Origin: Gammaproteobacteria bacterium
GTDB lineage: Bacteria; Pseudomonadota; Gammaproteobacteria; Natronospirales; REEB76
Direction: 5' to 3'
NCBI GenBank assembly: GCA_036383255.1
Contig: DASVOS010000008.1
Span: 1-51,435 of the forward strand
DNA: 51,435 nucleotides
Below are positions 1 through 51,435 of this stretch, in pieces; within the stretch, counting starts at the first letter, position 1, and the number at the start of each line of letters is the position of its first letter. A program made the position numbers and the translations under genes. The notes under the pieces are model-generated. The model was not told the DNA's origin. It made no database searches and was given only the letters and a program-made list of their open reading frames with translations.

Positions 1-2
1 CC

Positions 3-2396
3 GAGGGCGCGGCGCTGCTGCAGCCCGCCGCGGCGGCGCGGGAGGCGGCACGGGCCTGGAACCTCGCGGTGGCCTACCGGGTGCCGCTGGAACGCATCGC
101 CGCCGGCGATGAGGACGCGCGGGCCTTCGCAGCCTGGGCCGAACACTACGGCACCGAGAGCCGCGTCCAGGGCTGGCTCGAGGATGCGCGCCTCGCGGAC
201 TGGCTGGCGACCCAGGCGCGGGAGCGCACGCTCGCGCTGCCGCCGCGGGTGGTGTTCATCGGTTTCGACGAGCTGACGCCCCAGCAGCGGGAGCTGGCGG
301 AAAGCCTGCGCCTCGGCGGCTGCGCGGTGGAGGTGCTGGAGATCGAGGCGCCGGCGCCCACGGGGGCCATGCGCCTGGAAGTGGACGACACGCAGGCTGA
401 GATGCGCGCGGCGGCGGCCTGGGCGCGGAGGAAGCTGGAGAAAGATCCCGCCGCGTCCATCGGCATCGTGGCGCGGGACCTCGCCGGTTGCCGCGCGGCG
501 CTCGCCCGCGCGCTGGATGACGCGCTTTGTCCCGCCGCCGCGGCGGGCCGCGCGGTCGCGCGGCCCTATGACCTCTCCCTGGGCCTGCCGCTGGATTCCT
601 TCCCGGTGGTGCACGCGGCGCTGTCGGCGCTGGAACTGCTGCGCCGGCGCACGCCGTTCCACACTGTGAGCCTGCTGCTGCGTTCGCCGTTCCTGGGGAG
701 CGCCGAGGCGGAGCAGCACGCGCGGGCGCGCCTGGAGCTGCGCCTGCGGGAGCGGGTGAGCGAGCACATCGGCCTCAAGGCCCTCATGAACTTCGCGGCG
801 GGCCTCGGCGCCACGCCGCGGCTCCTGGCGGCGCTGCAGTCGCTGCAGGAGAAGACGGTGGCGCTGCCCCAGAGGCAGAAGCCTTCCGCCTGGGCACGGG
901 ACTTCGCGGACGCGCTCACCCGTGCCGGCTGGCCCGGCGAGCGGCGCCTCGACAGCGCCGAATACCAGACGGTGACGGCGCTGCGGGAACTCATCGGCGG
1001 GCTTGTCCACCTGGATGCGACGCTGGGTGCCATCACCCTCGGCGAGGCGATGACGCGCCTGAGGCGCCTCGCGGCGGACCACGTGTTCCAGCCGGCGGGC
1101 GCGGACGCGCCGGTGCAGGTACTGGGCCTGCTGGAGACCTCGGGCCTGGCCTTCGATCATCTGTGGGTGATGGGGCTCACGGACGACGCCTGGCCGGCGG
1201 GACCGCGGCCGGCGAGCTTCATCCCGCCGAAGCTGCAGCGGGAATGCCGGCTGCCCCATGCGAGCGCCGCGCTCGAACTCGAGTTCGCGCGGCGCGTGAC
1301 CAGGCGGCTGCTGGCGAGCGCGCCGGAAGTGGTGGCGAGCACTGCTTCGGCGGAGGGCGACACGCCGCTCCGGCCGAGCCCGCTGGTGGCGGAGCTGCCG
1401 GCCATGGAACCCGTGCAGGTCGCGGCCACGGGTTACCGCGCGCAACTGCAGCGGGAGTTCCCGCGGGCGGGAGAACGACACCGGGACTTGCGGGCACCGG
1501 TGCTGGGGCCCGGCGAGCAGACCCGCGGCGGCACCCAGCTCATCAAGTCCCAGGCCGCGTGTCCTTTCCAGTCCTTCGCGGTGCACAGGCTCGGAGCCGG
1601 CGCGCTGGAGGAGCCTGCGTTCGGGCCCGATGCGCTGGAGCGGGGCCGCCTGGTGCACGAGGTGCTGCAGGCCGCCTGGGAGGAACTCAAGGACCACGCG
1701 CACCTGGCGGCACTGGACGCGGCCACGCGGCGCACCCTCGCGGAACGCTGCGCGGCGCGGGTGGTGGCGGTGCGCGCCCGGGAGCTGCCGGACATCTACA
1801 CGCCGCGGGTGGCGGAGCTGGAGCGGGAGCGGCTCGCGGGCCGGGTGGATGCCTGGCTCATGAAGGAGCTGGCGCGCCCGCCGTTCCGGGTGCTGGAGTC
1901 GGAATCGGAGCACATCCTGAAGCTCGGGCGCCTGAACCTGCGCATCCAGGTGGACCGCATCGACGAACTGGCGGACGGCAGCCGCGTGATCATCGACTAC
2001 AAGACCGGCCAGGTGAACGTGAACGCCTGGCTGGAGGCGCGGCCGGACGAGCCGCAGCTGCCGCTGTATGCCTTGGCGAACTCAGAGCGCCTGGCGGGAC
2101 TCGTGTTCGCCTGCCTCAAGCCCGGCGAGATGCGCATGGCGGGGCTCGCAGAACGGGAAGGCGTGGGCGCGGGGGTCGCGGTGTACGCGCAACGCAAGCA
2201 ACGCCCGGCGGAGGCGCCGGACTGGGCAGCGCTGCTGCGCTGGTGGCAGGCGAACCTCGGCGCGCTGGCGGAGGAGTATGCCGGCGGCGACGCGCGGGTG
2301 GCACCCAAGAGCGCGGCGGATTGCGAGCGCTGTCACCTCTCCACCTTCTGCCGCATCCATGAGTTGGGCGACCCCGGAGAGCAGGATGGCGACTGA
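3..2396 (+). CDS. AddB-like PD-(D/E)XK nuclease, 5' end cut by the window
   Basis: This looks like the nuclease partner of an AddAB-type double-strand-break repair complex, of the kind annotated as 'probable DNA repair protein' in gammaproteobacteria. The frame is open from base 3 without a start, so the true start lies before the window; a GTG at 69 is internal. The C-terminal third carries a RecB-type nuclease motif, IIDYKTGQ, near base 1990. A cysteine at SQAACPF (about base 1560) and a terminal CERCHLSTFC cluster fit the four-cysteine iron-sulfur staple of AddB. The stop overlaps the next gene by 11 bases, which argues for one operon and one complex. The helicase-like N-terminus is mostly missing here. 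The family call is firm; the claim that it pairs with the next gene is inferred from context. Confidence 0.85.
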   Translation, partial: EGAALLQPAAAAREAARAWNLAVAYRVPLERIAAGDEDARAFAAWAEHYGTESRVQGWLEDARLADWLATQARERTLALPPRVVFIGFDELTPQQRELAESLRLGGCAVEVLEIEAPAPTGAMRLEVDDTQAEMRAAAAWARRKLEKDPAASIGIVARDLAGCRAALARALDDALCPAAAAGRAVARPYDLSLGLPLDSFPVVHAALSALELLRRRTPFHTVSLLLRSPFLGSAEAEQHARARLELRLRERVSEHIGLKALMNFAAGLGATPRLLAALQSLQEKTVALPQRQKPSAWARDFADALTRAGWPGERRLDSAEYQTVTALRELIGGLVHLDATLGAITLGEAMTRLRRLAADHVFQPAGADAPVQVLGLLETSGLAFDHLWVMGLTDDAWPAGPRPASFIPPKLQRECRLPHASAALELEFARRVTRRLLASAPEVVASTASAEGDTPLRPSPLVAELPAMEPVQVAATGYRAQLQREFPRAGERHRDLRAPVLGPGEQTRGGTQLIKSQAACPFQSFAVHRLGAGALEEPAFGPDALERGRLVHEVLQAAWEELKDHAHLAALDAATRRTLAERCAARVVAVRARELPDIYTPRVAELERERLAGRVDAWLMKELARPPFRVLESESEHILKLGRLNLRIQVDRIDELADGSRVIIDYKTGQVNVNAWLEARPDEPQLPLYALANSERLAGLVFACLKPGEMRMAGLAEREGVGAGVAVYAQRKQRPAEAPDWAALLRWWQANLGALAEEYAGGDARVAPKSAADCERCHLSTFCRIHELGDPGEQDGD

Positions 2397-5300
2397 GCGG
2401 CTCCCCATGGATGACGCGGCGGCGCGGCGCGCGGCACTGGACGTGCGCGCTTCGTGCATCGTGCGGGCGCCCGCCGGTTCCGGCAAGACCGAGCTGCTGA
2501 CCCAGCGTTACCTCGCGCTGCTAGCCACGGTGGATGAGCCGGAGGAGATCATCGCCATCACCTTCACCCGCAAAGCGGCAGGAGAGATGCGTGACCGCAT
2601 CGTGGAGGCGCTGGAGCTGGCGCGGGGACCCGAGCCCGAGGCGCCGCACAAGCGCGTCACCTGGGAGCTGGGGCGACGTGCCCAGGCGCGGGATGCGGAG
2701 CAGGGCTGGCAGCTCAGGCTGCACCCCGCGCGCATGCGCATCCAGACCATCGATTCCCTTGACGCAGAGCTCACGCGGCAGATGCCGCTGCTCTCGGGCT
2801 TCGGCGCGCCGCTGCGGGTGAACGAGCGGCCGCAAGAGCTTTACGAGGAAGCCGCGCGCCGCACGCTGAGGCTGCTGGACGAGGGTGAGCCGTTGCAGGC
2901 CACGGCGGTGGAGAGCCTGGCTCGGCACCTGGACTGCGACCTGCCCCGCATCCACCGGCTGCTCTCGCGCATGCTGGCGCGCCGCGACCAGTGGCTGCGG
3001 CACATGCAGAGCCCCCGCGAGGAACTGGAGGCGGCTCTGCGCCGGGAGGTGGATGGACACCTGCAGCAGCTGCTGGCGGCCTTGCCTGCGGATTCCCGCC
3101 AGGAGCTGCTCGAGCTCACCATACATGCGGGCGGCGTGCTGCGCGCCGGCGGCGTGGAATCGGATCTCGCCGCCTGCGCGACGCTCATGGCGCTGCCACC
3201 GGCGGACGCCACCGGGCTCCCTGCCTGGCGCGGTATCGCGACGCTGCTGCTCACGGATGCGGGCCAGTGGCGCCGGGTGCTGAACAAGAACCAGGGTTTA
3301 CCGCCGGAGGAAGCAGGCGCCAAGGCGCGGGCCATGGAACTGATCCGGCGCCTGGAGCGGGAAGCGCCGCTGTGCGCGGCGCTGGCGGCGGTGCCTTATC
3401 TCCCGGAGCCGCGCTATGCCGATGCCCAGTGGCTGGTGCTGGAAGCGCTGCTGCAGATCCTGCCCCTCGCTACCGCGCAACTCAGGTTGGTGTTCGCAGA
3501 GCGGGGCGAGGCGGACTTCGCTGAGGTGACACTGGGCGCGCTGCAGGCCCTGGGCGAGCCGGAAGCACCGACGGACCTCGCGCTGGCGCTGGACTATCGC
3601 ATCCGCCATCTCCTGGTGGACGAATTCCAGGACACCTCCGTGAACCAGTTCCGCCTGCTCACGGTGCTCACGGCCGGCTGGCAGCCGGAGGACGGACGCA
3701 CGCTGTTCCTGGTGGGCGATCCCGCCCAATCCATATACCGCTTCCGCGAGGCGGAGGTGGGGCTGTTCCTGAGCGCCTGGCAGCAGGGCCTGGGCGGCTT
3801 GCCGCTGAAGCCCTTGCAGCTGCAGGCGAACTTCCGCTCCCGCGCCGAACTCGTGGATTGGTACAACCAAGTTTTCCCATCCCTGTTCCCGGCGTCGGCG
3901 GACGTGGCGAGCGGCGGCGTGCCCTATGGAATCTCCGAGGCGCGGCGCGAGGCGGCAGGCGGCGCAGCGGTGACGGTGCACGCCCTGGGCCAGGACCGGC
4001 GCGTGGAGGAAGCGGAGAAGATCCTGGAGATCGCCCGTGGTGCCGGGGCCGGCGCGCGCGTGGCGGTGCTGACCCGCGCCAAGTCGCACTTGGCCGCGGT
4101 GGTGGCGGCACTGCGCCGGCGCGGCATGCACTTCCAGGCAGTGGAGATCGAGACCCTGGGGCAGCAGCCGGTGGTGCAGGACCTTTTGGCACTGACCCGT
4201 GCGCTGGCCCATCCCGGCGACCGCAGCGCCTGGCTCGCGGTGCTGCGCGCGCCCTGGTGCGCGCTCACCCTCGCGGAGTTGCACGCGCTGGCGGGTGCCG
4301 ATCATGACGCGCCGCTGCCGGCGCTGATGGCGGCGGCGGATGGACTGGCGGCGGCCAACCCGCGTTTCGCCCATACCCGCATGGTCTTGTTGCGGGCACT
4401 GGCGGAGCGCAATCGCGGCACGCTGCGGGAACAGGTGGAACACGCCTGGCTCGCCCTGGGTGGACCGGCGGCATTGGCGGGCGAGGAAGCGCTGGCGGAT
4501 GCGGAGGCCTATCTCACGCTGCTGGAGGAGATCGGCGAAGGCGGCGCGCTCATGAGCGCCGGCGAACTGGAGCGGCGGCTCGCGCAGTTGTTCGCGCGGC
4601 CCGATCCGGAGGCGGACGGCTCCCTGCAGCTCATGACCATCCACAAGGCCAAGGGCCTCGAGTTCGAGGTGGTGATCCTGCCGGGCCTGGACGCGGCGGT
4701 GCGCGGCGAGGACCTGGACCTCATGGTGTGGCTGGAACGGCCACGGGCGGACGGCGCTGCGGACCTCTTGCTGGCGCCGCTGGATGCGCCGGGCCAGGAA
4801 CGGGACGCGCTCTACACCTGGGTGCGGATGCTGCGCCAGGAACAGGAACAACTGGAGCAGGTGCGGGTGCTGTACGTGGCCGCGACCCGCGCCCGGGAAC
4901 GGTTACACCTCCTCGGCGGCGTGGACATGAAGGAAGAAGAAGGGCGGCCCGTGCCGGTGACGCCGCGGACCGGCTCGCTGCTCGCGCTGCTGTGGCCCGC
5001 GGTGCGGACGGAGTTCGAGAAGGGCACGGCAAGTGCCGTGGCGCCCACCCCGCCGCCGCAGCCGGCCGAGGCACCGGCGTTCACGCGGCTTGCGGCCGCC
5101 TGGCAGCCGCCGACGCCGGAGCCGGGTATCCGCTGGATCGGCAGCACCATGCTGGCGGCCGAGCAGGACCTGGAGTTCCAGTGGGTGGGCGAGACGTTGC
5201 GGCATGTGGGTACCGTGGTGCACCGGCTGCTGCAACGCATCGCCGAGGATGGCCTCGAACGCTGGGACGCGGCGCAGCGCCAGCGCGCGCTGCCACTGGT

Positions 5301-5733
5301 GCGCCAGCTGCTGAGCCAGGCAGGCGTGCGGGAGGAGGAACTGGCGGGAGCTGCGGCGGACACGATGCGCGCGGTGGATAACATGCTCGCCGACGAGCGC
5401 GGCCGCTGGCTGCTGGACAACAACCACGCCGACGCGCGCTGCGAGTACGCCCTGAGCCTGCTCAGGGACGGACGCCTGGAGACCGGCATCATAGACCGCA
5501 GCTTCGTGGATGCAGACGGGACACGCTGGATAGTCGACTACAAGACCAGCCGCCATTCCGGCACCGACGTGGACGCGTTCCTGGAACGGGAACGCGTGCG
5601 CTACGCGCCGCAGCTCGAGCGCTACGCGCGGCTGGTGCGCGGCCTGGGCACGCCGCGTGTTAAAGTGGCGCTCTACTTCCCCCTCATGCAGCGCTTCCTC
5701 TCCTGGGAACCGGACCATGGCCCAGAGCCTTGA
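2386..5733 (+). CDS. UvrD/AddA-like helicase-nuclease
   Basis: This is a superfamily 1 helicase of about 1115 residues with a fused nuclease, expected to unwind and degrade DNA ends during recombinational repair. Walker A is visible as GSGKTE (residues 31-36), Walker B as DEFQDTS in the middle of the protein, and a late helicase motif as IHKAKGLEFE. A C-terminal nuclease motif, DYKTS, begins at D1051. The frame is open further upstream, but ATG 2386 is preceded by GGAGAGCAGG and overlaps the end of the AddB-like gene, which fits translational coupling. The pair resembles AddAB rather than RecBCD. The 3' end overlaps the following nucleotidase gene by 17 bases. Confidence 0.9.
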   Translation: MATERLPMDDAAARRAALDVRASCIVRAPAGSGKTELLTQRYLALLATVDEPEEIIAITFTRKAAGEMRDRIVEALELARGPEPEAPHKRVTWELGRRAQARDAEQGWQLRLHPARMRIQTIDSLDAELTRQMPLLSGFGAPLRVNERPQELYEEAARRTLRLLDEGEPLQATAVESLARHLDCDLPRIHRLLSRMLARRDQWLRHMQSPREELEAALRREVDGHLQQLLAALPADSRQELLELTIHAGGVLRAGGVESDLAACATLMALPPADATGLPAWRGIATLLLTDAGQWRRVLNKNQGLPPEEAGAKARAMELIRRLEREAPLCAALAAVPYLPEPRYADAQWLVLEALLQILPLATAQLRLVFAERGEADFAEVTLGALQALGEPEAPTDLALALDYRIRHLLVDEFQDTSVNQFRLLTVLTAGWQPEDGRTLFLVGDPAQSIYRFREAEVGLFLSAWQQGLGGLPLKPLQLQANFRSRAELVDWYNQVFPSLFPASADVASGGVPYGISEARREAAGGAAVTVHALGQDRRVEEAEKILEIARGAGAGARVAVLTRAKSHLAAVVAALRRRGMHFQAVEIETLGQQPVVQDLLALTRALAHPGDRSAWLAVLRAPWCALTLAELHALAGADHDAPLPALMAAADGLAAANPRFAHTRMVLLRALAERNRGTLREQVEHAWLALGGPAALAGEEALADAEAYLTLLEEIGEGGALMSAGELERRLAQLFARPDPEADGSLQLMTIHKAKGLEFEVVILPGLDAAVRGEDLDLMVWLERPRADGAADLLLAPLDAPGQERDALYTWVRMLRQEQEQLEQVRVLYVAATRARERLHLLGGVDMKEEEGRPVPVTPRTGSLLALLWPAVRTEFEKGTASAVAPTPPPQPAEAPAFTRLAAAWQPPTPEPGIRWIGSTMLAAEQDLEFQWVGETLRHVGTVVHRLLQRIAEDGLERWDAAQRQRALPLVRQLLSQAGVREEELAGAAADTMRAVDNMLADERGRWLLDNNHADARCEYALSLLRDGRLETGIIDRSFVDADGTRWIVDYKTSRHSGTDVDAFLERERVRYAPQLERYARLVRGLGTPRVKVALYFPLMQRFLSWEPDHGPEP

Positions 5734-6622
5734 AAACCGCCTGGTGGTGGCGATCTCCTCGCGGGCACTGTTCGACCTGGAGGAGAGTCACCGCATCTTC
5801 ACCGACCAGGGCCTCGAAGCCTATTCCCGCTACCAGGTCGAGCGCGAGGACGTGGTGCTGGAACGCGGCGTGGCCTACGGCCTGGTGCAGAAGCTGCTCA
5901 GGCTGAACCAGGGCGCGGCGCAGAAGCGGGTCGAGGTGATCCTGCTCTCCCACAACAGCGCCGATACGGGCCTCAGGGTGTTCAACTCCATCCAGAAGCA
6001 CGGCCTCGACATCACGCTCGCCGCGTTCACCAACGGTGCCTCCCCCTGGCGCTACGTGGAACCCTTCAGCGCCGACCTGTTCCTGTCGGCGGAGGCGGCC
6101 GACGTGGTGAAGGCCCTGGACGCGGGCTATGCCGCCGCGGCCATCGTGCCCTCACAGGTGTCGCGCCGCGACGATGGCGAGCTGCGCATCGCCTTCGACG
6201 GCGATGCGGTGCTGTTCTCGGACGAGGCGGAGCGCGTGTACCAGGAGCGCGGCCTCGCCGCCTTCGCCGAGAGCGAGCAGAAGCAGGCGCGCGAGCCCCT
6301 CAGCGGCGGGCCGTTCAAGAACTTCCTCTCGGCGCTGCACCGCATCCAGGCCGAGTACCCGCCGGAGCGCGCGCCGATCCGCACCGCGCTCGTCACCGCG
6401 CGCTCGGCGCCGGCCCACGAGCGGGTGATCCGCACGCTCAGGGCTTGGAACATCCGCATCGACGAGGCGCTGTTCCTGGGCGGGCTGCCCAAGGGCGAGT
6501 TCCTCAAGACCTTCGGCGCTGACATCTTCTTCGACGACCAGAAGGGCCACGTGGAGACGGCCGCGGAGCACGTGGCCACCGGGCACGTACCCCACGGCAT
6601 CAGCAACCGGGGTCCGGGCTGA
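5717..6622 (+). CDS. 5'-nucleotidase (NT5C1A-like family)
   Basis: This 301-residue cytosolic protein matches the bacterial 5'-nucleotidase family related to animal cytosolic 5'-nucleotidase 1, which dephosphorylates nucleoside monophosphates. Recognisable stretches are RALFDLEESHRIF near the N-terminus, LSHNSADTGLRV, AFTNGASPWRYV and the late FFDDQKGHVETAAEHV segment, which carries HAD-type acidic residues. The start at ATG 5717 gives a normal family N-terminus and overlaps the helicase gene by 17 bases. The next gene begins two bases after the stop, so it is part of the operon. Nucleotide salvage after DNA degradation is a possible link to the upstream nucleases, but that is only inference. 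Confidence 0.85.
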   Translation: MAQSLENRLVVAISSRALFDLEESHRIFTDQGLEAYSRYQVEREDVVLERGVAYGLVQKLLRLNQGAAQKRVEVILLSHNSADTGLRVFNSIQKHGLDITLAAFTNGASPWRYVEPFSADLFLSAEAADVVKALDAGYAAAAIVPSQVSRRDDGELRIAFDGDAVLFSDEAERVYQERGLAAFAESEQKQAREPLSGGPFKNFLSALHRIQAEYPPERAPIRTALVTARSAPAHERVIRTLRAWNIRIDEALFLGGLPKGEFLKTFGADIFFDDQKGHVETAAEHVATGHVPHGISNRGPG

Positions 6623-6624
6623 GC

Positions 6625-7533
6625 ATGCTGGCGATCCTGCGCGACGTGGCGGGGGTGATGCGGCAGATCCGCAGCTATCCCCTCTACCGCACGCCGCTGG
6701 AGCGGGGCCGCGCGGCCGGCCGCTTCCTGGCCTGGCAGGTGCTGGGGCGGATGCGCAGCGGCGCCCTGGAGATGCCCTTCGTGGACGGCTCGCGGCTCTT
6801 GGTGAAGCGCCGCCTCGGCGGCAGGCTGCACTACGTGCTGGGCCTCGCTGAGTTCGACGACATGGCCTTCGTCGGCCACCTGCTGCGCCGCGACGAGGTG
6901 TTCGCGGACGTGGGCGCCAACATCGGCGTCTACAGCATCATGGCGGCGGTGGCGGGCGGCGCCCGTGGCGTGGCCTTCGAGCCCGCGGAGCGGGCCTACC
7001 ACTACCTGCGCGAGAACCTGACGCTGAACCGGCTGGAGGGCCGCATCGAGACCTTCCGCTGCGCCGTGGGGGCCGAGGCGGGCCGGCTCCCGCTCACCGC
7101 GGGACAGGGCGAGATCAACCACGTGCTACGGGCGGGCGAGGACGCCGAGGCAGTGCAGGTGGACGTGGTGAGCCTCGACGGCTTCTTCGATGGACGCACG
7201 CCGCCCACGCTGGTCAAGGTGGACGTGGAAGGTTTCGAGACCGAGGTGGTGCGCGGCATGCGCGGCCTGCTGGCCGCGGGCACGCCCCTGGCGGTGCTGA
7301 TGGAGCTCGCCGGCATGGGCGAGAAGTACGGCTATGATGAGCGCGCGCTGCGGGCCGAGCTGGAAGGCCATGGCTACACGGCTTGCGCCTATGACGCGCT
7401 AGGCCGCAAGCTGGCGCCCCTGGAGGGGGATGCCTCCGGTTCGTCCAACATCCTGTTCGTGCGCGACCTCGCGGAGGCGCGCCGGCGGCTGCGGGAGGCC
7501 GAAGCGTTCACCCTCGGCACATATAAGGTGTAG
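6625..7533 (+). CDS. FkbM-family SAM-dependent methyltransferase
   Basis: This 302-residue protein has the FkbM methyltransferase fold. The SAM-binding motif I is DVGANIG (residues 95-101), followed by the acidic AFEP motif near 117-120, VVSLDGFF, and the diagnostic KVDVEGFE motif (residues 198-205). Members methylate hydroxyl groups on sugars, lipids or small molecules; the substrate here cannot be told. The gene lies two bases after the nucleotidase and two bases before the VIT gene, so it is cotranscribed with proteins of no obvious shared pathway. Confidence 0.85.
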   Translation: MLAILRDVAGVMRQIRSYPLYRTPLERGRAAGRFLAWQVLGRMRSGALEMPFVDGSRLLVKRRLGGRLHYVLGLAEFDDMAFVGHLLRRDEVFADVGANIGVYSIMAAVAGGARGVAFEPAERAYHYLRENLTLNRLEGRIETFRCAVGAEAGRLPLTAGQGEINHVLRAGEDAEAVQVDVVSLDGFFDGRTPPTLVKVDVEGFETEVVRGMRGLLAAGTPLAVLMELAGMGEKYGYDERALRAELEGHGYTACAYDALGRKLAPLEGDASGSSNILFVRDLAEARRRLREAEAFTLGTYKV

Positions 7534-7535
7534 GG

Positions 7536-8573
7536 ATGGAAACCGAATTCGAGAGCTGGCATGAAGAGATGCAGTCGGCATTCCTGTACCGGGTGCTGGC
7601 AGCCTGTGAACCGGCGCCGGAGAACAAGACGCTGTTCCTGAAGCTCGCCGATGCCGCCGAGGAGCAGGCGCTGCACTGGCGCAAGCTCGCCACGGACAAG
7701 GGCCTGGCGGTACCTGAGCGCTTCGAGCCCGCCGTGCGCGCGCGGCTGGTGGCGCACATGCTGCGGCGTTTGGGGCCGCAGCGCATGCTGCCGGTGCTGG
7801 CGGCCATGAAGGTGCGCGGGCTCTCGGTCTATACCCAGGGCACGCCCGGCGGCCACGGCATGCCCATCGCGGGGCAGCAGGAATCCCGCCACCGGCGCAT
7901 GGCCGGCAGCGGCAGCTTCCGCGCCGCGGTGTTCGGAGTAAACGACGGCCTGGTGTCCAACGCCAGCTTGATCCTGGGCATGGCCGGCGCGTCGGTGGGC
8001 AATCCCGTGATCCTTCTCACCGGCGTGGCGGGACTCCTGGCGGGCGCCGCTTCCATGGCGGCGGGCGAGTACGTCTCCATGCGCTCGCAGCGCGAGATGT
8101 TCGAGTACCAGATCGGCCTGGAGGACGCGGAGCTGAAGGCCTACCCGGAGGAAGAGGCGGAGGAACTGGCGCTCATCTATGAGGCGCGCGGCATCCCCGC
8201 GGCCGACGCGAAGCGGATGGCGGACACGCTGATCCGCGATCCCACCCGCGCGCTCGATACATTGGCGCGGGAGGAACTGGGCCTCAACCCGCGCGAGCTG
8301 GGCTCGCCCTGGGGCGCGGCCATCGCCTCGTTCCTGGCCTTCGCTTTCGGCGCGCTGCTGCCGCTGCTGCCGTTCCTGTGGCGCGGCGCGGCGCATGCCA
8401 CGGCGGCTTCCGTGGGCGTGACGCTGGTGGCACTTTTCGTCACAGGCTCGGTGGTGAGCCTGTTCACCGGCCGCTCCCCCTGGTGGAGCGGCGTGCGTAT
8501 GATGCTGATCGGCGCGCTGGCGGGCGGCGTGACCTTCCTGGTGGGCCTCCTCTTCGGCGTGGCCCTGGGCTGA
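7536..8573 (+). CDS. VIT1/CCC1-family iron/manganese transporter with N-terminal ferritin-like domain
   Basis: This 345-residue inner-membrane protein combines two parts. Residues 1 to about 60 are a short ferritin-like (rubrerythrin/erythrin) helical pair with metal-ligand candidates in WHEEMQSAFLY and AAEEQALHW. The rest is a VIT1/CCC1 transporter with the family signature GVNDGLVSNASLILGMAGA, a cytoplasmic acidic helix (YPEEEAEELALIYE) and three C-terminal membrane segments. Alphaproteobacterial MbfA has this architecture and exports iron. Iron or manganese efflux is the likely role; the metal is not provable from sequence. Spacing to both neighbours is under 5 bases. Confidence 0.85.
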   Translation: METEFESWHEEMQSAFLYRVLAACEPAPENKTLFLKLADAAEEQALHWRKLATDKGLAVPERFEPAVRARLVAHMLRRLGPQRMLPVLAAMKVRGLSVYTQGTPGGHGMPIAGQQESRHRRMAGSGSFRAAVFGVNDGLVSNASLILGMAGASVGNPVILLTGVAGLLAGAASMAAGEYVSMRSQREMFEYQIGLEDAELKAYPEEEAEELALIYEARGIPAADAKRMADTLIRDPTRALDTLAREELGLNPRELGSPWGAAIASFLAFAFGALLPLLPFLWRGAAHATAASVGVTLVALFVTGSVVSLFTGRSPWWSGVRMMLIGALAGGVTFLVGLLFGVALG

Positions 8574-8577
8574 ACCC

Positions 8578-9261
8578 ATGAGCGACTATGGCACCTTCTA
8601 CCACAGCATCGCGCGGCGCCAGTATCCGCTGAAGCAGCGGCTGCGGGAGCTGTTCGCCACCTGGAAGCAGCCGGCGGCGCTCGCCGCGCTGCTGGACGCG
8701 CTGCCGCAGGGCGCGCGGGTGCTGGACGTGGGCGCGGGGCAGGGCACCCTGCTCTCGAAGCTCGCCGAGGCGCGGCCGGACCTGGAGCTGGTGGCCTTCG
8801 AGATGGCGCCGGCCGGGGAAGCGAAGGGCTACTCGTGGGTGGCGGGTGACGCCTGCAGGCTGCCGTTCCAGGACGGACGCTTCCAGCTGGTGCTGTGCCG
8901 CCACGTGATCGAGCACGTGCCGGACGCGATGCGCATGGTGCACGAGCTGGCGCGGGTATTGGTGCCCGGGGGGCGGCTCTACCTGGAGTGCCCGGACGTG
9001 CGCAGCAGCATGGCCTGGTCGCCGCTGAACTTCTGGGAGGATCCCACGCACCTGCGCCCCTACACGCGCATCGGCCTGGCGCGGGTGTTCCAGCTCGGCG
9101 GGCTCGCCACCTCCGCCACCGGGCGGGTGCGGGACTGGCGGCTGGTGCTGCTGGGCGCCTTCTACCTGCCGGTGGCCTGGGTGGCGCGCGATCCCTTCTT
9201 CCGCCGCCACTGGCTGGCGAACGTGTTCGGCATCTTCATCTACGGCGTCGCGGCCAAGTAG
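8578..9261 (+). CDS. Class I SAM-dependent methyltransferase
   Basis: This 227-residue protein has SAM motif I as VLDVGAGQG (residues 48-56), a post-I acidic segment (LVAFEMAP), and CRHVIEHVPD followed by LVPGGRLYLECPD, typical of methyltransferase domain 11/UbiE-like enzymes. The last 45 residues are hydrophobic and may lie against the membrane. It is the last gene of the forward run; the next gene is convergent, nine bases away. The substrate is unknown. Confidence 0.8.
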   Translation: MSDYGTFYHSIARRQYPLKQRLRELFATWKQPAALAALLDALPQGARVLDVGAGQGTLLSKLAEARPDLELVAFEMAPAGEAKGYSWVAGDACRLPFQDGRFQLVLCRHVIEHVPDAMRMVHELARVLVPGGRLYLECPDVRSSMAWSPLNFWEDPTHLRPYTRIGLARVFQLGGLATSATGRVRDWRLVLLGAFYLPVAWVARDPFFRRHWLANVFGIFIYGVAAK

Positions 9262-9270
9262 CCGTCCTGC

Positions 9271-10908
9271 TCAGGGCTGCTGCGGTGGCGCGCCGCGCTC
9301 CTCGCGGATCTTCTCCCATACCGGGTCCTCGTCGCTGAGGAGCCGCATCAGGTTCTCGTGCACGCGTTTGCGGAAACGCCCGCCCGGCTCCACCTGCGGG
9401 CCGGCTACCGCCACGTTGGTGACGTGGCGGCTCACGCGCAGCGGGTGGGGCTGCGGCGGCAGGTAGTAAGCGTCGTTGCGATTGGCGGTGCCGGCATCGT
9501 TGGTCTGCACGAAGAACGGCACGAAGGTGTCGCTCACGGTGCCGAGCGCCTGGTAGTCACCGACGAAGAGCCCCAGCGCGTCCGGCGCGAGCGTGAGATC
9601 GAAGGGGCCGGTGATGTGCTGCTCGCTCCAGTGCACGCCGTCGCTGGAGGAGGTGAACCAGTAGTCGGTGGGCAGGGTGGCGGCGGCGGTGTCGTTGCGG
9701 AAGTCATAGTAGGTGATGCCCACGGTGCCGTCGCCCAGCACCGCGACGGTGGGGGTGAAGGCGGGCGCGCCGGCCACCGAGTTGATGCGGCGCGGCTGGG
9801 ACCAGTGCCTGCCGCCGTCGCTGGAGCTGGCATAGGCGATGCTGTCGTGGTCGCCGTTGCTGAAGCGGCCATCCTGCCAGGTCACCGCCAGCATGTCGCC
9901 GGGTCCCGCCGCCATCTGCGGGATGCCGGCGCCGGCGCGCACGCCCTGGCCGGTGTGCGGGTCCGCCGTGCCCACCGCGAGGCTGCGCGCGACGGTGAAG
10001 GGCGCGGTCCAGGTGACGCCATGGTCCTGGGAGCGCATCACCTTGATGGTGCTGGTGGCGCCGTCGCCGGAGGTGCCGTCGATCTCCACGAACAGGTCGA
10101 GCAAGGTGCCGTCCTGCATCACCACGATCTCGTTGCCGATGGTCTGGTTGTCCACGCCGGGGTCGTAGATGGCCCGGGCCGGCTCCCAGCTGGCGCCGCC
10201 GTCGGTGGTGCGGGAGAACATGGCGGCGCCGCGGTTGTCGACGGTGAGCCGGTCCCACACCGCGTACACGAAGTGCGAGTCGGTGGGATCGGCGGTGATG
10301 GCTTCCTTGTCGTTGAAGGCGCTCTGGCCGTCCCGGATCAGGGTCACGGGGTCGCTCCAGATGAGGCCGCCGTCGGTGGAGCGCACCACGAGCACCGCGC
10401 CGTCGGAACCGGGCTGCAGGGTCTGGCCCGTGAAGGAGATGGAGATCACGTAGGCAGTGCCGTCCGGCGCGAAGCTGACCCAGGGGTCCGAGGCACGCTG
10501 GTAGTCGGCGCCGTTCGCGGCATTGCCGCCGGCGCAGCGCGACATCTTGAGCTTGCTCTCGGTCCAGGTCTGGCCGCCGTCCATGGACGCGCCCGCCACC
10601 AGGCCATGGGCGCCGCCGTCGGACCAGCGGTCCTGCTGCCAGACGCCGATGATGTTGGTGGGGTTCGCGGGGTTGATGGCCATGTAGGGCTCCACCTCGG
10701 CGTTCTGGTAGGAGACGCTGCCGCCCAGGTTGCCGCCGCAGCCCGCGCCATAGGGCGAGGCCGCCGAGGCCTTGACCAGGGAGGTGCTGGGCGGGCCCAG
10801 CACAGGCTCGGTGACGCCGCCGCTGCCGGCGCTGGAACCGGAACCGCCGCCGCCGCAGGCGGCGAGGGCGAGGGACGCCGCGAGGGCGAGGAGCCTGGCT
10901 GTATTCAT
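9271..10908 (-). CDS. Sialidase-like (Asp-box propeller) lipoprotein
   Basis: This 545-residue protein starts with a lipoprotein signal ending in the lipobox LAAC, followed by a glycine/serine-rich linker, so it is probably anchored in the outer membrane or exposed outside. At least six Asp boxes of the S/T-x-D-x-G-x-x-W type are visible (for example MDGGQTW, TDGGLIW, TDGGASW, QDHGVTW, SDGGRHW), which build the beta-propeller of the sialidase/BNR superfamily. I cannot identify the arginine triad of a true sialidase, so enzymatic activity is uncertain; it may be a binding propeller. It is a single gene, convergent with the preceding operon. Confidence 0.75.
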   Translation of the reverse strand: MNTARLLALAASLALAACGGGGSGSSAGSGGVTEPVLGPPSTSLVKASAASPYGAGCGGNLGGSVSYQNAEVEPYMAINPANPTNIIGVWQQDRWSDGGAHGLVAGASMDGGQTWTESKLKMSRCAGGNAANGADYQRASDPWVSFAPDGTAYVISISFTGQTLQPGSDGAVLVVRSTDGGLIWSDPVTLIRDGQSAFNDKEAITADPTDSHFVYAVWDRLTVDNRGAAMFSRTTDGGASWEPARAIYDPGVDNQTIGNEIVVMQDGTLLDLFVEIDGTSGDGATSTIKVMRSQDHGVTWTAPFTVARSLAVGTADPHTGQGVRAGAGIPQMAAGPGDMLAVTWQDGRFSNGDHDSIAYASSSDGGRHWSQPRRINSVAGAPAFTPTVAVLGDGTVGITYYDFRNDTAAATLPTDYWFTSSSDGVHWSEQHITGPFDLTLAPDALGLFVGDYQALGTVSDTFVPFFVQTNDAGTANRNDAYYLPPQPHPLRVSRHVTNVAVAGPQVEPGGRFRKRVHENLMRLLSDEDPVWEKIREERGAPPQQP

Positions 10909-11008
10909 GGATGTCTTACCCGCTGCGGCTGGACTTCACTTAGCTATAGCATGCCATGCGGCGGCGGGCCGCATCCAAATCTGAATCAATTCTGAACGCC
11001 CAAAAGGA

Positions 11009-11034
11009 GACGGCGGGCCTCGCGGCCCGCCGTC
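11009..11034 (-). terminator. Rho-independent terminator of the M13 peptidase gene
   Basis: A perfect 11-bp stem (GACGGCGGGCC / GGCCCGCCGTC) with a TCGC loop lies just past the stop of the reverse-strand peptidase gene. On that strand it is followed by TCTCCTTTTG, a modest T-rich tail. Confidence 0.75.
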
Positions 11035-11058
11035 ATCTCAACCGAACATCGGTTCAAC

Positions 11059-13164
11059 TCACCAGATCACGCAGCGATCCTTGTTCACCATCGGGCTTTC
11101 GCCCTTGATGCCGAAGGCCTTCTGGAACTCCGGCATGTTGGCCATGGTGCCGTTGACGCGGTACACGCCGGGCGGGTGCGGGTCGATGGTGACCAGCCGG
11201 CGCGATTCCTCGGGCCGGATGTTCATGGCCCACACGTGGGCGGCGCCCAGGAAGAACTGCTGGTCCGGGGTCAGGCCGTCGATGGTCTTGGCGTTCTTGT
11301 AAGCCGCCGACTTGTGGAAAGCGCGCCAGGCCAGGGTGAGGCCGCCGAGGTCGGCGGTGGCCTCGCCGGTGACCAGCTTGCCCTGCACGTGCAGGCCGCC
11401 GTCCACGGTGTAGGACGAGAAGTGGTCGGAGATGCAGTCGGTGGCGACATGGAACTTCTTGAGGTCGTCCTCCGTCCACCAGTTCTGCAAGTTGCCGTGG
11501 CCGTCGAACTGGGCGCCCTGGTCGTCGAAGCCGTGGGTCATCTCATGGCCCATGACGAAGCCGAGCGCGCCGTAGTTCACCGCCGCCGGGGCGTGAGGGT
11601 CGAAGAACGGCGGCTGCAGGATGCCGGCCGGGAAGTTGATGTTGTTGCGCAGCGGGCTGTAGTAGGCGTTGACGGTCTGCGGCGTCATGCCCCACTCGTT
11701 CTTGTCCACCGGCTTGCCGATCTTGTTCAGCTCGCGCTTGTTCAGGAAGTCGTTCGCGCGCATCACGTTCTGCACGTAGCTGTCGCGCTTGATGTCGAGG
11801 GCGGAATAGTCGCGCCACTTGTCGGGGTAGCCGATGCGCTCCTCCATCATGCCGAGCTTGACGTCGGCGGCCTTACGGGTGTCAGGCGACATCCAGGCCA
11901 GGTCGGTGAGGTCTTCCTTCAGCGCGCCGCGGATGCCGTGCAGGATGTCCAGCACCGCCTTCTTGGAGGAGGGCGGGAACTTCTTCTCCACGTAGAGCTT
12001 GCCCATGGCGAAGCCGAGCGCGGTGTCCTCGGTGCTGACCACGCGCTGCCAGCGCGGCAAGAGCTCCTGGGCGCCGGTGAGGGCGGCGTTCATCTTGAAG
12101 TCCTCGTCCACGAACGCCTTGGGCAGGTAGGCGGCGAACGCGTCCACCGTGTGCCAGCGCAGGTAGGTCTTCCAGTCGTCGAGGGAGACCTTGGCGAGCT
12201 TGCCGTCCAGCGTCTTGAAGAAGTCGGGCATCGCGAGGTTGAGGCTCGCGATCTCCGGGTGGCCGACGTTGGCCAGGTAGTCCTTCCAGGAGAGGGTCGG
12301 GGTGGCCTTGTCGAGCTCGGCCAGCGTCATGACGTGGTAGATGTTCTCGGGCTTGCGCTGGTCCACGCGCGGCATGGAGGCCTGGGCGAGGTCCGTCTCC
12401 AGGGCCATGACCATCTTGGCCTCGTCGGCCGCCTTCTGCGGCGAGTCGCCGAGCAGCTGCAGCATGTTGTTCACGTGGGCCACGTAGGCATCGCGCACCT
12501 TCTGGAACTTGTCGGCCTGGGCCTTGCACGCGTCGTACTCGGCCTGGGCCGGGCTCGCGGCAGTGCTCGCGGCCGAGGTGGCGGTGGCGGCCGGCGCCAC
12601 GCACTTGTCGGCGGTCTTGAGGTAGTAGTCGCGGTCCGGCAGGCCGAGGCCGCCCTGGGCGGCGATGGCGATGACCTTGCTGCTGTCCTTGAAGTCCTGG
12701 ATCTGGCCGAAGCCGAACATGGCATCCACGCCGATCATCTGCAGGTGCGCCATCTCCTTCTGCAGGGAGGCCTGGTCCTTGATGGCGGCGATGGCGGCGA
12801 ACTCGGACTGCAGCGGCGCGAGGCCGGCCTTCTCGATGCCCGCCTCGTCCATGCCGGTGGCGTAGAAGTCGCCGACCTTCTGCTCGGTGCTGCCCGCCTT
12901 GTGGGCGGTCTTGGCGTTGTCTTCCAGGATCTGCCGGATCACTTCCTGGTTCTGCTTCTGCAGGATGTTGAAGGTGCCCCAGCGCGCGTAGGCGGCCGGG
13001 ATGGGGTTCTGCTTCTGCCAGCCGCCGTTGGCGTAGGCGAAGAAGTCCTGGGAGGGGGAGACGCTCTTGTCGAGCCAGTCGGCATGGAGGCCGGTGTCGC
13101 CGGCGGCGATCGCCCCGAGTGATACGGCGCAGAGGGCGCCCAGTAACAGGTATCCGCGTTGCAT
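11059..13164 (-). CDS. M13-family zinc metallopeptidase (PepO/neprilysin-like), exported
   Basis: This is a 701-residue secreted or periplasmic endopeptidase of the neprilysin family. It has an N-terminal signal sequence ending near AIAAGD and the zinc motif HEMTH (H540, E541, H544). It also has the third-ligand motif EATADLGGL, the substrate-binding VNAYYSP segment and a C-terminal CVIW close to the CxxW end usual in M13. The start is set at ATG 13164 because AGGAGG lies ten bases upstream; the TTG nine bases earlier is only one base from that Shine-Dalgarno site. An alanine-rich insert (about residues 195-210) interrupts the helical domain. It has its own terminator and is divergent from the next gene. 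Confidence 0.92.
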   Translation of the reverse strand: MQRGYLLLGALCAVSLGAIAAGDTGLHADWLDKSVSPSQDFFAYANGGWQKQNPIPAAYARWGTFNILQKQNQEVIRQILEDNAKTAHKAGSTEQKVGDFYATGMDEAGIEKAGLAPLQSEFAAIAAIKDQASLQKEMAHLQMIGVDAMFGFGQIQDFKDSSKVIAIAAQGGLGLPDRDYYLKTADKCVAPAATATSAASTAASPAQAEYDACKAQADKFQKVRDAYVAHVNNMLQLLGDSPQKAADEAKMVMALETDLAQASMPRVDQRKPENIYHVMTLAELDKATPTLSWKDYLANVGHPEIASLNLAMPDFFKTLDGKLAKVSLDDWKTYLRWHTVDAFAAYLPKAFVDEDFKMNAALTGAQELLPRWQRVVSTEDTALGFAMGKLYVEKKFPPSSKKAVLDILHGIRGALKEDLTDLAWMSPDTRKAADVKLGMMEERIGYPDKWRDYSALDIKRDSYVQNVMRANDFLNKRELNKIGKPVDKNEWGMTPQTVNAYYSPLRNNINFPAGILQPPFFDPHAPAAVNYGALGFVMGHEMTHGFDDQGAQFDGHGNLQNWWTEDDLKKFHVATDCISDHFSSYTVDGGLHVQGKLVTGEATADLGGLTLAWRAFHKSAAYKNAKTIDGLTPDQQFFLGAAHVWAMNIRPEESRRLVTIDPHPPGVYRVNGTMANMPEFQKAFGIKGESPMVNKDRCVIW

Positions 13165-13473
13165 GATTTCCAAGCCTCCTACTTATATAGATGACACGAC
13201 AGTACCCCGAGGACCGCCCTTCGATGGGGTCCGGCCAGGCTGGGCCGGGACCCGGATGATACTACCCGGCCCGCTTCACGTCAGAAATCCACGCCGCCCA
13301 ATAGTTCCCGGGGCGGGGCAAATTCCCGCCCGGCCATGCCGGGCCTGGGCTGCCGGCTGGCCCCGGGAATATCCGCGTCGTCCAGCGTGTTCTGCACGGT
13401 GTAACCAGGGGTTCTCCACGGGCATGTCCCGAGGGGGTACACCTTGGAGTTTTCACACCATGACCTGAGCGGG
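13165..13473. other. Intergenic region between divergent genes
   Basis: This stretch separates the reverse-strand M13 peptidase from the forward acyltransferase-like gene and must hold both promoters. I see the peptidase AGGAGG site and an imperfect GGGTCCGGCC hairpin near 13228-13253, but no convincing promoter or RNA gene. A short reverse frame (13262-13456) has no ribosome site or recognisable protein. Confidence 0.5.
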
Positions 13474-14718
13474 ATGTCGCCTATGAGCGCTGTTGCAGCG
13501 GAAATCCAGTCTGTGACCGAAGTGCCGGCCGTGTCCGACCGGCGCGCGTACCGGATGAGCTCGATCGATATATTGCGGGGCCTGGTGATAGTCGTGATGG
13601 CCCTCGATCATGTCCGCGACTACATGATGGCCGGCTCCCTCCAGGATCCCATCGCCGATCATTCGATCGGACCGCTGCTCTTCGCGACGCGCTGGATCAC
13701 GCACTTCTGCGCGCCGACCTTCGTGTTCCTGGCGGGGACCAGCGCGGGGCTGATGTCCCTGCGCAAGAGCCGGTCGGAGCTGGCGCGGTTCCTGCTGGTG
13801 CGCGGCTTGTGGCTGATCGGCATCGAGGTCCTGGTCATCTCGACCGCTACTTCGTTCTCCCCCTGGGGCATCGCCGAACTCGGCGGCCGCACCTACGTGG
13901 GGCTGCAGGTCATCTGGGCCATCGGTGCCGCCATGGTGGCGCTGGCGGGCGCGCAGTACCTGGGCCGGCGAGCCTGTCTCGCCATCGGTGCGGCGATCAT
14001 ATGCGGGCACAACCTGCTGGATGTGGTGTGGCCGGCGGCGAGTTCCACCGGCGCGACGGGACCGCTGTGGGTCGCGCTGCATGCGCGCCAGTTGTACGCC
14101 ATGGGCCAGTTCTCGGTGTATTTCTCCTACCCGGTGCTGCCCTGGATCGGCGTCATGCTGCTCGGGTACGCCTCGGCCGGCCTGTTCCAGGGGCCCGCGC
14201 AGGTCTGGCAGCCCAGGCTGGCGCGGATCGGCATCGGCCTGACACTGGCATTCGTGGTGCTGCGTGCACTGAACGTGTACGGGGATCCGCAACTCTGGCA
14301 GGCCGCTCCCGGCAACCCCGTCGGATCGGTCATGTCGTTCCTGGCGACGACGAAGTACCCGCCGAGCCTCCTCTATCTCTTGATGACCCTGGGGCCCGCC
14401 GCGATCGTGTGTGCCTACGCCGAACGCCTGCATGGCCGTGTCCGGGACGTGCTGCTGACCTACGGACGCGCACCCTTCGCGTTCTACGTCGCTCACGTGT
14501 ATCTGATCCATGGCACCGCGATGGCGCTCGGGGTCGCGCAGGGGTTCGCGGCACAGCAGTTCCTGACGCACTATCGGTATTTCCCCAAAGGTTTCGGCGT
14601 GGGCCTCGGCGGGGTGTATCTGATCTGGATCGCGGTCGTTGCCAGCCTCTATCCCCTATGCCGCTGGGTCACGGCCCTGAAGGCGCGGCGCAGCGACTGG
14701 TGGCTGAGTTACGTCTGA
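13474..14718 (+). CDS. DUF1624/HGSNAT-like membrane acyltransferase-type protein
   Basis: This integral membrane protein of about 414 residues has ten or so hydrophobic segments. The N-terminal signature (SIDILRGLVIVVMALDHVRDY) and THFCAPTFVFLAGTSAG match the DUF1624/heparan-alpha-glucosaminide N-acetyltransferase catalytic family, in which the arginine and histidine of the first helix are conserved. Related proteins move acyl groups across the membrane to sugars; the acceptor here is unknown. The start is uncertain: ATG 13474 and ATG 13483 are both possible with weak ribosome sites, while an upstream TTG at 13444 is less likely. It stands alone. Confidence 0.75.
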   Translation: MSPMSAVAAEIQSVTEVPAVSDRRAYRMSSIDILRGLVIVVMALDHVRDYMMAGSLQDPIADHSIGPLLFATRWITHFCAPTFVFLAGTSAGLMSLRKSRSELARFLLVRGLWLIGIEVLVISTATSFSPWGIAELGGRTYVGLQVIWAIGAAMVALAGAQYLGRRACLAIGAAIICGHNLLDVVWPAASSTGATGPLWVALHARQLYAMGQFSVYFSYPVLPWIGVMLLGYASAGLFQGPAQVWQPRLARIGIGLTLAFVVLRALNVYGDPQLWQAAPGNPVGSVMSFLATTKYPPSLLYLLMTLGPAAIVCAYAERLHGRVRDVLLTYGRAPFAFYVAHVYLIHGTAMALGVAQGFAAQQFLTHYRYFPKGFGVGLGGVYLIWIAVVASLYPLCRWVTALKARRSDWWLSYV

Positions 14719-14859
14719 TCGAAGCGGCACGATGAGGCAGGGCAGGATTTGCCGGTCATTGTGGGGGTGGTACTATCCGGGCGCCCCTCACGTCTGATGC
14801 CCATGGATGCGCACAGGTTCCGGGTCGGTGAGGACTCTTTCCACGGGGAGACGCCTCAC

Positions 14860-16749
14860 ATGACGAAGTCCCGCCTTATCCCCTTGTCCCTGCTGGTCCT
14901 GGCCTTGAGTGCCGGACCGGTCCACGCCGCCGACCTCATCACCCTGGACGTGGACCTCAGGGAGTCCGCACGCCAGCTCTTCCACGGCCACGAGGTGATC
15001 CCGGTGAAGCCGGGTCCCCTCACGCTGTATTACCCCAAGTGGATCCCGGGCGAGCACTCGCCCAGCGGTCCGCTGGAGAACCTGGCGGGACTCAAGCTCA
15101 CGGCGGGCGGCAAGCCGCTGGCCTGGCGCCGCGACCTGAAAGAGATGTACGCCATCCATCTCGAGGTGCCGCAGGGCGTGTCGAGCCTGGACGTGACGTT
15201 CGACTTCCTCTCGCCCAGCAACGGCGGCAACTTCGGCCAGAGCGTCTCGGCCACGCCGGACATCGCGGACCTGGAATGGAACCAAGTGCTCCTGTATCCC
15301 GCCGGCGCCGCGGCCAAGGACATCCAGTTCCAGCCCAGCGTGAAGCTGCCGGCAGGCTGGCAGTACGCCACCGCGCTCGACACCGCCTCCAAGGACGCGG
15401 GCGGCGCGCGCTTCAAGCCGGTGAGCCTGGAGAACCTGGTGGACTCGCCGCTCATCGCCGGCCTGCACTTCAAGCGCGTGGACATCGCGCCGGGCGACAA
15501 GGTGCCGGTGCACCTGAACCTGGTGGCGGACACCGACGAGGACCTGGCCATCACGCCCAAGCAGACCGAGGCCATGGTGAACCTGGTGAAGCAGGCCAAC
15601 ATCCTGTTCGGCTCGCACCACTACGAGCACTACGACTTCCTGTTCACGCTCTCCGAGAACACCGGCCACTTCGGCCTGGAGCACCACCAGTCCAGCGACG
15701 ACCGCAGCTGGAGCGACCTCTACACCACGCCCGAGACCACGCTGGTCGGCGCGCACCTCCTGCCCCACGAGTACGTGCACTCCTGGAACGGCAAGTTCCG
15801 CCGCCCGGCGGGTCTCGCCACGCCGGACTTCACCAGCCAGCCCATGCAGGACGACCTGCTGTGGGTGTACGAGGGCCTGACGGAGTACTTCGGCAACGTG
15901 CTCAGCGCCCGCAGCGGCAGCATCACCGCGGCACAGTACCGGGAGACCCTGGCCTTCGACGCCGCCACCATGGACAAGCGCCCCGGCCGCAGCTGGCGGC
16001 CGCTGCAGGACACCAACGACGAGGCGCAGATCCTGTACTACGCGCCGCGCGAGTGGCAGAACTGGCGCCGGGTGCAGGACTTCTACGTGGAAGGGGAGCT
16101 GATCTGGCTGGACGTGGACACGAAGCTCAGGGAGCTCTCCGCCGGCCGCAAGTCCATGGACGACTTCGCCCATGCGTTCTACGGCATGGATGACGGCAGC
16201 TACGTGGTGCACCCCTACACCTTCGACGACGTCGTGAACACGCTGAAAGGCGTGCAGGAGTACGACTGGGCCGCATTCCTGCGGGAGCGGCTGGACACCA
16301 CCCAGCCCGCGGCGCCGCTGGACGGCATCGCCCGGGGCGGCTACCAGCTCGCCTACACCGACACACCGAGCGAGTACTTCAAGGCCTATGAGAAGGTGCG
16401 CAAGGTGCAGAACCTCATGTTCTCCATCGGCCTGCAACTCGACGCCAGCGAGCACGACAAGGGCATGGTGCAGGACGTGCTGTGGGACGGCCCCGCTTTC
16501 AAGGCCGGCATCGGGCCCGGCATGAAGCTCGTGGCCGTGAACGGCCGCGCCTTCGACGCGGACAAGGACGTGCTGGAGGATGCCATCACGGCGGCGAAGG
16601 GCTCCAAGGCGCCGCTACGGCTGCTGCTGCGCCAGCAGGACACTTACCTGAGCTTCGACGTGGACTACCACGGCGGCCTGAAGTACCCGGTGCTGACGCC
16701 GGTGGCGGGCAAGGCGCCGCTGCTGGACGCCATCATCGCGGCGCATTGA
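14860..16749 (+). CDS. M61-family metallopeptidase with C-terminal PDZ domain, exported
   Basis: This 629-residue protein belongs to the M61 (glycyl aminopeptidase) family. A signal peptide ends at VHAAD. An N-terminal beta domain is followed by the zinc motif HEYVH (H303, E304, H307) and a downstream EGLTEYF glutamate cluster (E338, E342) that supplies the third ligand. A PDZ-like domain occupies about residues 520-600 and could bind peptide C-termini. The start is ATG 14860 because GGGGAG lies just upstream and a signal peptide follows directly; the frame runs further upstream without a good start. It is probably periplasmic. Confidence 0.9.
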   Translation: MTKSRLIPLSLLVLALSAGPVHAADLITLDVDLRESARQLFHGHEVIPVKPGPLTLYYPKWIPGEHSPSGPLENLAGLKLTAGGKPLAWRRDLKEMYAIHLEVPQGVSSLDVTFDFLSPSNGGNFGQSVSATPDIADLEWNQVLLYPAGAAAKDIQFQPSVKLPAGWQYATALDTASKDAGGARFKPVSLENLVDSPLIAGLHFKRVDIAPGDKVPVHLNLVADTDEDLAITPKQTEAMVNLVKQANILFGSHHYEHYDFLFTLSENTGHFGLEHHQSSDDRSWSDLYTTPETTLVGAHLLPHEYVHSWNGKFRRPAGLATPDFTSQPMQDDLLWVYEGLTEYFGNVLSARSGSITAAQYRETLAFDAATMDKRPGRSWRPLQDTNDEAQILYYAPREWQNWRRVQDFYVEGELIWLDVDTKLRELSAGRKSMDDFAHAFYGMDDGSYVVHPYTFDDVVNTLKGVQEYDWAAFLRERLDTTQPAAPLDGIARGGYQLAYTDTPSEYFKAYEKVRKVQNLMFSIGLQLDASEHDKGMVQDVLWDGPAFKAGIGPGMKLVAVNGRAFDADKDVLEDAITAAKGSKAPLRLLLRQQDTYLSFDVDYHGGLKYPVLTPVAGKAPLLDAIIAAH

Positions 16750-16761
16750 GGGAATCCGGAT

Positions 16762-16794
16762 GGCCATGAGTCCCGGGATCCGGGACTCATGGCC
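16762..16794. repeat. Perfect 15-bp inverted repeat between convergent genes
   Basis: GGCCATGAGTCCCGG and its exact complement are separated by only GAT. The hairpin lies 13 bases after the M61 stop and before the end of a convergent small gene. No T-tract follows on either strand, so it is either a tract-less terminator, a 3' mRNA stabiliser or a repeat element. Confidence 0.6.
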
Positions 16795-16813
16795 GATGCC
16801 GGCGGAACGTGGC

Positions 16814-17032
16814 TTAGGGCCGGCTGCTCAGGGCGACGTAGATGGCGATCATGACGGCGCCGATGCCGATCATGGTGAGGCCCCGCTTGAACTCGCGCTT
16901 GATGAGCGCGATGAGCCCGATCAGCACGCCCCAACCCGGGATGATCACGCTGAGCGCGATGTCGCCGACGGTGGCTTTCTGGAGCTTGCCGCCGGTCTTG
17001 GGTTCCTGGGCGGTGTCTGCGGTCTGGTTCAT
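16814..17032 (-). CDS. Small two-helix membrane protein of unknown function
   Basis: This protein of about 72 residues has a polar lysine-rich N-terminus and two hydrophobic helices (SVIIPGWGVLIGLIALI and LTMIGIGAVMIAIYVAL) separated by the basic loop KREFKRG. I do not recognise a named family. ATG 17032 is preferred over ATG 17038 because AAGGGG sits six bases before the former and touches the latter. It lies downstream of the CLC gene on the same strand after a 27-base gap, so it could be its distal partner. Confidence 0.55.
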   Translation of the reverse strand: MNQTADTAQEPKTGGKLQKATVGDIALSVIIPGWGVLIGLIALIKREFKRGLTMIGIGAVMIAIYVALSSRP

Positions 17033-17065
17033 GTTCATCCCCTTCGATGAGTTGACCCGTCTGGA

Positions 17066-18892
17066 TTATGCCCCCCTGCGCCTGCGGCTGCCACGCTTGC
17101 GGCCGAGCCAGCCCGTCTCCACCTCGGACTCCTCGCTGAGGCGCCGCTGGCGCGCTTCCAGGATGGGCGCGCGGTCCAGGTAACCCACCAGGCGTTCCGG
17201 ATCGCGGCTCTCCACCACCGGCAGGCGGCCGATGCCGTGGCGCAGCATCTGTTCGGCGGCCTCGTGCAGCGTCTCGTCGGTATAGGCGACCACGAGCTTG
17301 CGGCCGCCGAGCTTGTGCAGCGGCGTCGCGGGGTCGGTGCCGGCTTCCAGCGCCCGGAACACGTCGCCGCGGGTGACCATGCCCGCTAGCTTGCCGTCCT
17401 TGTCCAGCAGCGGATAGGCGCCGTGGCGCGCCACGGAGGGCTCGTGCCGGCCGAGGCGGGCGGCGAGCTCGGAGAGCGGCAGGTCCACCGGCAGGGACGT
17501 GGGCCGCTTGTCCATGACCTCGCCCACCCGCACCTGGTGCAGCACGTCCACCTCGTACTCCAGGTGCACCTTGAGGCCGCGGCGCGCGAGCTTCTCGGTC
17601 ATGATGGATTCGCGCAGGAACAGCTGCGCCACGGCGTTGGCGATGACGCAGACCAGCATCAGCGGCAGCACCGCGTCGTAGTCGCGGGTGATCTCGAAGG
17701 CGAAGATGATGAACGCGAAGGTGGCGCGGGAGGCGGCGGCGAACACCGCCGCCATGCCGGTGAGGGCATAGGCGCTGGGGTCCAGGTGCGCGCCCGGCAG
17801 GAGCTGGTTCACCGCCAGCGCGTACACGGCGCCGAGGGCCGCGCCGCCCATGAACATGGGAGCGAGCAGGCCGCCGGAGGTGCCGGAACCCAGGGAGATG
17901 AGCATGGCCGCGGTCTTGAACACCAGGATCGCGAGCAGGAGGCCGAGGGTCAGGTGGTTGTTGAGGATGTCCGAGAGTGTGCCGTAGCCCACGCCCAGCA
18001 CCCGCGGCACGAAGTAGCCGATGACGCCGAGGCCGAGCGCGCCCAGGGCCGGCCACCACATCTGATCGAAGGGCAGCTTCTCGAACTGGTCCTCGATCCA
18101 ATAGAGCGCCTTGCTCACCAGCGTGGCCATGAGCCCGCAGAGCACGCCCAGGATGAGGTAGTAGAGCAGGCCGCGGGCGATGTCGAAGTGCGGTGCGCCG
18201 ACGCTGAACATGGGGCCGGGGCCGATGAGCACCAGGTGCACGGTGGTGGCGAGGGTGGTCGCGATCACCAGCGGGATGAAGGAGCGGGAGCGGAACTCGA
18301 ACAGCAGGAGCTCGATGGCGAAGATCACGCCGGCGATGGGCGTGCTGAAGGTGGCCGCCATGCCGGCGGCGGCGCCGCAGCCCAGCAGGACTTTCCGCTC
18401 CGCCGCGGTCATGTGCAGCGTCTGCCCGAAGATGGAGCCGAGCGCGCCGCCGGTCTGGATGATGGGCCCTTCCGCGCCGAAGGGGCCGCCAGTGCCGATG
18501 GCGATGGCGGCGGAGAGCGGCTTCAGGATCGCCACCCGCGGCGCGATGCGGCTCTTGTTGACGATGATGGCCTCGATCGCCTCGGGGATGCCGTGGCCGC
18601 GGATCTTGGAGCTGCCGTACTTGGCCATGATGCCGACGACGAGCCCGCCCAGCGCCGGCACCACCACGATCCACAGGCCCAGCGGGTTCACCGCGAAGGA
18701 GGGCAGCGCGAGTGAGATCGTGTGGAAGAACACCAGGTTGCTGCACAGCGCGATCAGTGCGTAGAGCGCGTAGGCGGCGAGACCGGCCACGAGGCCGATG
18801 ACGCCGGCGAAGCAGGACATGAGGAGCAGGCGCAGGCCATCAGGTCCCGGTCGGTAACGGCGGGGACGCGGACGGTCGTGCATGGCTGACAT
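17066..18892 (-). CDS. CLC-family chloride channel/transporter with two CBS domains
   Basis: This is a 608-residue CLC protein: a membrane domain (about residues 20-430) followed by paired CBS domains (about 465-590) that usually bind adenine nucleotides. The gating-glutamate motif reads GAEGP with E141. The first anion-site motif reads GHGIP (99-103) instead of GSGIP. A GSGTSGGLLAP motif follows. The inner proton glutamate of E. coli ClcA (E203) aligns with L194, in the segment FAIELLLFE. This departs from the classical 2Cl-/H+ exchangers and may mean uncoupled or differently coupled transport. The start at ATG 18892 follows GAGGATCCC. It diverges from a MarR gene across a strong palindrome. 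Confidence 0.88.
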   Translation of the reverse strand: MSAMHDRPRPRRYRPGPDGLRLLLMSCFAGVIGLVAGLAAYALYALIALCSNLVFFHTISLALPSFAVNPLGLWIVVVPALGGLVVGIMAKYGSSKIRGHGIPEAIEAIIVNKSRIAPRVAILKPLSAAIAIGTGGPFGAEGPIIQTGGALGSIFGQTLHMTAAERKVLLGCGAAAGMAATFSTPIAGVIFAIELLLFEFRSRSFIPLVIATTLATTVHLVLIGPGPMFSVGAPHFDIARGLLYYLILGVLCGLMATLVSKALYWIEDQFEKLPFDQMWWPALGALGLGVIGYFVPRVLGVGYGTLSDILNNHLTLGLLLAILVFKTAAMLISLGSGTSGGLLAPMFMGGAALGAVYALAVNQLLPGAHLDPSAYALTGMAAVFAAASRATFAFIIFAFEITRDYDAVLPLMLVCVIANAVAQLFLRESIMTEKLARRGLKVHLEYEVDVLHQVRVGEVMDKRPTSLPVDLPLSELAARLGRHEPSVARHGAYPLLDKDGKLAGMVTRGDVFRALEAGTDPATPLHKLGGRKLVVAYTDETLHEAAEQMLRHGIGRLPVVESRDPERLVGYLDRAPILEARQRRLSEESEVETGWLGRKRGSRRRRGA

Positions 18893-18940
18893 GGGATCCT
18901 CGACGAGAAGGGTTGAGCGAAGACTTGGGGGCGCATAGAA

Positions 18941-18959
18941 TATATCGCATCGCGATATA
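18941..18959. promoter_or_regulatory. Perfect 8-3-8 palindrome, probable MarR operator
   Basis: TATATCGC-ATC-GCGATATA is a perfect inverted repeat 48 bases before the CLC start and 11 bases before the MarR start. Its size and symmetry fit a MarR-dimer site. The location between divergent genes suggests it represses both. Binding is inferred. Confidence 0.7.
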
Positions 18960-18970
18960 AGGCAATCCGG

Positions 18971-19408
18971 ATGGGGTCACACATGGACGACATCACCGCG
19001 AACTTCCAGGTCAGCGACGAGGACTACCTGACCCTGGCTGCCTTCCGCGCCGCGCTGCGCAAGTTCCTGCGCACCAGCGAGGACATCGCCCACGACCTCG
19101 GGCTCACGCCGCAGCAGCACCAGGTGATGCTGGCGGTGCGCGGCTACCCGGGCCAGGAACAGCCCTCCATGGGCCAGCTCGCGGCGCGCCTGCAGGTGCG
19201 GCACAACAGCGCGGTGGGACTCGTGACCCGGCTCGTGAAGCTCGGCTACGTGCGCCGCGACACCTCCAGCCAGGACCAGCGCCGCGTGCACATCTCCCTC
19301 ACCCCCAAGGGCCACGCCATCCTCGACAAGCTCACCGAGGCCCACCGTATCGAGCTCAAGCGCATCGGTCCTGAAATTACCCGGCTACTCAAAGAGCTGA
19401 CTCGTTAG
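18971..19408 (+). CDS. MarR-family transcriptional regulator
   Basis: This 145-residue protein has the MarR winged-helix core: MGQLAARLQVRHNSAVGLVTRL as the recognition region and QDQRRVHISLT as the wing. The N- and C-terminal dimerisation helices are also present. It is paired divergently with the CLC gene and sits next to a perfect palindrome, so it probably controls that gene and itself. ATG 18971 is given; ATG 18983, six bases after GGGG, may be the real start. It is a close paralogue of the MarR gene at 43045-43494, sharing the nine residues VRHNSAVGL and a similar C-terminal helix. Confidence 0.85.
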   Translation: MGSHMDDITANFQVSDEDYLTLAAFRAALRKFLRTSEDIAHDLGLTPQQHQVMLAVRGYPGQEQPSMGQLAARLQVRHNSAVGLVTRLVKLGYVRRDTSSQDQRRVHISLTPKGHAILDKLTEAHRIELKRIGPEITRLLKELTR

Positions 19409-19460
19409 AAACGTCGAGGCTTATACTTGATGCCTATCTGCGCAGCCGGTAGGTAATGGA

Positions 19461-20333
19461 ATGGCCGAGCCGTCAACCGAGAGCATTTTTTCTGAACGTC
19501 CACCGGAAACTCTCTATCACTACACAACTCAATCAGGGTTGTTAGGCATCTTAGAGAGCGAATCGATTTGGTTGACTCATACTCAATACCTCAATGATTC
19601 AAAAGAATTCGTTCACGCTCTGTCAATTGCGCAAACCGAAATAGAAGAAAATCTGGCGCGTGCATCCGGTAAAGAAGCTGCAGTATGGGACGAGATGCAT
19701 AGGGCCATTAAAGAAATGAGCCCCATGAATGTCTGTGTATGTTCTTTTTCTGAGAATAAAGATTCTCTATCGCAATGGCGTGCTTATGGCGGGGAAAGCT
19801 CCGGATTTGCAATCGGTATATCCAGAGACTTGCTGCTGCACACAGTGGATGAGCGTAGTTTTTATATGGCGCGCTGTATCTACGATCCTGATTTGCAGAG
19901 AAAGTTTATCCGCCGAATAGTTGCTGGGATATTTAGCGAGAATATTGAGAAAGTTCGGACAGCAGGAGCACTGTTGGCAGACGAGGATGCTTTGGACGAT
20001 TGGCTCCCAGAGGGAGGGAATCTAGTTGCAAGGCTACAGCGGTATGCACCTGTATTAAAAGATCAGGCATTTGAAGAAGAGCGAGAATGGAGAATTATTA
20101 GTCGACCTATGATGGCCAAACGACTTTCTTTTCGAGAAGGGAAGTCTACGATAGTTCCTTACTGCAACTTGCCGATTGGTGGTGAAAAAAAGCCCTTCGC
20201 GATTAACGAGGTAGTTATTGGACCAACTGTTGCTCAAGGGAGAGCAGTACGAGCCGTTTCGAGTCTTCTCGTGCATCGGAAACACAAAGACGTGTCGGTT
20301 ACCCTTTCCAAAGTGCCATACAGAACTTGGTAG
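19461..20333 (+). CDS. DUF2971 protein on low-GC foreign DNA
   Basis: This 290-residue protein belongs to DUF2971. It shows the N-terminal YHYT (19-22), LTHTQYLNDSKE with N45/D46, the central SFSE (95-98) and LSQWRAYG (103-110), and a late EREWRII. The biochemical role of the family is not known to me; members are common in accessory DNA. The base composition is clearly lower in GC than every neighbour and its codons are A/T-ending, a strong sign of transfer. It lies directly beside a broken tRNA-Pro copy and the intact tRNA-Pro. The ribosome site is weak (AGGTAATGGA). A TTATACT stretch about 30 bases upstream may be its -10 box. Confidence 0.8.
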   Translation: MAEPSTESIFSERPPETLYHYTTQSGLLGILESESIWLTHTQYLNDSKEFVHALSIAQTEIEENLARASGKEAAVWDEMHRAIKEMSPMNVCVCSFSENKDSLSQWRAYGGESSGFAIGISRDLLLHTVDERSFYMARCIYDPDLQRKFIRRIVAGIFSENIEKVRTAGALLADEDALDDWLPEGGNLVARLQRYAPVLKDQAFEEEREWRIISRPMMAKRLSFREGKSTIVPYCNLPIGGEKKPFAINEVVIGPTVAQGRAVRAVSSLLVHRKHKDVSVTLSKVPYRTW

Positions 20334-20345
20334 AGGCCAACACAA

Positions 20346-20359
20346 GTCGGGGTGACAGG
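20346..20359. repeat. Duplicate of the tRNA-Pro 3' end (att-like)
   Basis: The 14 bases GTCGGGGTGACAGG match exactly the 3' end of the tRNA-Pro gene at 20530-20543, in the same orientation. Integrases of tRNA-targeting elements leave such direct repeats. Confidence 0.7.
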
Positions 20360-20380
20360 GCGAGGGGGCGAAGCCTCCGA

Positions 20381-20412
20381 GCGGGCCGGGCAGGAGCCCG
20401 CCCTGGCTTTTT
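20381..20412 (+). terminator. Possible terminator after the DUF2971 gene
   Basis: A GCGGGC / GCCCGC stem with a nine-base loop is followed within six bases by TTTTT. The T-tract is shared with the next hairpin, so the terminator call is tentative. Confidence 0.4.
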
Positions 20413-20441
20413 GCGTTTGGCAGGATAGCCAAACGCAAAAA
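20408..20441. repeat. Perfect 14-bp hairpin inside the tRNA-Pro fragment
   Basis: TTTTTGCGTTTGGC and its exact complement flank the loop AGGATA. Because the arms end in T5 and A5 this can act as a terminator in both directions. It sits at the end of an insert of about 82 bases that splits a partial tRNA-Pro copy. Confidence 0.7.
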
Positions 20442-20462
20442 TGAACCTAGCGGCCCCTACGT
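20442..20462 (-). pseudogene. tRNA-Pro remnant, second piece
   Basis: TGAACCT and GCGGCCCCTACGT, with one extra A between them, match the T-arm to anticodon-stem part of the intact tRNA-Pro at 20547-20566. Together with the 14-base piece at 20346-20359 this is a partial 3' copy of the tRNA gene interrupted in the T-loop. Confidence 0.65.
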
Positions 20463-20527
20463 ATCAAATAGGTGCCGCAGGGTCTATTAAGAACTAAGGG
20501 TACAAACTGACGGGAAAAGTCTTTAAT

Positions 20528-20604
20528 TGGTCGGGGTGACAGGATTTGAACCTGCGGCCCCTACGTCCCGAACGTAGTGCTCTACCAGGCTGAGCTACAC
20601 CCCG
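20528..20604 (-). tRNA. tRNA-Pro (CGG anticodon)
   Basis: The reverse strand folds into a full cloverleaf of 77 bases including an encoded CCA. The acceptor stem is CGGGGTG/CACCCCG. The anticodon stem CTACG/CGTAG encloses the loop TTCGGGA, giving anticodon CGG for codon CCG. The T-arm reads GGTTCAAATCC. Confidence 0.95.
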
Positions 20605-20618
20605 AAAGCAGGCCGCGT

Positions 20619-20647
20619 ACTATACGGGAACCCCGGGGGCCTTTCAA
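20619..20647 (-). promoter_or_regulatory. Sigma-70 promoter of tRNA-Pro
   Basis: On the reverse strand TTGAAA and TATAGT are separated by exactly 17 bases, with a GC-rich discriminator just upstream of the tRNA. The -35 occupies 20642-20647 and the -10 occupies 20619-20624. Confidence 0.8.
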
Positions 20648-20743
20648 TCCAAGGGTCCCGGACACGCCTCCCTCATTTGACTACACTGTTTGACATAGGC
20701 CGGCCGCCGAGCCGCCGCGGGAAGCCTGTGACAGGCAGTGCCC

Positions 20744-23356
20744 ATGAGCGTGATGGACATCAGGGGATCCTCCGCATGGCGCGCCACGGGCTGGCGCTGG
20801 CAGCCGCTGTCGCCCCTGGCCGTGTATGCCGCCCGCGAATATCCGCGCTTCGTGCTCACCAGCCTGTGGCTGGCGGTGACGCTGCTCTGCGTGTGGTGGC
20901 CGCTGGCGGACAACGGCTTGCTGCCCCACGGCGCCGGCTTCACCTGGAACCGCTGGGAGTTCCACCTTGGCCACACCGCGGAAGTGGTGCACATCTACCT
21001 GCCCTGGACCGTGGGGGTGTGCCTGGTGATGTGGCTGGGGCTGGAGTGGGCGGCGGTGCCGGCCTACCTCGCCACGCTGTTCAGCACGCTCTATAAAGGT
21101 ATGCCGCCGGACGTGGCGGTGGTGAACGCGCTCCACAACCCCCTGGCGCTGGCGACCTACTTCCTCTTCTACTGCAACTACAAGGGCGACTACAGCCTGC
21201 GCAGCGCGCGCTCCTGGGGCTGGTTCCTGCTGGCCTCCCTGAGCGCGGCGCTGGTGAGCTCGCTGGGCTCGTTCATCTCGGAGTTCACGGGCACGGCCCT
21301 GGTGGGCGGCGGCGGCATCCTCGCATCCTGGCTGGCCTGGGTGCCGAACGCGTTCCTGCTCTCGGTGCTGACCAGCGCGCCGCTGATCCTCCTGTTCAGC
21401 CCTGCCGTCGAGCGCCTCAAGCAGCGCCACTTCGGCACGGGGCGCGGCGAGTCCGCCTACACGCCGCGGGAGCTGGTGCTGGCGGCGAGCATGTTCGCGA
21501 TCATGCTGGTGCTGTTCCTGCTGGTGGAAGACCAGTGGATGGCGCGGCGCGTGAACGGGCTGCTGCAGGCCTCCATGCCGGATCCGGCGCGGGCCGGCAT
21601 CCAGGCGCAGTTCGCGGCGGAGCGCTTCGTGATCTGGCTGTTCGCGCTGCTGCTGGCCGGCATCTCCCTGGGCGGGGTGTTCTTCACCAGCCGCTGGGCC
21701 CAGCGCACGCGCATGCGCTTCGACCACGAGACGCGCGAGGCGCGCACCGCGGCGCGCCGCAGCGAGTCCAACTTCCGCAACTTCTTCGACAACAATCCGG
21801 CGCCGATGCTGCTCTACGACCGGGACACCGGAGAGTTCGTGGACGTCAACCAGGCCGCGATAGACCGCTATGGGCACAGCCGCAGCGAGTTCCTCGAGAT
21901 GACCATCTTCGACATCCGCCCCGCCGAGGACGTGCCGAAGCTCAAGGCCTTCATGAAGGCGCCGGGCTACCGCAACGCCGAGTACCGCCACGCCGGCGAG
22001 TGGCGGCATCTCACCAAGAGCGGCGAGATCATGCACGTGGACGTGCGGGTGAGCGCCGTGGTGCTGGACAACCGTGCGCTCAACCTGGTGCTGATCTACG
22101 ACATCTCCCCCCGCAAACAGGCGCAGGCGGCGGTGGAGCGCCGCGCCCGCGAGCTGCAGTCGCTGGCGGCCTCGTCGCTGGAGATCGCCGGCGCCAAGAC
22201 GGTGGACGAGGTGCTGTGCATCAGCGCGGAACGTGCCCGCGAGCTGTCCGGGGCACAGGTGGCGATCGCCCGCTGCGAGCCGCAGCAGCTGCGAGCATCG
22301 CTGGGGGAACCCTACGCGGCCTGGCGCGCGCCGGAACGGCTGCCGGACGGCGAGGGCGTGTGGCGCGTGCTCAAGGAGAAGCACCACCCGCTGCGCTTCA
22401 TGGCCCAGGAGATGCCGGACCACCCGGGGCTGCTGCTGTTCGACGGCAACTACGGGCGCACCGACATCGGCGCGCTGTTGGCGGTGCCGCTGACCGGCGG
22501 CGACTCGGAGCTGGTGGGTGCACTGGTGGTGGCCGACAAGGGCGGGGCCGATTTCGACGCGGAGGACGAGTCCATCCTGCTGCAGCTGGCGCAGAGCGCC
22601 TCCGCCGGCATCGAGAGCGTGCTGCTGAAGGAGGCGCTGGAAGGGCACATGCACGAGCTGGAGCGGCGGGTGGCGGAACGCACCGCGGAGCTGGATGCGT
22701 TCGCCTACTCGGTGGCGCACGACCTCAGGGCGCCGCTGCGCGCCATGCACGGCTTCGCCGACGCGGTGCTGGAGGACCACGGCATCAAGCTGGACGACTC
22801 CGGCAGGGACTACCTGGCGCGCATCATCAAGAGCTCCAAGAACATGGACGCCCTGATCCAGGACCTCCTGGCCTACAGCCGCATCGGCCGGGACAAGGTG
22901 GAGCTGCAGGGGGTGCCCCTGGCGGAGCTGGTGCAGGAGACGCTGGCGGACCTGCAGCACGACATCGAGTCGCGCGGCGCCGCGGTGGAAGTGGCGGTGC
23001 CGCCGTTGACGGTCCTCGGCCACAAGGCCACACTAAAGCAGGTGATCCTCAACCTGGTGGGGAACGCGCTCAAGTTCACGGAGCCCGGGACGGCGCCCAA
23101 GGTGCGCATCTGGGCCGTCGCGCGCCGCGGCGACATCGAGCTGTGCGTGAGGGACAACGGCATCGGCATCGCGCCGGAGCACCAGGAACGCATATTCAAC
23201 GTGTTCGAGAGGCTGCATGGCTCGGAGACCTATCCGGGCACGGGTATCGGCCTCTCCATCGTGAAGAAGGGGCTGGCGAGCATGCAGGGGTCGATCAGCG
23301 TCGAATCCGACGGGAAGGGCAGCACCTTCCATGCACGCCTGAAGGAGTACCGGTGA
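20744..23356 (+). CDS. Sensor histidine kinase, MASE1-PAS-GAF-HisKA-HATPase
   Basis: This is an inner-membrane histidine kinase of about 870 residues. The N-terminal 320 or so residues form a multi-helix MASE1 sensor domain. A PAS domain follows (FRNFFDNNPAPMLLYDRDTG), then a GAF-like domain (about 480-640). The HisKA helix carries phospho-acceptor H659 in SVAHDLRAP. The ATPase domain has the N box LNLVGNALKF and the G boxes DNGIGIAP and GTGIGLSIV. The kinase core is of the bacteriophytochrome (Cph1) type. ATG 20744 is chosen over GTG 20738. The stop overlaps the response-regulator start by one base (TGATG), which implies tight coupling with that partner. Confidence 0.9.
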   Translation: MSVMDIRGSSAWRATGWRWQPLSPLAVYAAREYPRFVLTSLWLAVTLLCVWWPLADNGLLPHGAGFTWNRWEFHLGHTAEVVHIYLPWTVGVCLVMWLGLEWAAVPAYLATLFSTLYKGMPPDVAVVNALHNPLALATYFLFYCNYKGDYSLRSARSWGWFLLASLSAALVSSLGSFISEFTGTALVGGGGILASWLAWVPNAFLLSVLTSAPLILLFSPAVERLKQRHFGTGRGESAYTPRELVLAASMFAIMLVLFLLVEDQWMARRVNGLLQASMPDPARAGIQAQFAAERFVIWLFALLLAGISLGGVFFTSRWAQRTRMRFDHETREARTAARRSESNFRNFFDNNPAPMLLYDRDTGEFVDVNQAAIDRYGHSRSEFLEMTIFDIRPAEDVPKLKAFMKAPGYRNAEYRHAGEWRHLTKSGEIMHVDVRVSAVVLDNRALNLVLIYDISPRKQAQAAVERRARELQSLAASSLEIAGAKTVDEVLCISAERARELSGAQVAIARCEPQQLRASLGEPYAAWRAPERLPDGEGVWRVLKEKHHPLRFMAQEMPDHPGLLLFDGNYGRTDIGALLAVPLTGGDSELVGALVVADKGGADFDAEDESILLQLAQSASAGIESVLLKEALEGHMHELERRVAERTAELDAFAYSVAHDLRAPLRAMHGFADAVLEDHGIKLDDSGRDYLARIIKSSKNMDALIQDLLAYSRIGRDKVELQGVPLAELVQETLADLQHDIESRGAAVEVAVPPLTVLGHKATLKQVILNLVGNALKFTEPGTAPKVRIWAVARRGDIELCVRDNGIGIAPEHQERIFNVFERLHGSETYPGTGIGLSIVKKGLASMQGSISVESDGKGSTFHARLKEYR

Positions 23357-23814
23357 TGGCCGACATGGGCGATATAACCAAGACAACCATCCTGCTGGCG
23401 GAGGACGACGAGAACGACGTGATGCTGATCAAGCGCGCGTTCAGCAAGTCGCACGTGGTCAACCCCATCGCCTGCGTGAAGAACGGCGAGGAGGCGGTGG
23501 CCTACCTCTCGGGCGAAGGGGACTATGCGGACCGGCTGCGCCACCCGCTGCCGTTCATGCTGCTCCTGGACCTGAAGCTGCCGCGGCTCTCGGGCCACGA
23601 GGTGCTGAAGTGGCTGCGGGCCCAGAACGGCCTGCGGCGCCTGCCGGTGGTGGTGCTGACCTCGTCGCGCGAGCCGGCCGACATCAACCGCGCCTACGAG
23701 CTGGGGGCGAACTCCTACCTGGTGAAGCCGGTGGTGTTCGAGGAGTTCAGCGCACTTTTGAAGCAGCTTCAGGTCTATTGGCTGATGCTGAGCGAGCACC
23801 CGGAACTGCACTAG
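23356..23814 (+). CDS. Single-domain response regulator (Rcp1-like)
   Basis: This 152-residue receiver-only protein has the acidic pair EDDEND at the N-terminus, the phospho-acceptor D72 in LLLDLKLP, a conserved VLTSS threonine/serine switch, and the lysine of YLVKPV. It resembles Rcp1, the partner of Cph1-type kinases. The start ATG overlaps the kinase stop, so the kinase is almost certainly its phosphodonor. It has no output domain and probably passes phosphate on or acts by protein contact; the next gene in the operon is a candidate downstream member. Confidence 0.92.
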   Translation: MADMGDITKTTILLAEDDENDVMLIKRAFSKSHVVNPIACVKNGEEAVAYLSGEGDYADRLRHPLPFMLLLDLKLPRLSGHEVLKWLRAQNGLRRLPVVVLTSSREPADINRAYELGANSYLVKPVVFEEFSALLKQLQVYWLMLSEHPELH

Positions 23815-23850
23815 CGGGACCGGACCGGGGACCAGGCCTGGGGAGGGCCG

Positions 23851-26800
23851 ATGGCGGAGAAGAAGCGAGTGGAAGGCGAGACTGCGCGCGCCAGTGCCGG
23901 CGGTCCGCGCGTATTGCTCGTGGACGACAACCCGGACGACCGCGCCCTGGTGGAGCGGGAGCTGCGCAAGGACTTCCCGGACGCCCTGACCTTCCAGGTG
24001 AGCACGCCGGCCCAGCTCGAGGCCGCCATCGCCCAGCCGGGCCTCGACCTCGTGATCACGGACTTCCACCTCAAGTGGTCCACGGGCCTCGAGGTGCTGA
24101 AGCGCATCCGCAGCCGCGACCAGGACCTGCCGGTGATCATGTTCACCGGCACCGGCACCGAGGAGGTGGCGGTGGAGGCGATGCGGCTCGGGCTCGCGGA
24201 CTACGTGACCAAGTCCTCCAAGCACATGCCGCGACTGCGCCGCTCGGTGAAGGCGGCGCTCTCGGCGGCGACCCATGCGCGCGCGCGCGAGCAGGCGGAG
24301 AACCTGCTGGCGGATGCGCTCGGCTACATCGAGGACGGTTTCATAATCTTCGACGCCGACGACAAGGTGGTGGTGTCGAACGACCAGCTCAAGCTCATGT
24401 ACCCGCACCTCGCCCCGCTCATGGTGCCCGGCACCAAGTTCGAGGACATGCTGCGCGCGGCCATCGAGGCGGACAAGATCGCGATCCCGGACGGCGACGC
24501 GGAGAGGTGGCTGCAGGACCGGCTCGAGGCGCACCACCGTTCCACCGGCAGCCTGGAGCAGCGCCTGCCGGACGGCCGCTGGGTGCTGATCAAGGAGCGG
24601 CGCAGCCGCGACGGCGGCTACATCAACGTCTATACGGACGTCACCGCGCTCAAGCAGCGCGAGCTGGAGCTGGAGAAGCTGCTCTCGGAGCACGTGATGC
24701 TGGGCGCGGCGGTGAGCCAGTCGCCGGCGGGCGTGATGGTGGCGGACGCCACCGGCGGCGACAGCTACCTGATCACCTACATCAATCCGGCGTTCCAGCG
24801 CATCACCGGCTACACGTTCGAGGAAGTGCGCGGGCGGGACTGGACCCTGCTGAAGGGCGAGGAGACCTCCCCGCAGACCTGCGACGAGGTCAACTCGGCG
24901 CTGCGCGCACACCGCTCCATCCAGGTCGAGATCATCAACTACCGCAAGGACGGCACCAAGTTCTGGGACGAGCTGTCCATCAGCCCGGTGTTCGATGAGC
25001 AGGGCGCGGTCAAGTTCTTCGTCGGCGTGCTCACCGACATCAGCGAGCGGGTGCGCACCCGCGACATGCTGGAGGAGCGCACCTCGATGCTGGGCGAGGC
25101 CGAGCACCTCGCGCACCTCGGCCACTGGCGCTGGGACATCGCCAGCAACAAGCTGTGGTGGTCCGACGAGGTCTACCGCATACGCGGCCTCGACCCGCGC
25201 AGGATCGACCCGGACTTCAACCGCACCCTCAGCACCTACCACCCGGACGACCAGCCCTACGTGGAGAAGTTCGTGCGCCACGCCGCCGCCACCCACGAGA
25301 GCGTGGAGTTCGAGGCGCGGGTGGTGCGGCCGGACGGCCAGATCCGCCACGTGCGGGTGAAGGGCCAGTACAGCCCGCCCACCCCGGACGCCGGCGAGTC
25401 GGTGTTCGGCATCTTCCAGGACATCACTTCCCAGAAGGAGAGCGAGGCGGCGCTGCGGCGCAGCGAGCGCCAGTACCGCCGCCTGATGGAGGCGGTGCCG
25501 CACGGCATCAAGGAGATCGCGCTGGACGGCGTGATCACCTACGCGAACCAGGCCCACCACGAGATGCTGGGCTACATGCCCGGCGGCCTCGTGGGCAAGA
25601 AGGTCTTCGACATCATCGCCGACGCGCCGCAGCGGGCCGAGGCGGAGATGCGCTTCCGCAAGCTGGTGACGGGCGAGCGCCCCAGCATGGCGTTCACCAC
25701 CCGCTACCTCACCGCCGACGGGCGCATCATCGACGTGCAGGTGGACGCGGTGATCAGCCGCAACGAGAGCGGCGGCATCAACGGCGTGATCTCGGTCACC
25801 ACCGACATCACCGAGCGGGTGCAGAGCGAGAAGCGCCTGCGCTACCTCGCGTTCTACGACCCGCTCACCGGACTCGGCAACCGGGTGCTGCTCACCGAGC
25901 ACCTGGCGGACCAGTTCCGCTACGCCGGCGCGGACCGGCGCGTGGCGGTGGTGCTGTGCAACATCGACGGCTTCAAGATCATCAACGACGTGCTGGGCCA
26001 CGACGCGGGCGACAGCGTGCTGCGCGAGTTCGGTACCCGCCTCTCGGCCGCCTTCGGCGGCTCCGAGGGCGTGGCGCGGCTCGCGGCGGACGAGTTCGCG
26101 GCGGTGATCATCGGCGACGGCAGCCGCGAGGCGCTGCGCCAGCAGCTGGAGTCCGTGAAGGGGATGCTCGAGGCGCCCCTGCAGCTGCCGGCGAGCCGGC
26201 TGGACCTGCGGGTCAGCATGGGCGTGGCCATGGCGCCGCAGGACGGCGAGACGGCGGAGGCGCTGCTGCGCAACGCCGACAACGCGCTGCTGGAGGTGAA
26301 GCGCCAGGACCCGGGCGGCATGCGCTTCTACAACGCCGACATGAAGGCGCTGGCGGAGGAATACCTGACGCTGCGCGGCAACCTGCGCCGCGCCACCATG
26401 CAGGGCGAGATCTACCTGGAGTACCAGCCGCAGGTGGAGCTGATCGGCGGCAAGGTCGCGGGGCTGGAGGCGCTGGCGCGCTGGCGCACCGCCGACGGCG
26501 CGCTAATCTCGCCCACCAAGTTCATCCCCATCGCCGAGCAGAGTGGCGACATCCTGATGCTGGGCAGCTGGCTGCTGGAGGCGGCGTGCCGCCAGGCGGT
26601 GTCATGGCGCAGCCTGGGGGTGCCGCTGGCGCCGCTCACGGTGAACGTGTCGCCGCGCCAGTTCCTGCAGGACGACATGGTGGCGACGGTGAAGGGCATC
26701 CTGGACCGCACCGGACTCGAGGCGCAGATGCTGCAGCTCGAGCTGACGGAGACCGCGCTCATGACCGACAGCCCGGCGGTGCTGCAGCGCATGGACGACC

Positions 26801-27150
26801 TGGCCGACATGGGCGTGGGGTTCTCGCTGGACGACTTCGGCACCGGCTATTCGTCGTTGAGCTACCTGAACCGTTTCCCCATACGCACCATCAAGGTGGA
26901 CCGCAGCTTCGTGGCGGGCGTGCCGGACGACGCGCGCCAGGCGGCGATCGTCAACGCGGTGATCGCCATGGGCCATGAGCTGGGCATCAAGGTGGTGGCG
27001 GAAGGCGTGGAGGCGGCGCGCCAGGGGGAGTTCCTGCGGGAGGCGGGCTGCGACATGGCCCAGGGCTTCTATTACAGCCATCCGCTCTCGGCTGACGCCT
27101 GCGCCGACATCCTGCGCCAGGGCAGCGTGCCCATGCTGCGGCGCCGCTGA
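23851..27150 (+). CDS. REC-PAS(x4)-degenerate GGDEF-EAL protein, probable c-di-GMP phosphodiesterase
   Basis: This is a 1099-residue signalling protein. An N-terminal receiver (1-130) has acceptor D71. Four PAS-type domains follow (about 150-270, 280-405, 410-530 and 535-660). The GGDEF domain has its signature degraded to AADEF, so cyclase activity is unlikely. The EAL domain keeps the residues needed for phosphodiesterase activity: EALARW, TVNVSPRQF, LELTETAL, DDFGTGYSS, IKVDRSF and VAEGVE. The second PAS looks like a LOV domain, but the flavin cysteine is replaced (GRDWTLLKG, W331). It follows the response-regulator gene by 36 bases with a GGGAGGG ribosome site. Phosphorylation probably tunes c-di-GMP breakdown. 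Confidence 0.9.
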   Translation: MAEKKRVEGETARASAGGPRVLLVDDNPDDRALVERELRKDFPDALTFQVSTPAQLEAAIAQPGLDLVITDFHLKWSTGLEVLKRIRSRDQDLPVIMFTGTGTEEVAVEAMRLGLADYVTKSSKHMPRLRRSVKAALSAATHARAREQAENLLADALGYIEDGFIIFDADDKVVVSNDQLKLMYPHLAPLMVPGTKFEDMLRAAIEADKIAIPDGDAERWLQDRLEAHHRSTGSLEQRLPDGRWVLIKERRSRDGGYINVYTDVTALKQRELELEKLLSEHVMLGAAVSQSPAGVMVADATGGDSYLITYINPAFQRITGYTFEEVRGRDWTLLKGEETSPQTCDEVNSALRAHRSIQVEIINYRKDGTKFWDELSISPVFDEQGAVKFFVGVLTDISERVRTRDMLEERTSMLGEAEHLAHLGHWRWDIASNKLWWSDEVYRIRGLDPRRIDPDFNRTLSTYHPDDQPYVEKFVRHAAATHESVEFEARVVRPDGQIRHVRVKGQYSPPTPDAGESVFGIFQDITSQKESEAALRRSERQYRRLMEAVPHGIKEIALDGVITYANQAHHEMLGYMPGGLVGKKVFDIIADAPQRAEAEMRFRKLVTGERPSMAFTTRYLTADGRIIDVQVDAVISRNESGGINGVISVTTDITERVQSEKRLRYLAFYDPLTGLGNRVLLTEHLADQFRYAGADRRVAVVLCNIDGFKIINDVLGHDAGDSVLREFGTRLSAAFGGSEGVARLAADEFAAVIIGDGSREALRQQLESVKGMLEAPLQLPASRLDLRVSMGVAMAPQDGETAEALLRNADNALLEVKRQDPGGMRFYNADMKALAEEYLTLRGNLRRATMQGEIYLEYQPQVELIGGKVAGLEALARWRTADGALISPTKFIPIAEQSGDILMLGSWLLEAACRQAVSWRSLGVPLAPLTVNVSPRQFLQDDMVATVKGILDRTGLEAQMLQLELTETALMTDSPAVLQRMDDLADMGVGFSLDDFGTGYSSLSYLNRFPIRTIKVDRSFVAGVPDDARQAAIVNAVIAMGHELGIKVVAEGVEAARQGEFLREAGCDMAQGFYYSHPLSADACADILRQGSVPMLRRR

Positions 27151-27153
27151 GCG

Positions 27154-28158
27154 CTAGCTGCGGCGGGTGACGGCGAACTCGGCCAGTTCTTCCAAAGCGT
27201 CCCGGTAGGGCGAGGGCGGCAGGGCCTTTAGGCACTCGCGCGCCTTCCCGCTCTCCTCGCGGGCGCGCCGGCGGGTGTAGTCCAGGGCGCCGCCGCGGCT
27301 GACGATGCGGATCACTTCCTTCACCTGTTCGAGGCCGCCCGTTTCCACGGCGGAGCGCAGCAGCGCCCGTTCACTGCCTTCGGCATCCTGCAGCGCGTGG
27401 ATCAGGGGCAGGGTGGGCTTGCCCTCGGCCAGATCGTCGCCGATGTTCTTGCCCATCTCCTCGGCGGTTGCGCTGTAGTCCAGGACGTCGTCGATGAGCT
27501 GGAACGCGACGCCCAGGTGCAGGCCGTAGCCCGCGAGGGCCTGCTCCTCGGCGGCGGGCCGCTTCGCCAGCACCGCGCCCAGGCGGGCGCCCGCCTCGAA
27601 CAGCGTGGCGGTCTTGCGGTGGATGACCTCGGTGTAGCGTTCTTCCGTGGTGTCCGGGTCGTGGCAGTTGAGGAGCTGCATGACCTCGCCCTCGGCGATG
27701 CGGTTGGTGGCGTCGGCCATCACCTGCATGACGCGCATCTCGTCCAGCTTCACCATCATCTGGAAGGCGCGGGAGTACAGGAAGTCGCCGGTGAGCACGC
27801 TGGCCGGATTGCCCCAGACCGCGTTGGCGGTGTCCCGCCCGCGGCGCAGCTCCGAGCCGTCCACCACGTCGTCGTGGAGCAGGGTGGCGGTGTGGATGAA
27901 CTCGATGATGGCGGCGAGCTCCACGTGCCGCAGGCCCTGGATGCCGCAGGCCCGGGCCGCCAGGAGCACCACCAGGGGCCGTAGGCGCTTGCCGCCGGCT
28001 ACCACCAGGTACTCCCCCAGCTGGTTGATGAGGGCCACGTCGGACCTGAGCTCGTCCCGGACGCGCCTGTCGGCCGCGGCCAAGTCCTCCGCCACCAGGG
28101 CGCGCAGGGCATCCAGGCCGGGGGCGCCCGCAGGGGGGGTGGGAGAGGGTCGGGACAT
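27154..28158 (-). CDS. ispB: Octaprenyl diphosphate synthase
   Basis: This 334-residue trans-prenyltransferase makes the long isoprenoid side chain of ubiquinone. The two aspartate-rich motifs are DDVVD (D96, D97, D100) and DDVLD (D223, D224, D227). The GGKRLRPL lysine/arginine motif and IEFIHTATLLHDD closely follow E. coli IspB. It is convergent with the signalling operon (three bases apart) and divergent from rplU, the usual gammaproteobacterial order. The chain length cannot be read from sequence with certainty. Confidence 0.95.
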   Translation of the reverse strand: MSRPSPTPPAGAPGLDALRALVAEDLAAADRRVRDELRSDVALINQLGEYLVVAGGKRLRPLVVLLAARACGIQGLRHVELAAIIEFIHTATLLHDDVVDGSELRRGRDTANAVWGNPASVLTGDFLYSRAFQMMVKLDEMRVMQVMADATNRIAEGEVMQLLNCHDPDTTEERYTEVIHRKTATLFEAGARLGAVLAKRPAAEEQALAGYGLHLGVAFQLIDDVLDYSATAEEMGKNIGDDLAEGKPTLPLIHALQDAEGSERALLRSAVETGGLEQVKEVIRIVSRGGALDYTRRRAREESGKARECLKALPPSPYRDALEELAEFAVTRRS

Positions 28159-28242
28159 GGGGGCCGGGCAGGGGCGGCGGGACGCCGCGGGAAGGGGATG
28201 CTAGGGGGGGGCGAAAATTGTGTCAAGCCAAGGCCTTACAGT

Positions 28243-28271
28243 TTGACCGGGGGCGCTGAACCCCTTAAAAT
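28243..28271 (+). promoter_or_regulatory. Sigma-70 promoter of rplU-rpmA
   Basis: TTGACC and TAAAAT are separated by 17 bases, 44 bases before the rplU start, with a GC-rich discriminator typical of growth-rate-controlled ribosomal promoters. Confidence 0.85.
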
Positions 28272-28314
28272 GCGCGCCCTTTGACGCTATTTTTGACGGT
28301 TTCTGGAGACCCCC

Positions 28315-28629
28315 ATGTACGCTGTTATCGTGACCGGAGGCAAGCAGTACCGCGTTGCCCAGGGCGACGTGATCAAGGTGGAACTGCTCGACGCCGAGGC
28401 CGGCAGCGACGTGTCCTTCGACCAGGTCCTGATGGTCGGCAAGGAAGGCGAGGCCCCCAAGCTGGGCGTGCCCTTCATCTCCGGTGGCAAGGTCACCGGC
28501 AAGGTGAAGCGCGATGGCCGCACCGACAAGGTGTTCACCTTCAAGCTGCGCCGCCGCAAGAACTACCGCCGCCGCGCCGGCCACCGGCAGCATTTCACCG
28601 AGGTCGAGATCACCGGGATCTCGGGCTAA
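28315..28629 (+). CDS. rplU: 50S ribosomal protein L21
   Basis: This 104-residue protein is standard L21: the N-terminal MYAVIVTGGKQYRV, the FDQVLMVG strand, and the basic RRRKNYRRRAGHRQ segment that contacts 23S rRNA domain I. It is followed after 20 bases by rpmA and preceded by a strong sigma-70 promoter. Confidence 0.98.
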   Translation: MYAVIVTGGKQYRVAQGDVIKVELLDAEAGSDVSFDQVLMVGKEGEAPKLGVPFISGGKVTGKVKRDGRTDKVFTFKLRRRKNYRRRAGHRQHFTEVEITGISG

Positions 28630-28649
28630 GCATTTCGAGGATATAGGCA

Positions 28650-28925
<276 letters not shown>

Positions 28926-28951
28926 GCCTTCGACGGGTCATCCGTACAGAA

Positions 28952-28975
28952 AGCCCCGGTCTCCGGGGCTTTTTT
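28952..28975 (+). terminator. Rho-independent terminator of rplU-rpmA
   Basis: The stem AGCCCCGG / CCGGGGCT with loop TCT is followed by a run of six T residues. Confidence 0.92.
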
Positions 28976-28993
28976 GTTTATCCTCAGGCGTAA

Positions 28994-30073
<1,080 letters not shown>

Positions 30074-30081
30074 GCAAAAGA

Positions 30082-30105
30082 AAAGCCGGCTACGAAGCCG
30101 GCTTT
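30082..30105. terminator. Bidirectional terminator between obgE and rpsT
   Basis: AAAGCCGGCT and AGCCGGCTTT flank the loop ACGA. A-rich and T-rich sequence on either side lets it serve both convergent genes. Confidence 0.88.
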
Positions 30106-30131
30106 CCTTTTGCACACTGGAGGGGGAAGGC

Positions 30132-30398
30132 TTAGGCCTTCATGCCCTTGATGTGGGCGTTCAGGCGGCTCTTGTGGCGAGCGGCCTTGTTGCGGTGCAG
30201 TAGGCCCTTGTCAGCCATGCGGTCGATGACCGGCACAGCTTCCTTGTAGGCGGTCTCGGCCTCGGCCTTCTTGCCTTCGCCGATCAGCTTCACGACCTTC
30301 TTGATGTAGCTGCGCACCATGGAACGCATGGTGGCGTTGTGGTCGCGGTGGGCGAGCGCCTGACGGGCGCGCTTCTTAGCTTGCTTGGTATTGGCCAA
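30132..30398 (-). CDS. rpsT: 30S ribosomal protein S20, UUG start
   Basis: This 88-residue protein is S20: the N-terminal ANTKQAKKRARQ, NATMRSMVRSYIKK and the C-terminal GLLHRNKAARHKSRL. The start is placed at TTG 30398 because AGGAG lies seven bases upstream and the family N-terminus begins there; the upstream in-frame ATG would add 13 unrelated residues. E. coli rpsT also uses UUG, where it takes part in autoregulation. It has its own promoter and is divergent from murJ. Confidence 0.97.
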   Translation of the reverse strand: MANTKQAKKRARQALAHRDHNATMRSMVRSYIKKVVKLIGEGKKAEAETAYKEAVPVIDRMADKGLLHRNKAARHKSRLNAHIKGMKA

Positions 30399-30461
30399 AG
30401 TACTGCTCCTGGGACCTGATGTCGCCGCCGGCCTCAAGGCCGGCAGCCCGAAAGGGTGCGT

Positions 30462-30490
30462 ACTATACGGATTCCGGGGGGATTTCGCAA
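30462..30490 (-). promoter_or_regulatory. Sigma-70 promoter of rpsT
   Basis: On the reverse strand TTGCGA and TATAGT are 17 bases apart, about 65 bases before the UUG start. The leader holds a GCCGGCCTTGAGGCCGGC hairpin that could take part in S20 autoregulation. Confidence 0.8.
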
Positions 30491-30611
30491 CGAAAACGCA
30501 CCTAAACCACTGCCTGGCCTGCCTTTTCGGCCCCGTGGCATGGCCGGGAGGCCCCCTGGCCCGGTATCATGGCGGGCCTTTACGCCCCCGTTCTCCAAGG
30601 CCCCGAACGAC

Positions 30612-32201
30612 ATGTCCCGCGCGCTGTTCAAGGCCACCTCCCTGGTGGGAGGGATGACCTTAATCTCCCGCATCCTGGGCTTCGCCCGGGACATGGTCCT
30701 GGCCCGCTACTTCGGCGCCGGCATGGTCATGGACGCCTTCACCATGGCCTTCAAGATCCCCAACTTCGGCCGCCGCACCTTCGGTGAGGGGGCCTTCTCG
30801 CTGGCTTTCGTGCCGGTGCTCTCGGAGTACAAGGCCACCCGCAGCCACGGGGAGGTGAAGCTGCTCACGGACCAGGTGGCGGGTAGCCTGGGGCTGGCGC
30901 TGCTCATCGTGACCGCCGTGGGCGTGCTGGGCGCGCCGGTGGTGATGTGGATCTTCGCGCCGGGTTTCAGCAACTACCCGGACAAGTACGACCTGTCGGT
31001 GGCGATGCTGCGGGTCACCTTCCCGTACCTGATGTTCATCTCGCTCACGGCCATGGCCGGGGGCATCCTCAACACCTACAGCCGGTTCTGGGTGGCCTCG
31101 TTCACCCCAGTGCTCCTCAACATCTGCATGATCCTGGCCACCGTCTACCTGGCGCCGCACCTCGCGCAGCCGGGGATGGCGCTGGCCTGGGGCGTGTTCA
31201 TCGCGGGGATCGTGCAGCTCGCGTTCCAGCTGCCGTTCCTGGCGCAGCTTCAGCTCCTGCCCCGGCCGCGCTGGGGCGAGACCCACGAGGCGGTGACGCG
31301 CATCATGAAGCTGATGCTGCCGACGGTGTTCAGCTCCTCGGTGGCGCAGGTGAACCTGCTGGTGGACTCGCTGATCGCCTCGTTCCTGGCGACGGGCAGC
31401 GTGAGCTGGCTGTACTACGCGGACCGCATCATGGAGTTCCCGCTGGGGATCTTCTCCATCGCGCTCGGCACGGTGCTCCTGACCACGCTGGCGCAGCACC
31501 ACGCGCTCAAGAACACCGCCGGTTTCTCGGCCACCCTGGACTGGGCTTTCCGGGTCACCGCGGTGGTGGTGCTGCCAGCGGCCATGGGCCTGCTGGTGTT
31601 CTCAGGGCCGCTGCTCACCACGCTGTTCAACTACGGCGCCTTCGATGCCCATGACACGCTGATGGTGACCTGGGCGCTCACCACCTACTCCATGGGACTC
31701 CTGAGCTTCACCATGGTGAAGGTGCTCTTGCCGGCCTACTACGCGCGCCAGGACAGCCGCACGCCGTTCCGTACCGCCATCGTGGCGGTGTCGGCGAACC
31801 TGTTCTTCAACCTGGTCATCACCATCCCCTGGGCGCACGCCGGCTGGATAGCGCCCCACGCGGGCCTCGCGCTCTCCACCTCCCTGGCCTCGTTCGTGAA
31901 CGCCGGGCAGCTCTATTACGGCCTGCGCAAGAACGGCGTCTACACGCCCACCGGCGGGTGGAAGACGCTCCTGATGCGGGTGATGATCGCGAACGTGGTG
32001 ATGGGCGGCATGCTGGTGTGCTTCAGCGGCCGTCTCGCCACCTGGATAGAGCGCGGCGCGCTGCACCGCATAGAATGGCTGGCCTTCTGGCTGGTGGCGG
32101 CGGTGGTGGTGTACTTCGGCGTGCTGTTCGGCCTCGGCTTCCGACTCAGCGACCTCAGGGTGAAGGGCACGCACTTGCCGAGCGGCGCGACGCCGGTGTG
32201 A
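30612..32201 (+). CDS. murJ: Lipid II flippase MurJ
   Basis: This protein of about 529 residues is a MATE-like flippase that moves lipid II across the inner membrane. The N-terminal SLVGGMTLISRILGFARD carries the conserved arginines lining the cavity, and roughly 14 hydrophobic helices follow. Start ATG 30612 gives the family N-terminus; the frame is open upstream without a conserved protein. It heads the murJ-ribF-ileS-lspA-ispH run, with ribF five bases after its stop. Confidence 0.96.
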   Translation: MSRALFKATSLVGGMTLISRILGFARDMVLARYFGAGMVMDAFTMAFKIPNFGRRTFGEGAFSLAFVPVLSEYKATRSHGEVKLLTDQVAGSLGLALLIVTAVGVLGAPVVMWIFAPGFSNYPDKYDLSVAMLRVTFPYLMFISLTAMAGGILNTYSRFWVASFTPVLLNICMILATVYLAPHLAQPGMALAWGVFIAGIVQLAFQLPFLAQLQLLPRPRWGETHEAVTRIMKLMLPTVFSSSVAQVNLLVDSLIASFLATGSVSWLYYADRIMEFPLGIFSIALGTVLLTTLAQHHALKNTAGFSATLDWAFRVTAVVVLPAAMGLLVFSGPLLTTLFNYGAFDAHDTLMVTWALTTYSMGLLSFTMVKVLLPAYYARQDSRTPFRTAIVAVSANLFFNLVITIPWAHAGWIAPHAGLALSTSLASFVNAGQLYYGLRKNGVYTPTGGWKTLLMRVMIANVVMGGMLVCFSGRLATWIERGALHRIEWLAFWLVAAVVVYFGVLFGLGFRLSDLRVKGTHLPSGATPV

Positions 32202-32206
32202 GCCGG

Positions 32207-33151
32207 ATGGAGCTCATCCGGGGACTCAAGAGCCTGAAGCCCCGCCACCGCGGCGCGGTGGCGAGCATCGGCAACTTCGACGGCGTGCACCTGGGCCACC
32301 AGGCGGTGCTGAGGGATCTCAAGCAGCGGGCGCGGGATTTGAGCGTGCCGGCCACGCTGATCCTGTTCGAGCCGCAGCCGCAGGAGTATTTCGCCGGGGA
32401 CAAGGCACCGGTGCGGCTGACCCGCTTCATGGAGAAGTGGCCGCTGCTGGAGGCGGCGGGCGTGGAGCGGGTCCTGTGCCTGCGCTTCGACCGCAGTCTG
32501 GCGGCCGTGCCCGCGGAGACGTTCATCAGCCGTGTGCTGGTGGAGGGGCTGGGGCTGCGGCACCTGACGGTGGGAGACGACTTCCGCTTCGGCAAAGACC
32601 GGCGCGGTGACTTCGCGATGCTGAGGCAAGCCGGAGCGGAACACGGTTTCGAAGTGGCGGACACGGCCTCGGTGACGGCGGCGGGTGAGCGGGTGAGCAG
32701 CACCCGCATCCGCACGCTCCTCGCGGAAGGCAGGATGGAAGAAGCGGCGAAGCTGCTGGGCCGGCCCTTCGGTCTCATGGGGCGGGTGATGCACGGGGAG
32801 CGGCTGGGCCGCCGGCTGGGATTCCCCACGGTGAACCTGGCGTTGAAGCGGGCCCAGGCGCCGGTGAGCGGCATCTTCGCGGCCCGGGTGGCGGGCGTGA
32901 CCGGGACGGACGTGGACGCGGCCGCATATATAGGAAGGCGGCCGGCGGCAGGCGGCACGGAGCTCACGGTGGAAGCGCATCTCCTCGGCTACGAAGGCGA
33001 CCTCTATGGCCGTCGCATCGAGGTGAAGCTCCTGGAGCGTCTGCGGGAGGACCGGCACTTTGATAGTCTGGACGCCCTCGCGGCCCAGATCAGCAAGGAC
33101 ATAGACGCCGCGCGTGCGCGGCTGGCACACGTGGACCCAAGAAAGCACTGA
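32207..33151 (+). CDS. ribF: Bifunctional riboflavin kinase/FMN adenylyltransferase
   Basis: This 314-residue enzyme makes FMN and then FAD from riboflavin. The N-terminal nucleotidyltransferase domain has SIGNFDGVHLGHQ and the SSTRIR motif. The C-terminal kinase domain has GRVMHGERLGRRLGFPTVN. ATG 32207 follows the murJ stop by five bases. ileS starts immediately after its stop codon, so translation is probably coupled. Confidence 0.96.
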   Translation: MELIRGLKSLKPRHRGAVASIGNFDGVHLGHQAVLRDLKQRARDLSVPATLILFEPQPQEYFAGDKAPVRLTRFMEKWPLLEAAGVERVLCLRFDRSLAAVPAETFISRVLVEGLGLRHLTVGDDFRFGKDRRGDFAMLRQAGAEHGFEVADTASVTAAGERVSSTRIRTLLAEGRMEEAAKLLGRPFGLMGRVMHGERLGRRLGFPTVNLALKRAQAPVSGIFAARVAGVTGTDVDAAAYIGRRPAAGGTELTVEAHLLGYEGDLYGRRIEVKLLERLREDRHFDSLDALAAQISKDIDAARARLAHVDPRKH

Positions 33152-35989
33152 ATGGACAAGCAATCCGACAACGCTCCCGACTACAAGAGCACCCTGAACC
33201 TGCCCCGCACGGATTTCCCCATGAAGGCGAACCTGCCGGGACGGGAGCCGGAGTGGCTGAAGCGCTGGGCCGATGCCGACCTGTACGGGCGCATCCGCAA
33301 GGCGCGCGCGGGCAAACCGCGCTACATCCTGCAGGACGGGCCGCCCTACGCGAACGGCGACATCCACCTGGGCCATGCCGTGAACAAGGTGCTCAAGGAC
33401 ATCGTGGTGAAGTCCCACTCCCTGGACGGCTTCGACGCACCCTACGTGCCGGGCTGGGATTGCCATGGCCTGCCGATCGAGCTGCAGGTGGAGAAGAAGG
33501 TGGGCAAGGCAGGGCAGAAGGTGGACGCCAAGGCGTTCCGTGCCGCCTGCCGCGAGTACGCCAAGGAACAGATCTCCCGCCAGCGGGAGGATTTCAAGCG
33601 CCTGGGCATCCTGGGTTCCTGGGACGAGCCTTATCTCACGATGAACTTCCAGTTCGAGGCGGACCAGCTCAGGGCCCTCTCGGAAGTGATCAAGCGCGGA
33701 CACCTATATAAAGGGTTGAAGCCGGTCTACTGGTGCCTGGATTGCGGGTCGGCGCTGGCGGAAGCTGAGGTGGAATACGAGGACAAGACCTCGCCGGCCA
33801 TCGACGTGCGCTTCAAGGCGGCTGACGAGGCAGACCTCCTGAAGCGCCTGAAGGGCGCCGGCGGCTCTGGACCGGTGTCGGTGCCCATCTGGACCACCAC
33901 GCCCTGGACGCTGCCCGCCAACCAGGCGGTGGCCTTGAACGGCGAGATCGAATACGCGCTGGTGCAGTTCGACGCGGGCCGGGGTCCGGAACGGGTGCTG
34001 TTGGCGAAGCCCATGATCGAAGGGGTGATGCAGCGCTGGAAGATCGCGGACTACAAGCTGGCGGGCGAGAGCCTGGGCAAGGAACTGGAAGGCGCGATGC
34101 TGCGGCATCCCTTCTATGCGCGCTCGGTGCCGGTGGTGCTGGGCGAGCACGTGACGCTGGATGCAGGCACCGGCGCGGTGCATACGGCGCCCGGGCACGG
34201 CCAGGAAGACTTCGCGGTGGGCATGCAGTACAAGCTGCCGATCGTGAACCCCGTGGACAGCCAGGGCGTGTACCTGCCCAATACGGAACTCTTCGCCGGA
34301 CAGCACGTGTTCAAGGCGAACGACCACATCGTCAAGGTGCTCATGGAGCAGGGCACGCTGCTGCATCACGAGCCCTACCGCCACAGCTATCCCCATTGCT
34401 GGCGCCACAAGTCGCCGGTGATCTTCCGTGCCACGCCGCAGTGGTTCATCGGCATGGATCACAACGGCCTGCGCCGGGCGGCGATGGAAGAGATCAAGAA
34501 GGTGAAATGGATCCCGGACTGGGGCCAGAACCGCATCGAGGCCATGGTGGGCAACCGCCCGGACTGGTGCATCTCGCGCCAGCGCACCTGGGGCGTGCCC
34601 ATCGCGCTGTTCGTGCACAAGGCCACCGGTGAATTGCATCCGCGCACGGCGGAACTGCTGGAGACCGTGGCCCAGGGCGTGGAGAAGGAGGGCGTGGACT
34701 TCTGGTTCTCGCGCGGAGCCGAGGAGTTCCTGGGCGGCGAGGCCAAGGACTACGACAAGGTCAAGGACATCCTGGACGTGTGGTTCGACTCCGGCGTGGT
34801 GCACTACTGCGTGGGCGAGAAGCGTCTCGGGATCGGACCGGAGCAGAAGGCGGACATCTATCTGGAAGGCTCGGACCAGCACCGCGGCTGGTTCCAGTCC
34901 TCGCTGCTCACCTCCGTGGCCATCCGCGGCAAGGCGCCCTACAAGGACGTGCTCACTCACGGGTTCACGGTGGACGAGCAGGGCCGCAAGATGTCCAAGT
35001 CCATCGGCAACATGATCGTGCCGCAGAAGGTGATCGGCGCGCTGGGCGCGGACGTGCTGCGCCTATGGGTCGCTTCCACCGACTACAGCGGCGAGCTCAC
35101 CGTCTCCGACAACATCCTGAAGCACAACGCCGAGGCCTACCGGAAGATGCGCAACACCGTGCGCTACCTGCTGGCGAACCTCTACGACTTCGACCCGGCG
35201 CAGCACGCGCTGGCACCGGGCAAGATGCTGGCGCTGGACCTGTGGCTGGTGGAGCGCGCGCGGCAGCTGCAGAAGGAGCTGGTGCAGGCCTACCAGGACT
35301 ACCAGTACCACCTCATCTACCAGAAGCTCTATGCGTTCTGCGTGGTGGACCTGTCGAGCTTCTACCTGGACGTGGTCAAGGACCGGGAGTACACCACCCG
35401 CGCCGACAGCGTGGCGCGGCGCTCCTGCCAGACCGCCATGCATCACGTAGCCGAGGCCATGGTGCGCTGGCTGGCGCCGATCCTGAGCTTCACTGCCGAG
35501 GAGATCTGGCACTTCCTGCCGGGCAAGCGCGAGGAGTCGGTGTTCCTGGCCACCTGGTACGCGCTGCCGGAGGCAGCCAAGACCGACATGCGGCTGTGGC
35601 AGCGGGTGCTGACGGTGCGCGAGGCGGTGCGCAAGGAACTGGAGAAGCTGCGCGTGGACGGCAAGATCGGTTCGTCCCTGGACGCGGAAGTGGACCTCTA
35701 CTGCGAGCCGGAGCTGGCGCAGGATCTCGGCGGCCTCGGTGAGGAACTGCGTTTCGCGCTCATCACCTCCTACGCGCGGGTGCATGGCGACGACGGCCGG
35801 CCCAAGGACGCGGCGGCAGCCGAGGAAGTACCCGGCCTGTGGCTGAAGGTGAAGGCTTCGGAGCATGAGAAGTGCGTGCGCTGCTGGCATCACCGGGAGG
35901 ACGTGGGTCAGGACAAGAACCATCCTGGGCTCTGCGCGCGTTGCGTCAGCAACGTCACCGGCGCAGGCGAAGCCAGGAAATACGCCTGA
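33152..35989 (+). CDS. ileS: Isoleucyl-tRNA synthetase
   Basis: This 945-residue class I synthetase charges tRNA-Ile. The HIGH motif is HLGH (72-75) and KMSKS lies at residues 613-617. An editing domain ([11 protein letters not shown]) lies between them. The C-terminal zinc finger has CVRCW and CARC pairs, so this is the eubacterial zinc-containing type. It starts directly after the ribF stop and overlaps lspA by one base. Confidence 0.98.
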
Positions 35990-36483
35990 TGAAAATCCCC
36001 GGCAAGTCCGCATGGCTTGGACTCTCCCTGGCGATCATCGTGCTGGATCAGCTCAGCAAGCGTTACGTGGCGGCGCACATGCACCTCTACGACTCGCTGT
36101 ACGTGCTGCCGGTGTTCAATGTCGCGCTGCTGCACAACACGGGTGCCGCCTTCAGCATGCTGGCGGGCGCCTCCGGCTGGCAGCGCTGGTTCTTCGTGGT
36201 GCTGGCGCTGGTGATCCTCGGGCTCATCGTGGCCTGGCTCGCGCGCATGCCGGCCAATGGCAGCCGCTGGGTGGCAGCAGGCCTCGCGCTGGTGGCGGGC
36301 GGCGCCGTCGGCAACGTGTGGGACCGCCTGGCCATGGGCTACGTGGTGGATTTCCTGCAGTTCCACTGGCAGGGCTGGTTCTTCCCGGCCTTCAACGTGG
36401 CGGATTCCGCCATCACCCTGGGCGCCGTCATGCTGATCCTGGACGGCGTGTTCATGCAGAGACGCATGCGAGTAGTAAAATAG
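35989..36483 (+). CDS. lspA: Lipoprotein signal peptidase
   Basis: This 164-residue inner-membrane aspartyl protease removes lipoprotein signal peptides. Its four membrane helices and the two catalytic aspartates are visible: D112 in NVWDRL and D139 in FNVADSAIT. The start ATG shares a base with the ileS stop (TGATG). Confidence 0.97.
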   Translation: MKIPGKSAWLGLSLAIIVLDQLSKRYVAAHMHLYDSLYVLPVFNVALLHNTGAAFSMLAGASGWQRWFFVVLALVILGLIVAWLARMPANGSRWVAAGLALVAGGAVGNVWDRLAMGYVVDFLQFHWQGWFFPAFNVADSAITLGAVMLILDGVFMQRRMRVVK

Positions 36484-36489
36484 ACCTGA

Positions 36490-37431
36490 ATGGAAATCCT
36501 GCTCGCTAACCCCCGTGGCTTCTGCGCCGGCGTGGACCGCGCCATCGAGATCGTCGAGCGTGCCATCGAGCTCTATGGCGCGCCCATCTACGTGCGCCAC
36601 GAGGTGGTGCATAACCGCCACGTGGTGGAGCGGCTGCGCAACCTGGGAGCCGTGTTCGTGGACGAACTGGACCAGGTGCCGGACGACGGCATCGTGATCT
36701 TCAGCGCCCATGGCGTGTCCAAGACGGTACGCGGCGAGGCGGACCGGCGGGGCCTCAGGGTGTTCGATGCCACCTGCCCGCTGGTGACCAAGGTGCACAT
36801 GGAGGTGAGCCGCTACGCCCGCGATGGGTTGGACGTGGTGCTCATCGGGCATGCCGGCCACCCGGAGGTTGAGGGCACCATGGGACAGTTCGACGCCGGC
36901 TTCGGCGGCGCCATCCATCTGGTGGAGACGCCGGCAGACGTGGAGAAGCTCAAGTTGCGCGCGCCGGAGAAGAGCGCGTTCGTGACCCAGACCACGCTCT
37001 CCATGGACGACACCGCGCGGGTGATCGACGCGCTGCGGGCGCGCTTCCCCGCGATCCACGGACCGCGCAAGGATGACATCTGCTACGCGACCCAGAACCG
37101 GCAGGACGCGGTGAAGAAGCTCGCGCGCCAGTGCCAGGTGCTGCTGGTGGTGGGCTCACGCAACAGCTCCAACTCGAACCGCCTGCGCGAGATCGCCGAG
37201 GGCGAGGGCGCGGCGGCCTATCTCATCGACGGGCCCGAGGACATGCAGCAGGCCTGGTTCGCGGGCAAGGACGCGGTGGGCGTGACCGCCGGGGCTTCAG
37301 CACCGGAGGTGCTGGTGCAGCAGGTGGTGGAGCGCCTCAAGCAATGGGGCGGACACAGCGCGCGTGAGATCCAGGGCATCCCCGAGAACGTGGAGTTCGC
37401 CCTGCCCAAGGTGCTGCGCCGCGTCAGCTAG
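36490..37431 (+). CDS. ispH: 4-hydroxy-3-methylbut-2-enyl diphosphate reductase
   Basis: This 313-residue iron-sulfur enzyme catalyses the last step of the MEP isoprenoid pathway. The three cluster cysteines are C12 (GFCAGV), C96 (ATCPLV) and C198 (DICYATQ). VRHEVVHN and SAHGVS carry further active-site residues. It lies six bases after lspA. Confidence 0.97.
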
Positions 37432-37524
37432 GCGTGAATATGCAGCCCCGGCCGGCGCGTCCGGCGATCCCGGCTTTTTCTATATACTTTGGCCCGGACT
37501 CCCGTCCCAGGGGATGAAAGGGTC

Positions 37525-38616
37525 ATGACTCGTAAGCAGGACGTGATCATCATCGGCGCCGGTGTGGTCGGGCTGCTGTCGGCCCGGGAACTCACGCGCG
37601 CCGGGTTCGCGGTGACGGTGGTGGAGCGCGGGCTCACGGGCCGCGAGGCTTCCCGCGCGGCAGCCGGCATCCTCTCCACGTTGTTCCCCTGGCGCTCACC
37701 CAAGCCATTGGCGCTCTTGTCGCGCTGGAGCCAGTCCTCCTACGCGATGCTGGCGGACGACGTGCGCCGCGCCAGCGGCATCGATCCCGAATGGACGCCG
37801 AGCGGCCTGCTCTGCTTCGACCTGGCCGAGCGGGAAGCGGCCCAGGCCTGGGCGCAGGTGACAGGGCGCGCCATCGACTTCCTGGAAGCGCACGAGGTGA
37901 GGCGACAGGAACCGGCGCTCGCGGATCAGGCGCGGCCGGCGATCTTCCTGCCCGGCATCGCGCACATCCACATCTCCCGCTTCCTGCGCGCGCTGCGCGA
38001 GGCGCTCTTGAACGAGGGCGTGCCCATCAAGGAGGAGACCGCCGTCACGGGGCTGGTGGAAAAGAACGGAAGGATCACGGGCGTGCGCACCGAGAACGGC
38101 GAGCTGCAGGCTGAGCATGTGGTGGTGGCGGCCGGCGCCTGGAGCCAGGGACTCGCGGGCATGGCCGGCATCGAACTCCCTGTGGAACCGGTGCGCGGGC
38201 AGATCATCCAGTTCCGGGGGCCGCCGGGCCTGATCGGCCGCGTGTTGTGCCAAGGCGAACACTACCTGCTGGCGCGGCGCGCCGGCGAGATCATCGTGGG
38301 CAGCACCCGCGAGCATGTCGGCTTCGACAAGGATGTGACGGCGGAGGCGCGCGACGAGCTGACACGGGTGGCGGGCGAACTCCTGCCGGTGCTGAAGGGC
38401 GCCGAGCCCGCTCGCCAGTGGAGCGGCATCCGTCCCGGCTCGCCGGAAGGCATCCCCTACATCGGTCCGCATCCGAGGCTCGCGGGCCTGTGGTTCAACA
38501 CCGGGCACTACACCAACGGCGTGACGCTGGCGCCGGGCTCGGCGCGTCTGCTCGCCGACCTGATGGCGGGACGCGCGCCCATCCTGGACCCCGTGCCGTA
38601 CCGGCCGGAGCGCTGA
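37525..38616 (+). CDS. FAD-dependent oxidoreductase, glycine oxidase (ThiO)-like
   Basis: This 363-residue flavoenzyme belongs to the DAO family. The dinucleotide motif IIIGAGVVGLLSARELTRAG is at the N-terminus. SRAAAGILS and a C-terminal IRPGSPEGIPYIGP ... GHYTNGVTLAP end fit glycine/D-amino-acid oxidases of the ThiO type, which feed thiamine synthesis. No other thiamine gene is nearby, so the exact substrate is open. ATG 37525 follows AAAGGG; an upstream in-frame start would add 12 residues. A TATATACTTT stretch just upstream may be its -10 region. Confidence 0.78.
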   Translation: MTRKQDVIIIGAGVVGLLSARELTRAGFAVTVVERGLTGREASRAAAGILSTLFPWRSPKPLALLSRWSQSSYAMLADDVRRASGIDPEWTPSGLLCFDLAEREAAQAWAQVTGRAIDFLEAHEVRRQEPALADQARPAIFLPGIAHIHISRFLRALREALLNEGVPIKEETAVTGLVEKNGRITGVRTENGELQAEHVVVAAGAWSQGLAGMAGIELPVEPVRGQIIQFRGPPGLIGRVLCQGEHYLLARRAGEIIVGSTREHVGFDKDVTAEARDELTRVAGELLPVLKGAEPARQWSGIRPGSPEGIPYIGPHPRLAGLWFNTGHYTNGVTLAPGSARLLADLMAGRAPILDPVPYRPER

Positions 38617-38661
38617 CGGCGTGGACCTGGGTATTTTTTGAGCATATACTTAGACTTAGCT

Positions 38662-39093
38662 ATGTCCGACACCCATCGTCCCCTCAACGGCCACGCCCTC
38701 GAGCTGCATCTCAAGAAGCACGGTGTGATCCCCACGCCGCAGCGGCTGGAGATCGCCGAGGTGCTGTTCCGCCGCGCGCAGCACATGTCCGCGGACCAGA
38801 TCATGGCGGCGGTGAACCGCGGCGAGAAGGCCAAGGTCTCCAAGGCCACGGTGTACAACACCCTCAAGCTGTTCTCGGACAAGGGACTGGTGCGGGAGGT
38901 GATCGTGGACCCGGCGCGGGTGTTCTACGACTCCACCACCGGCTCACACCACCATATCTACAACGTGGACAGCGGCGAGCTGCAGGACATCCCCTCCCAC
39001 GAGGTGGCATTCTCCAAGCTGCCGACGCTGCCGGCGGGGATGCAGCCGGACGGCATCGAAGTCATCATGCGGGTGCGCAAGCGCCGGGATTGA
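38662..39093 (+). CDS. Fur-family regulator, Irr-like
   Basis: This 143-residue protein has the Fur winged-helix (TPQRLEIAEVLF, SKATVYNTLKLF) and a metal-site region SHHHIYNVDSGELQDI. It has no cysteine, so the structural CxxC zinc pairs of Fur and PerR are absent; the HHH segment resembles the iron/haem-responsive Irr regulators better known from alphaproteobacteria. ATG 38662 is preferred over an upstream ATG at 38638. A direct repeat ACTTAGACTTAG lies at the start region and GCATATACT may be its -10 box. Its target genes are unknown; the TonB receptor at 43775-45904 is a possible one. Confidence 0.8.
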   Translation: MSDTHRPLNGHALELHLKKHGVIPTPQRLEIAEVLFRRAQHMSADQIMAAVNRGEKAKVSKATVYNTLKLFSDKGLVREVIVDPARVFYDSTTGSHHHIYNVDSGELQDIPSHEVAFSKLPTLPAGMQPDGIEVIMRVRKRRD

Positions 39094-39121
39094 CCGGTGG
39101 CGGCTGGCGGGCGGATTCCCT

Positions 39122-39127
39122 TATAAT
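39122..39127 (+). promoter_or_regulatory. -10 box for tRNA-Thr
   Basis: A perfect TATAAT is followed by the GC-rich discriminator TCGCCGC, typical of stable-RNA promoters. No good -35 is seen at 16-18 bases. Confidence 0.6.
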
Positions 39128-39170
39128 TCGCCGCTTCTTCTGGCCCGTCGGGGCAGCAAAAAAGCTAGAT

Positions 39171-39246
<76 letters not shown>

Positions 39247-39301
39247 TCTTCACGTTCTTGTCACCTGACGATTGGCAACCATCCCTGGTGCCGTGACCGG
39301 C

Positions 39302-39319
39302 CCGGCCGTCCTTGGCCGG
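39302..39319. repeat. Hairpin in the tRNA-Thr insert
   Basis: CCGGCC and GGCCGG flank the loop GTCCTT. With the next hairpin it makes a REP-like pair between the two tRNA-end copies. Confidence 0.5.
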
Positions 39320-39331
39320 TCGCTCAGGCGG

Positions 39332-39350
39332 ACGCGAGCCATGCTCGCGT
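39332..39350. repeat. Perfect 8-bp hairpin in the tRNA-Thr insert
   Basis: ACGCGAGC and GCTCGCGT flank CAT. It lies between the direct repeats of the tRNA-Thr 3' end. Confidence 0.55.
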
Positions 39351-39366
39351 GAAAACACCGCCTTCG

Positions 39367-39387
39367 CCCTCTGCCGGCACCACCTTC
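39367..39387. repeat. tRNA-Thr 3' end, copy 2 (att-like)
   Basis: This is the distal copy of the tRNA-Thr 3' end, identical over 16 bases and 20 of 21 overall. It is followed directly by an unrelated reverse-strand terminator. The segment between the copies is about 115 bases and holds two hairpins and no gene. Confidence 0.75.
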
Positions 39388-39407
39388 TCTTTTCCCTCAT
39401 AAATAAA

Positions 39408-39437
39408 AAGCACCACGGGCTTTCACCCGTGGTGCTT
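39408..39437 (-). terminator. Rho-independent terminator of the 39461-40054 genes
   Basis: A perfect 12-bp stem (AAGCACCACGGG / CCCGTGGTGCTT) with a six-base loop is followed on the reverse strand by TTTATTTAT. Confidence 0.88.
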
Positions 39438-39460
39438 CGTATATCCCGTCTCGGACCGGA

Positions 39461-39706
39461 TCAGCGGCCCGGGGCGTAGAGCGCCGGCTGCTCCAGATGG
39501 CGCACGGTGATGGACTCGGACAGGGCGTCGTCGTCCTCTTCCACGTGGGGAGCGAGTAGGTCCGTGGAACGGACCCAGCCGCGGTTCTCCACCAGGAGAT
39601 GCAGATGGCCATGGTCGATGCGGGCATCCAGCGCATGAACCTCGGCCTTCGCCGCCACTCTCTCCACCAGGTTCTTGACGTCTTCTTCAATACCTGCGAA
39701 GCACAT
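39461..39706 (-). CDS. Hypothetical small protein
   Basis: This protein of about 81 residues is acidic with an EEDDD patch in the middle; no signal peptide, membrane segment or known motif is visible. ATG 39706 is chosen because AGAGG lies eight bases upstream; a GTG at 39715 overlaps that site. It follows the 103-residue gene by 36 bases and precedes a strong terminator, so the two form an operon. I do not recognise a family. Confidence 0.55.
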   Translation of the reverse strand: MCFAGIEEDVKNLVERVAAKAEVHALDARIDHGHLHLLVENRGWVRSTDLLAPHVEEDDDALSESITVRHLEQPALYAPGR

Positions 39707-39742
39707 AGTTTCCACCTCTACTACTGAATCCGCCGCCGGAAC

Positions 39743-40054
39743 TCAGGCTCCGGCGAGCACGTAATCCGCGACCTCGTTGACGATGCGGTCCGGCAGGATC
39801 GCTTCCACATCCGCGCCGGCGACTTCCAGTCTCAGGTCCTCGAGCACCGGGCGCCCGGTCAGTTCGCTGGTGCCGGGCCTGCCGAAGACATCCAGCGTGA
39901 GCCATCCCTGGGCGGCGCGACCGCACAGTTCCGGCGGGATGCGCCTTGGGCCGCCGCACTGGAGTTCGGGGTGGAAGAGCAGCAGCACCTCCACCTGGGC
40001 GAGCGGCACCGGATGTCTCGGTGCCTGGACATTGAACCGCGTCACTGCATGCAT
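39743..40054 (-). CDS. Hypothetical protein
   Basis: This protein of about 103 residues has a short N-terminal strand-rich part (AQVEVLLLFHPEL) and a C-terminal helix (DRIVNEVADYVLAGA). Start ATG 40054 follows GGAGTGACC. No known domain can be named. It is probably cotranscribed with the next small gene. The frame is open upstream, but that extension has low-complexity serine/arginine content and no ribosome site. Confidence 0.55.
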   Translation of the reverse strand: MHAVTRFNVQAPRHPVPLAQVEVLLLFHPELQCGGPRRIPPELCGRAAQGWLTLDVFGRPGTSELTGRPVLEDLRLEVAGADVEAILPDRIVNEVADYVLAGA

Positions 40055-40148
40055 GGTCACTCCGGTATCCACCCGATTCGTACTAGGGTGAATACAGTAA
40101 AGCGGAGCGGATGCCGGCCGCCCAGCCCCCCGGAGGGGCTGGACAAAC

Positions 40149-40553
40149 TCAGCGCAGCGTCTTGCGGATGACGAGCTTGAGGCCGGACCAGACCTCGTCC
40201 ACGGCACAGACCTTCACGTCCACGAGCCCCAAAGGCAGCGCCAGCTTGCGCACCACGTCTTCGGTCAGGTCGGTCTCGACCTTGGAGGCCTGCTTGGGCC
40301 ATGAGATCCAGATGGTGCCGTCGCGCTGGATGGCAGACAGGAGACGGGGAAGGGCGGCAGCGAGCTCCGCCTTGCGCCGGGTGAAGAAATGGATGAGGTC
40401 GAGACCCTTGCCCGCGCGGCCCATGAGCTTGACGCCCTCCGGCAGGGGCGCGAGGAGACGCGGGTAGTCCTTGGGCGCACCCTTGGCCCAGACGCGGTGG
40501 CCTGGCTTGATGCCGAGTTTCATCGCGAGGGGCGTTCCGGAGTAGCCGACCAT
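40149..40553 (-). CDS. DUF3052 family protein
   Basis: This 134-residue protein matches DUF3052: the N-terminal GYSGTPLAMKLGIKPGHRVW, the central DLIHFFTRRKAEL, GTIWISWPKQASK and a C-terminal VDEVWSGLKLVIRK. The family has no established function that I know of. The start overlaps the stop of the MBL gene by one base, which indicates an operon. Confidence 0.8.
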   Translation of the reverse strand: MVGYSGTPLAMKLGIKPGHRVWAKGAPKDYPRLLAPLPEGVKLMGRAGKGLDLIHFFTRRKAELAAALPRLLSAIQRDGTIWISWPKQASKVETDLTEDVVRKLALPLGLVDVKVCAVDEVWSGLKLVIRKTLR

Positions 40554-41506
40554 CAGGGCTGTTCCAGCCCGCGCGATTCTCCCTGGCGCATGACCCAGAA
40601 ATCGTCGGCGCCGAGATCGCTCTCCCGCAGCGCGCGCCGCAGGATATCCACGGGCTCTTCCAGGCCATCGTCCGCAAGCTCGAAGGTGCCCCAGTGGATG
40701 GCGAGGGAGCGGCGCACGCCGAGCTCTCGGTGCAGCCGCACGGCTTCTGGCGGATCCACATGCTGGGGCCGCATGAACCAACGGGGGGCGAAGGCGCCGA
40801 TGGGCAGGGCCGCGAGGTCAGGGGGACCCAAGCGGCTCGCGATCTCCTGCAGGCGCGGGGTGTAGCCGGTGTCGCCGGAGAAATAGAAGCTGAGGCCCGC
40901 GGCCTTCACCACCCAGCCGCACCAGAGGGTGCGGTTCCGGTCGAAAGGGGTGCGCGCGCTCCAGTGCTGGGCGGGGACGCAATGGACCTCAAGATCCCCG
41001 TGGCCGTGCTTCTCCCACCAGCCCAGCTCGTGGACGTGACGGATGCCGCGGCGCTCGAACCAGGGCTTGAGGCCCCTGGGGGCGTAGCAGACGAGGTCAG
41101 GGTTGGCCCGGTGCAGCGCACGGATGCTGCGGTCGTCCAAGTGGTCGTAGTGGTTGTGGGAGATGAACACCACGTCCACCTTGGGCAACCCGCCGGCCTG
41201 CGCCGGCGCGGGCACGAGGCGCTTGGGGCCCATGAAGGAGAAAGGCGAGGCACGCTCGCTCAGGTGCGGATCGGTGATGATGTGCAGCCCACCCAGGCGC
41301 AGCAACACGGTGGCATGCCCCAGCCACCAGGTGCGCGGTCCGGGATCCGGCGTGAAATCCGGTGGCACGCACCAGCGCTCGGCGAAGGCCTGGTAGCCCC
41401 CTGGGGGCGGCTGGGGGACACCGGCGAGGTATTTCTCAAGGCGCCAGCGTAAGAGGCCCTTGCCGATGGGCATGTGCGGATCGAGGTTCGTGTAGGTCTT
41501 GCCCAC
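40553..41506 (-). CDS. MBL-fold hydrolase, NAPE-PLD/UlaG-like
   Basis: This 317-residue metallo-beta-lactamase-fold protein has the di-zinc motif HNHYDH (H117, H119, D121, H122), an early WLGHATVLL strand, SGDTGY and a late AIHWGTF. It is closest to the NAPE-phospholipase D/lipid hydrolase group. The substrate is unknown; no signal peptide is seen. The start is a GTG with no clear ribosome site; ATG 41473 (MPIGKG) is an alternative. It lies between the CI-like repressor and DUF3052 on the same strand. Confidence 0.82.
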   Translation of the reverse strand: MGKTYTNLDPHMPIGKGLLRWRLEKYLAGVPQPPPGGYQAFAERWCVPPDFTPDPGPRTWWLGHATVLLRLGGLHIITDPHLSERASPFSFMGPKRLVPAPAQAGGLPKVDVVFISHNHYDHLDDRSIRALHRANPDLVCYAPRGLKPWFERRGIRHVHELGWWEKHGHGDLEVHCVPAQHWSARTPFDRNRTLWCGWVVKAAGLSFYFSGDTGYTPRLQEIASRLGPPDLAALPIGAFAPRWFMRPQHVDPPEAVRLHRELGVRRSLAIHWGTFELADDGLEEPVDILRRALRESDLGADDFWVMRQGESRGLEQP

Positions 41507-41515
41507 GCGTGCGGC

Positions 41516-42181
41516 TCAGTCCTCGTCGATGATGGTCTGCACCACCACGCCGCAGAAGCTGGCTTTGCGGTCCACCTTCATGATGGGGTAACGCGGGTTG
41601 AGGGGCTTCAGGTAACGCACGCCGCCCTCGACGACGAGCTGCTTGAAGGTGGCCTGCTTGGAATCCTCCAGACGCACGATCACCGGACTGCCGTGGATCG
41701 CCTCCCGGTCCGGGTCCACGATGATGATGGAACCCTGCGGGTAGGTAGGACGGCCGTTGGGGTTCTCCATGCTGTCACCCACGACGCGTAGCGCGTAAGC
41801 GCGCGAGCCGACCTTGCGGGTGGTGTACACCGACTTCTCCCCCTCGCCGGGCCGATAGATGTCGACCACGTCATTCCATTGACCGGCCTGCACCCAGGAG
41901 ATGAGCGGCAGGTTGAAGAGCCCGGGGCCCGGGCGGGTGTTGTCGGCGGTCTTGCGGCCGCCCTTGACGCGCATGTTGCCGGCGCCGGTGGCGATCCACT
42001 CGGCGGAGAACCCCGTGAAGTTCTGCATCGCGAACAGGTTGGCGGGGCGCAGGTTCTTGATGTCGCCATTCTCCCATTGGGATACGGCGGCCTTGGACAC
42101 GCCGAGGTGGCGCCCGAACGCCTCCTGAGACAGCTCGAGCTCCTCGCGGATGAAGTGGATGCGGTCGCCGGGTGTCTTCAT
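41516..42181 (-). CDS. CI-like XRE repressor with S24 self-cleaving domain
   Basis: This 221-residue protein has an N-terminal helix-turn-helix (LSQEAFGRHLGVSKAAVSQWENG) and a C-terminal S24 peptidase domain. The expected Ala-Gly cleavage site is A99-G100 (WVQAGQW), with catalytic S137 in GDSMEN and K180 in TFKQL. This is the layout of phage CI-type repressors that cleave themselves after RecA activation, not of LexA proper. ATG 42181 is preferred to GTG 42193, which lies inside a near-palindrome that is probably its own operator. It diverges from a two-gene operon that it probably represses. Confidence 0.85.
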   Translation of the reverse strand: MKTPGDRIHFIREELELSQEAFGRHLGVSKAAVSQWENGDIKNLRPANLFAMQNFTGFSAEWIATGAGNMRVKGGRKTADNTRPGPGLFNLPLISWVQAGQWNDVVDIYRPGEGEKSVYTTRKVGSRAYALRVVGDSMENPNGRPTYPQGSIIIVDPDREAIHGSPVIVRLEDSKQATFKQLVVEGGVRYLKPLNPRYPIMKVDRKASFCGVVVQTIIDED

Positions 42182-42199
42182 GGTTAAGTTCACTTTACC
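42182..42199. promoter_or_regulatory. Near-palindrome at the repressor start, probable operator
   Basis: GGTTAAGT-TC-ACTTTACC has seven of eight matching pairs and abuts the start codon of the repressor. It overlaps the ACTTTA that reads TAAAGT as a -10 box on the reverse strand. Confidence 0.5.
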
Positions 42200-42214
42200 A
42201 CATGATTAGCATGC

Positions 42215-42243
42215 TTGACAACGTGTGTTCAGTATGCTTTACT
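42215..42243 (+). promoter_or_regulatory. Possible promoter of the small divergent operon
   Basis: A perfect TTGACA is 17 bases before TTTACT. The same bases read backward give TTGTCA, 18 bases before TAAAGT, for the repressor, so two back-to-back promoters may share one -35 region. Confidence 0.5.
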
Positions 42244-42330
42244 CTCACCACGCCCCGATCTCTGCGCCACCTGCCCTCGGGCAGGGCGGGCAGCTATTGG
42301 GAAAAGGGAACCCAAGCGAGGATGGAAGCC

Positions 42331-42582
42331 ATGAGCGCATACGTGGAAGTGGTGAGCAAAAGGGAACTGGCGGTGAAGATCCATTACTGGGCGCAGGACA
42401 TCCTGCGGAATAACGCGACCTGCGGCCTGGGCAAGACGCCGGAGGGCAAATACCAGGTGGTGTGGCCGGGGCTGATCAACCAGTGGATATTCTGCCCGGA
42501 GGAGCATGGCCAGTACCTGGGCACGCTGGACCGGCACAGCGGGACCGCGGACGTGGAGCACATGCTGGAGGGCGAGCAGTGA
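42331..42582 (+). CDS. Small protein, first gene of the repressor-controlled operon
   Basis: This 83-residue protein has a basic N-terminal helix and a tryptophan-rich middle (YQVVWPGLINQWIFC). GAGGA lies eight bases before ATG 42331. No family is recognised. It overlaps the next gene through GTGA. The position opposite a CI-like repressor suggests a phage-derived role. Confidence 0.6.
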   Translation: MSAYVEVVSKRELAVKIHYWAQDILRNNATCGLGKTPEGKYQVVWPGLINQWIFCPEEHGQYLGTLDRHSGTADVEHMLEGEQ

Positions 42583-43025
42583 GGCGCCGGCGGCGCTACG
42601 CGCGCGAGCGGCACCTGTTCGACGTCTGGGCGCGCTGGTGCGAGCGGCAGTGGGACGAGTCGCTGGGTTTGCCGCGGGTGACATGGCTGGCGAAGCTCAT
42701 GCAGTACGGTGAGCGCATGGGCGTGATGCATGCGGCGAGCGAGCACCTGCCGCCGGACCACTCGGATGCGGAGTCGGTGGAGCAGTACATGCATTGGCTG
42801 AAGGGCGCCTGCCCGCCGATGCATGCGGCGTTGATGGCGAGGCACCGTGGCATCTGCCTGGAGCGCAAGGCGGCGGTGTCCGGCGTGAAGCAGGGAGCGG
42901 AACGGTACTATGCCGCCTGCCTGCTGGCGGACGGCTCAGCGGCCGGTGTGCAGCGTTTCCGGCGCCTGTGCGAGCAGGGTTACCGTCTCTACCAGGATGG
43001 TGCGGGCCGGCCCAAGGCGGCCTGA
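42579..43025 (+). CDS. Phage-type protein, weakly like antitermination protein Q
   Basis: This 148-residue basic protein starts at a GTG overlapping the stop of the previous gene, with GGAGGG upstream. Its order of features resembles lambdoid antitermination Q of the PF06530 type: an aromatic-rich N-terminal WARWCERQW, an acidic SDAESVEQYMHWL helix, then a region like a helix-turn-helix (MHAALMARHRGICLERKAAVSG). The match is weak and is my recollection of the family layout. No terminase, capsid or tail gene is nearby. Confidence 0.5.
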   Translation: MRRRRRYARERHLFDVWARWCERQWDESLGLPRVTWLAKLMQYGERMGVMHAASEHLPPDHSDAESVEQYMHWLKGACPPMHAALMARHRGICLERKAAVSGVKQGAERYYAACLLADGSAAGVQRFRRLCEQGYRLYQDGAGRPKAA

Positions 43026-43044
43026 CGGCCGCCCGGGGGCTGGG

Positions 43045-43494
43045 TCACTTGAAGATGCGGCGGATCTCGGGCTTGATGCGCGCGAGCTCCTCGCCGTGGG
43101 CCTGGGCCAGGGCCTCGAGGGTGCTCTCGCCCTCATCGGTGAGACGCAGGTGCGCGACGCGGCGGTCACGCTGCGAGCGCACGCGCTGCACGAGACCGTG
43201 CGCCTCGAGGCGGTTGATGAGGCCCACTGCGCTGTTGTGGCGCACGCCGAGGTAGGCGGCGAGGCCGTTCATGCTGAGACCCTCGGGCTCGTCGCTGACG
43301 CGGATCGCGAGCAGGGTCTGGTACTGCATGGACGTGACATCGTGGCGCTTGAGGATGTCCTTGCTGCCGGACATGAAGTCGCGCAGCGCGGCACGCCAGT
43401 CGGCGACCAGGCGGAAGACTTCCGGGACTTCGGTAGAAGCCGGGTGGACTGAGGGCGGTGCGGATGTAGTCTGATTTTTGGCCATATCCATCAT
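43045..43494 (-). CDS. MarR-family transcriptional regulator
   Basis: This 149-residue regulator has a MarR winged helix: SMNGLAAYLGVRHNSAVGLINRL as the recognition part and QRDRRVAHLRLT as the wing. It resembles the MarR at 18971-19408 more than the usual family background (shared VRHNSAVGL and related C-terminal helices). GGAGG lies eight bases before ATG 43494. It is convergent with the Q-like gene. Its target is not evident, and no clear palindrome was found upstream. Confidence 0.85.
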   Translation of the reverse strand: MMDMAKNQTTSAPPSVHPASTEVPEVFRLVADWRAALRDFMSGSKDILKRHDVTSMQYQTLLAIRVSDEPEGLSMNGLAAYLGVRHNSAVGLINRLEAHGLVQRVRSQRDRRVAHLRLTDEGESTLEALAQAHGEELARIKPEIRRIFK

Positions 43495-43727
43495 CACTGG
43501 AACCTCCACTGTTCGTAGGATAGACCCGTACGACATAAAAAAACAGGTTAGATACATTACGTTACAGGCCATCACTACCTAGAACGCCGGATGCGACACA
43601 TCCGTTGACGTGTGTGCACGGGATGATGGAATCGTGGACGAAAAGGTCTGTCGCCACAATCAAGTAAAGCCCGGCGGCACCGCAACGGGATGCATACGGG
43701 ATGTGACGGAATCTAAAACGCGAAAAA

Positions 43728-43765
43728 GCATGCTTCCGGGCGGGGGCCACCGCCCGGAAGCATGC
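43728..43765 (-). terminator. Rho-independent terminator of the TonB receptor
   Basis: A perfect 16-bp stem (GCATGCTTCCGGGCGG) with a six-base loop is followed on the reverse strand by TTTTTCGCG. It begins ten bases past the receptor stop. Confidence 0.93.
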
Positions 43766-43774
43766 CGAGACCGA

Positions 43775-45904
43775 TCAGAAGCCGAAGCTGGCGCTCAACT
43801 CGATGAAGCGCGCGGGCAAGAGATAGGACTGGCTGTCGCCGAGCTCGCTGTTGGAGACGGGGTCGCGACGATCGTTGAGATTGCGGCCCTGCAGGTTGAG
43901 GCTCCAGGTGTCGAAACGGTAGCCCACGCCGGCGTCGAAGGTGGTGTACGCGGGCGTCGAGACGCTGTTCTCCGGGTCGAAGTAACGGCTGCCCACGTAG
44001 CGCAGCACCGCGTTGGCGGTGAAGCCGCGTGCCGGCATGTAGAACAGGCCGGTGGAGAAGAGGTCCATGGGCGAGAGCTCGAGGCGATTGCCCGCGTCCT
44101 GCACCAGGCCCGCGGGCGTGCCGTCAGTGTCATGCAGGAAGTCGCGGTAAGCGGCCTTGTGGTAGCTGTAGGCCACCTGCCAGCGCCAGTCGTCGGCGAT
44201 GCGCCAGTCGGCCTCGAGTTCCACGCCCTCGAAGCGCTGCTTGCCGCCGTTGGCGATGCCGGGTGTGCCGCCGTTGTTCACCGCGACCACGGTGTTGTTC
44301 ATGTCGGTGAGGAAGGTGCTCGCCTCCCAGTCGAGGGCGCCCTGCATGAGGGTCCCCTTCACGCCGAACTCATAGGCCTGGGCGGTCTCGGGCTCGAGGA
44401 TGTCCGGCTCCGCCTCGGGGCCGAAGTCGATGGCGGCAGGCTTGTAGGTGTTGCGGTAGTTGCCGTAGATCACCATGTCGTCGGCGCCGTCGGTCCAGGC
44501 CTCGTAGCTCAGGGCGAGCAGGCCGGAGAAGCGCGTGTCGCTGCGGTGGTCGCCGTCGAGTTCCGCGTCCTCGGCGGGATCGGAGGGCAGGAATGCGGTA
44601 TCAGTGCTTTCCACGTCGTGGTTGAGCTGCAGGCCGAACTGGAAGTCCCACTTCGGTGCGAAGGCCCAGTCCATGCTCGTATACAGGCCGCTGAAGGTCC
44701 GCCGGTCCGAGAGGCGGGTGCGCTCGTCCACCGGCACGGAGGTGCTGGGGGGTGGGTTGGCGCCATCGAGATGTACGAAGTACTCGAAGTTGGAGCTGGC
44801 CTGGGAGCCGGAACCCTGTAGCAGGCTGAAGCCGGTGACGACGTGCATATCGTCCTGCACCGGGAAGGTGAGGTGGCTGTCGAAGTAGATGTCGGTGCGG
44901 TCCTGGGTCTGGTTGAAGCCGTCCGCATTCGGCGCACCGGTGTCGGTGAGCGAGTCGGAGCGCAGGAAGCCGCGGATGTTGCGCTGGTGGGTGAACACGG
45001 TGGACAGCACGGTGCTCCACTCGGCCCACTTGAGGTCCGCGTCGTCGGCGAGAGTCAGGCCGACCCGGTCTTCGTCCATGCGCGCGTCGCTGGGATTGTT
45101 GTTGCTGTCCTCCGGCACGAGCGGCGTGAGCTCGGTGTCGCCGGGGGCGAGCGGGCGCGGGCTGGCGGGGTCCTGGCGGATGGACAGGCCGTCCACGTCC
45201 AGCCTGAACTCCCCGCTGGCGGTGGTGACGGAGTTGCGCAGCAGGACGTGGGAACGGCCCCACTCGGCCCGGTCGTCCGAGAAACCCTGCTTGGTGTAGT
45301 CGGCGATCAGCGACTGTTCGATGGCTCCATCCTGGGTCAGGGGCAGGGTGACGCCGACACTATGGCTGCCGTAGGAGCCGACCGAGACGCGGGCCTGGCT
45401 GCCGGGTGCGCCGGCCTTGATGTGGATGACGTTGATGACGCCGACGAAGGAGGTGGCGCCGTACTTGACCGGGGCCGAACCGCGGATCACCTCGATGCGG
45501 TCCACGCCGGTCAGGTCCACGGTAGCGAGGTCCGGGTTGAAGGCGCCGCCCACCGGCACGCCGTCCACCAGCAGCAGGAAGGCATCGAACTCGGCGAGGC
45601 CCTGGAACTGGGGCACGGAGGCCGTCGGGCCGTTGTCGCCGCCAGGACCGATGTCCACGCCGGCGGTGAGGGCAAGGGCGCTGCGCAGGTCGACGGCGCC
45701 CAGGGCCACGAGCTGGTCATGGGTGATGACGTCGATGCTCTGGGGCACGGTGCCAAGGTGCTCCGGCATGGGCGTGGCGGTGACCTCGATGGCTCCCAGG
45801 GACTGGGTACCCTCCGGAGCCTGGTCGTCTGACCAGGCGAGGGGACTCACGGCGAGGCCCGTGACGAGGCAAGCCAGGGTCAGGCGTGGGAAGCGGATAT
45901 CCAT
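43775..45904 (-). CDS. TonB-dependent outer-membrane receptor
   Basis: This 709-residue receptor has a signal peptide ending near LAWSDD and a plug domain with IEVTATPMPEHLG as a TonB-box-like start. The plug also has LLLVDGVPV and VDRIEVIRGSAPVKYGATSFVGVINV. A long beta-barrel follows and ends in the aromatic tail SASFGF. It imports an unknown large or scarce substrate such as a siderophore or metal chelate. No Fur or Irr site could be identified by eye in the promoter. It diverges from a small secreted protein gene and has a strong terminator. Confidence 0.93.
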   Translation of the reverse strand: MDIRFPRLTLACLVTGLAVSPLAWSDDQAPEGTQSLGAIEVTATPMPEHLGTVPQSIDVITHDQLVALGAVDLRSALALTAGVDIGPGGDNGPTASVPQFQGLAEFDAFLLLVDGVPVGGAFNPDLATVDLTGVDRIEVIRGSAPVKYGATSFVGVINVIHIKAGAPGSQARVSVGSYGSHSVGVTLPLTQDGAIEQSLIADYTKQGFSDDRAEWGRSHVLLRNSVTTASGEFRLDVDGLSIRQDPASPRPLAPGDTELTPLVPEDSNNNPSDARMDEDRVGLTLADDADLKWAEWSTVLSTVFTHQRNIRGFLRSDSLTDTGAPNADGFNQTQDRTDIYFDSHLTFPVQDDMHVVTGFSLLQGSGSQASSNFEYFVHLDGANPPPSTSVPVDERTRLSDRRTFSGLYTSMDWAFAPKWDFQFGLQLNHDVESTDTAFLPSDPAEDAELDGDHRSDTRFSGLLALSYEAWTDGADDMVIYGNYRNTYKPAAIDFGPEAEPDILEPETAQAYEFGVKGTLMQGALDWEASTFLTDMNNTVVAVNNGGTPGIANGGKQRFEGVELEADWRIADDWRWQVAYSYHKAAYRDFLHDTDGTPAGLVQDAGNRLELSPMDLFSTGLFYMPARGFTANAVLRYVGSRYFDPENSVSTPAYTTFDAGVGYRFDTWSLNLQGRNLNDRRDPVSNSELGDSQSYLLPARFIELSASFGF

Positions 45905-46079
45905 GAACCGTTCCTTTTATCTTTAAATAAGGGGAGGGCACGAGGGCGCCGCCAAATCCGATTTGACGATGCGTCCGCGGCGAAGTTCCGGTTAAAAACC
46001 CATCCGGATGCAAAGTACGCGCATTATAGTAGAAGCACCGCAAGAAACAGGCAGTCGGGGACTGCCGGAGGATAGGAGG

Positions 46080-46577
46080 ATGGCAAGCCACAAGGCATGG
46101 AAGGCCGGCGTGCTCGTGACGCTGATGGCGGTCACCGCCGTAGTACAGGCCGATCCCACGGCGCGGCAGAAGGAAGTGGCGCAGAAGGGTGGGATGGTGA
46201 TGCCCTTCGACCTGCATAACTCAACGCACATCTTCATGAAGAGCGGCGACGGCGGCACCCAGCAGGTGCTGGCGAAGGACCCGACGGACCTAAAGCTCAT
46301 CCAGCAGATCCGCATCCACCTCGGCATGGAGGCGGAACGTTTCAGCAGGGGCGACTTCACCGACCCCATGCGCATCCATGGCGCGGACATGCCGGGATTG
46401 AGCTACCTGCGATATCTCAAGCCCGGACAGGTGCAGGTGAAATACCACGACCTGCCGAACGGCGCCGAGATCCAGTACAGCGGCCGCGACAAGGCGGCGG
46501 TGGACGCGCTGCACCAGTGGTTCGATGCCCAGCTCAGCGACCACGGACAGGATGCGACCGACCAGCCCCCGGGCTGA
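46080..46577 (+). CDS. Small secreted protein of a family often mislabelled aspartate carbamoyltransferase
   Basis: This 165-residue protein has a signal peptide cleaved near VVQADP. The mature part has the conserved blocks MVMPFDLHNSTHIF, EAERFSRGDFTDP, RIHGADMPGL and a final HQWFDAQLSDHG. I recall cytosolic actinobacterial relatives named aspartate carbamoyltransferase in databases, but no carbamoyl-phosphate motif is present, so that name should not be used. A GGAGG/AGGAGG site precedes ATG 46080. It is divergent from the TonB receptor. Its conserved histidines may bind metal; the function is unknown. Confidence 0.7.
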   Translation: MASHKAWKAGVLVTLMAVTAVVQADPTARQKEVAQKGGMVMPFDLHNSTHIFMKSGDGGTQQVLAKDPTDLKLIQQIRIHLGMEAERFSRGDFTDPMRIHGADMPGLSYLRYLKPGQVQVKYHDLPNGAEIQYSGRDKAAVDALHQWFDAQLSDHGQDATDQPPG

Positions 46578-46597
46578 CGTCCCTTGCGTCGCAGGGA

Positions 46598-47338
46598 TCA
46601 GTGGGACGCGGCCAGTATGGCGCTGAAGACGCCGTCTACCTCGTCCTGGCTTTCCACATAGAACGCAGCGCTGGAGTCCGGCTTGTTGCCCACGCGGATC
46701 CCGAGCACCTGATCGGGGCGGTTCAGGCTGAAGATATCCTCGTCGGTCTCGTCGTCCCCGATGTAGATGGCGCGCGCGCATCCAACCCGGGCACAAGCCA
46801 CCAGCAGCGCCGAGCCTTTGTTCGGAGCCTCGTGGAGCAACACATTGACCACCGCCTTGCCGGGGACAACACGGGCGCCAGGCAGGCGTGACACGGCCCG
46901 CATCACGAGATCACGCGCCACCGTCCAATCCGGGCTGCTGCGGTAGTGGATCGCCAACGAATAACGCTTGTCCTCTACGCTGATTCCCGGTGACGCTGCC
47001 AGCTGGCTGGCCAGCTGATCGCGCCAGGACGCGACCCGGCTTTCCAGAAAGCGAGACACGACGCTGGCACCTTCGGCGCCATGGTTTCCGATGATCTCGA
47101 CCGGCAGGTCGGAGAGCAGGCGACGTGCATCGGCGACAGCCCGGCCGGTGATGACCACGGTCGGGTAGCGGGACGCCGCCCGCTCCAGGCAGGCACGGGT
47201 GTGCGAGGGGATCCTCGCTTCATCGGGATTGGCGGTGATTGGAGCCAGGGTACCGTCATAGTCGAGACCCAGCAGGGTCCCGGGACCGCTGAAGCGTCCG
47301 AGCTCAGCCATGCCCGCAGGTGAGAACAGATGCATCAT
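46598..47338 (-). CDS. otsB: Trehalose-6-phosphate phosphatase
   Basis: This 246-residue HAD phosphatase has the nucleophile motif DYDGTLAP near the N-terminus, VVITGRAV, NHGAEG, and a late GDDETDEDIF. It turns trehalose-6-phosphate into trehalose. The start ATG overlaps the otsA stop by four bases (ATGA), so otsA and otsB are one transcript. Confidence 0.95.
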   Translation of the reverse strand: MMHLFSPAGMAELGRFSGPGTLLGLDYDGTLAPITANPDEARIPSHTRACLERAASRYPTVVITGRAVADARRLLSDLPVEIIGNHGAEGASVVSRFLESRVASWRDQLASQLAASPGISVEDKRYSLAIHYRSSPDWTVARDLVMRAVSRLPGARVVPGKAVVNVLLHEAPNKGSALLVACARVGCARAIYIGDDETDEDIFSLNRPDQVLGIRVGNKPDSSAAFYVESQDEVDGVFSAILAASH

Positions 47339-49590
47339 GTTAGCCCGCGCTCTTCGATGTCATTGATGGAAAGTATGCCCGCCAGCCGCTCTCGCTGGCG
47401 CAGGCGGCTCGCGTCGAGCAGCATGCGCCCGGCCCAACGGTAGATGTTGTATTCAGAGACGAGGGCCCGCATCGAACGTATGCGCGCGGCCTGCTCATCC
47501 GCTGACATGTCGAGGGCGGTGGCGAGCGCCGTGCCCGCTTCCTCGATATCATAAGGATTCACGATCAGCGCCTCGGTGAGCTCACGGGCGGCTCCGGTGA
47601 ACCGGGAGAGGATGAGCACGCCGCGCTCGTCGTCCCGGGCCGCCACGAACTCTTTGGCCACGAGGTTCATGCCATCGTGCAGGCTGCTCACATAGCATAG
47701 GTCGGCAGCACGGTAGTAACGGAACACCTCGGAGGGCTCGGTATGCCGGCGGACCAGCAAGATCGGGCGCCAGGAGTCCCGCGCGAAGCGCGCGTTGATG
47801 CGCTCGGCCAGCGCCTCGACGTCCGTGTTCAGCCGGCTATAGCGCTCGATCAGCGTGCGGCTGGGTGAGGCGACTTGCAGGAAGGTAAAGCGATCGTGCA
47901 GGTCAGGGCGCCGTTCCAGCAGCCGCTCCACCGCCAATAGCCGTTCTTCGATTCCCTTGGTGTAGTCGAGCCGGTCGATGCCGACGCCGAGCAGGCCATC
48001 CTCAGGCAGACCCAGCTCCCGGAACAGGGCACGACGGCATTCCGCCGCGGGCGGCGCATCCTTGAGCCAGTGGTTGGGCCATTCCACCGAAATCGGATAG
48101 CCGCGTACCAGGGTACGACGACCCTCGCGGACCACGGCAAGATCCTCACGATCTAGCCGCGCCTCGAGGAACCGGTCGGCCGCTTCCATGAAGTTGTTGC
48201 AGTGAAAGCGGGTATGGAACCCGAGGATGCTGCTGCCCAGCAGGCCTTCGATAAGCTCGTTGTGCCACGGGCAGATGCTGATCTGCTCGGCGTTCGGCCA
48301 GGGTATGTGCCAGAACGTGAGGATGGTGGCGCGCGGGAGGCGCTCGCGCAGCATGCGCGGCAGCAAGGCGAAATGGTAGTCCTGCACCAGGATCACCGGA
48401 TCGTCCGTATCGGCTTCCTCACAGACCGCGTCGGCGAACAGGCGGTTGACCTCGCGGTAACTGCTCCAATCCTCCTCCCGGAACGTCGGCCGGTTGTGGG
48501 CCACGTGGCATAGCGGCCACAGACCCTCGTTGGAGAAGCCGTAGTAGTAGCCCCGCTCCTGCTCGGGGGTCAGCCACAGGCGCCGGACCATATAGGACTC
48601 CTCGCCGGGCGGCACGCGCACATGCCCTTGGCGGTCGGCGGTCTCGCGATCCGCGGAGCCCGCGCCGTGCGCGATCCAGACACCGGAGCAGGCGCGCATC
48701 ACGGGCTCCAAGGCAGTCACCAGGCCGCTGGCGGGATGCAGCACGCGCACCTCACCGTCCGGGCCGCGCTCGTGGATATAAGGTTCGCGGTTCGCGACCA
48801 CGATCAGCCGCTCGCCATGCAGATGGCGGTTGAGCGTGAGCTTGAGACGCTGCGGCGTCCATACACCGCCCTGCAACTCCGCCTGCTCCTCCGTCGCCAG
48901 GCGCTGCAGGAGGTCGCGCATGTCCCGTATCAGCGGCAGGAAGTCGCGGCGCACGGACGGTTCCTTGCCTTGGGCGATGCGGCGGAGTCCTTCACTCCAG
49001 CTGTGCCATGAGAGGCGCACCGCGAACAGCGTCACCAGGGCAGCCAGCAGGGCGAGCAAGGCGAACGAGCCCAGCAGGAAGGTCTGGGTGAGTGCTTCGC
49101 GGCGCTGTGCAAAGCTCAGGTCCTGTACCAGCACCACGAAGCCGAGCAGGGCGGAGTCGTCCACCAGTGGGAAGGCGCTGACGTGCACGGCACCACCCGG
49201 CAGGTCCGAGGTGGCGTGCCATGCGCGCCAGTCTTCCGCAGGCGTTGCGGCCGTGGGCCTGAGCTTGGTGCCGACCTCAGCGCACGAAAAGCGGGCAGGA
49301 AAGTTCGGTGTGCTGGCCCGGGGACGCAAGTCCGGCCCGCAGACGTCGACCGCCATGACGCGCTCATCCCGGGTGATGTCCTGGAGAAGCGCGCGCAGGG
49401 CGCGCAGGTCATTGCGCCGCAGCTGGTCGATGAGAGCGGGGCGGGCACCGGTCATGGCCAGCTCGGCGCGCAGAGCTACGTCCCGGTCGAACCATTGGTG
49501 CGCCGTGCGGTTCACCACCCACGCACCCGTGGCGCTGAGGAGCGCAAGCCCCGTCAGCGTGGCAACGGTGAAACGCAGGCGTGGACTCAA
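47335..49590 (-). CDS. otsA: Trehalose-6-phosphate synthase fused to a membrane sensor-HAMP-like module
   Basis: This 751-residue protein is much longer than E. coli OtsA (474). Residues 7-27 and 169-191 are membrane helices enclosing a periplasmic region of about 140 residues with a single-Cache-like pattern. Residues 190-240 look like a HAMP linker. The GT20 enzyme runs from about 261 to 751. Catalytic equivalents are present: R268 (ANREP), D404, H428 (FWHIPWP), R540 and K545 (DRLDYTKGI), D639 and E647 (DGMNLVAKE). It makes trehalose-6-phosphate from UDP-glucose and glucose-6-phosphate. The start is TTG 49590, five bases after GGAGG; a GTG 30 bases upstream lacks such a site. It diverges closely from the GH15 gene. 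Confidence 0.92.
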
Positions 49591-49639
49591 GACATCCTCC
49601 GATGATGTCAGCACAGCCACGATTTGCTACCGTTACGCT

Positions 49640-51403
49640 ATGCGACTTGAAGATCTGGGACTGATTGGCAACTGCCAATTTGCCGCGCTCGTGGAGAGCA
49701 GCGGCAACGTGGTGTGGTGCTGCCTGCCCAGATTCGATTCCGAGCCGGTATTCGGCTCATTGCTTGACGGGTCCGGCGGTCAATTCAGCGTGAATCCACC
49801 GGAAAAAATAGCCGGAAAACAGTGCTACGCGGAGAATTCTAACATACTGCAAACGGCGTTCGAAACCTCCGAGGGCGTGTTCCGCGTCACCGACTTCGCG
49901 CCGCGCTTCCAACGCAACGGGCAGATGTTCCGTCCCACACAGCTGGTGCGGATCGTGGAGCCGCTGCACGGCACGCCGCAGGTCTCGGTACGCTGCGAAC
50001 CAACGCTGGGTTGGTCGAAGCTGACACCAGCACGCCAGCAGCGGCCCCATGGCATTGAATACCGTGGCTATTCCGCGCAATTGCATCTGGACACCGATAT
50101 ACCCGTCGAGTGCCTCACCGGCAAGCCTTTCCTCCTGACGGAGCGCAAGCATCTACTGCTGACATGGGGTGAACCATGCGCGGGCCCCCCGGCCCAGGTA
50201 TGCCATGAGCTGCATGCAGAGACGCTGCGCTACTGGCAGCGCTGGGTGAAGCATTGCAACATCCCCACGCGCTATCAGCGCGAGGTGATACGGTCGGCGC
50301 TGGCACTGAAGCTGCACTGCTTCGAGGACACAGGCGCAATCGTGGCGGCCGTCACCACTTCCGTCCCCGAGTCGGCCGGCAGCGGACGGACCTGGGACTA
50401 TCGCTATTGCTGGCTGAGGGATGCGTACTACGTGATGGATGCGTTGCGCCTGCTCGGCCATTTCGAAGAGCGGGAACACTTCATCCAATACCTGCTCAAG
50501 GTCAGCGCGAACGCGCCAGAGCTGGACCTCAACCCGCTGTACCGCGTGGATGGTGGTTCGGACCTGGAAGAAAGGATCATGGACAACTGGGCCGGCTTCA
50601 ACGGCGACGGACCGGTACGCGTCGGGAACGCCGCGGCACGGCATCGCCAGCATGACGTCTTCGGCGAGCTGGTGCTGGCCATGAGTCCGATATTCCTGGA
50701 CGAGCGCTTCAGCCAGGAGCGCTCGCCGGCAACCCTCGACCTGCTGGAGCGACTCACGCAGAAAGCAATCTCAGTGGCCGGCACACCATGCGCAGGCATC
50801 TGGGAAGTGCGCAAGCAGTGGGAGCCGCAGACTTTCTCGTCACTCATGTGCTGGGCGGCAGCGAACCGGATGGCGCGCATCGAATCAGCGCTCGGCACTG
50901 GTAGGGCCGAGGGGTACCGCCAGGCCGCCGCGGGATTGCACGGGCAGATAACGACAAACGGGTGGAGCGGGGAAATCAACGCGTTCGCCGGCAGCTATGG
51001 AGGTCGGCAACTCGACGCAGCGCTGCTACAGATGGCGCCGCTGCGGTTCCTCCCGGCAGACGATCCGCGCCTGGTGCAGACGGTGGATGCCATACATGCC
51101 GGCCTGATGCGTGACGGCTGGCTGATGCGGTACCGCGACGACGACGGATTGGGCGTGCCGTCCGTCGCGTTCGTGATCTGCACCTTCTGGCTGGTGGAGG
51201 CGTTGGTGGCGACCGGACGCAGCGCCGAAGCGCGGGGAATCATGGACCGGGTGCACGAAGTGCTTTCGCCGCTCGGCCTGATGGCGGAAGATTGCGATGT
51301 GGCCGGCCGGCGCCTATGGGGGAACTTCCCGCAGGCCTACTCGCACGTAGGTCTGATCCGCGCCGCATTCGCGGCTTCCCCGCACTGGTCGGAGCTGCTC
51401 TAG
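49640..51403 (+). CDS. GH15 glucoamylase/trehalase-like hydrolase
   Basis: This 587-residue glycoside hydrolase has the standard GH15 N-terminus (RLEDLGLIGNCQFAALV), WDYRYCWLRDA at W252 and the acid motif GIWEVR with E389. The base candidate is E550 (MAEDCDV) before WGNFPQAYSHVGLI. The stretch after GIWEVR (KQWEPQTFSSLMCW) departs from the common RGxxxHFTHSKVMCW form. GH15 members cleave alpha-glucans, isomaltosides or trehalose. Beside otsBA, a role in trehalose or glucan turnover is likely. No ribosome site is seen before ATG 49640; only 49 bases separate it from the divergent otsA start. Confidence 0.88.
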   Translation: MRLEDLGLIGNCQFAALVESSGNVVWCCLPRFDSEPVFGSLLDGSGGQFSVNPPEKIAGKQCYAENSNILQTAFETSEGVFRVTDFAPRFQRNGQMFRPTQLVRIVEPLHGTPQVSVRCEPTLGWSKLTPARQQRPHGIEYRGYSAQLHLDTDIPVECLTGKPFLLTERKHLLLTWGEPCAGPPAQVCHELHAETLRYWQRWVKHCNIPTRYQREVIRSALALKLHCFEDTGAIVAAVTTSVPESAGSGRTWDYRYCWLRDAYYVMDALRLLGHFEEREHFIQYLLKVSANAPELDLNPLYRVDGGSDLEERIMDNWAGFNGDGPVRVGNAAARHRQHDVFGELVLAMSPIFLDERFSQERSPATLDLLERLTQKAISVAGTPCAGIWEVRKQWEPQTFSSLMCWAAANRMARIESALGTGRAEGYRQAAAGLHGQITTNGWSGEINAFAGSYGGRQLDAALLQMAPLRFLPADDPRLVQTVDAIHAGLMRDGWLMRYRDDDGLGVPSVAFVICTFWLVEALVATGRSAEARGIMDRVHEVLSPLGLMAEDCDVAGRRLWGNFPQAYSHVGLIRAAFAASPHWSELL

Positions 51404-51405
51404 CC

Positions 51406-51423
51406 GGGGGGGGGGGGGGGGGG
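51406..51423. other. Run of 18 G residues at the window end
   Basis: A homopolymer of 18 G lies three bases after the GH15 stop, followed by TGGGG and the end of the sequence. It looks like an assembly or sequencing artefact at a contig edge. Confidence 0.6.
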
Positions 51424-51435
51424 TGGGGCTTGCGG

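Follow-up and report, generated by a model that had tools for sequence, protein, structure and literature searches.

Trehalose-6-phosphate synthases of the OtsA type have been described mostly as soluble enzymes, including those of E. coli and M. thermoresistibile, and some are under post-translational control or have a sensing role. Mycobacterial OtsA is controlled allosterically by cytoplasmic metabolites (PMC6879718), and OtsA from Arthrobacter has been described as an osmotic sensor that undergoes self-assembly (PMC5685639); both are without a membrane sensor. In Thermoproteus tenax, the TPSP-GT-MSC complex ties trehalose-6-phosphate synthesis to a membrane stress component, with another protein activating the synthase, and an operon comparable to msc-gt-tpsp was known nowhere else in 2013 (PMC3634074). 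Extracytoplasmic PAS/Cache receptors such as WalK, CitA, DcuS, KinD, and DctB have a common order of transmembrane helix, PAS/Cache fold, second transmembrane helix, and helical linker, and their outputs are kinase, cyclase, or chemotaxis domains. In DcuS/CitA-type receptors, the signal is passed along the second transmembrane helix (TM2) (PMC7857512).

The window analyzed here, a stretch of 51,435 nucleotides from a gammaproteobacterial contig, encodes a single chain that combines elements of these systems. It has a complete GT20 domain, the mapped donor and acceptor residues, and an otsB partner in common with soluble OtsA, yet differs by about 260 extra N-terminal residues that hold two transmembrane helices and a periplasmic domain. 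It shares its front-half layout with the PAS/Cache receptors, at about 10% sequence identity and with no HAMP domain recognized by Pfam, whereas its output is a sugar glycosyltransferase. The T. tenax operon encodes its activator and its mechanosensitive channel as separate proteins, whereas in the present case enzyme and membrane part form one fusion. Through this one chain, an external signal may act directly on how much trehalose, a protective sugar, the cell makes, a form of control suggested by the architecture. In the open-licence portion of PMC text, no functional description was found of a trehalose-6-phosphate synthase that is membrane-bound or fused to a HAMP or sensor domain, in agreement with the first-pass annotation, and the family is widespread but apparently undescribed.

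Gene structure and receptor-like front half

The open frame spans positions 47335-49620 on the minus strand. The best of its three candidate starts (GTG 49620, GTG 49614, and TTG 49590) is TTG 49590, the only one with a Shine-Dalgarno sequence and the one with which the starts of homologues, mostly ATG, align. The gene thus lies where the first-pass annotation had placed it, and its features are collected in Table 1. Over the N-terminal half, identity is 49% to the closest relative and averages 30% across the relatives, and the family profile matches the window protein with an E-value of 8e-76.

Table 1. Coordinates of the fusion gene, its encoded domains, and adjoining genes in the window
Feature	Positions	Strand	Details
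Sensor-OtsA fusion gene	47335..49590	(-)	751 aa, TTG start
Shine-Dalgarno GGAGG	49596..49600	(-)	5 nt spacer to TTG 49590
Transmembrane helix 1	49504..49569	(-)	about residues 8-29; hydropathy; AF2 helix 3-59
Periplasmic PAS/Cache-fold sensor domain (predicted)	49111..49491	(-)	about residues 34-160; AF2 pLDDT mostly >90
Transmembrane helix 2	49021..49089	(-)	about residues 168-190; hydropathy; AF2 helix 159-206
Helix-loop-helix linker	48865..49020	(-)	residues 191-242; AF2 helices to 206 and 215-239
Conserved W-x-P-x-x-L adaptor helix before GT20	48820..48861	(-)	residues 244-257; AF2 helix 246-256
GT20 trehalose-6-phosphate synthase domain	47416..48810	(-)	residues 261-725; PF00982
otsB, trehalose-6-phosphate phosphatase	46598..47338	(-)	start shares 4 nt with the end of the fusion gene; PF02358 E 1e-22
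GH15 trehalase-like gene (TREH_N + Glyco_hydro_15)	49640..51403	(+)	divergent; 49 bp from fusion start

Two hydrophobic helices flank the periplasmic domain in all 64 aligned full-length relatives, as judged by hydropathy. An AlphaFold model built with the 64-row alignment has a pLDDT of 90.1 for residues 1-258 and 89.7 for the full chain, and it orders the protein as a long first transmembrane helix, a mixed alpha/beta domain, a long second transmembrane helix, a loop, a second helix, the short adaptor helix, and the GT20 domain. The alpha/beta domain is predicted to have the PAS/Cache strand order. The top-ranked Foldseek matches were the sensor domains of WalK, CitA, and KinD, with DctB also among the closest receptors; VIA-align gave a Z-score of 13.9 and an rmsd of 2.1 over 130 residues against the WalK receptor domain (4ywz_B), and 15.5 and 6.2 over residues 1-251 against a model of whole WalK. 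The predicted front half therefore resembles receptor sensors, a likeness of fold that does not imply a ligand.

Matches of the family profile also include the sensor regions of membrane adenylate cyclases and of histidine kinases (best E-value 2.4e-9). A few relatives have weak Pfam matches to dCache_1 (1.9e-5) and CHASE4 (0.0026). The window protein itself matched none of the Pfam Cache and CHASE models, and searching by sequence with its N-terminal half found no solved structure at E<=1. Cys84 and Cys103 occur together in 58 of the 64 relatives, are both absent from the other six, and never occur singly, a pattern that fits a periplasmic disulfide. D37, R41, R77, D157, and R164 are kept in 62-64 of the 64; such kept positions amid a low mean identity are what a functional sensor whose ligand pocket varies would be expected to show, and no ligand-binding motif was identified.

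The linker that follows TM2 is HAMP-like in position and shape, not in sequence. Pfam HAMP (PF00672) recognized none of the 64 family members at E<=1, and the hhalign comparison of the linker with a HAMP alignment was marginal, in the correct register with an E-value of 0.014 and a probability of 3% (E-value 0.067 for clade B). It is on account of these profile results that the linker is named HAMP-like rather than a HAMP domain, with weak support. In the adaptor helix, W244 and L249 are invariant in all 64 relatives.

The front half of a receptor kinase that the first-pass annotation had read in this protein, a periplasmic domain together with a pair of membrane helices, is thus borne out, and its refuting case, that neither a HAMP nor a Cache fold would be predicted, falls away with the modeled PAS/Cache fold. 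For its HAMP-like linker, the place and the predicted helix-loop-helix shape agree, Pfam HAMP gives no match, and the profile comparison in the correct register is marginal.

The GT20 domain and its pathway neighbors

The PF00982 match covers profile positions 2-469 of 473 with an E-value of 9e-116, which corresponds to a full-length GT20 domain, and the closest solved structure is the mycobacterial OtsA 5jij (E-value 1e-81). Ligand contacts were mapped from M. thermoresistibile OtsA (PMC6879718) and, by alignment, from E. coli OtsA. The residues that contact the donor (R540, K545, D639, N642, E647, H428, and G289) and those that contact the acceptor (R268, Y349, D404, and the phosphate arginine R578) are all present and invariant in the 64 relatives, in keeping with the complete domain and intact catalytic residues noted at first pass. 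One further acceptor contact of the M. thermoresistibile enzyme, Gln146, is His in both E. coli OtsA and the window protein.

By score, the fusion is a GT20 member outside the curated OtsA equivalog, with 420.7 bits against the TIGR02400 cut-off of 564.85. Its 309.6 bits against TIGR02398, with a cut-off of 569, together with the retained arginine for the phosphate of glucose-6-phosphate, rule out identity as a glucosylglycerol-phosphate synthase. Two histidines invariant in all 64 relatives set the family apart from OtsA: H308 (about 48667-48669) replaces a Trp of the GWPG motif, and H638 (about 47677-47679) replaces an Arg that is the allosteric-site Arg384 of mycobacterial OtsA. These histidines may be a sign that the family handles its substrates, or is controlled, in a different way.

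The fusion and otsB pathway probably yields trehalose, because otsB lies directly downstream, within 450 bp, in 68 of 94 fusion loci and the GH15 trehalase-like gene lies within 1 kb in 60 of them. The otsB product of the window scores 88.5 bits against TIGR00685, above the cut-off of 68.05. Further downstream of otsB is a gene for a TonB-dependent receptor (43775-45904, minus strand) whose siderophore-receptor-like scores fall short of the cut-off; nothing matching it was found beside the fusion in the other loci.

The genome of the window also has a second cluster, ordered otsB-GH15-soluble otsA-mscS (L060 5168-10194; G000:C9:55000-70000), in which the GH15 gene carries TREH_N and the start of the MscS-family gene overlaps the otsA stop (ATGA). 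Neither treS nor treY was matched in this genome. Given this soluble OtsA cluster and the lack of a treS or treY match, the second copy, membrane-bound and equipped with a sensor, looks specialized.

MscS-family genes also occur beside the fusion itself. In two genomes of clade B, the second subclade (G099 and G130), such a gene runs into the start codon of the fusion, with an overlap of 8 nt in L056 (5859-6926) and of 4 nt in L059 (6975-8099), an arrangement reminiscent of msc-gt-tpsp in T. tenax (PMC3634074) that lends circumstantial support to an osmotic role. Within the flanking sequence covered, mscS was present in about 9 of 95 loci, so it is suggestive in one subclade and ruled out as a general neighbor of the family. 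Soluble GT20 genes adjoin mscS in L034, L035, L037, and L038.

Distribution and history of the family

At least 571 coding relatives were recovered when genome contigs were scanned. Among them, the 80 best come from Acidobacteriota, Pseudomonadota, Myxococcota, Bdellovibrionota, Thermodesulfobacteriota, Nitrospirota, and Gemmatimonadota, and also include single MAGs labeled Planctomycetota and Cloacimonadota. None of the 64 aligned full-length relatives, which represent at least seven phyla, lacks the sensor front half or either helix. In the class of the window, 13 of 369 sampled genomes have a close fusion relative; a DNA pattern for FWHIPWPN gave four matches in 398 genomes of the phylum, a pattern too strict to serve as a measure of frequency. 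A 713-aa frame (L003) was rejected as a close fusion relative, as it groups with soluble GT20 proteins.

In a quick tree of 88 GT20 domains, those of the family make up a single clade distinct from soluble OtsA (SH-aLRT 99), and the soluble second OtsA of the genome falls outside it. Because sensor-bearing forms stand on both sides of the deepest split of this clade, the sensor is most simply read as ancestral to it. One rhizobial lineage departs from this layout: WP_083948901, encoded on an Aminobacter plasmid, and the proteins of 14 of the 15 genomes of one family that matched have a single transmembrane helix, a short linker, and GT20, without the sensor. This group nests inside the sensor-bearing clade, a tree that groups the sensor-bearing rows being rejected by the AU test (p-AU 0.0012), and the nesting indicates that the anchor can outlive the sensor. 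One rhizobial member of the clade, on a long branch (L172; G909:C5), has no transmembrane helix recognized upstream of GT20.

In L024 (979-3105; G229:C53), the first transmembrane helix and the periplasmic domain are kept, and TM2 and most of the linker are missing by in-frame deletion, which would place the enzyme across the membrane from where it belongs or else reflect an assembly error; the same genome holds a second, intact copy. In a genome of the window's own family, L012 (G006:C40:7643-8089) is a GT20 remnant with an internal TAA. No plasmid record reaches 80% coverage of the fusion, and the sensor-less Aminobacter form comes nearest; spread of the fusion by plasmids was rejected on this basis.

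A proposed receptor enzyme and its alternatives

The architecture, predicted fold, intact active site, pathway neighbors, and broad retention are matters of observation, and the balance tips modestly toward reading the protein as a membrane-tethered trehalose-6-phosphate synthase, a one-piece receptor enzyme modulated by its periplasmic Cache domain. Positive residues after TM2, the cysteine pair, and cytoplasmic substrates suggest a membrane-inserted protein with the enzyme in the cytoplasm. There, NDP-glucose and glucose-6-phosphate would be joined into trehalose-6-phosphate at the inner membrane face, which OtsB would then convert to trehalose. A change in the Cache domain, caused by a small ligand or by the state of the envelope or osmotic conditions, could move TM2 and the linker, as in receptors of the CitA/DcuS/WalK type, and this motion could shift the enzyme between open and closed forms or between oligomeric states, so that synthesis would be raised or lowered without a kinase or transcription step. 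Osmolarity is a candidate signal from the logic of the product and the mscS genes beside some members.

The main rival, less likely but serious, is that the membrane part tethers without gating, with the helices holding the synthase close to OtsB, to a sugar transporter, or to a mechanosensitive channel and the periplasmic domain stabilizing or localizing the protein or pairing it with a partner. Tethering alone may matter because the rhizobial lineage lost the sensor and kept one membrane helix with the same GT20, which counts against gating, as do the failure of Pfam to recognize HAMP, the usual transmission module, in any member and the negative outcome for a ligand-binding motif; the mscS genes that overlap or adjoin some otsA genes also agree with a tether. 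On the other hand, the other sampled lineages retain the sensor, its highly conserved positions, and a receptor-typical fold, and one rhizobial member is without any recognized transmembrane helix. The GT20 score below the TIGR02400 cut-off counts against the receptor-enzyme model from another side, and the same layout with a different acceptor, and hence a different glucosyl compound as product, is kept in view because the domain falls below the OtsA cut-off, as it does below every NCBIfam GT20 equivalog cut-off, and because H308 and H638 near the active site are family-wide. This is improbable given that the contacts to glucose-6-phosphate are invariant (residues from PMC6879718), the neighboring phosphatase scores as a trehalose-phosphatase, and a trehalase-like GH15 gene adjoins.

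Moonlighting of OtsA has been reported for Arthrobacter A3 (PMC5685639), and the GT20 fold could by analogy be a non-catalytic, metabolite-sensing module of a receptor that signals elsewhere; invariant catalytic residues and otsB in the operon leave this very improbable. Hardly any weight attaches to a soluble OtsA made from an internal start, with the N-terminal half an annotation artefact or skipped, although in-frame GTG, ATG, and TTG codons are present at residues 191-264. Met occurs at any such column in at most 14 of 64 relatives, so an internal start is conserved in none of the candidate columns, and the N-terminal half is itself conserved, with the same coding-like GC3 (0.83) as the GT20 half. 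The start near residue 255 that the first-pass annotation had weighed against its own reading is ruled out by these columns and by the Shine-Dalgarno sequence at TTG 49590.

The proposal of a sensor-gated synthase is thus partly supported: the architecture is real, widespread, and sensibly read, with the HAMP assignment weaker and the gating less certain than first stated. In its general form, the proposal is that these proteins constitute an undescribed and widespread family of one-component receptor enzymes, each with an enzyme of osmolyte biosynthesis gated directly by a periplasmic Cache sensor and thus with a metabolic output replacing the kinase, cyclase, or chemotaxis module; it stands at about even chances. 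The fusion is a ready module for studying how a Cache domain drives an enzyme other than a kinase, and the natural set of sensor-bearing forms, anchor-only forms, and one form without a recognized helix makes the question of gating directly testable. If the gating is real, bacteria of many phyla would control a central stress protectant at the level of the enzyme from a periplasmic signal, by a route shorter than two-component or transcriptional control, and a biosynthetic enzyme would be added to the known outputs of Cache receptors.
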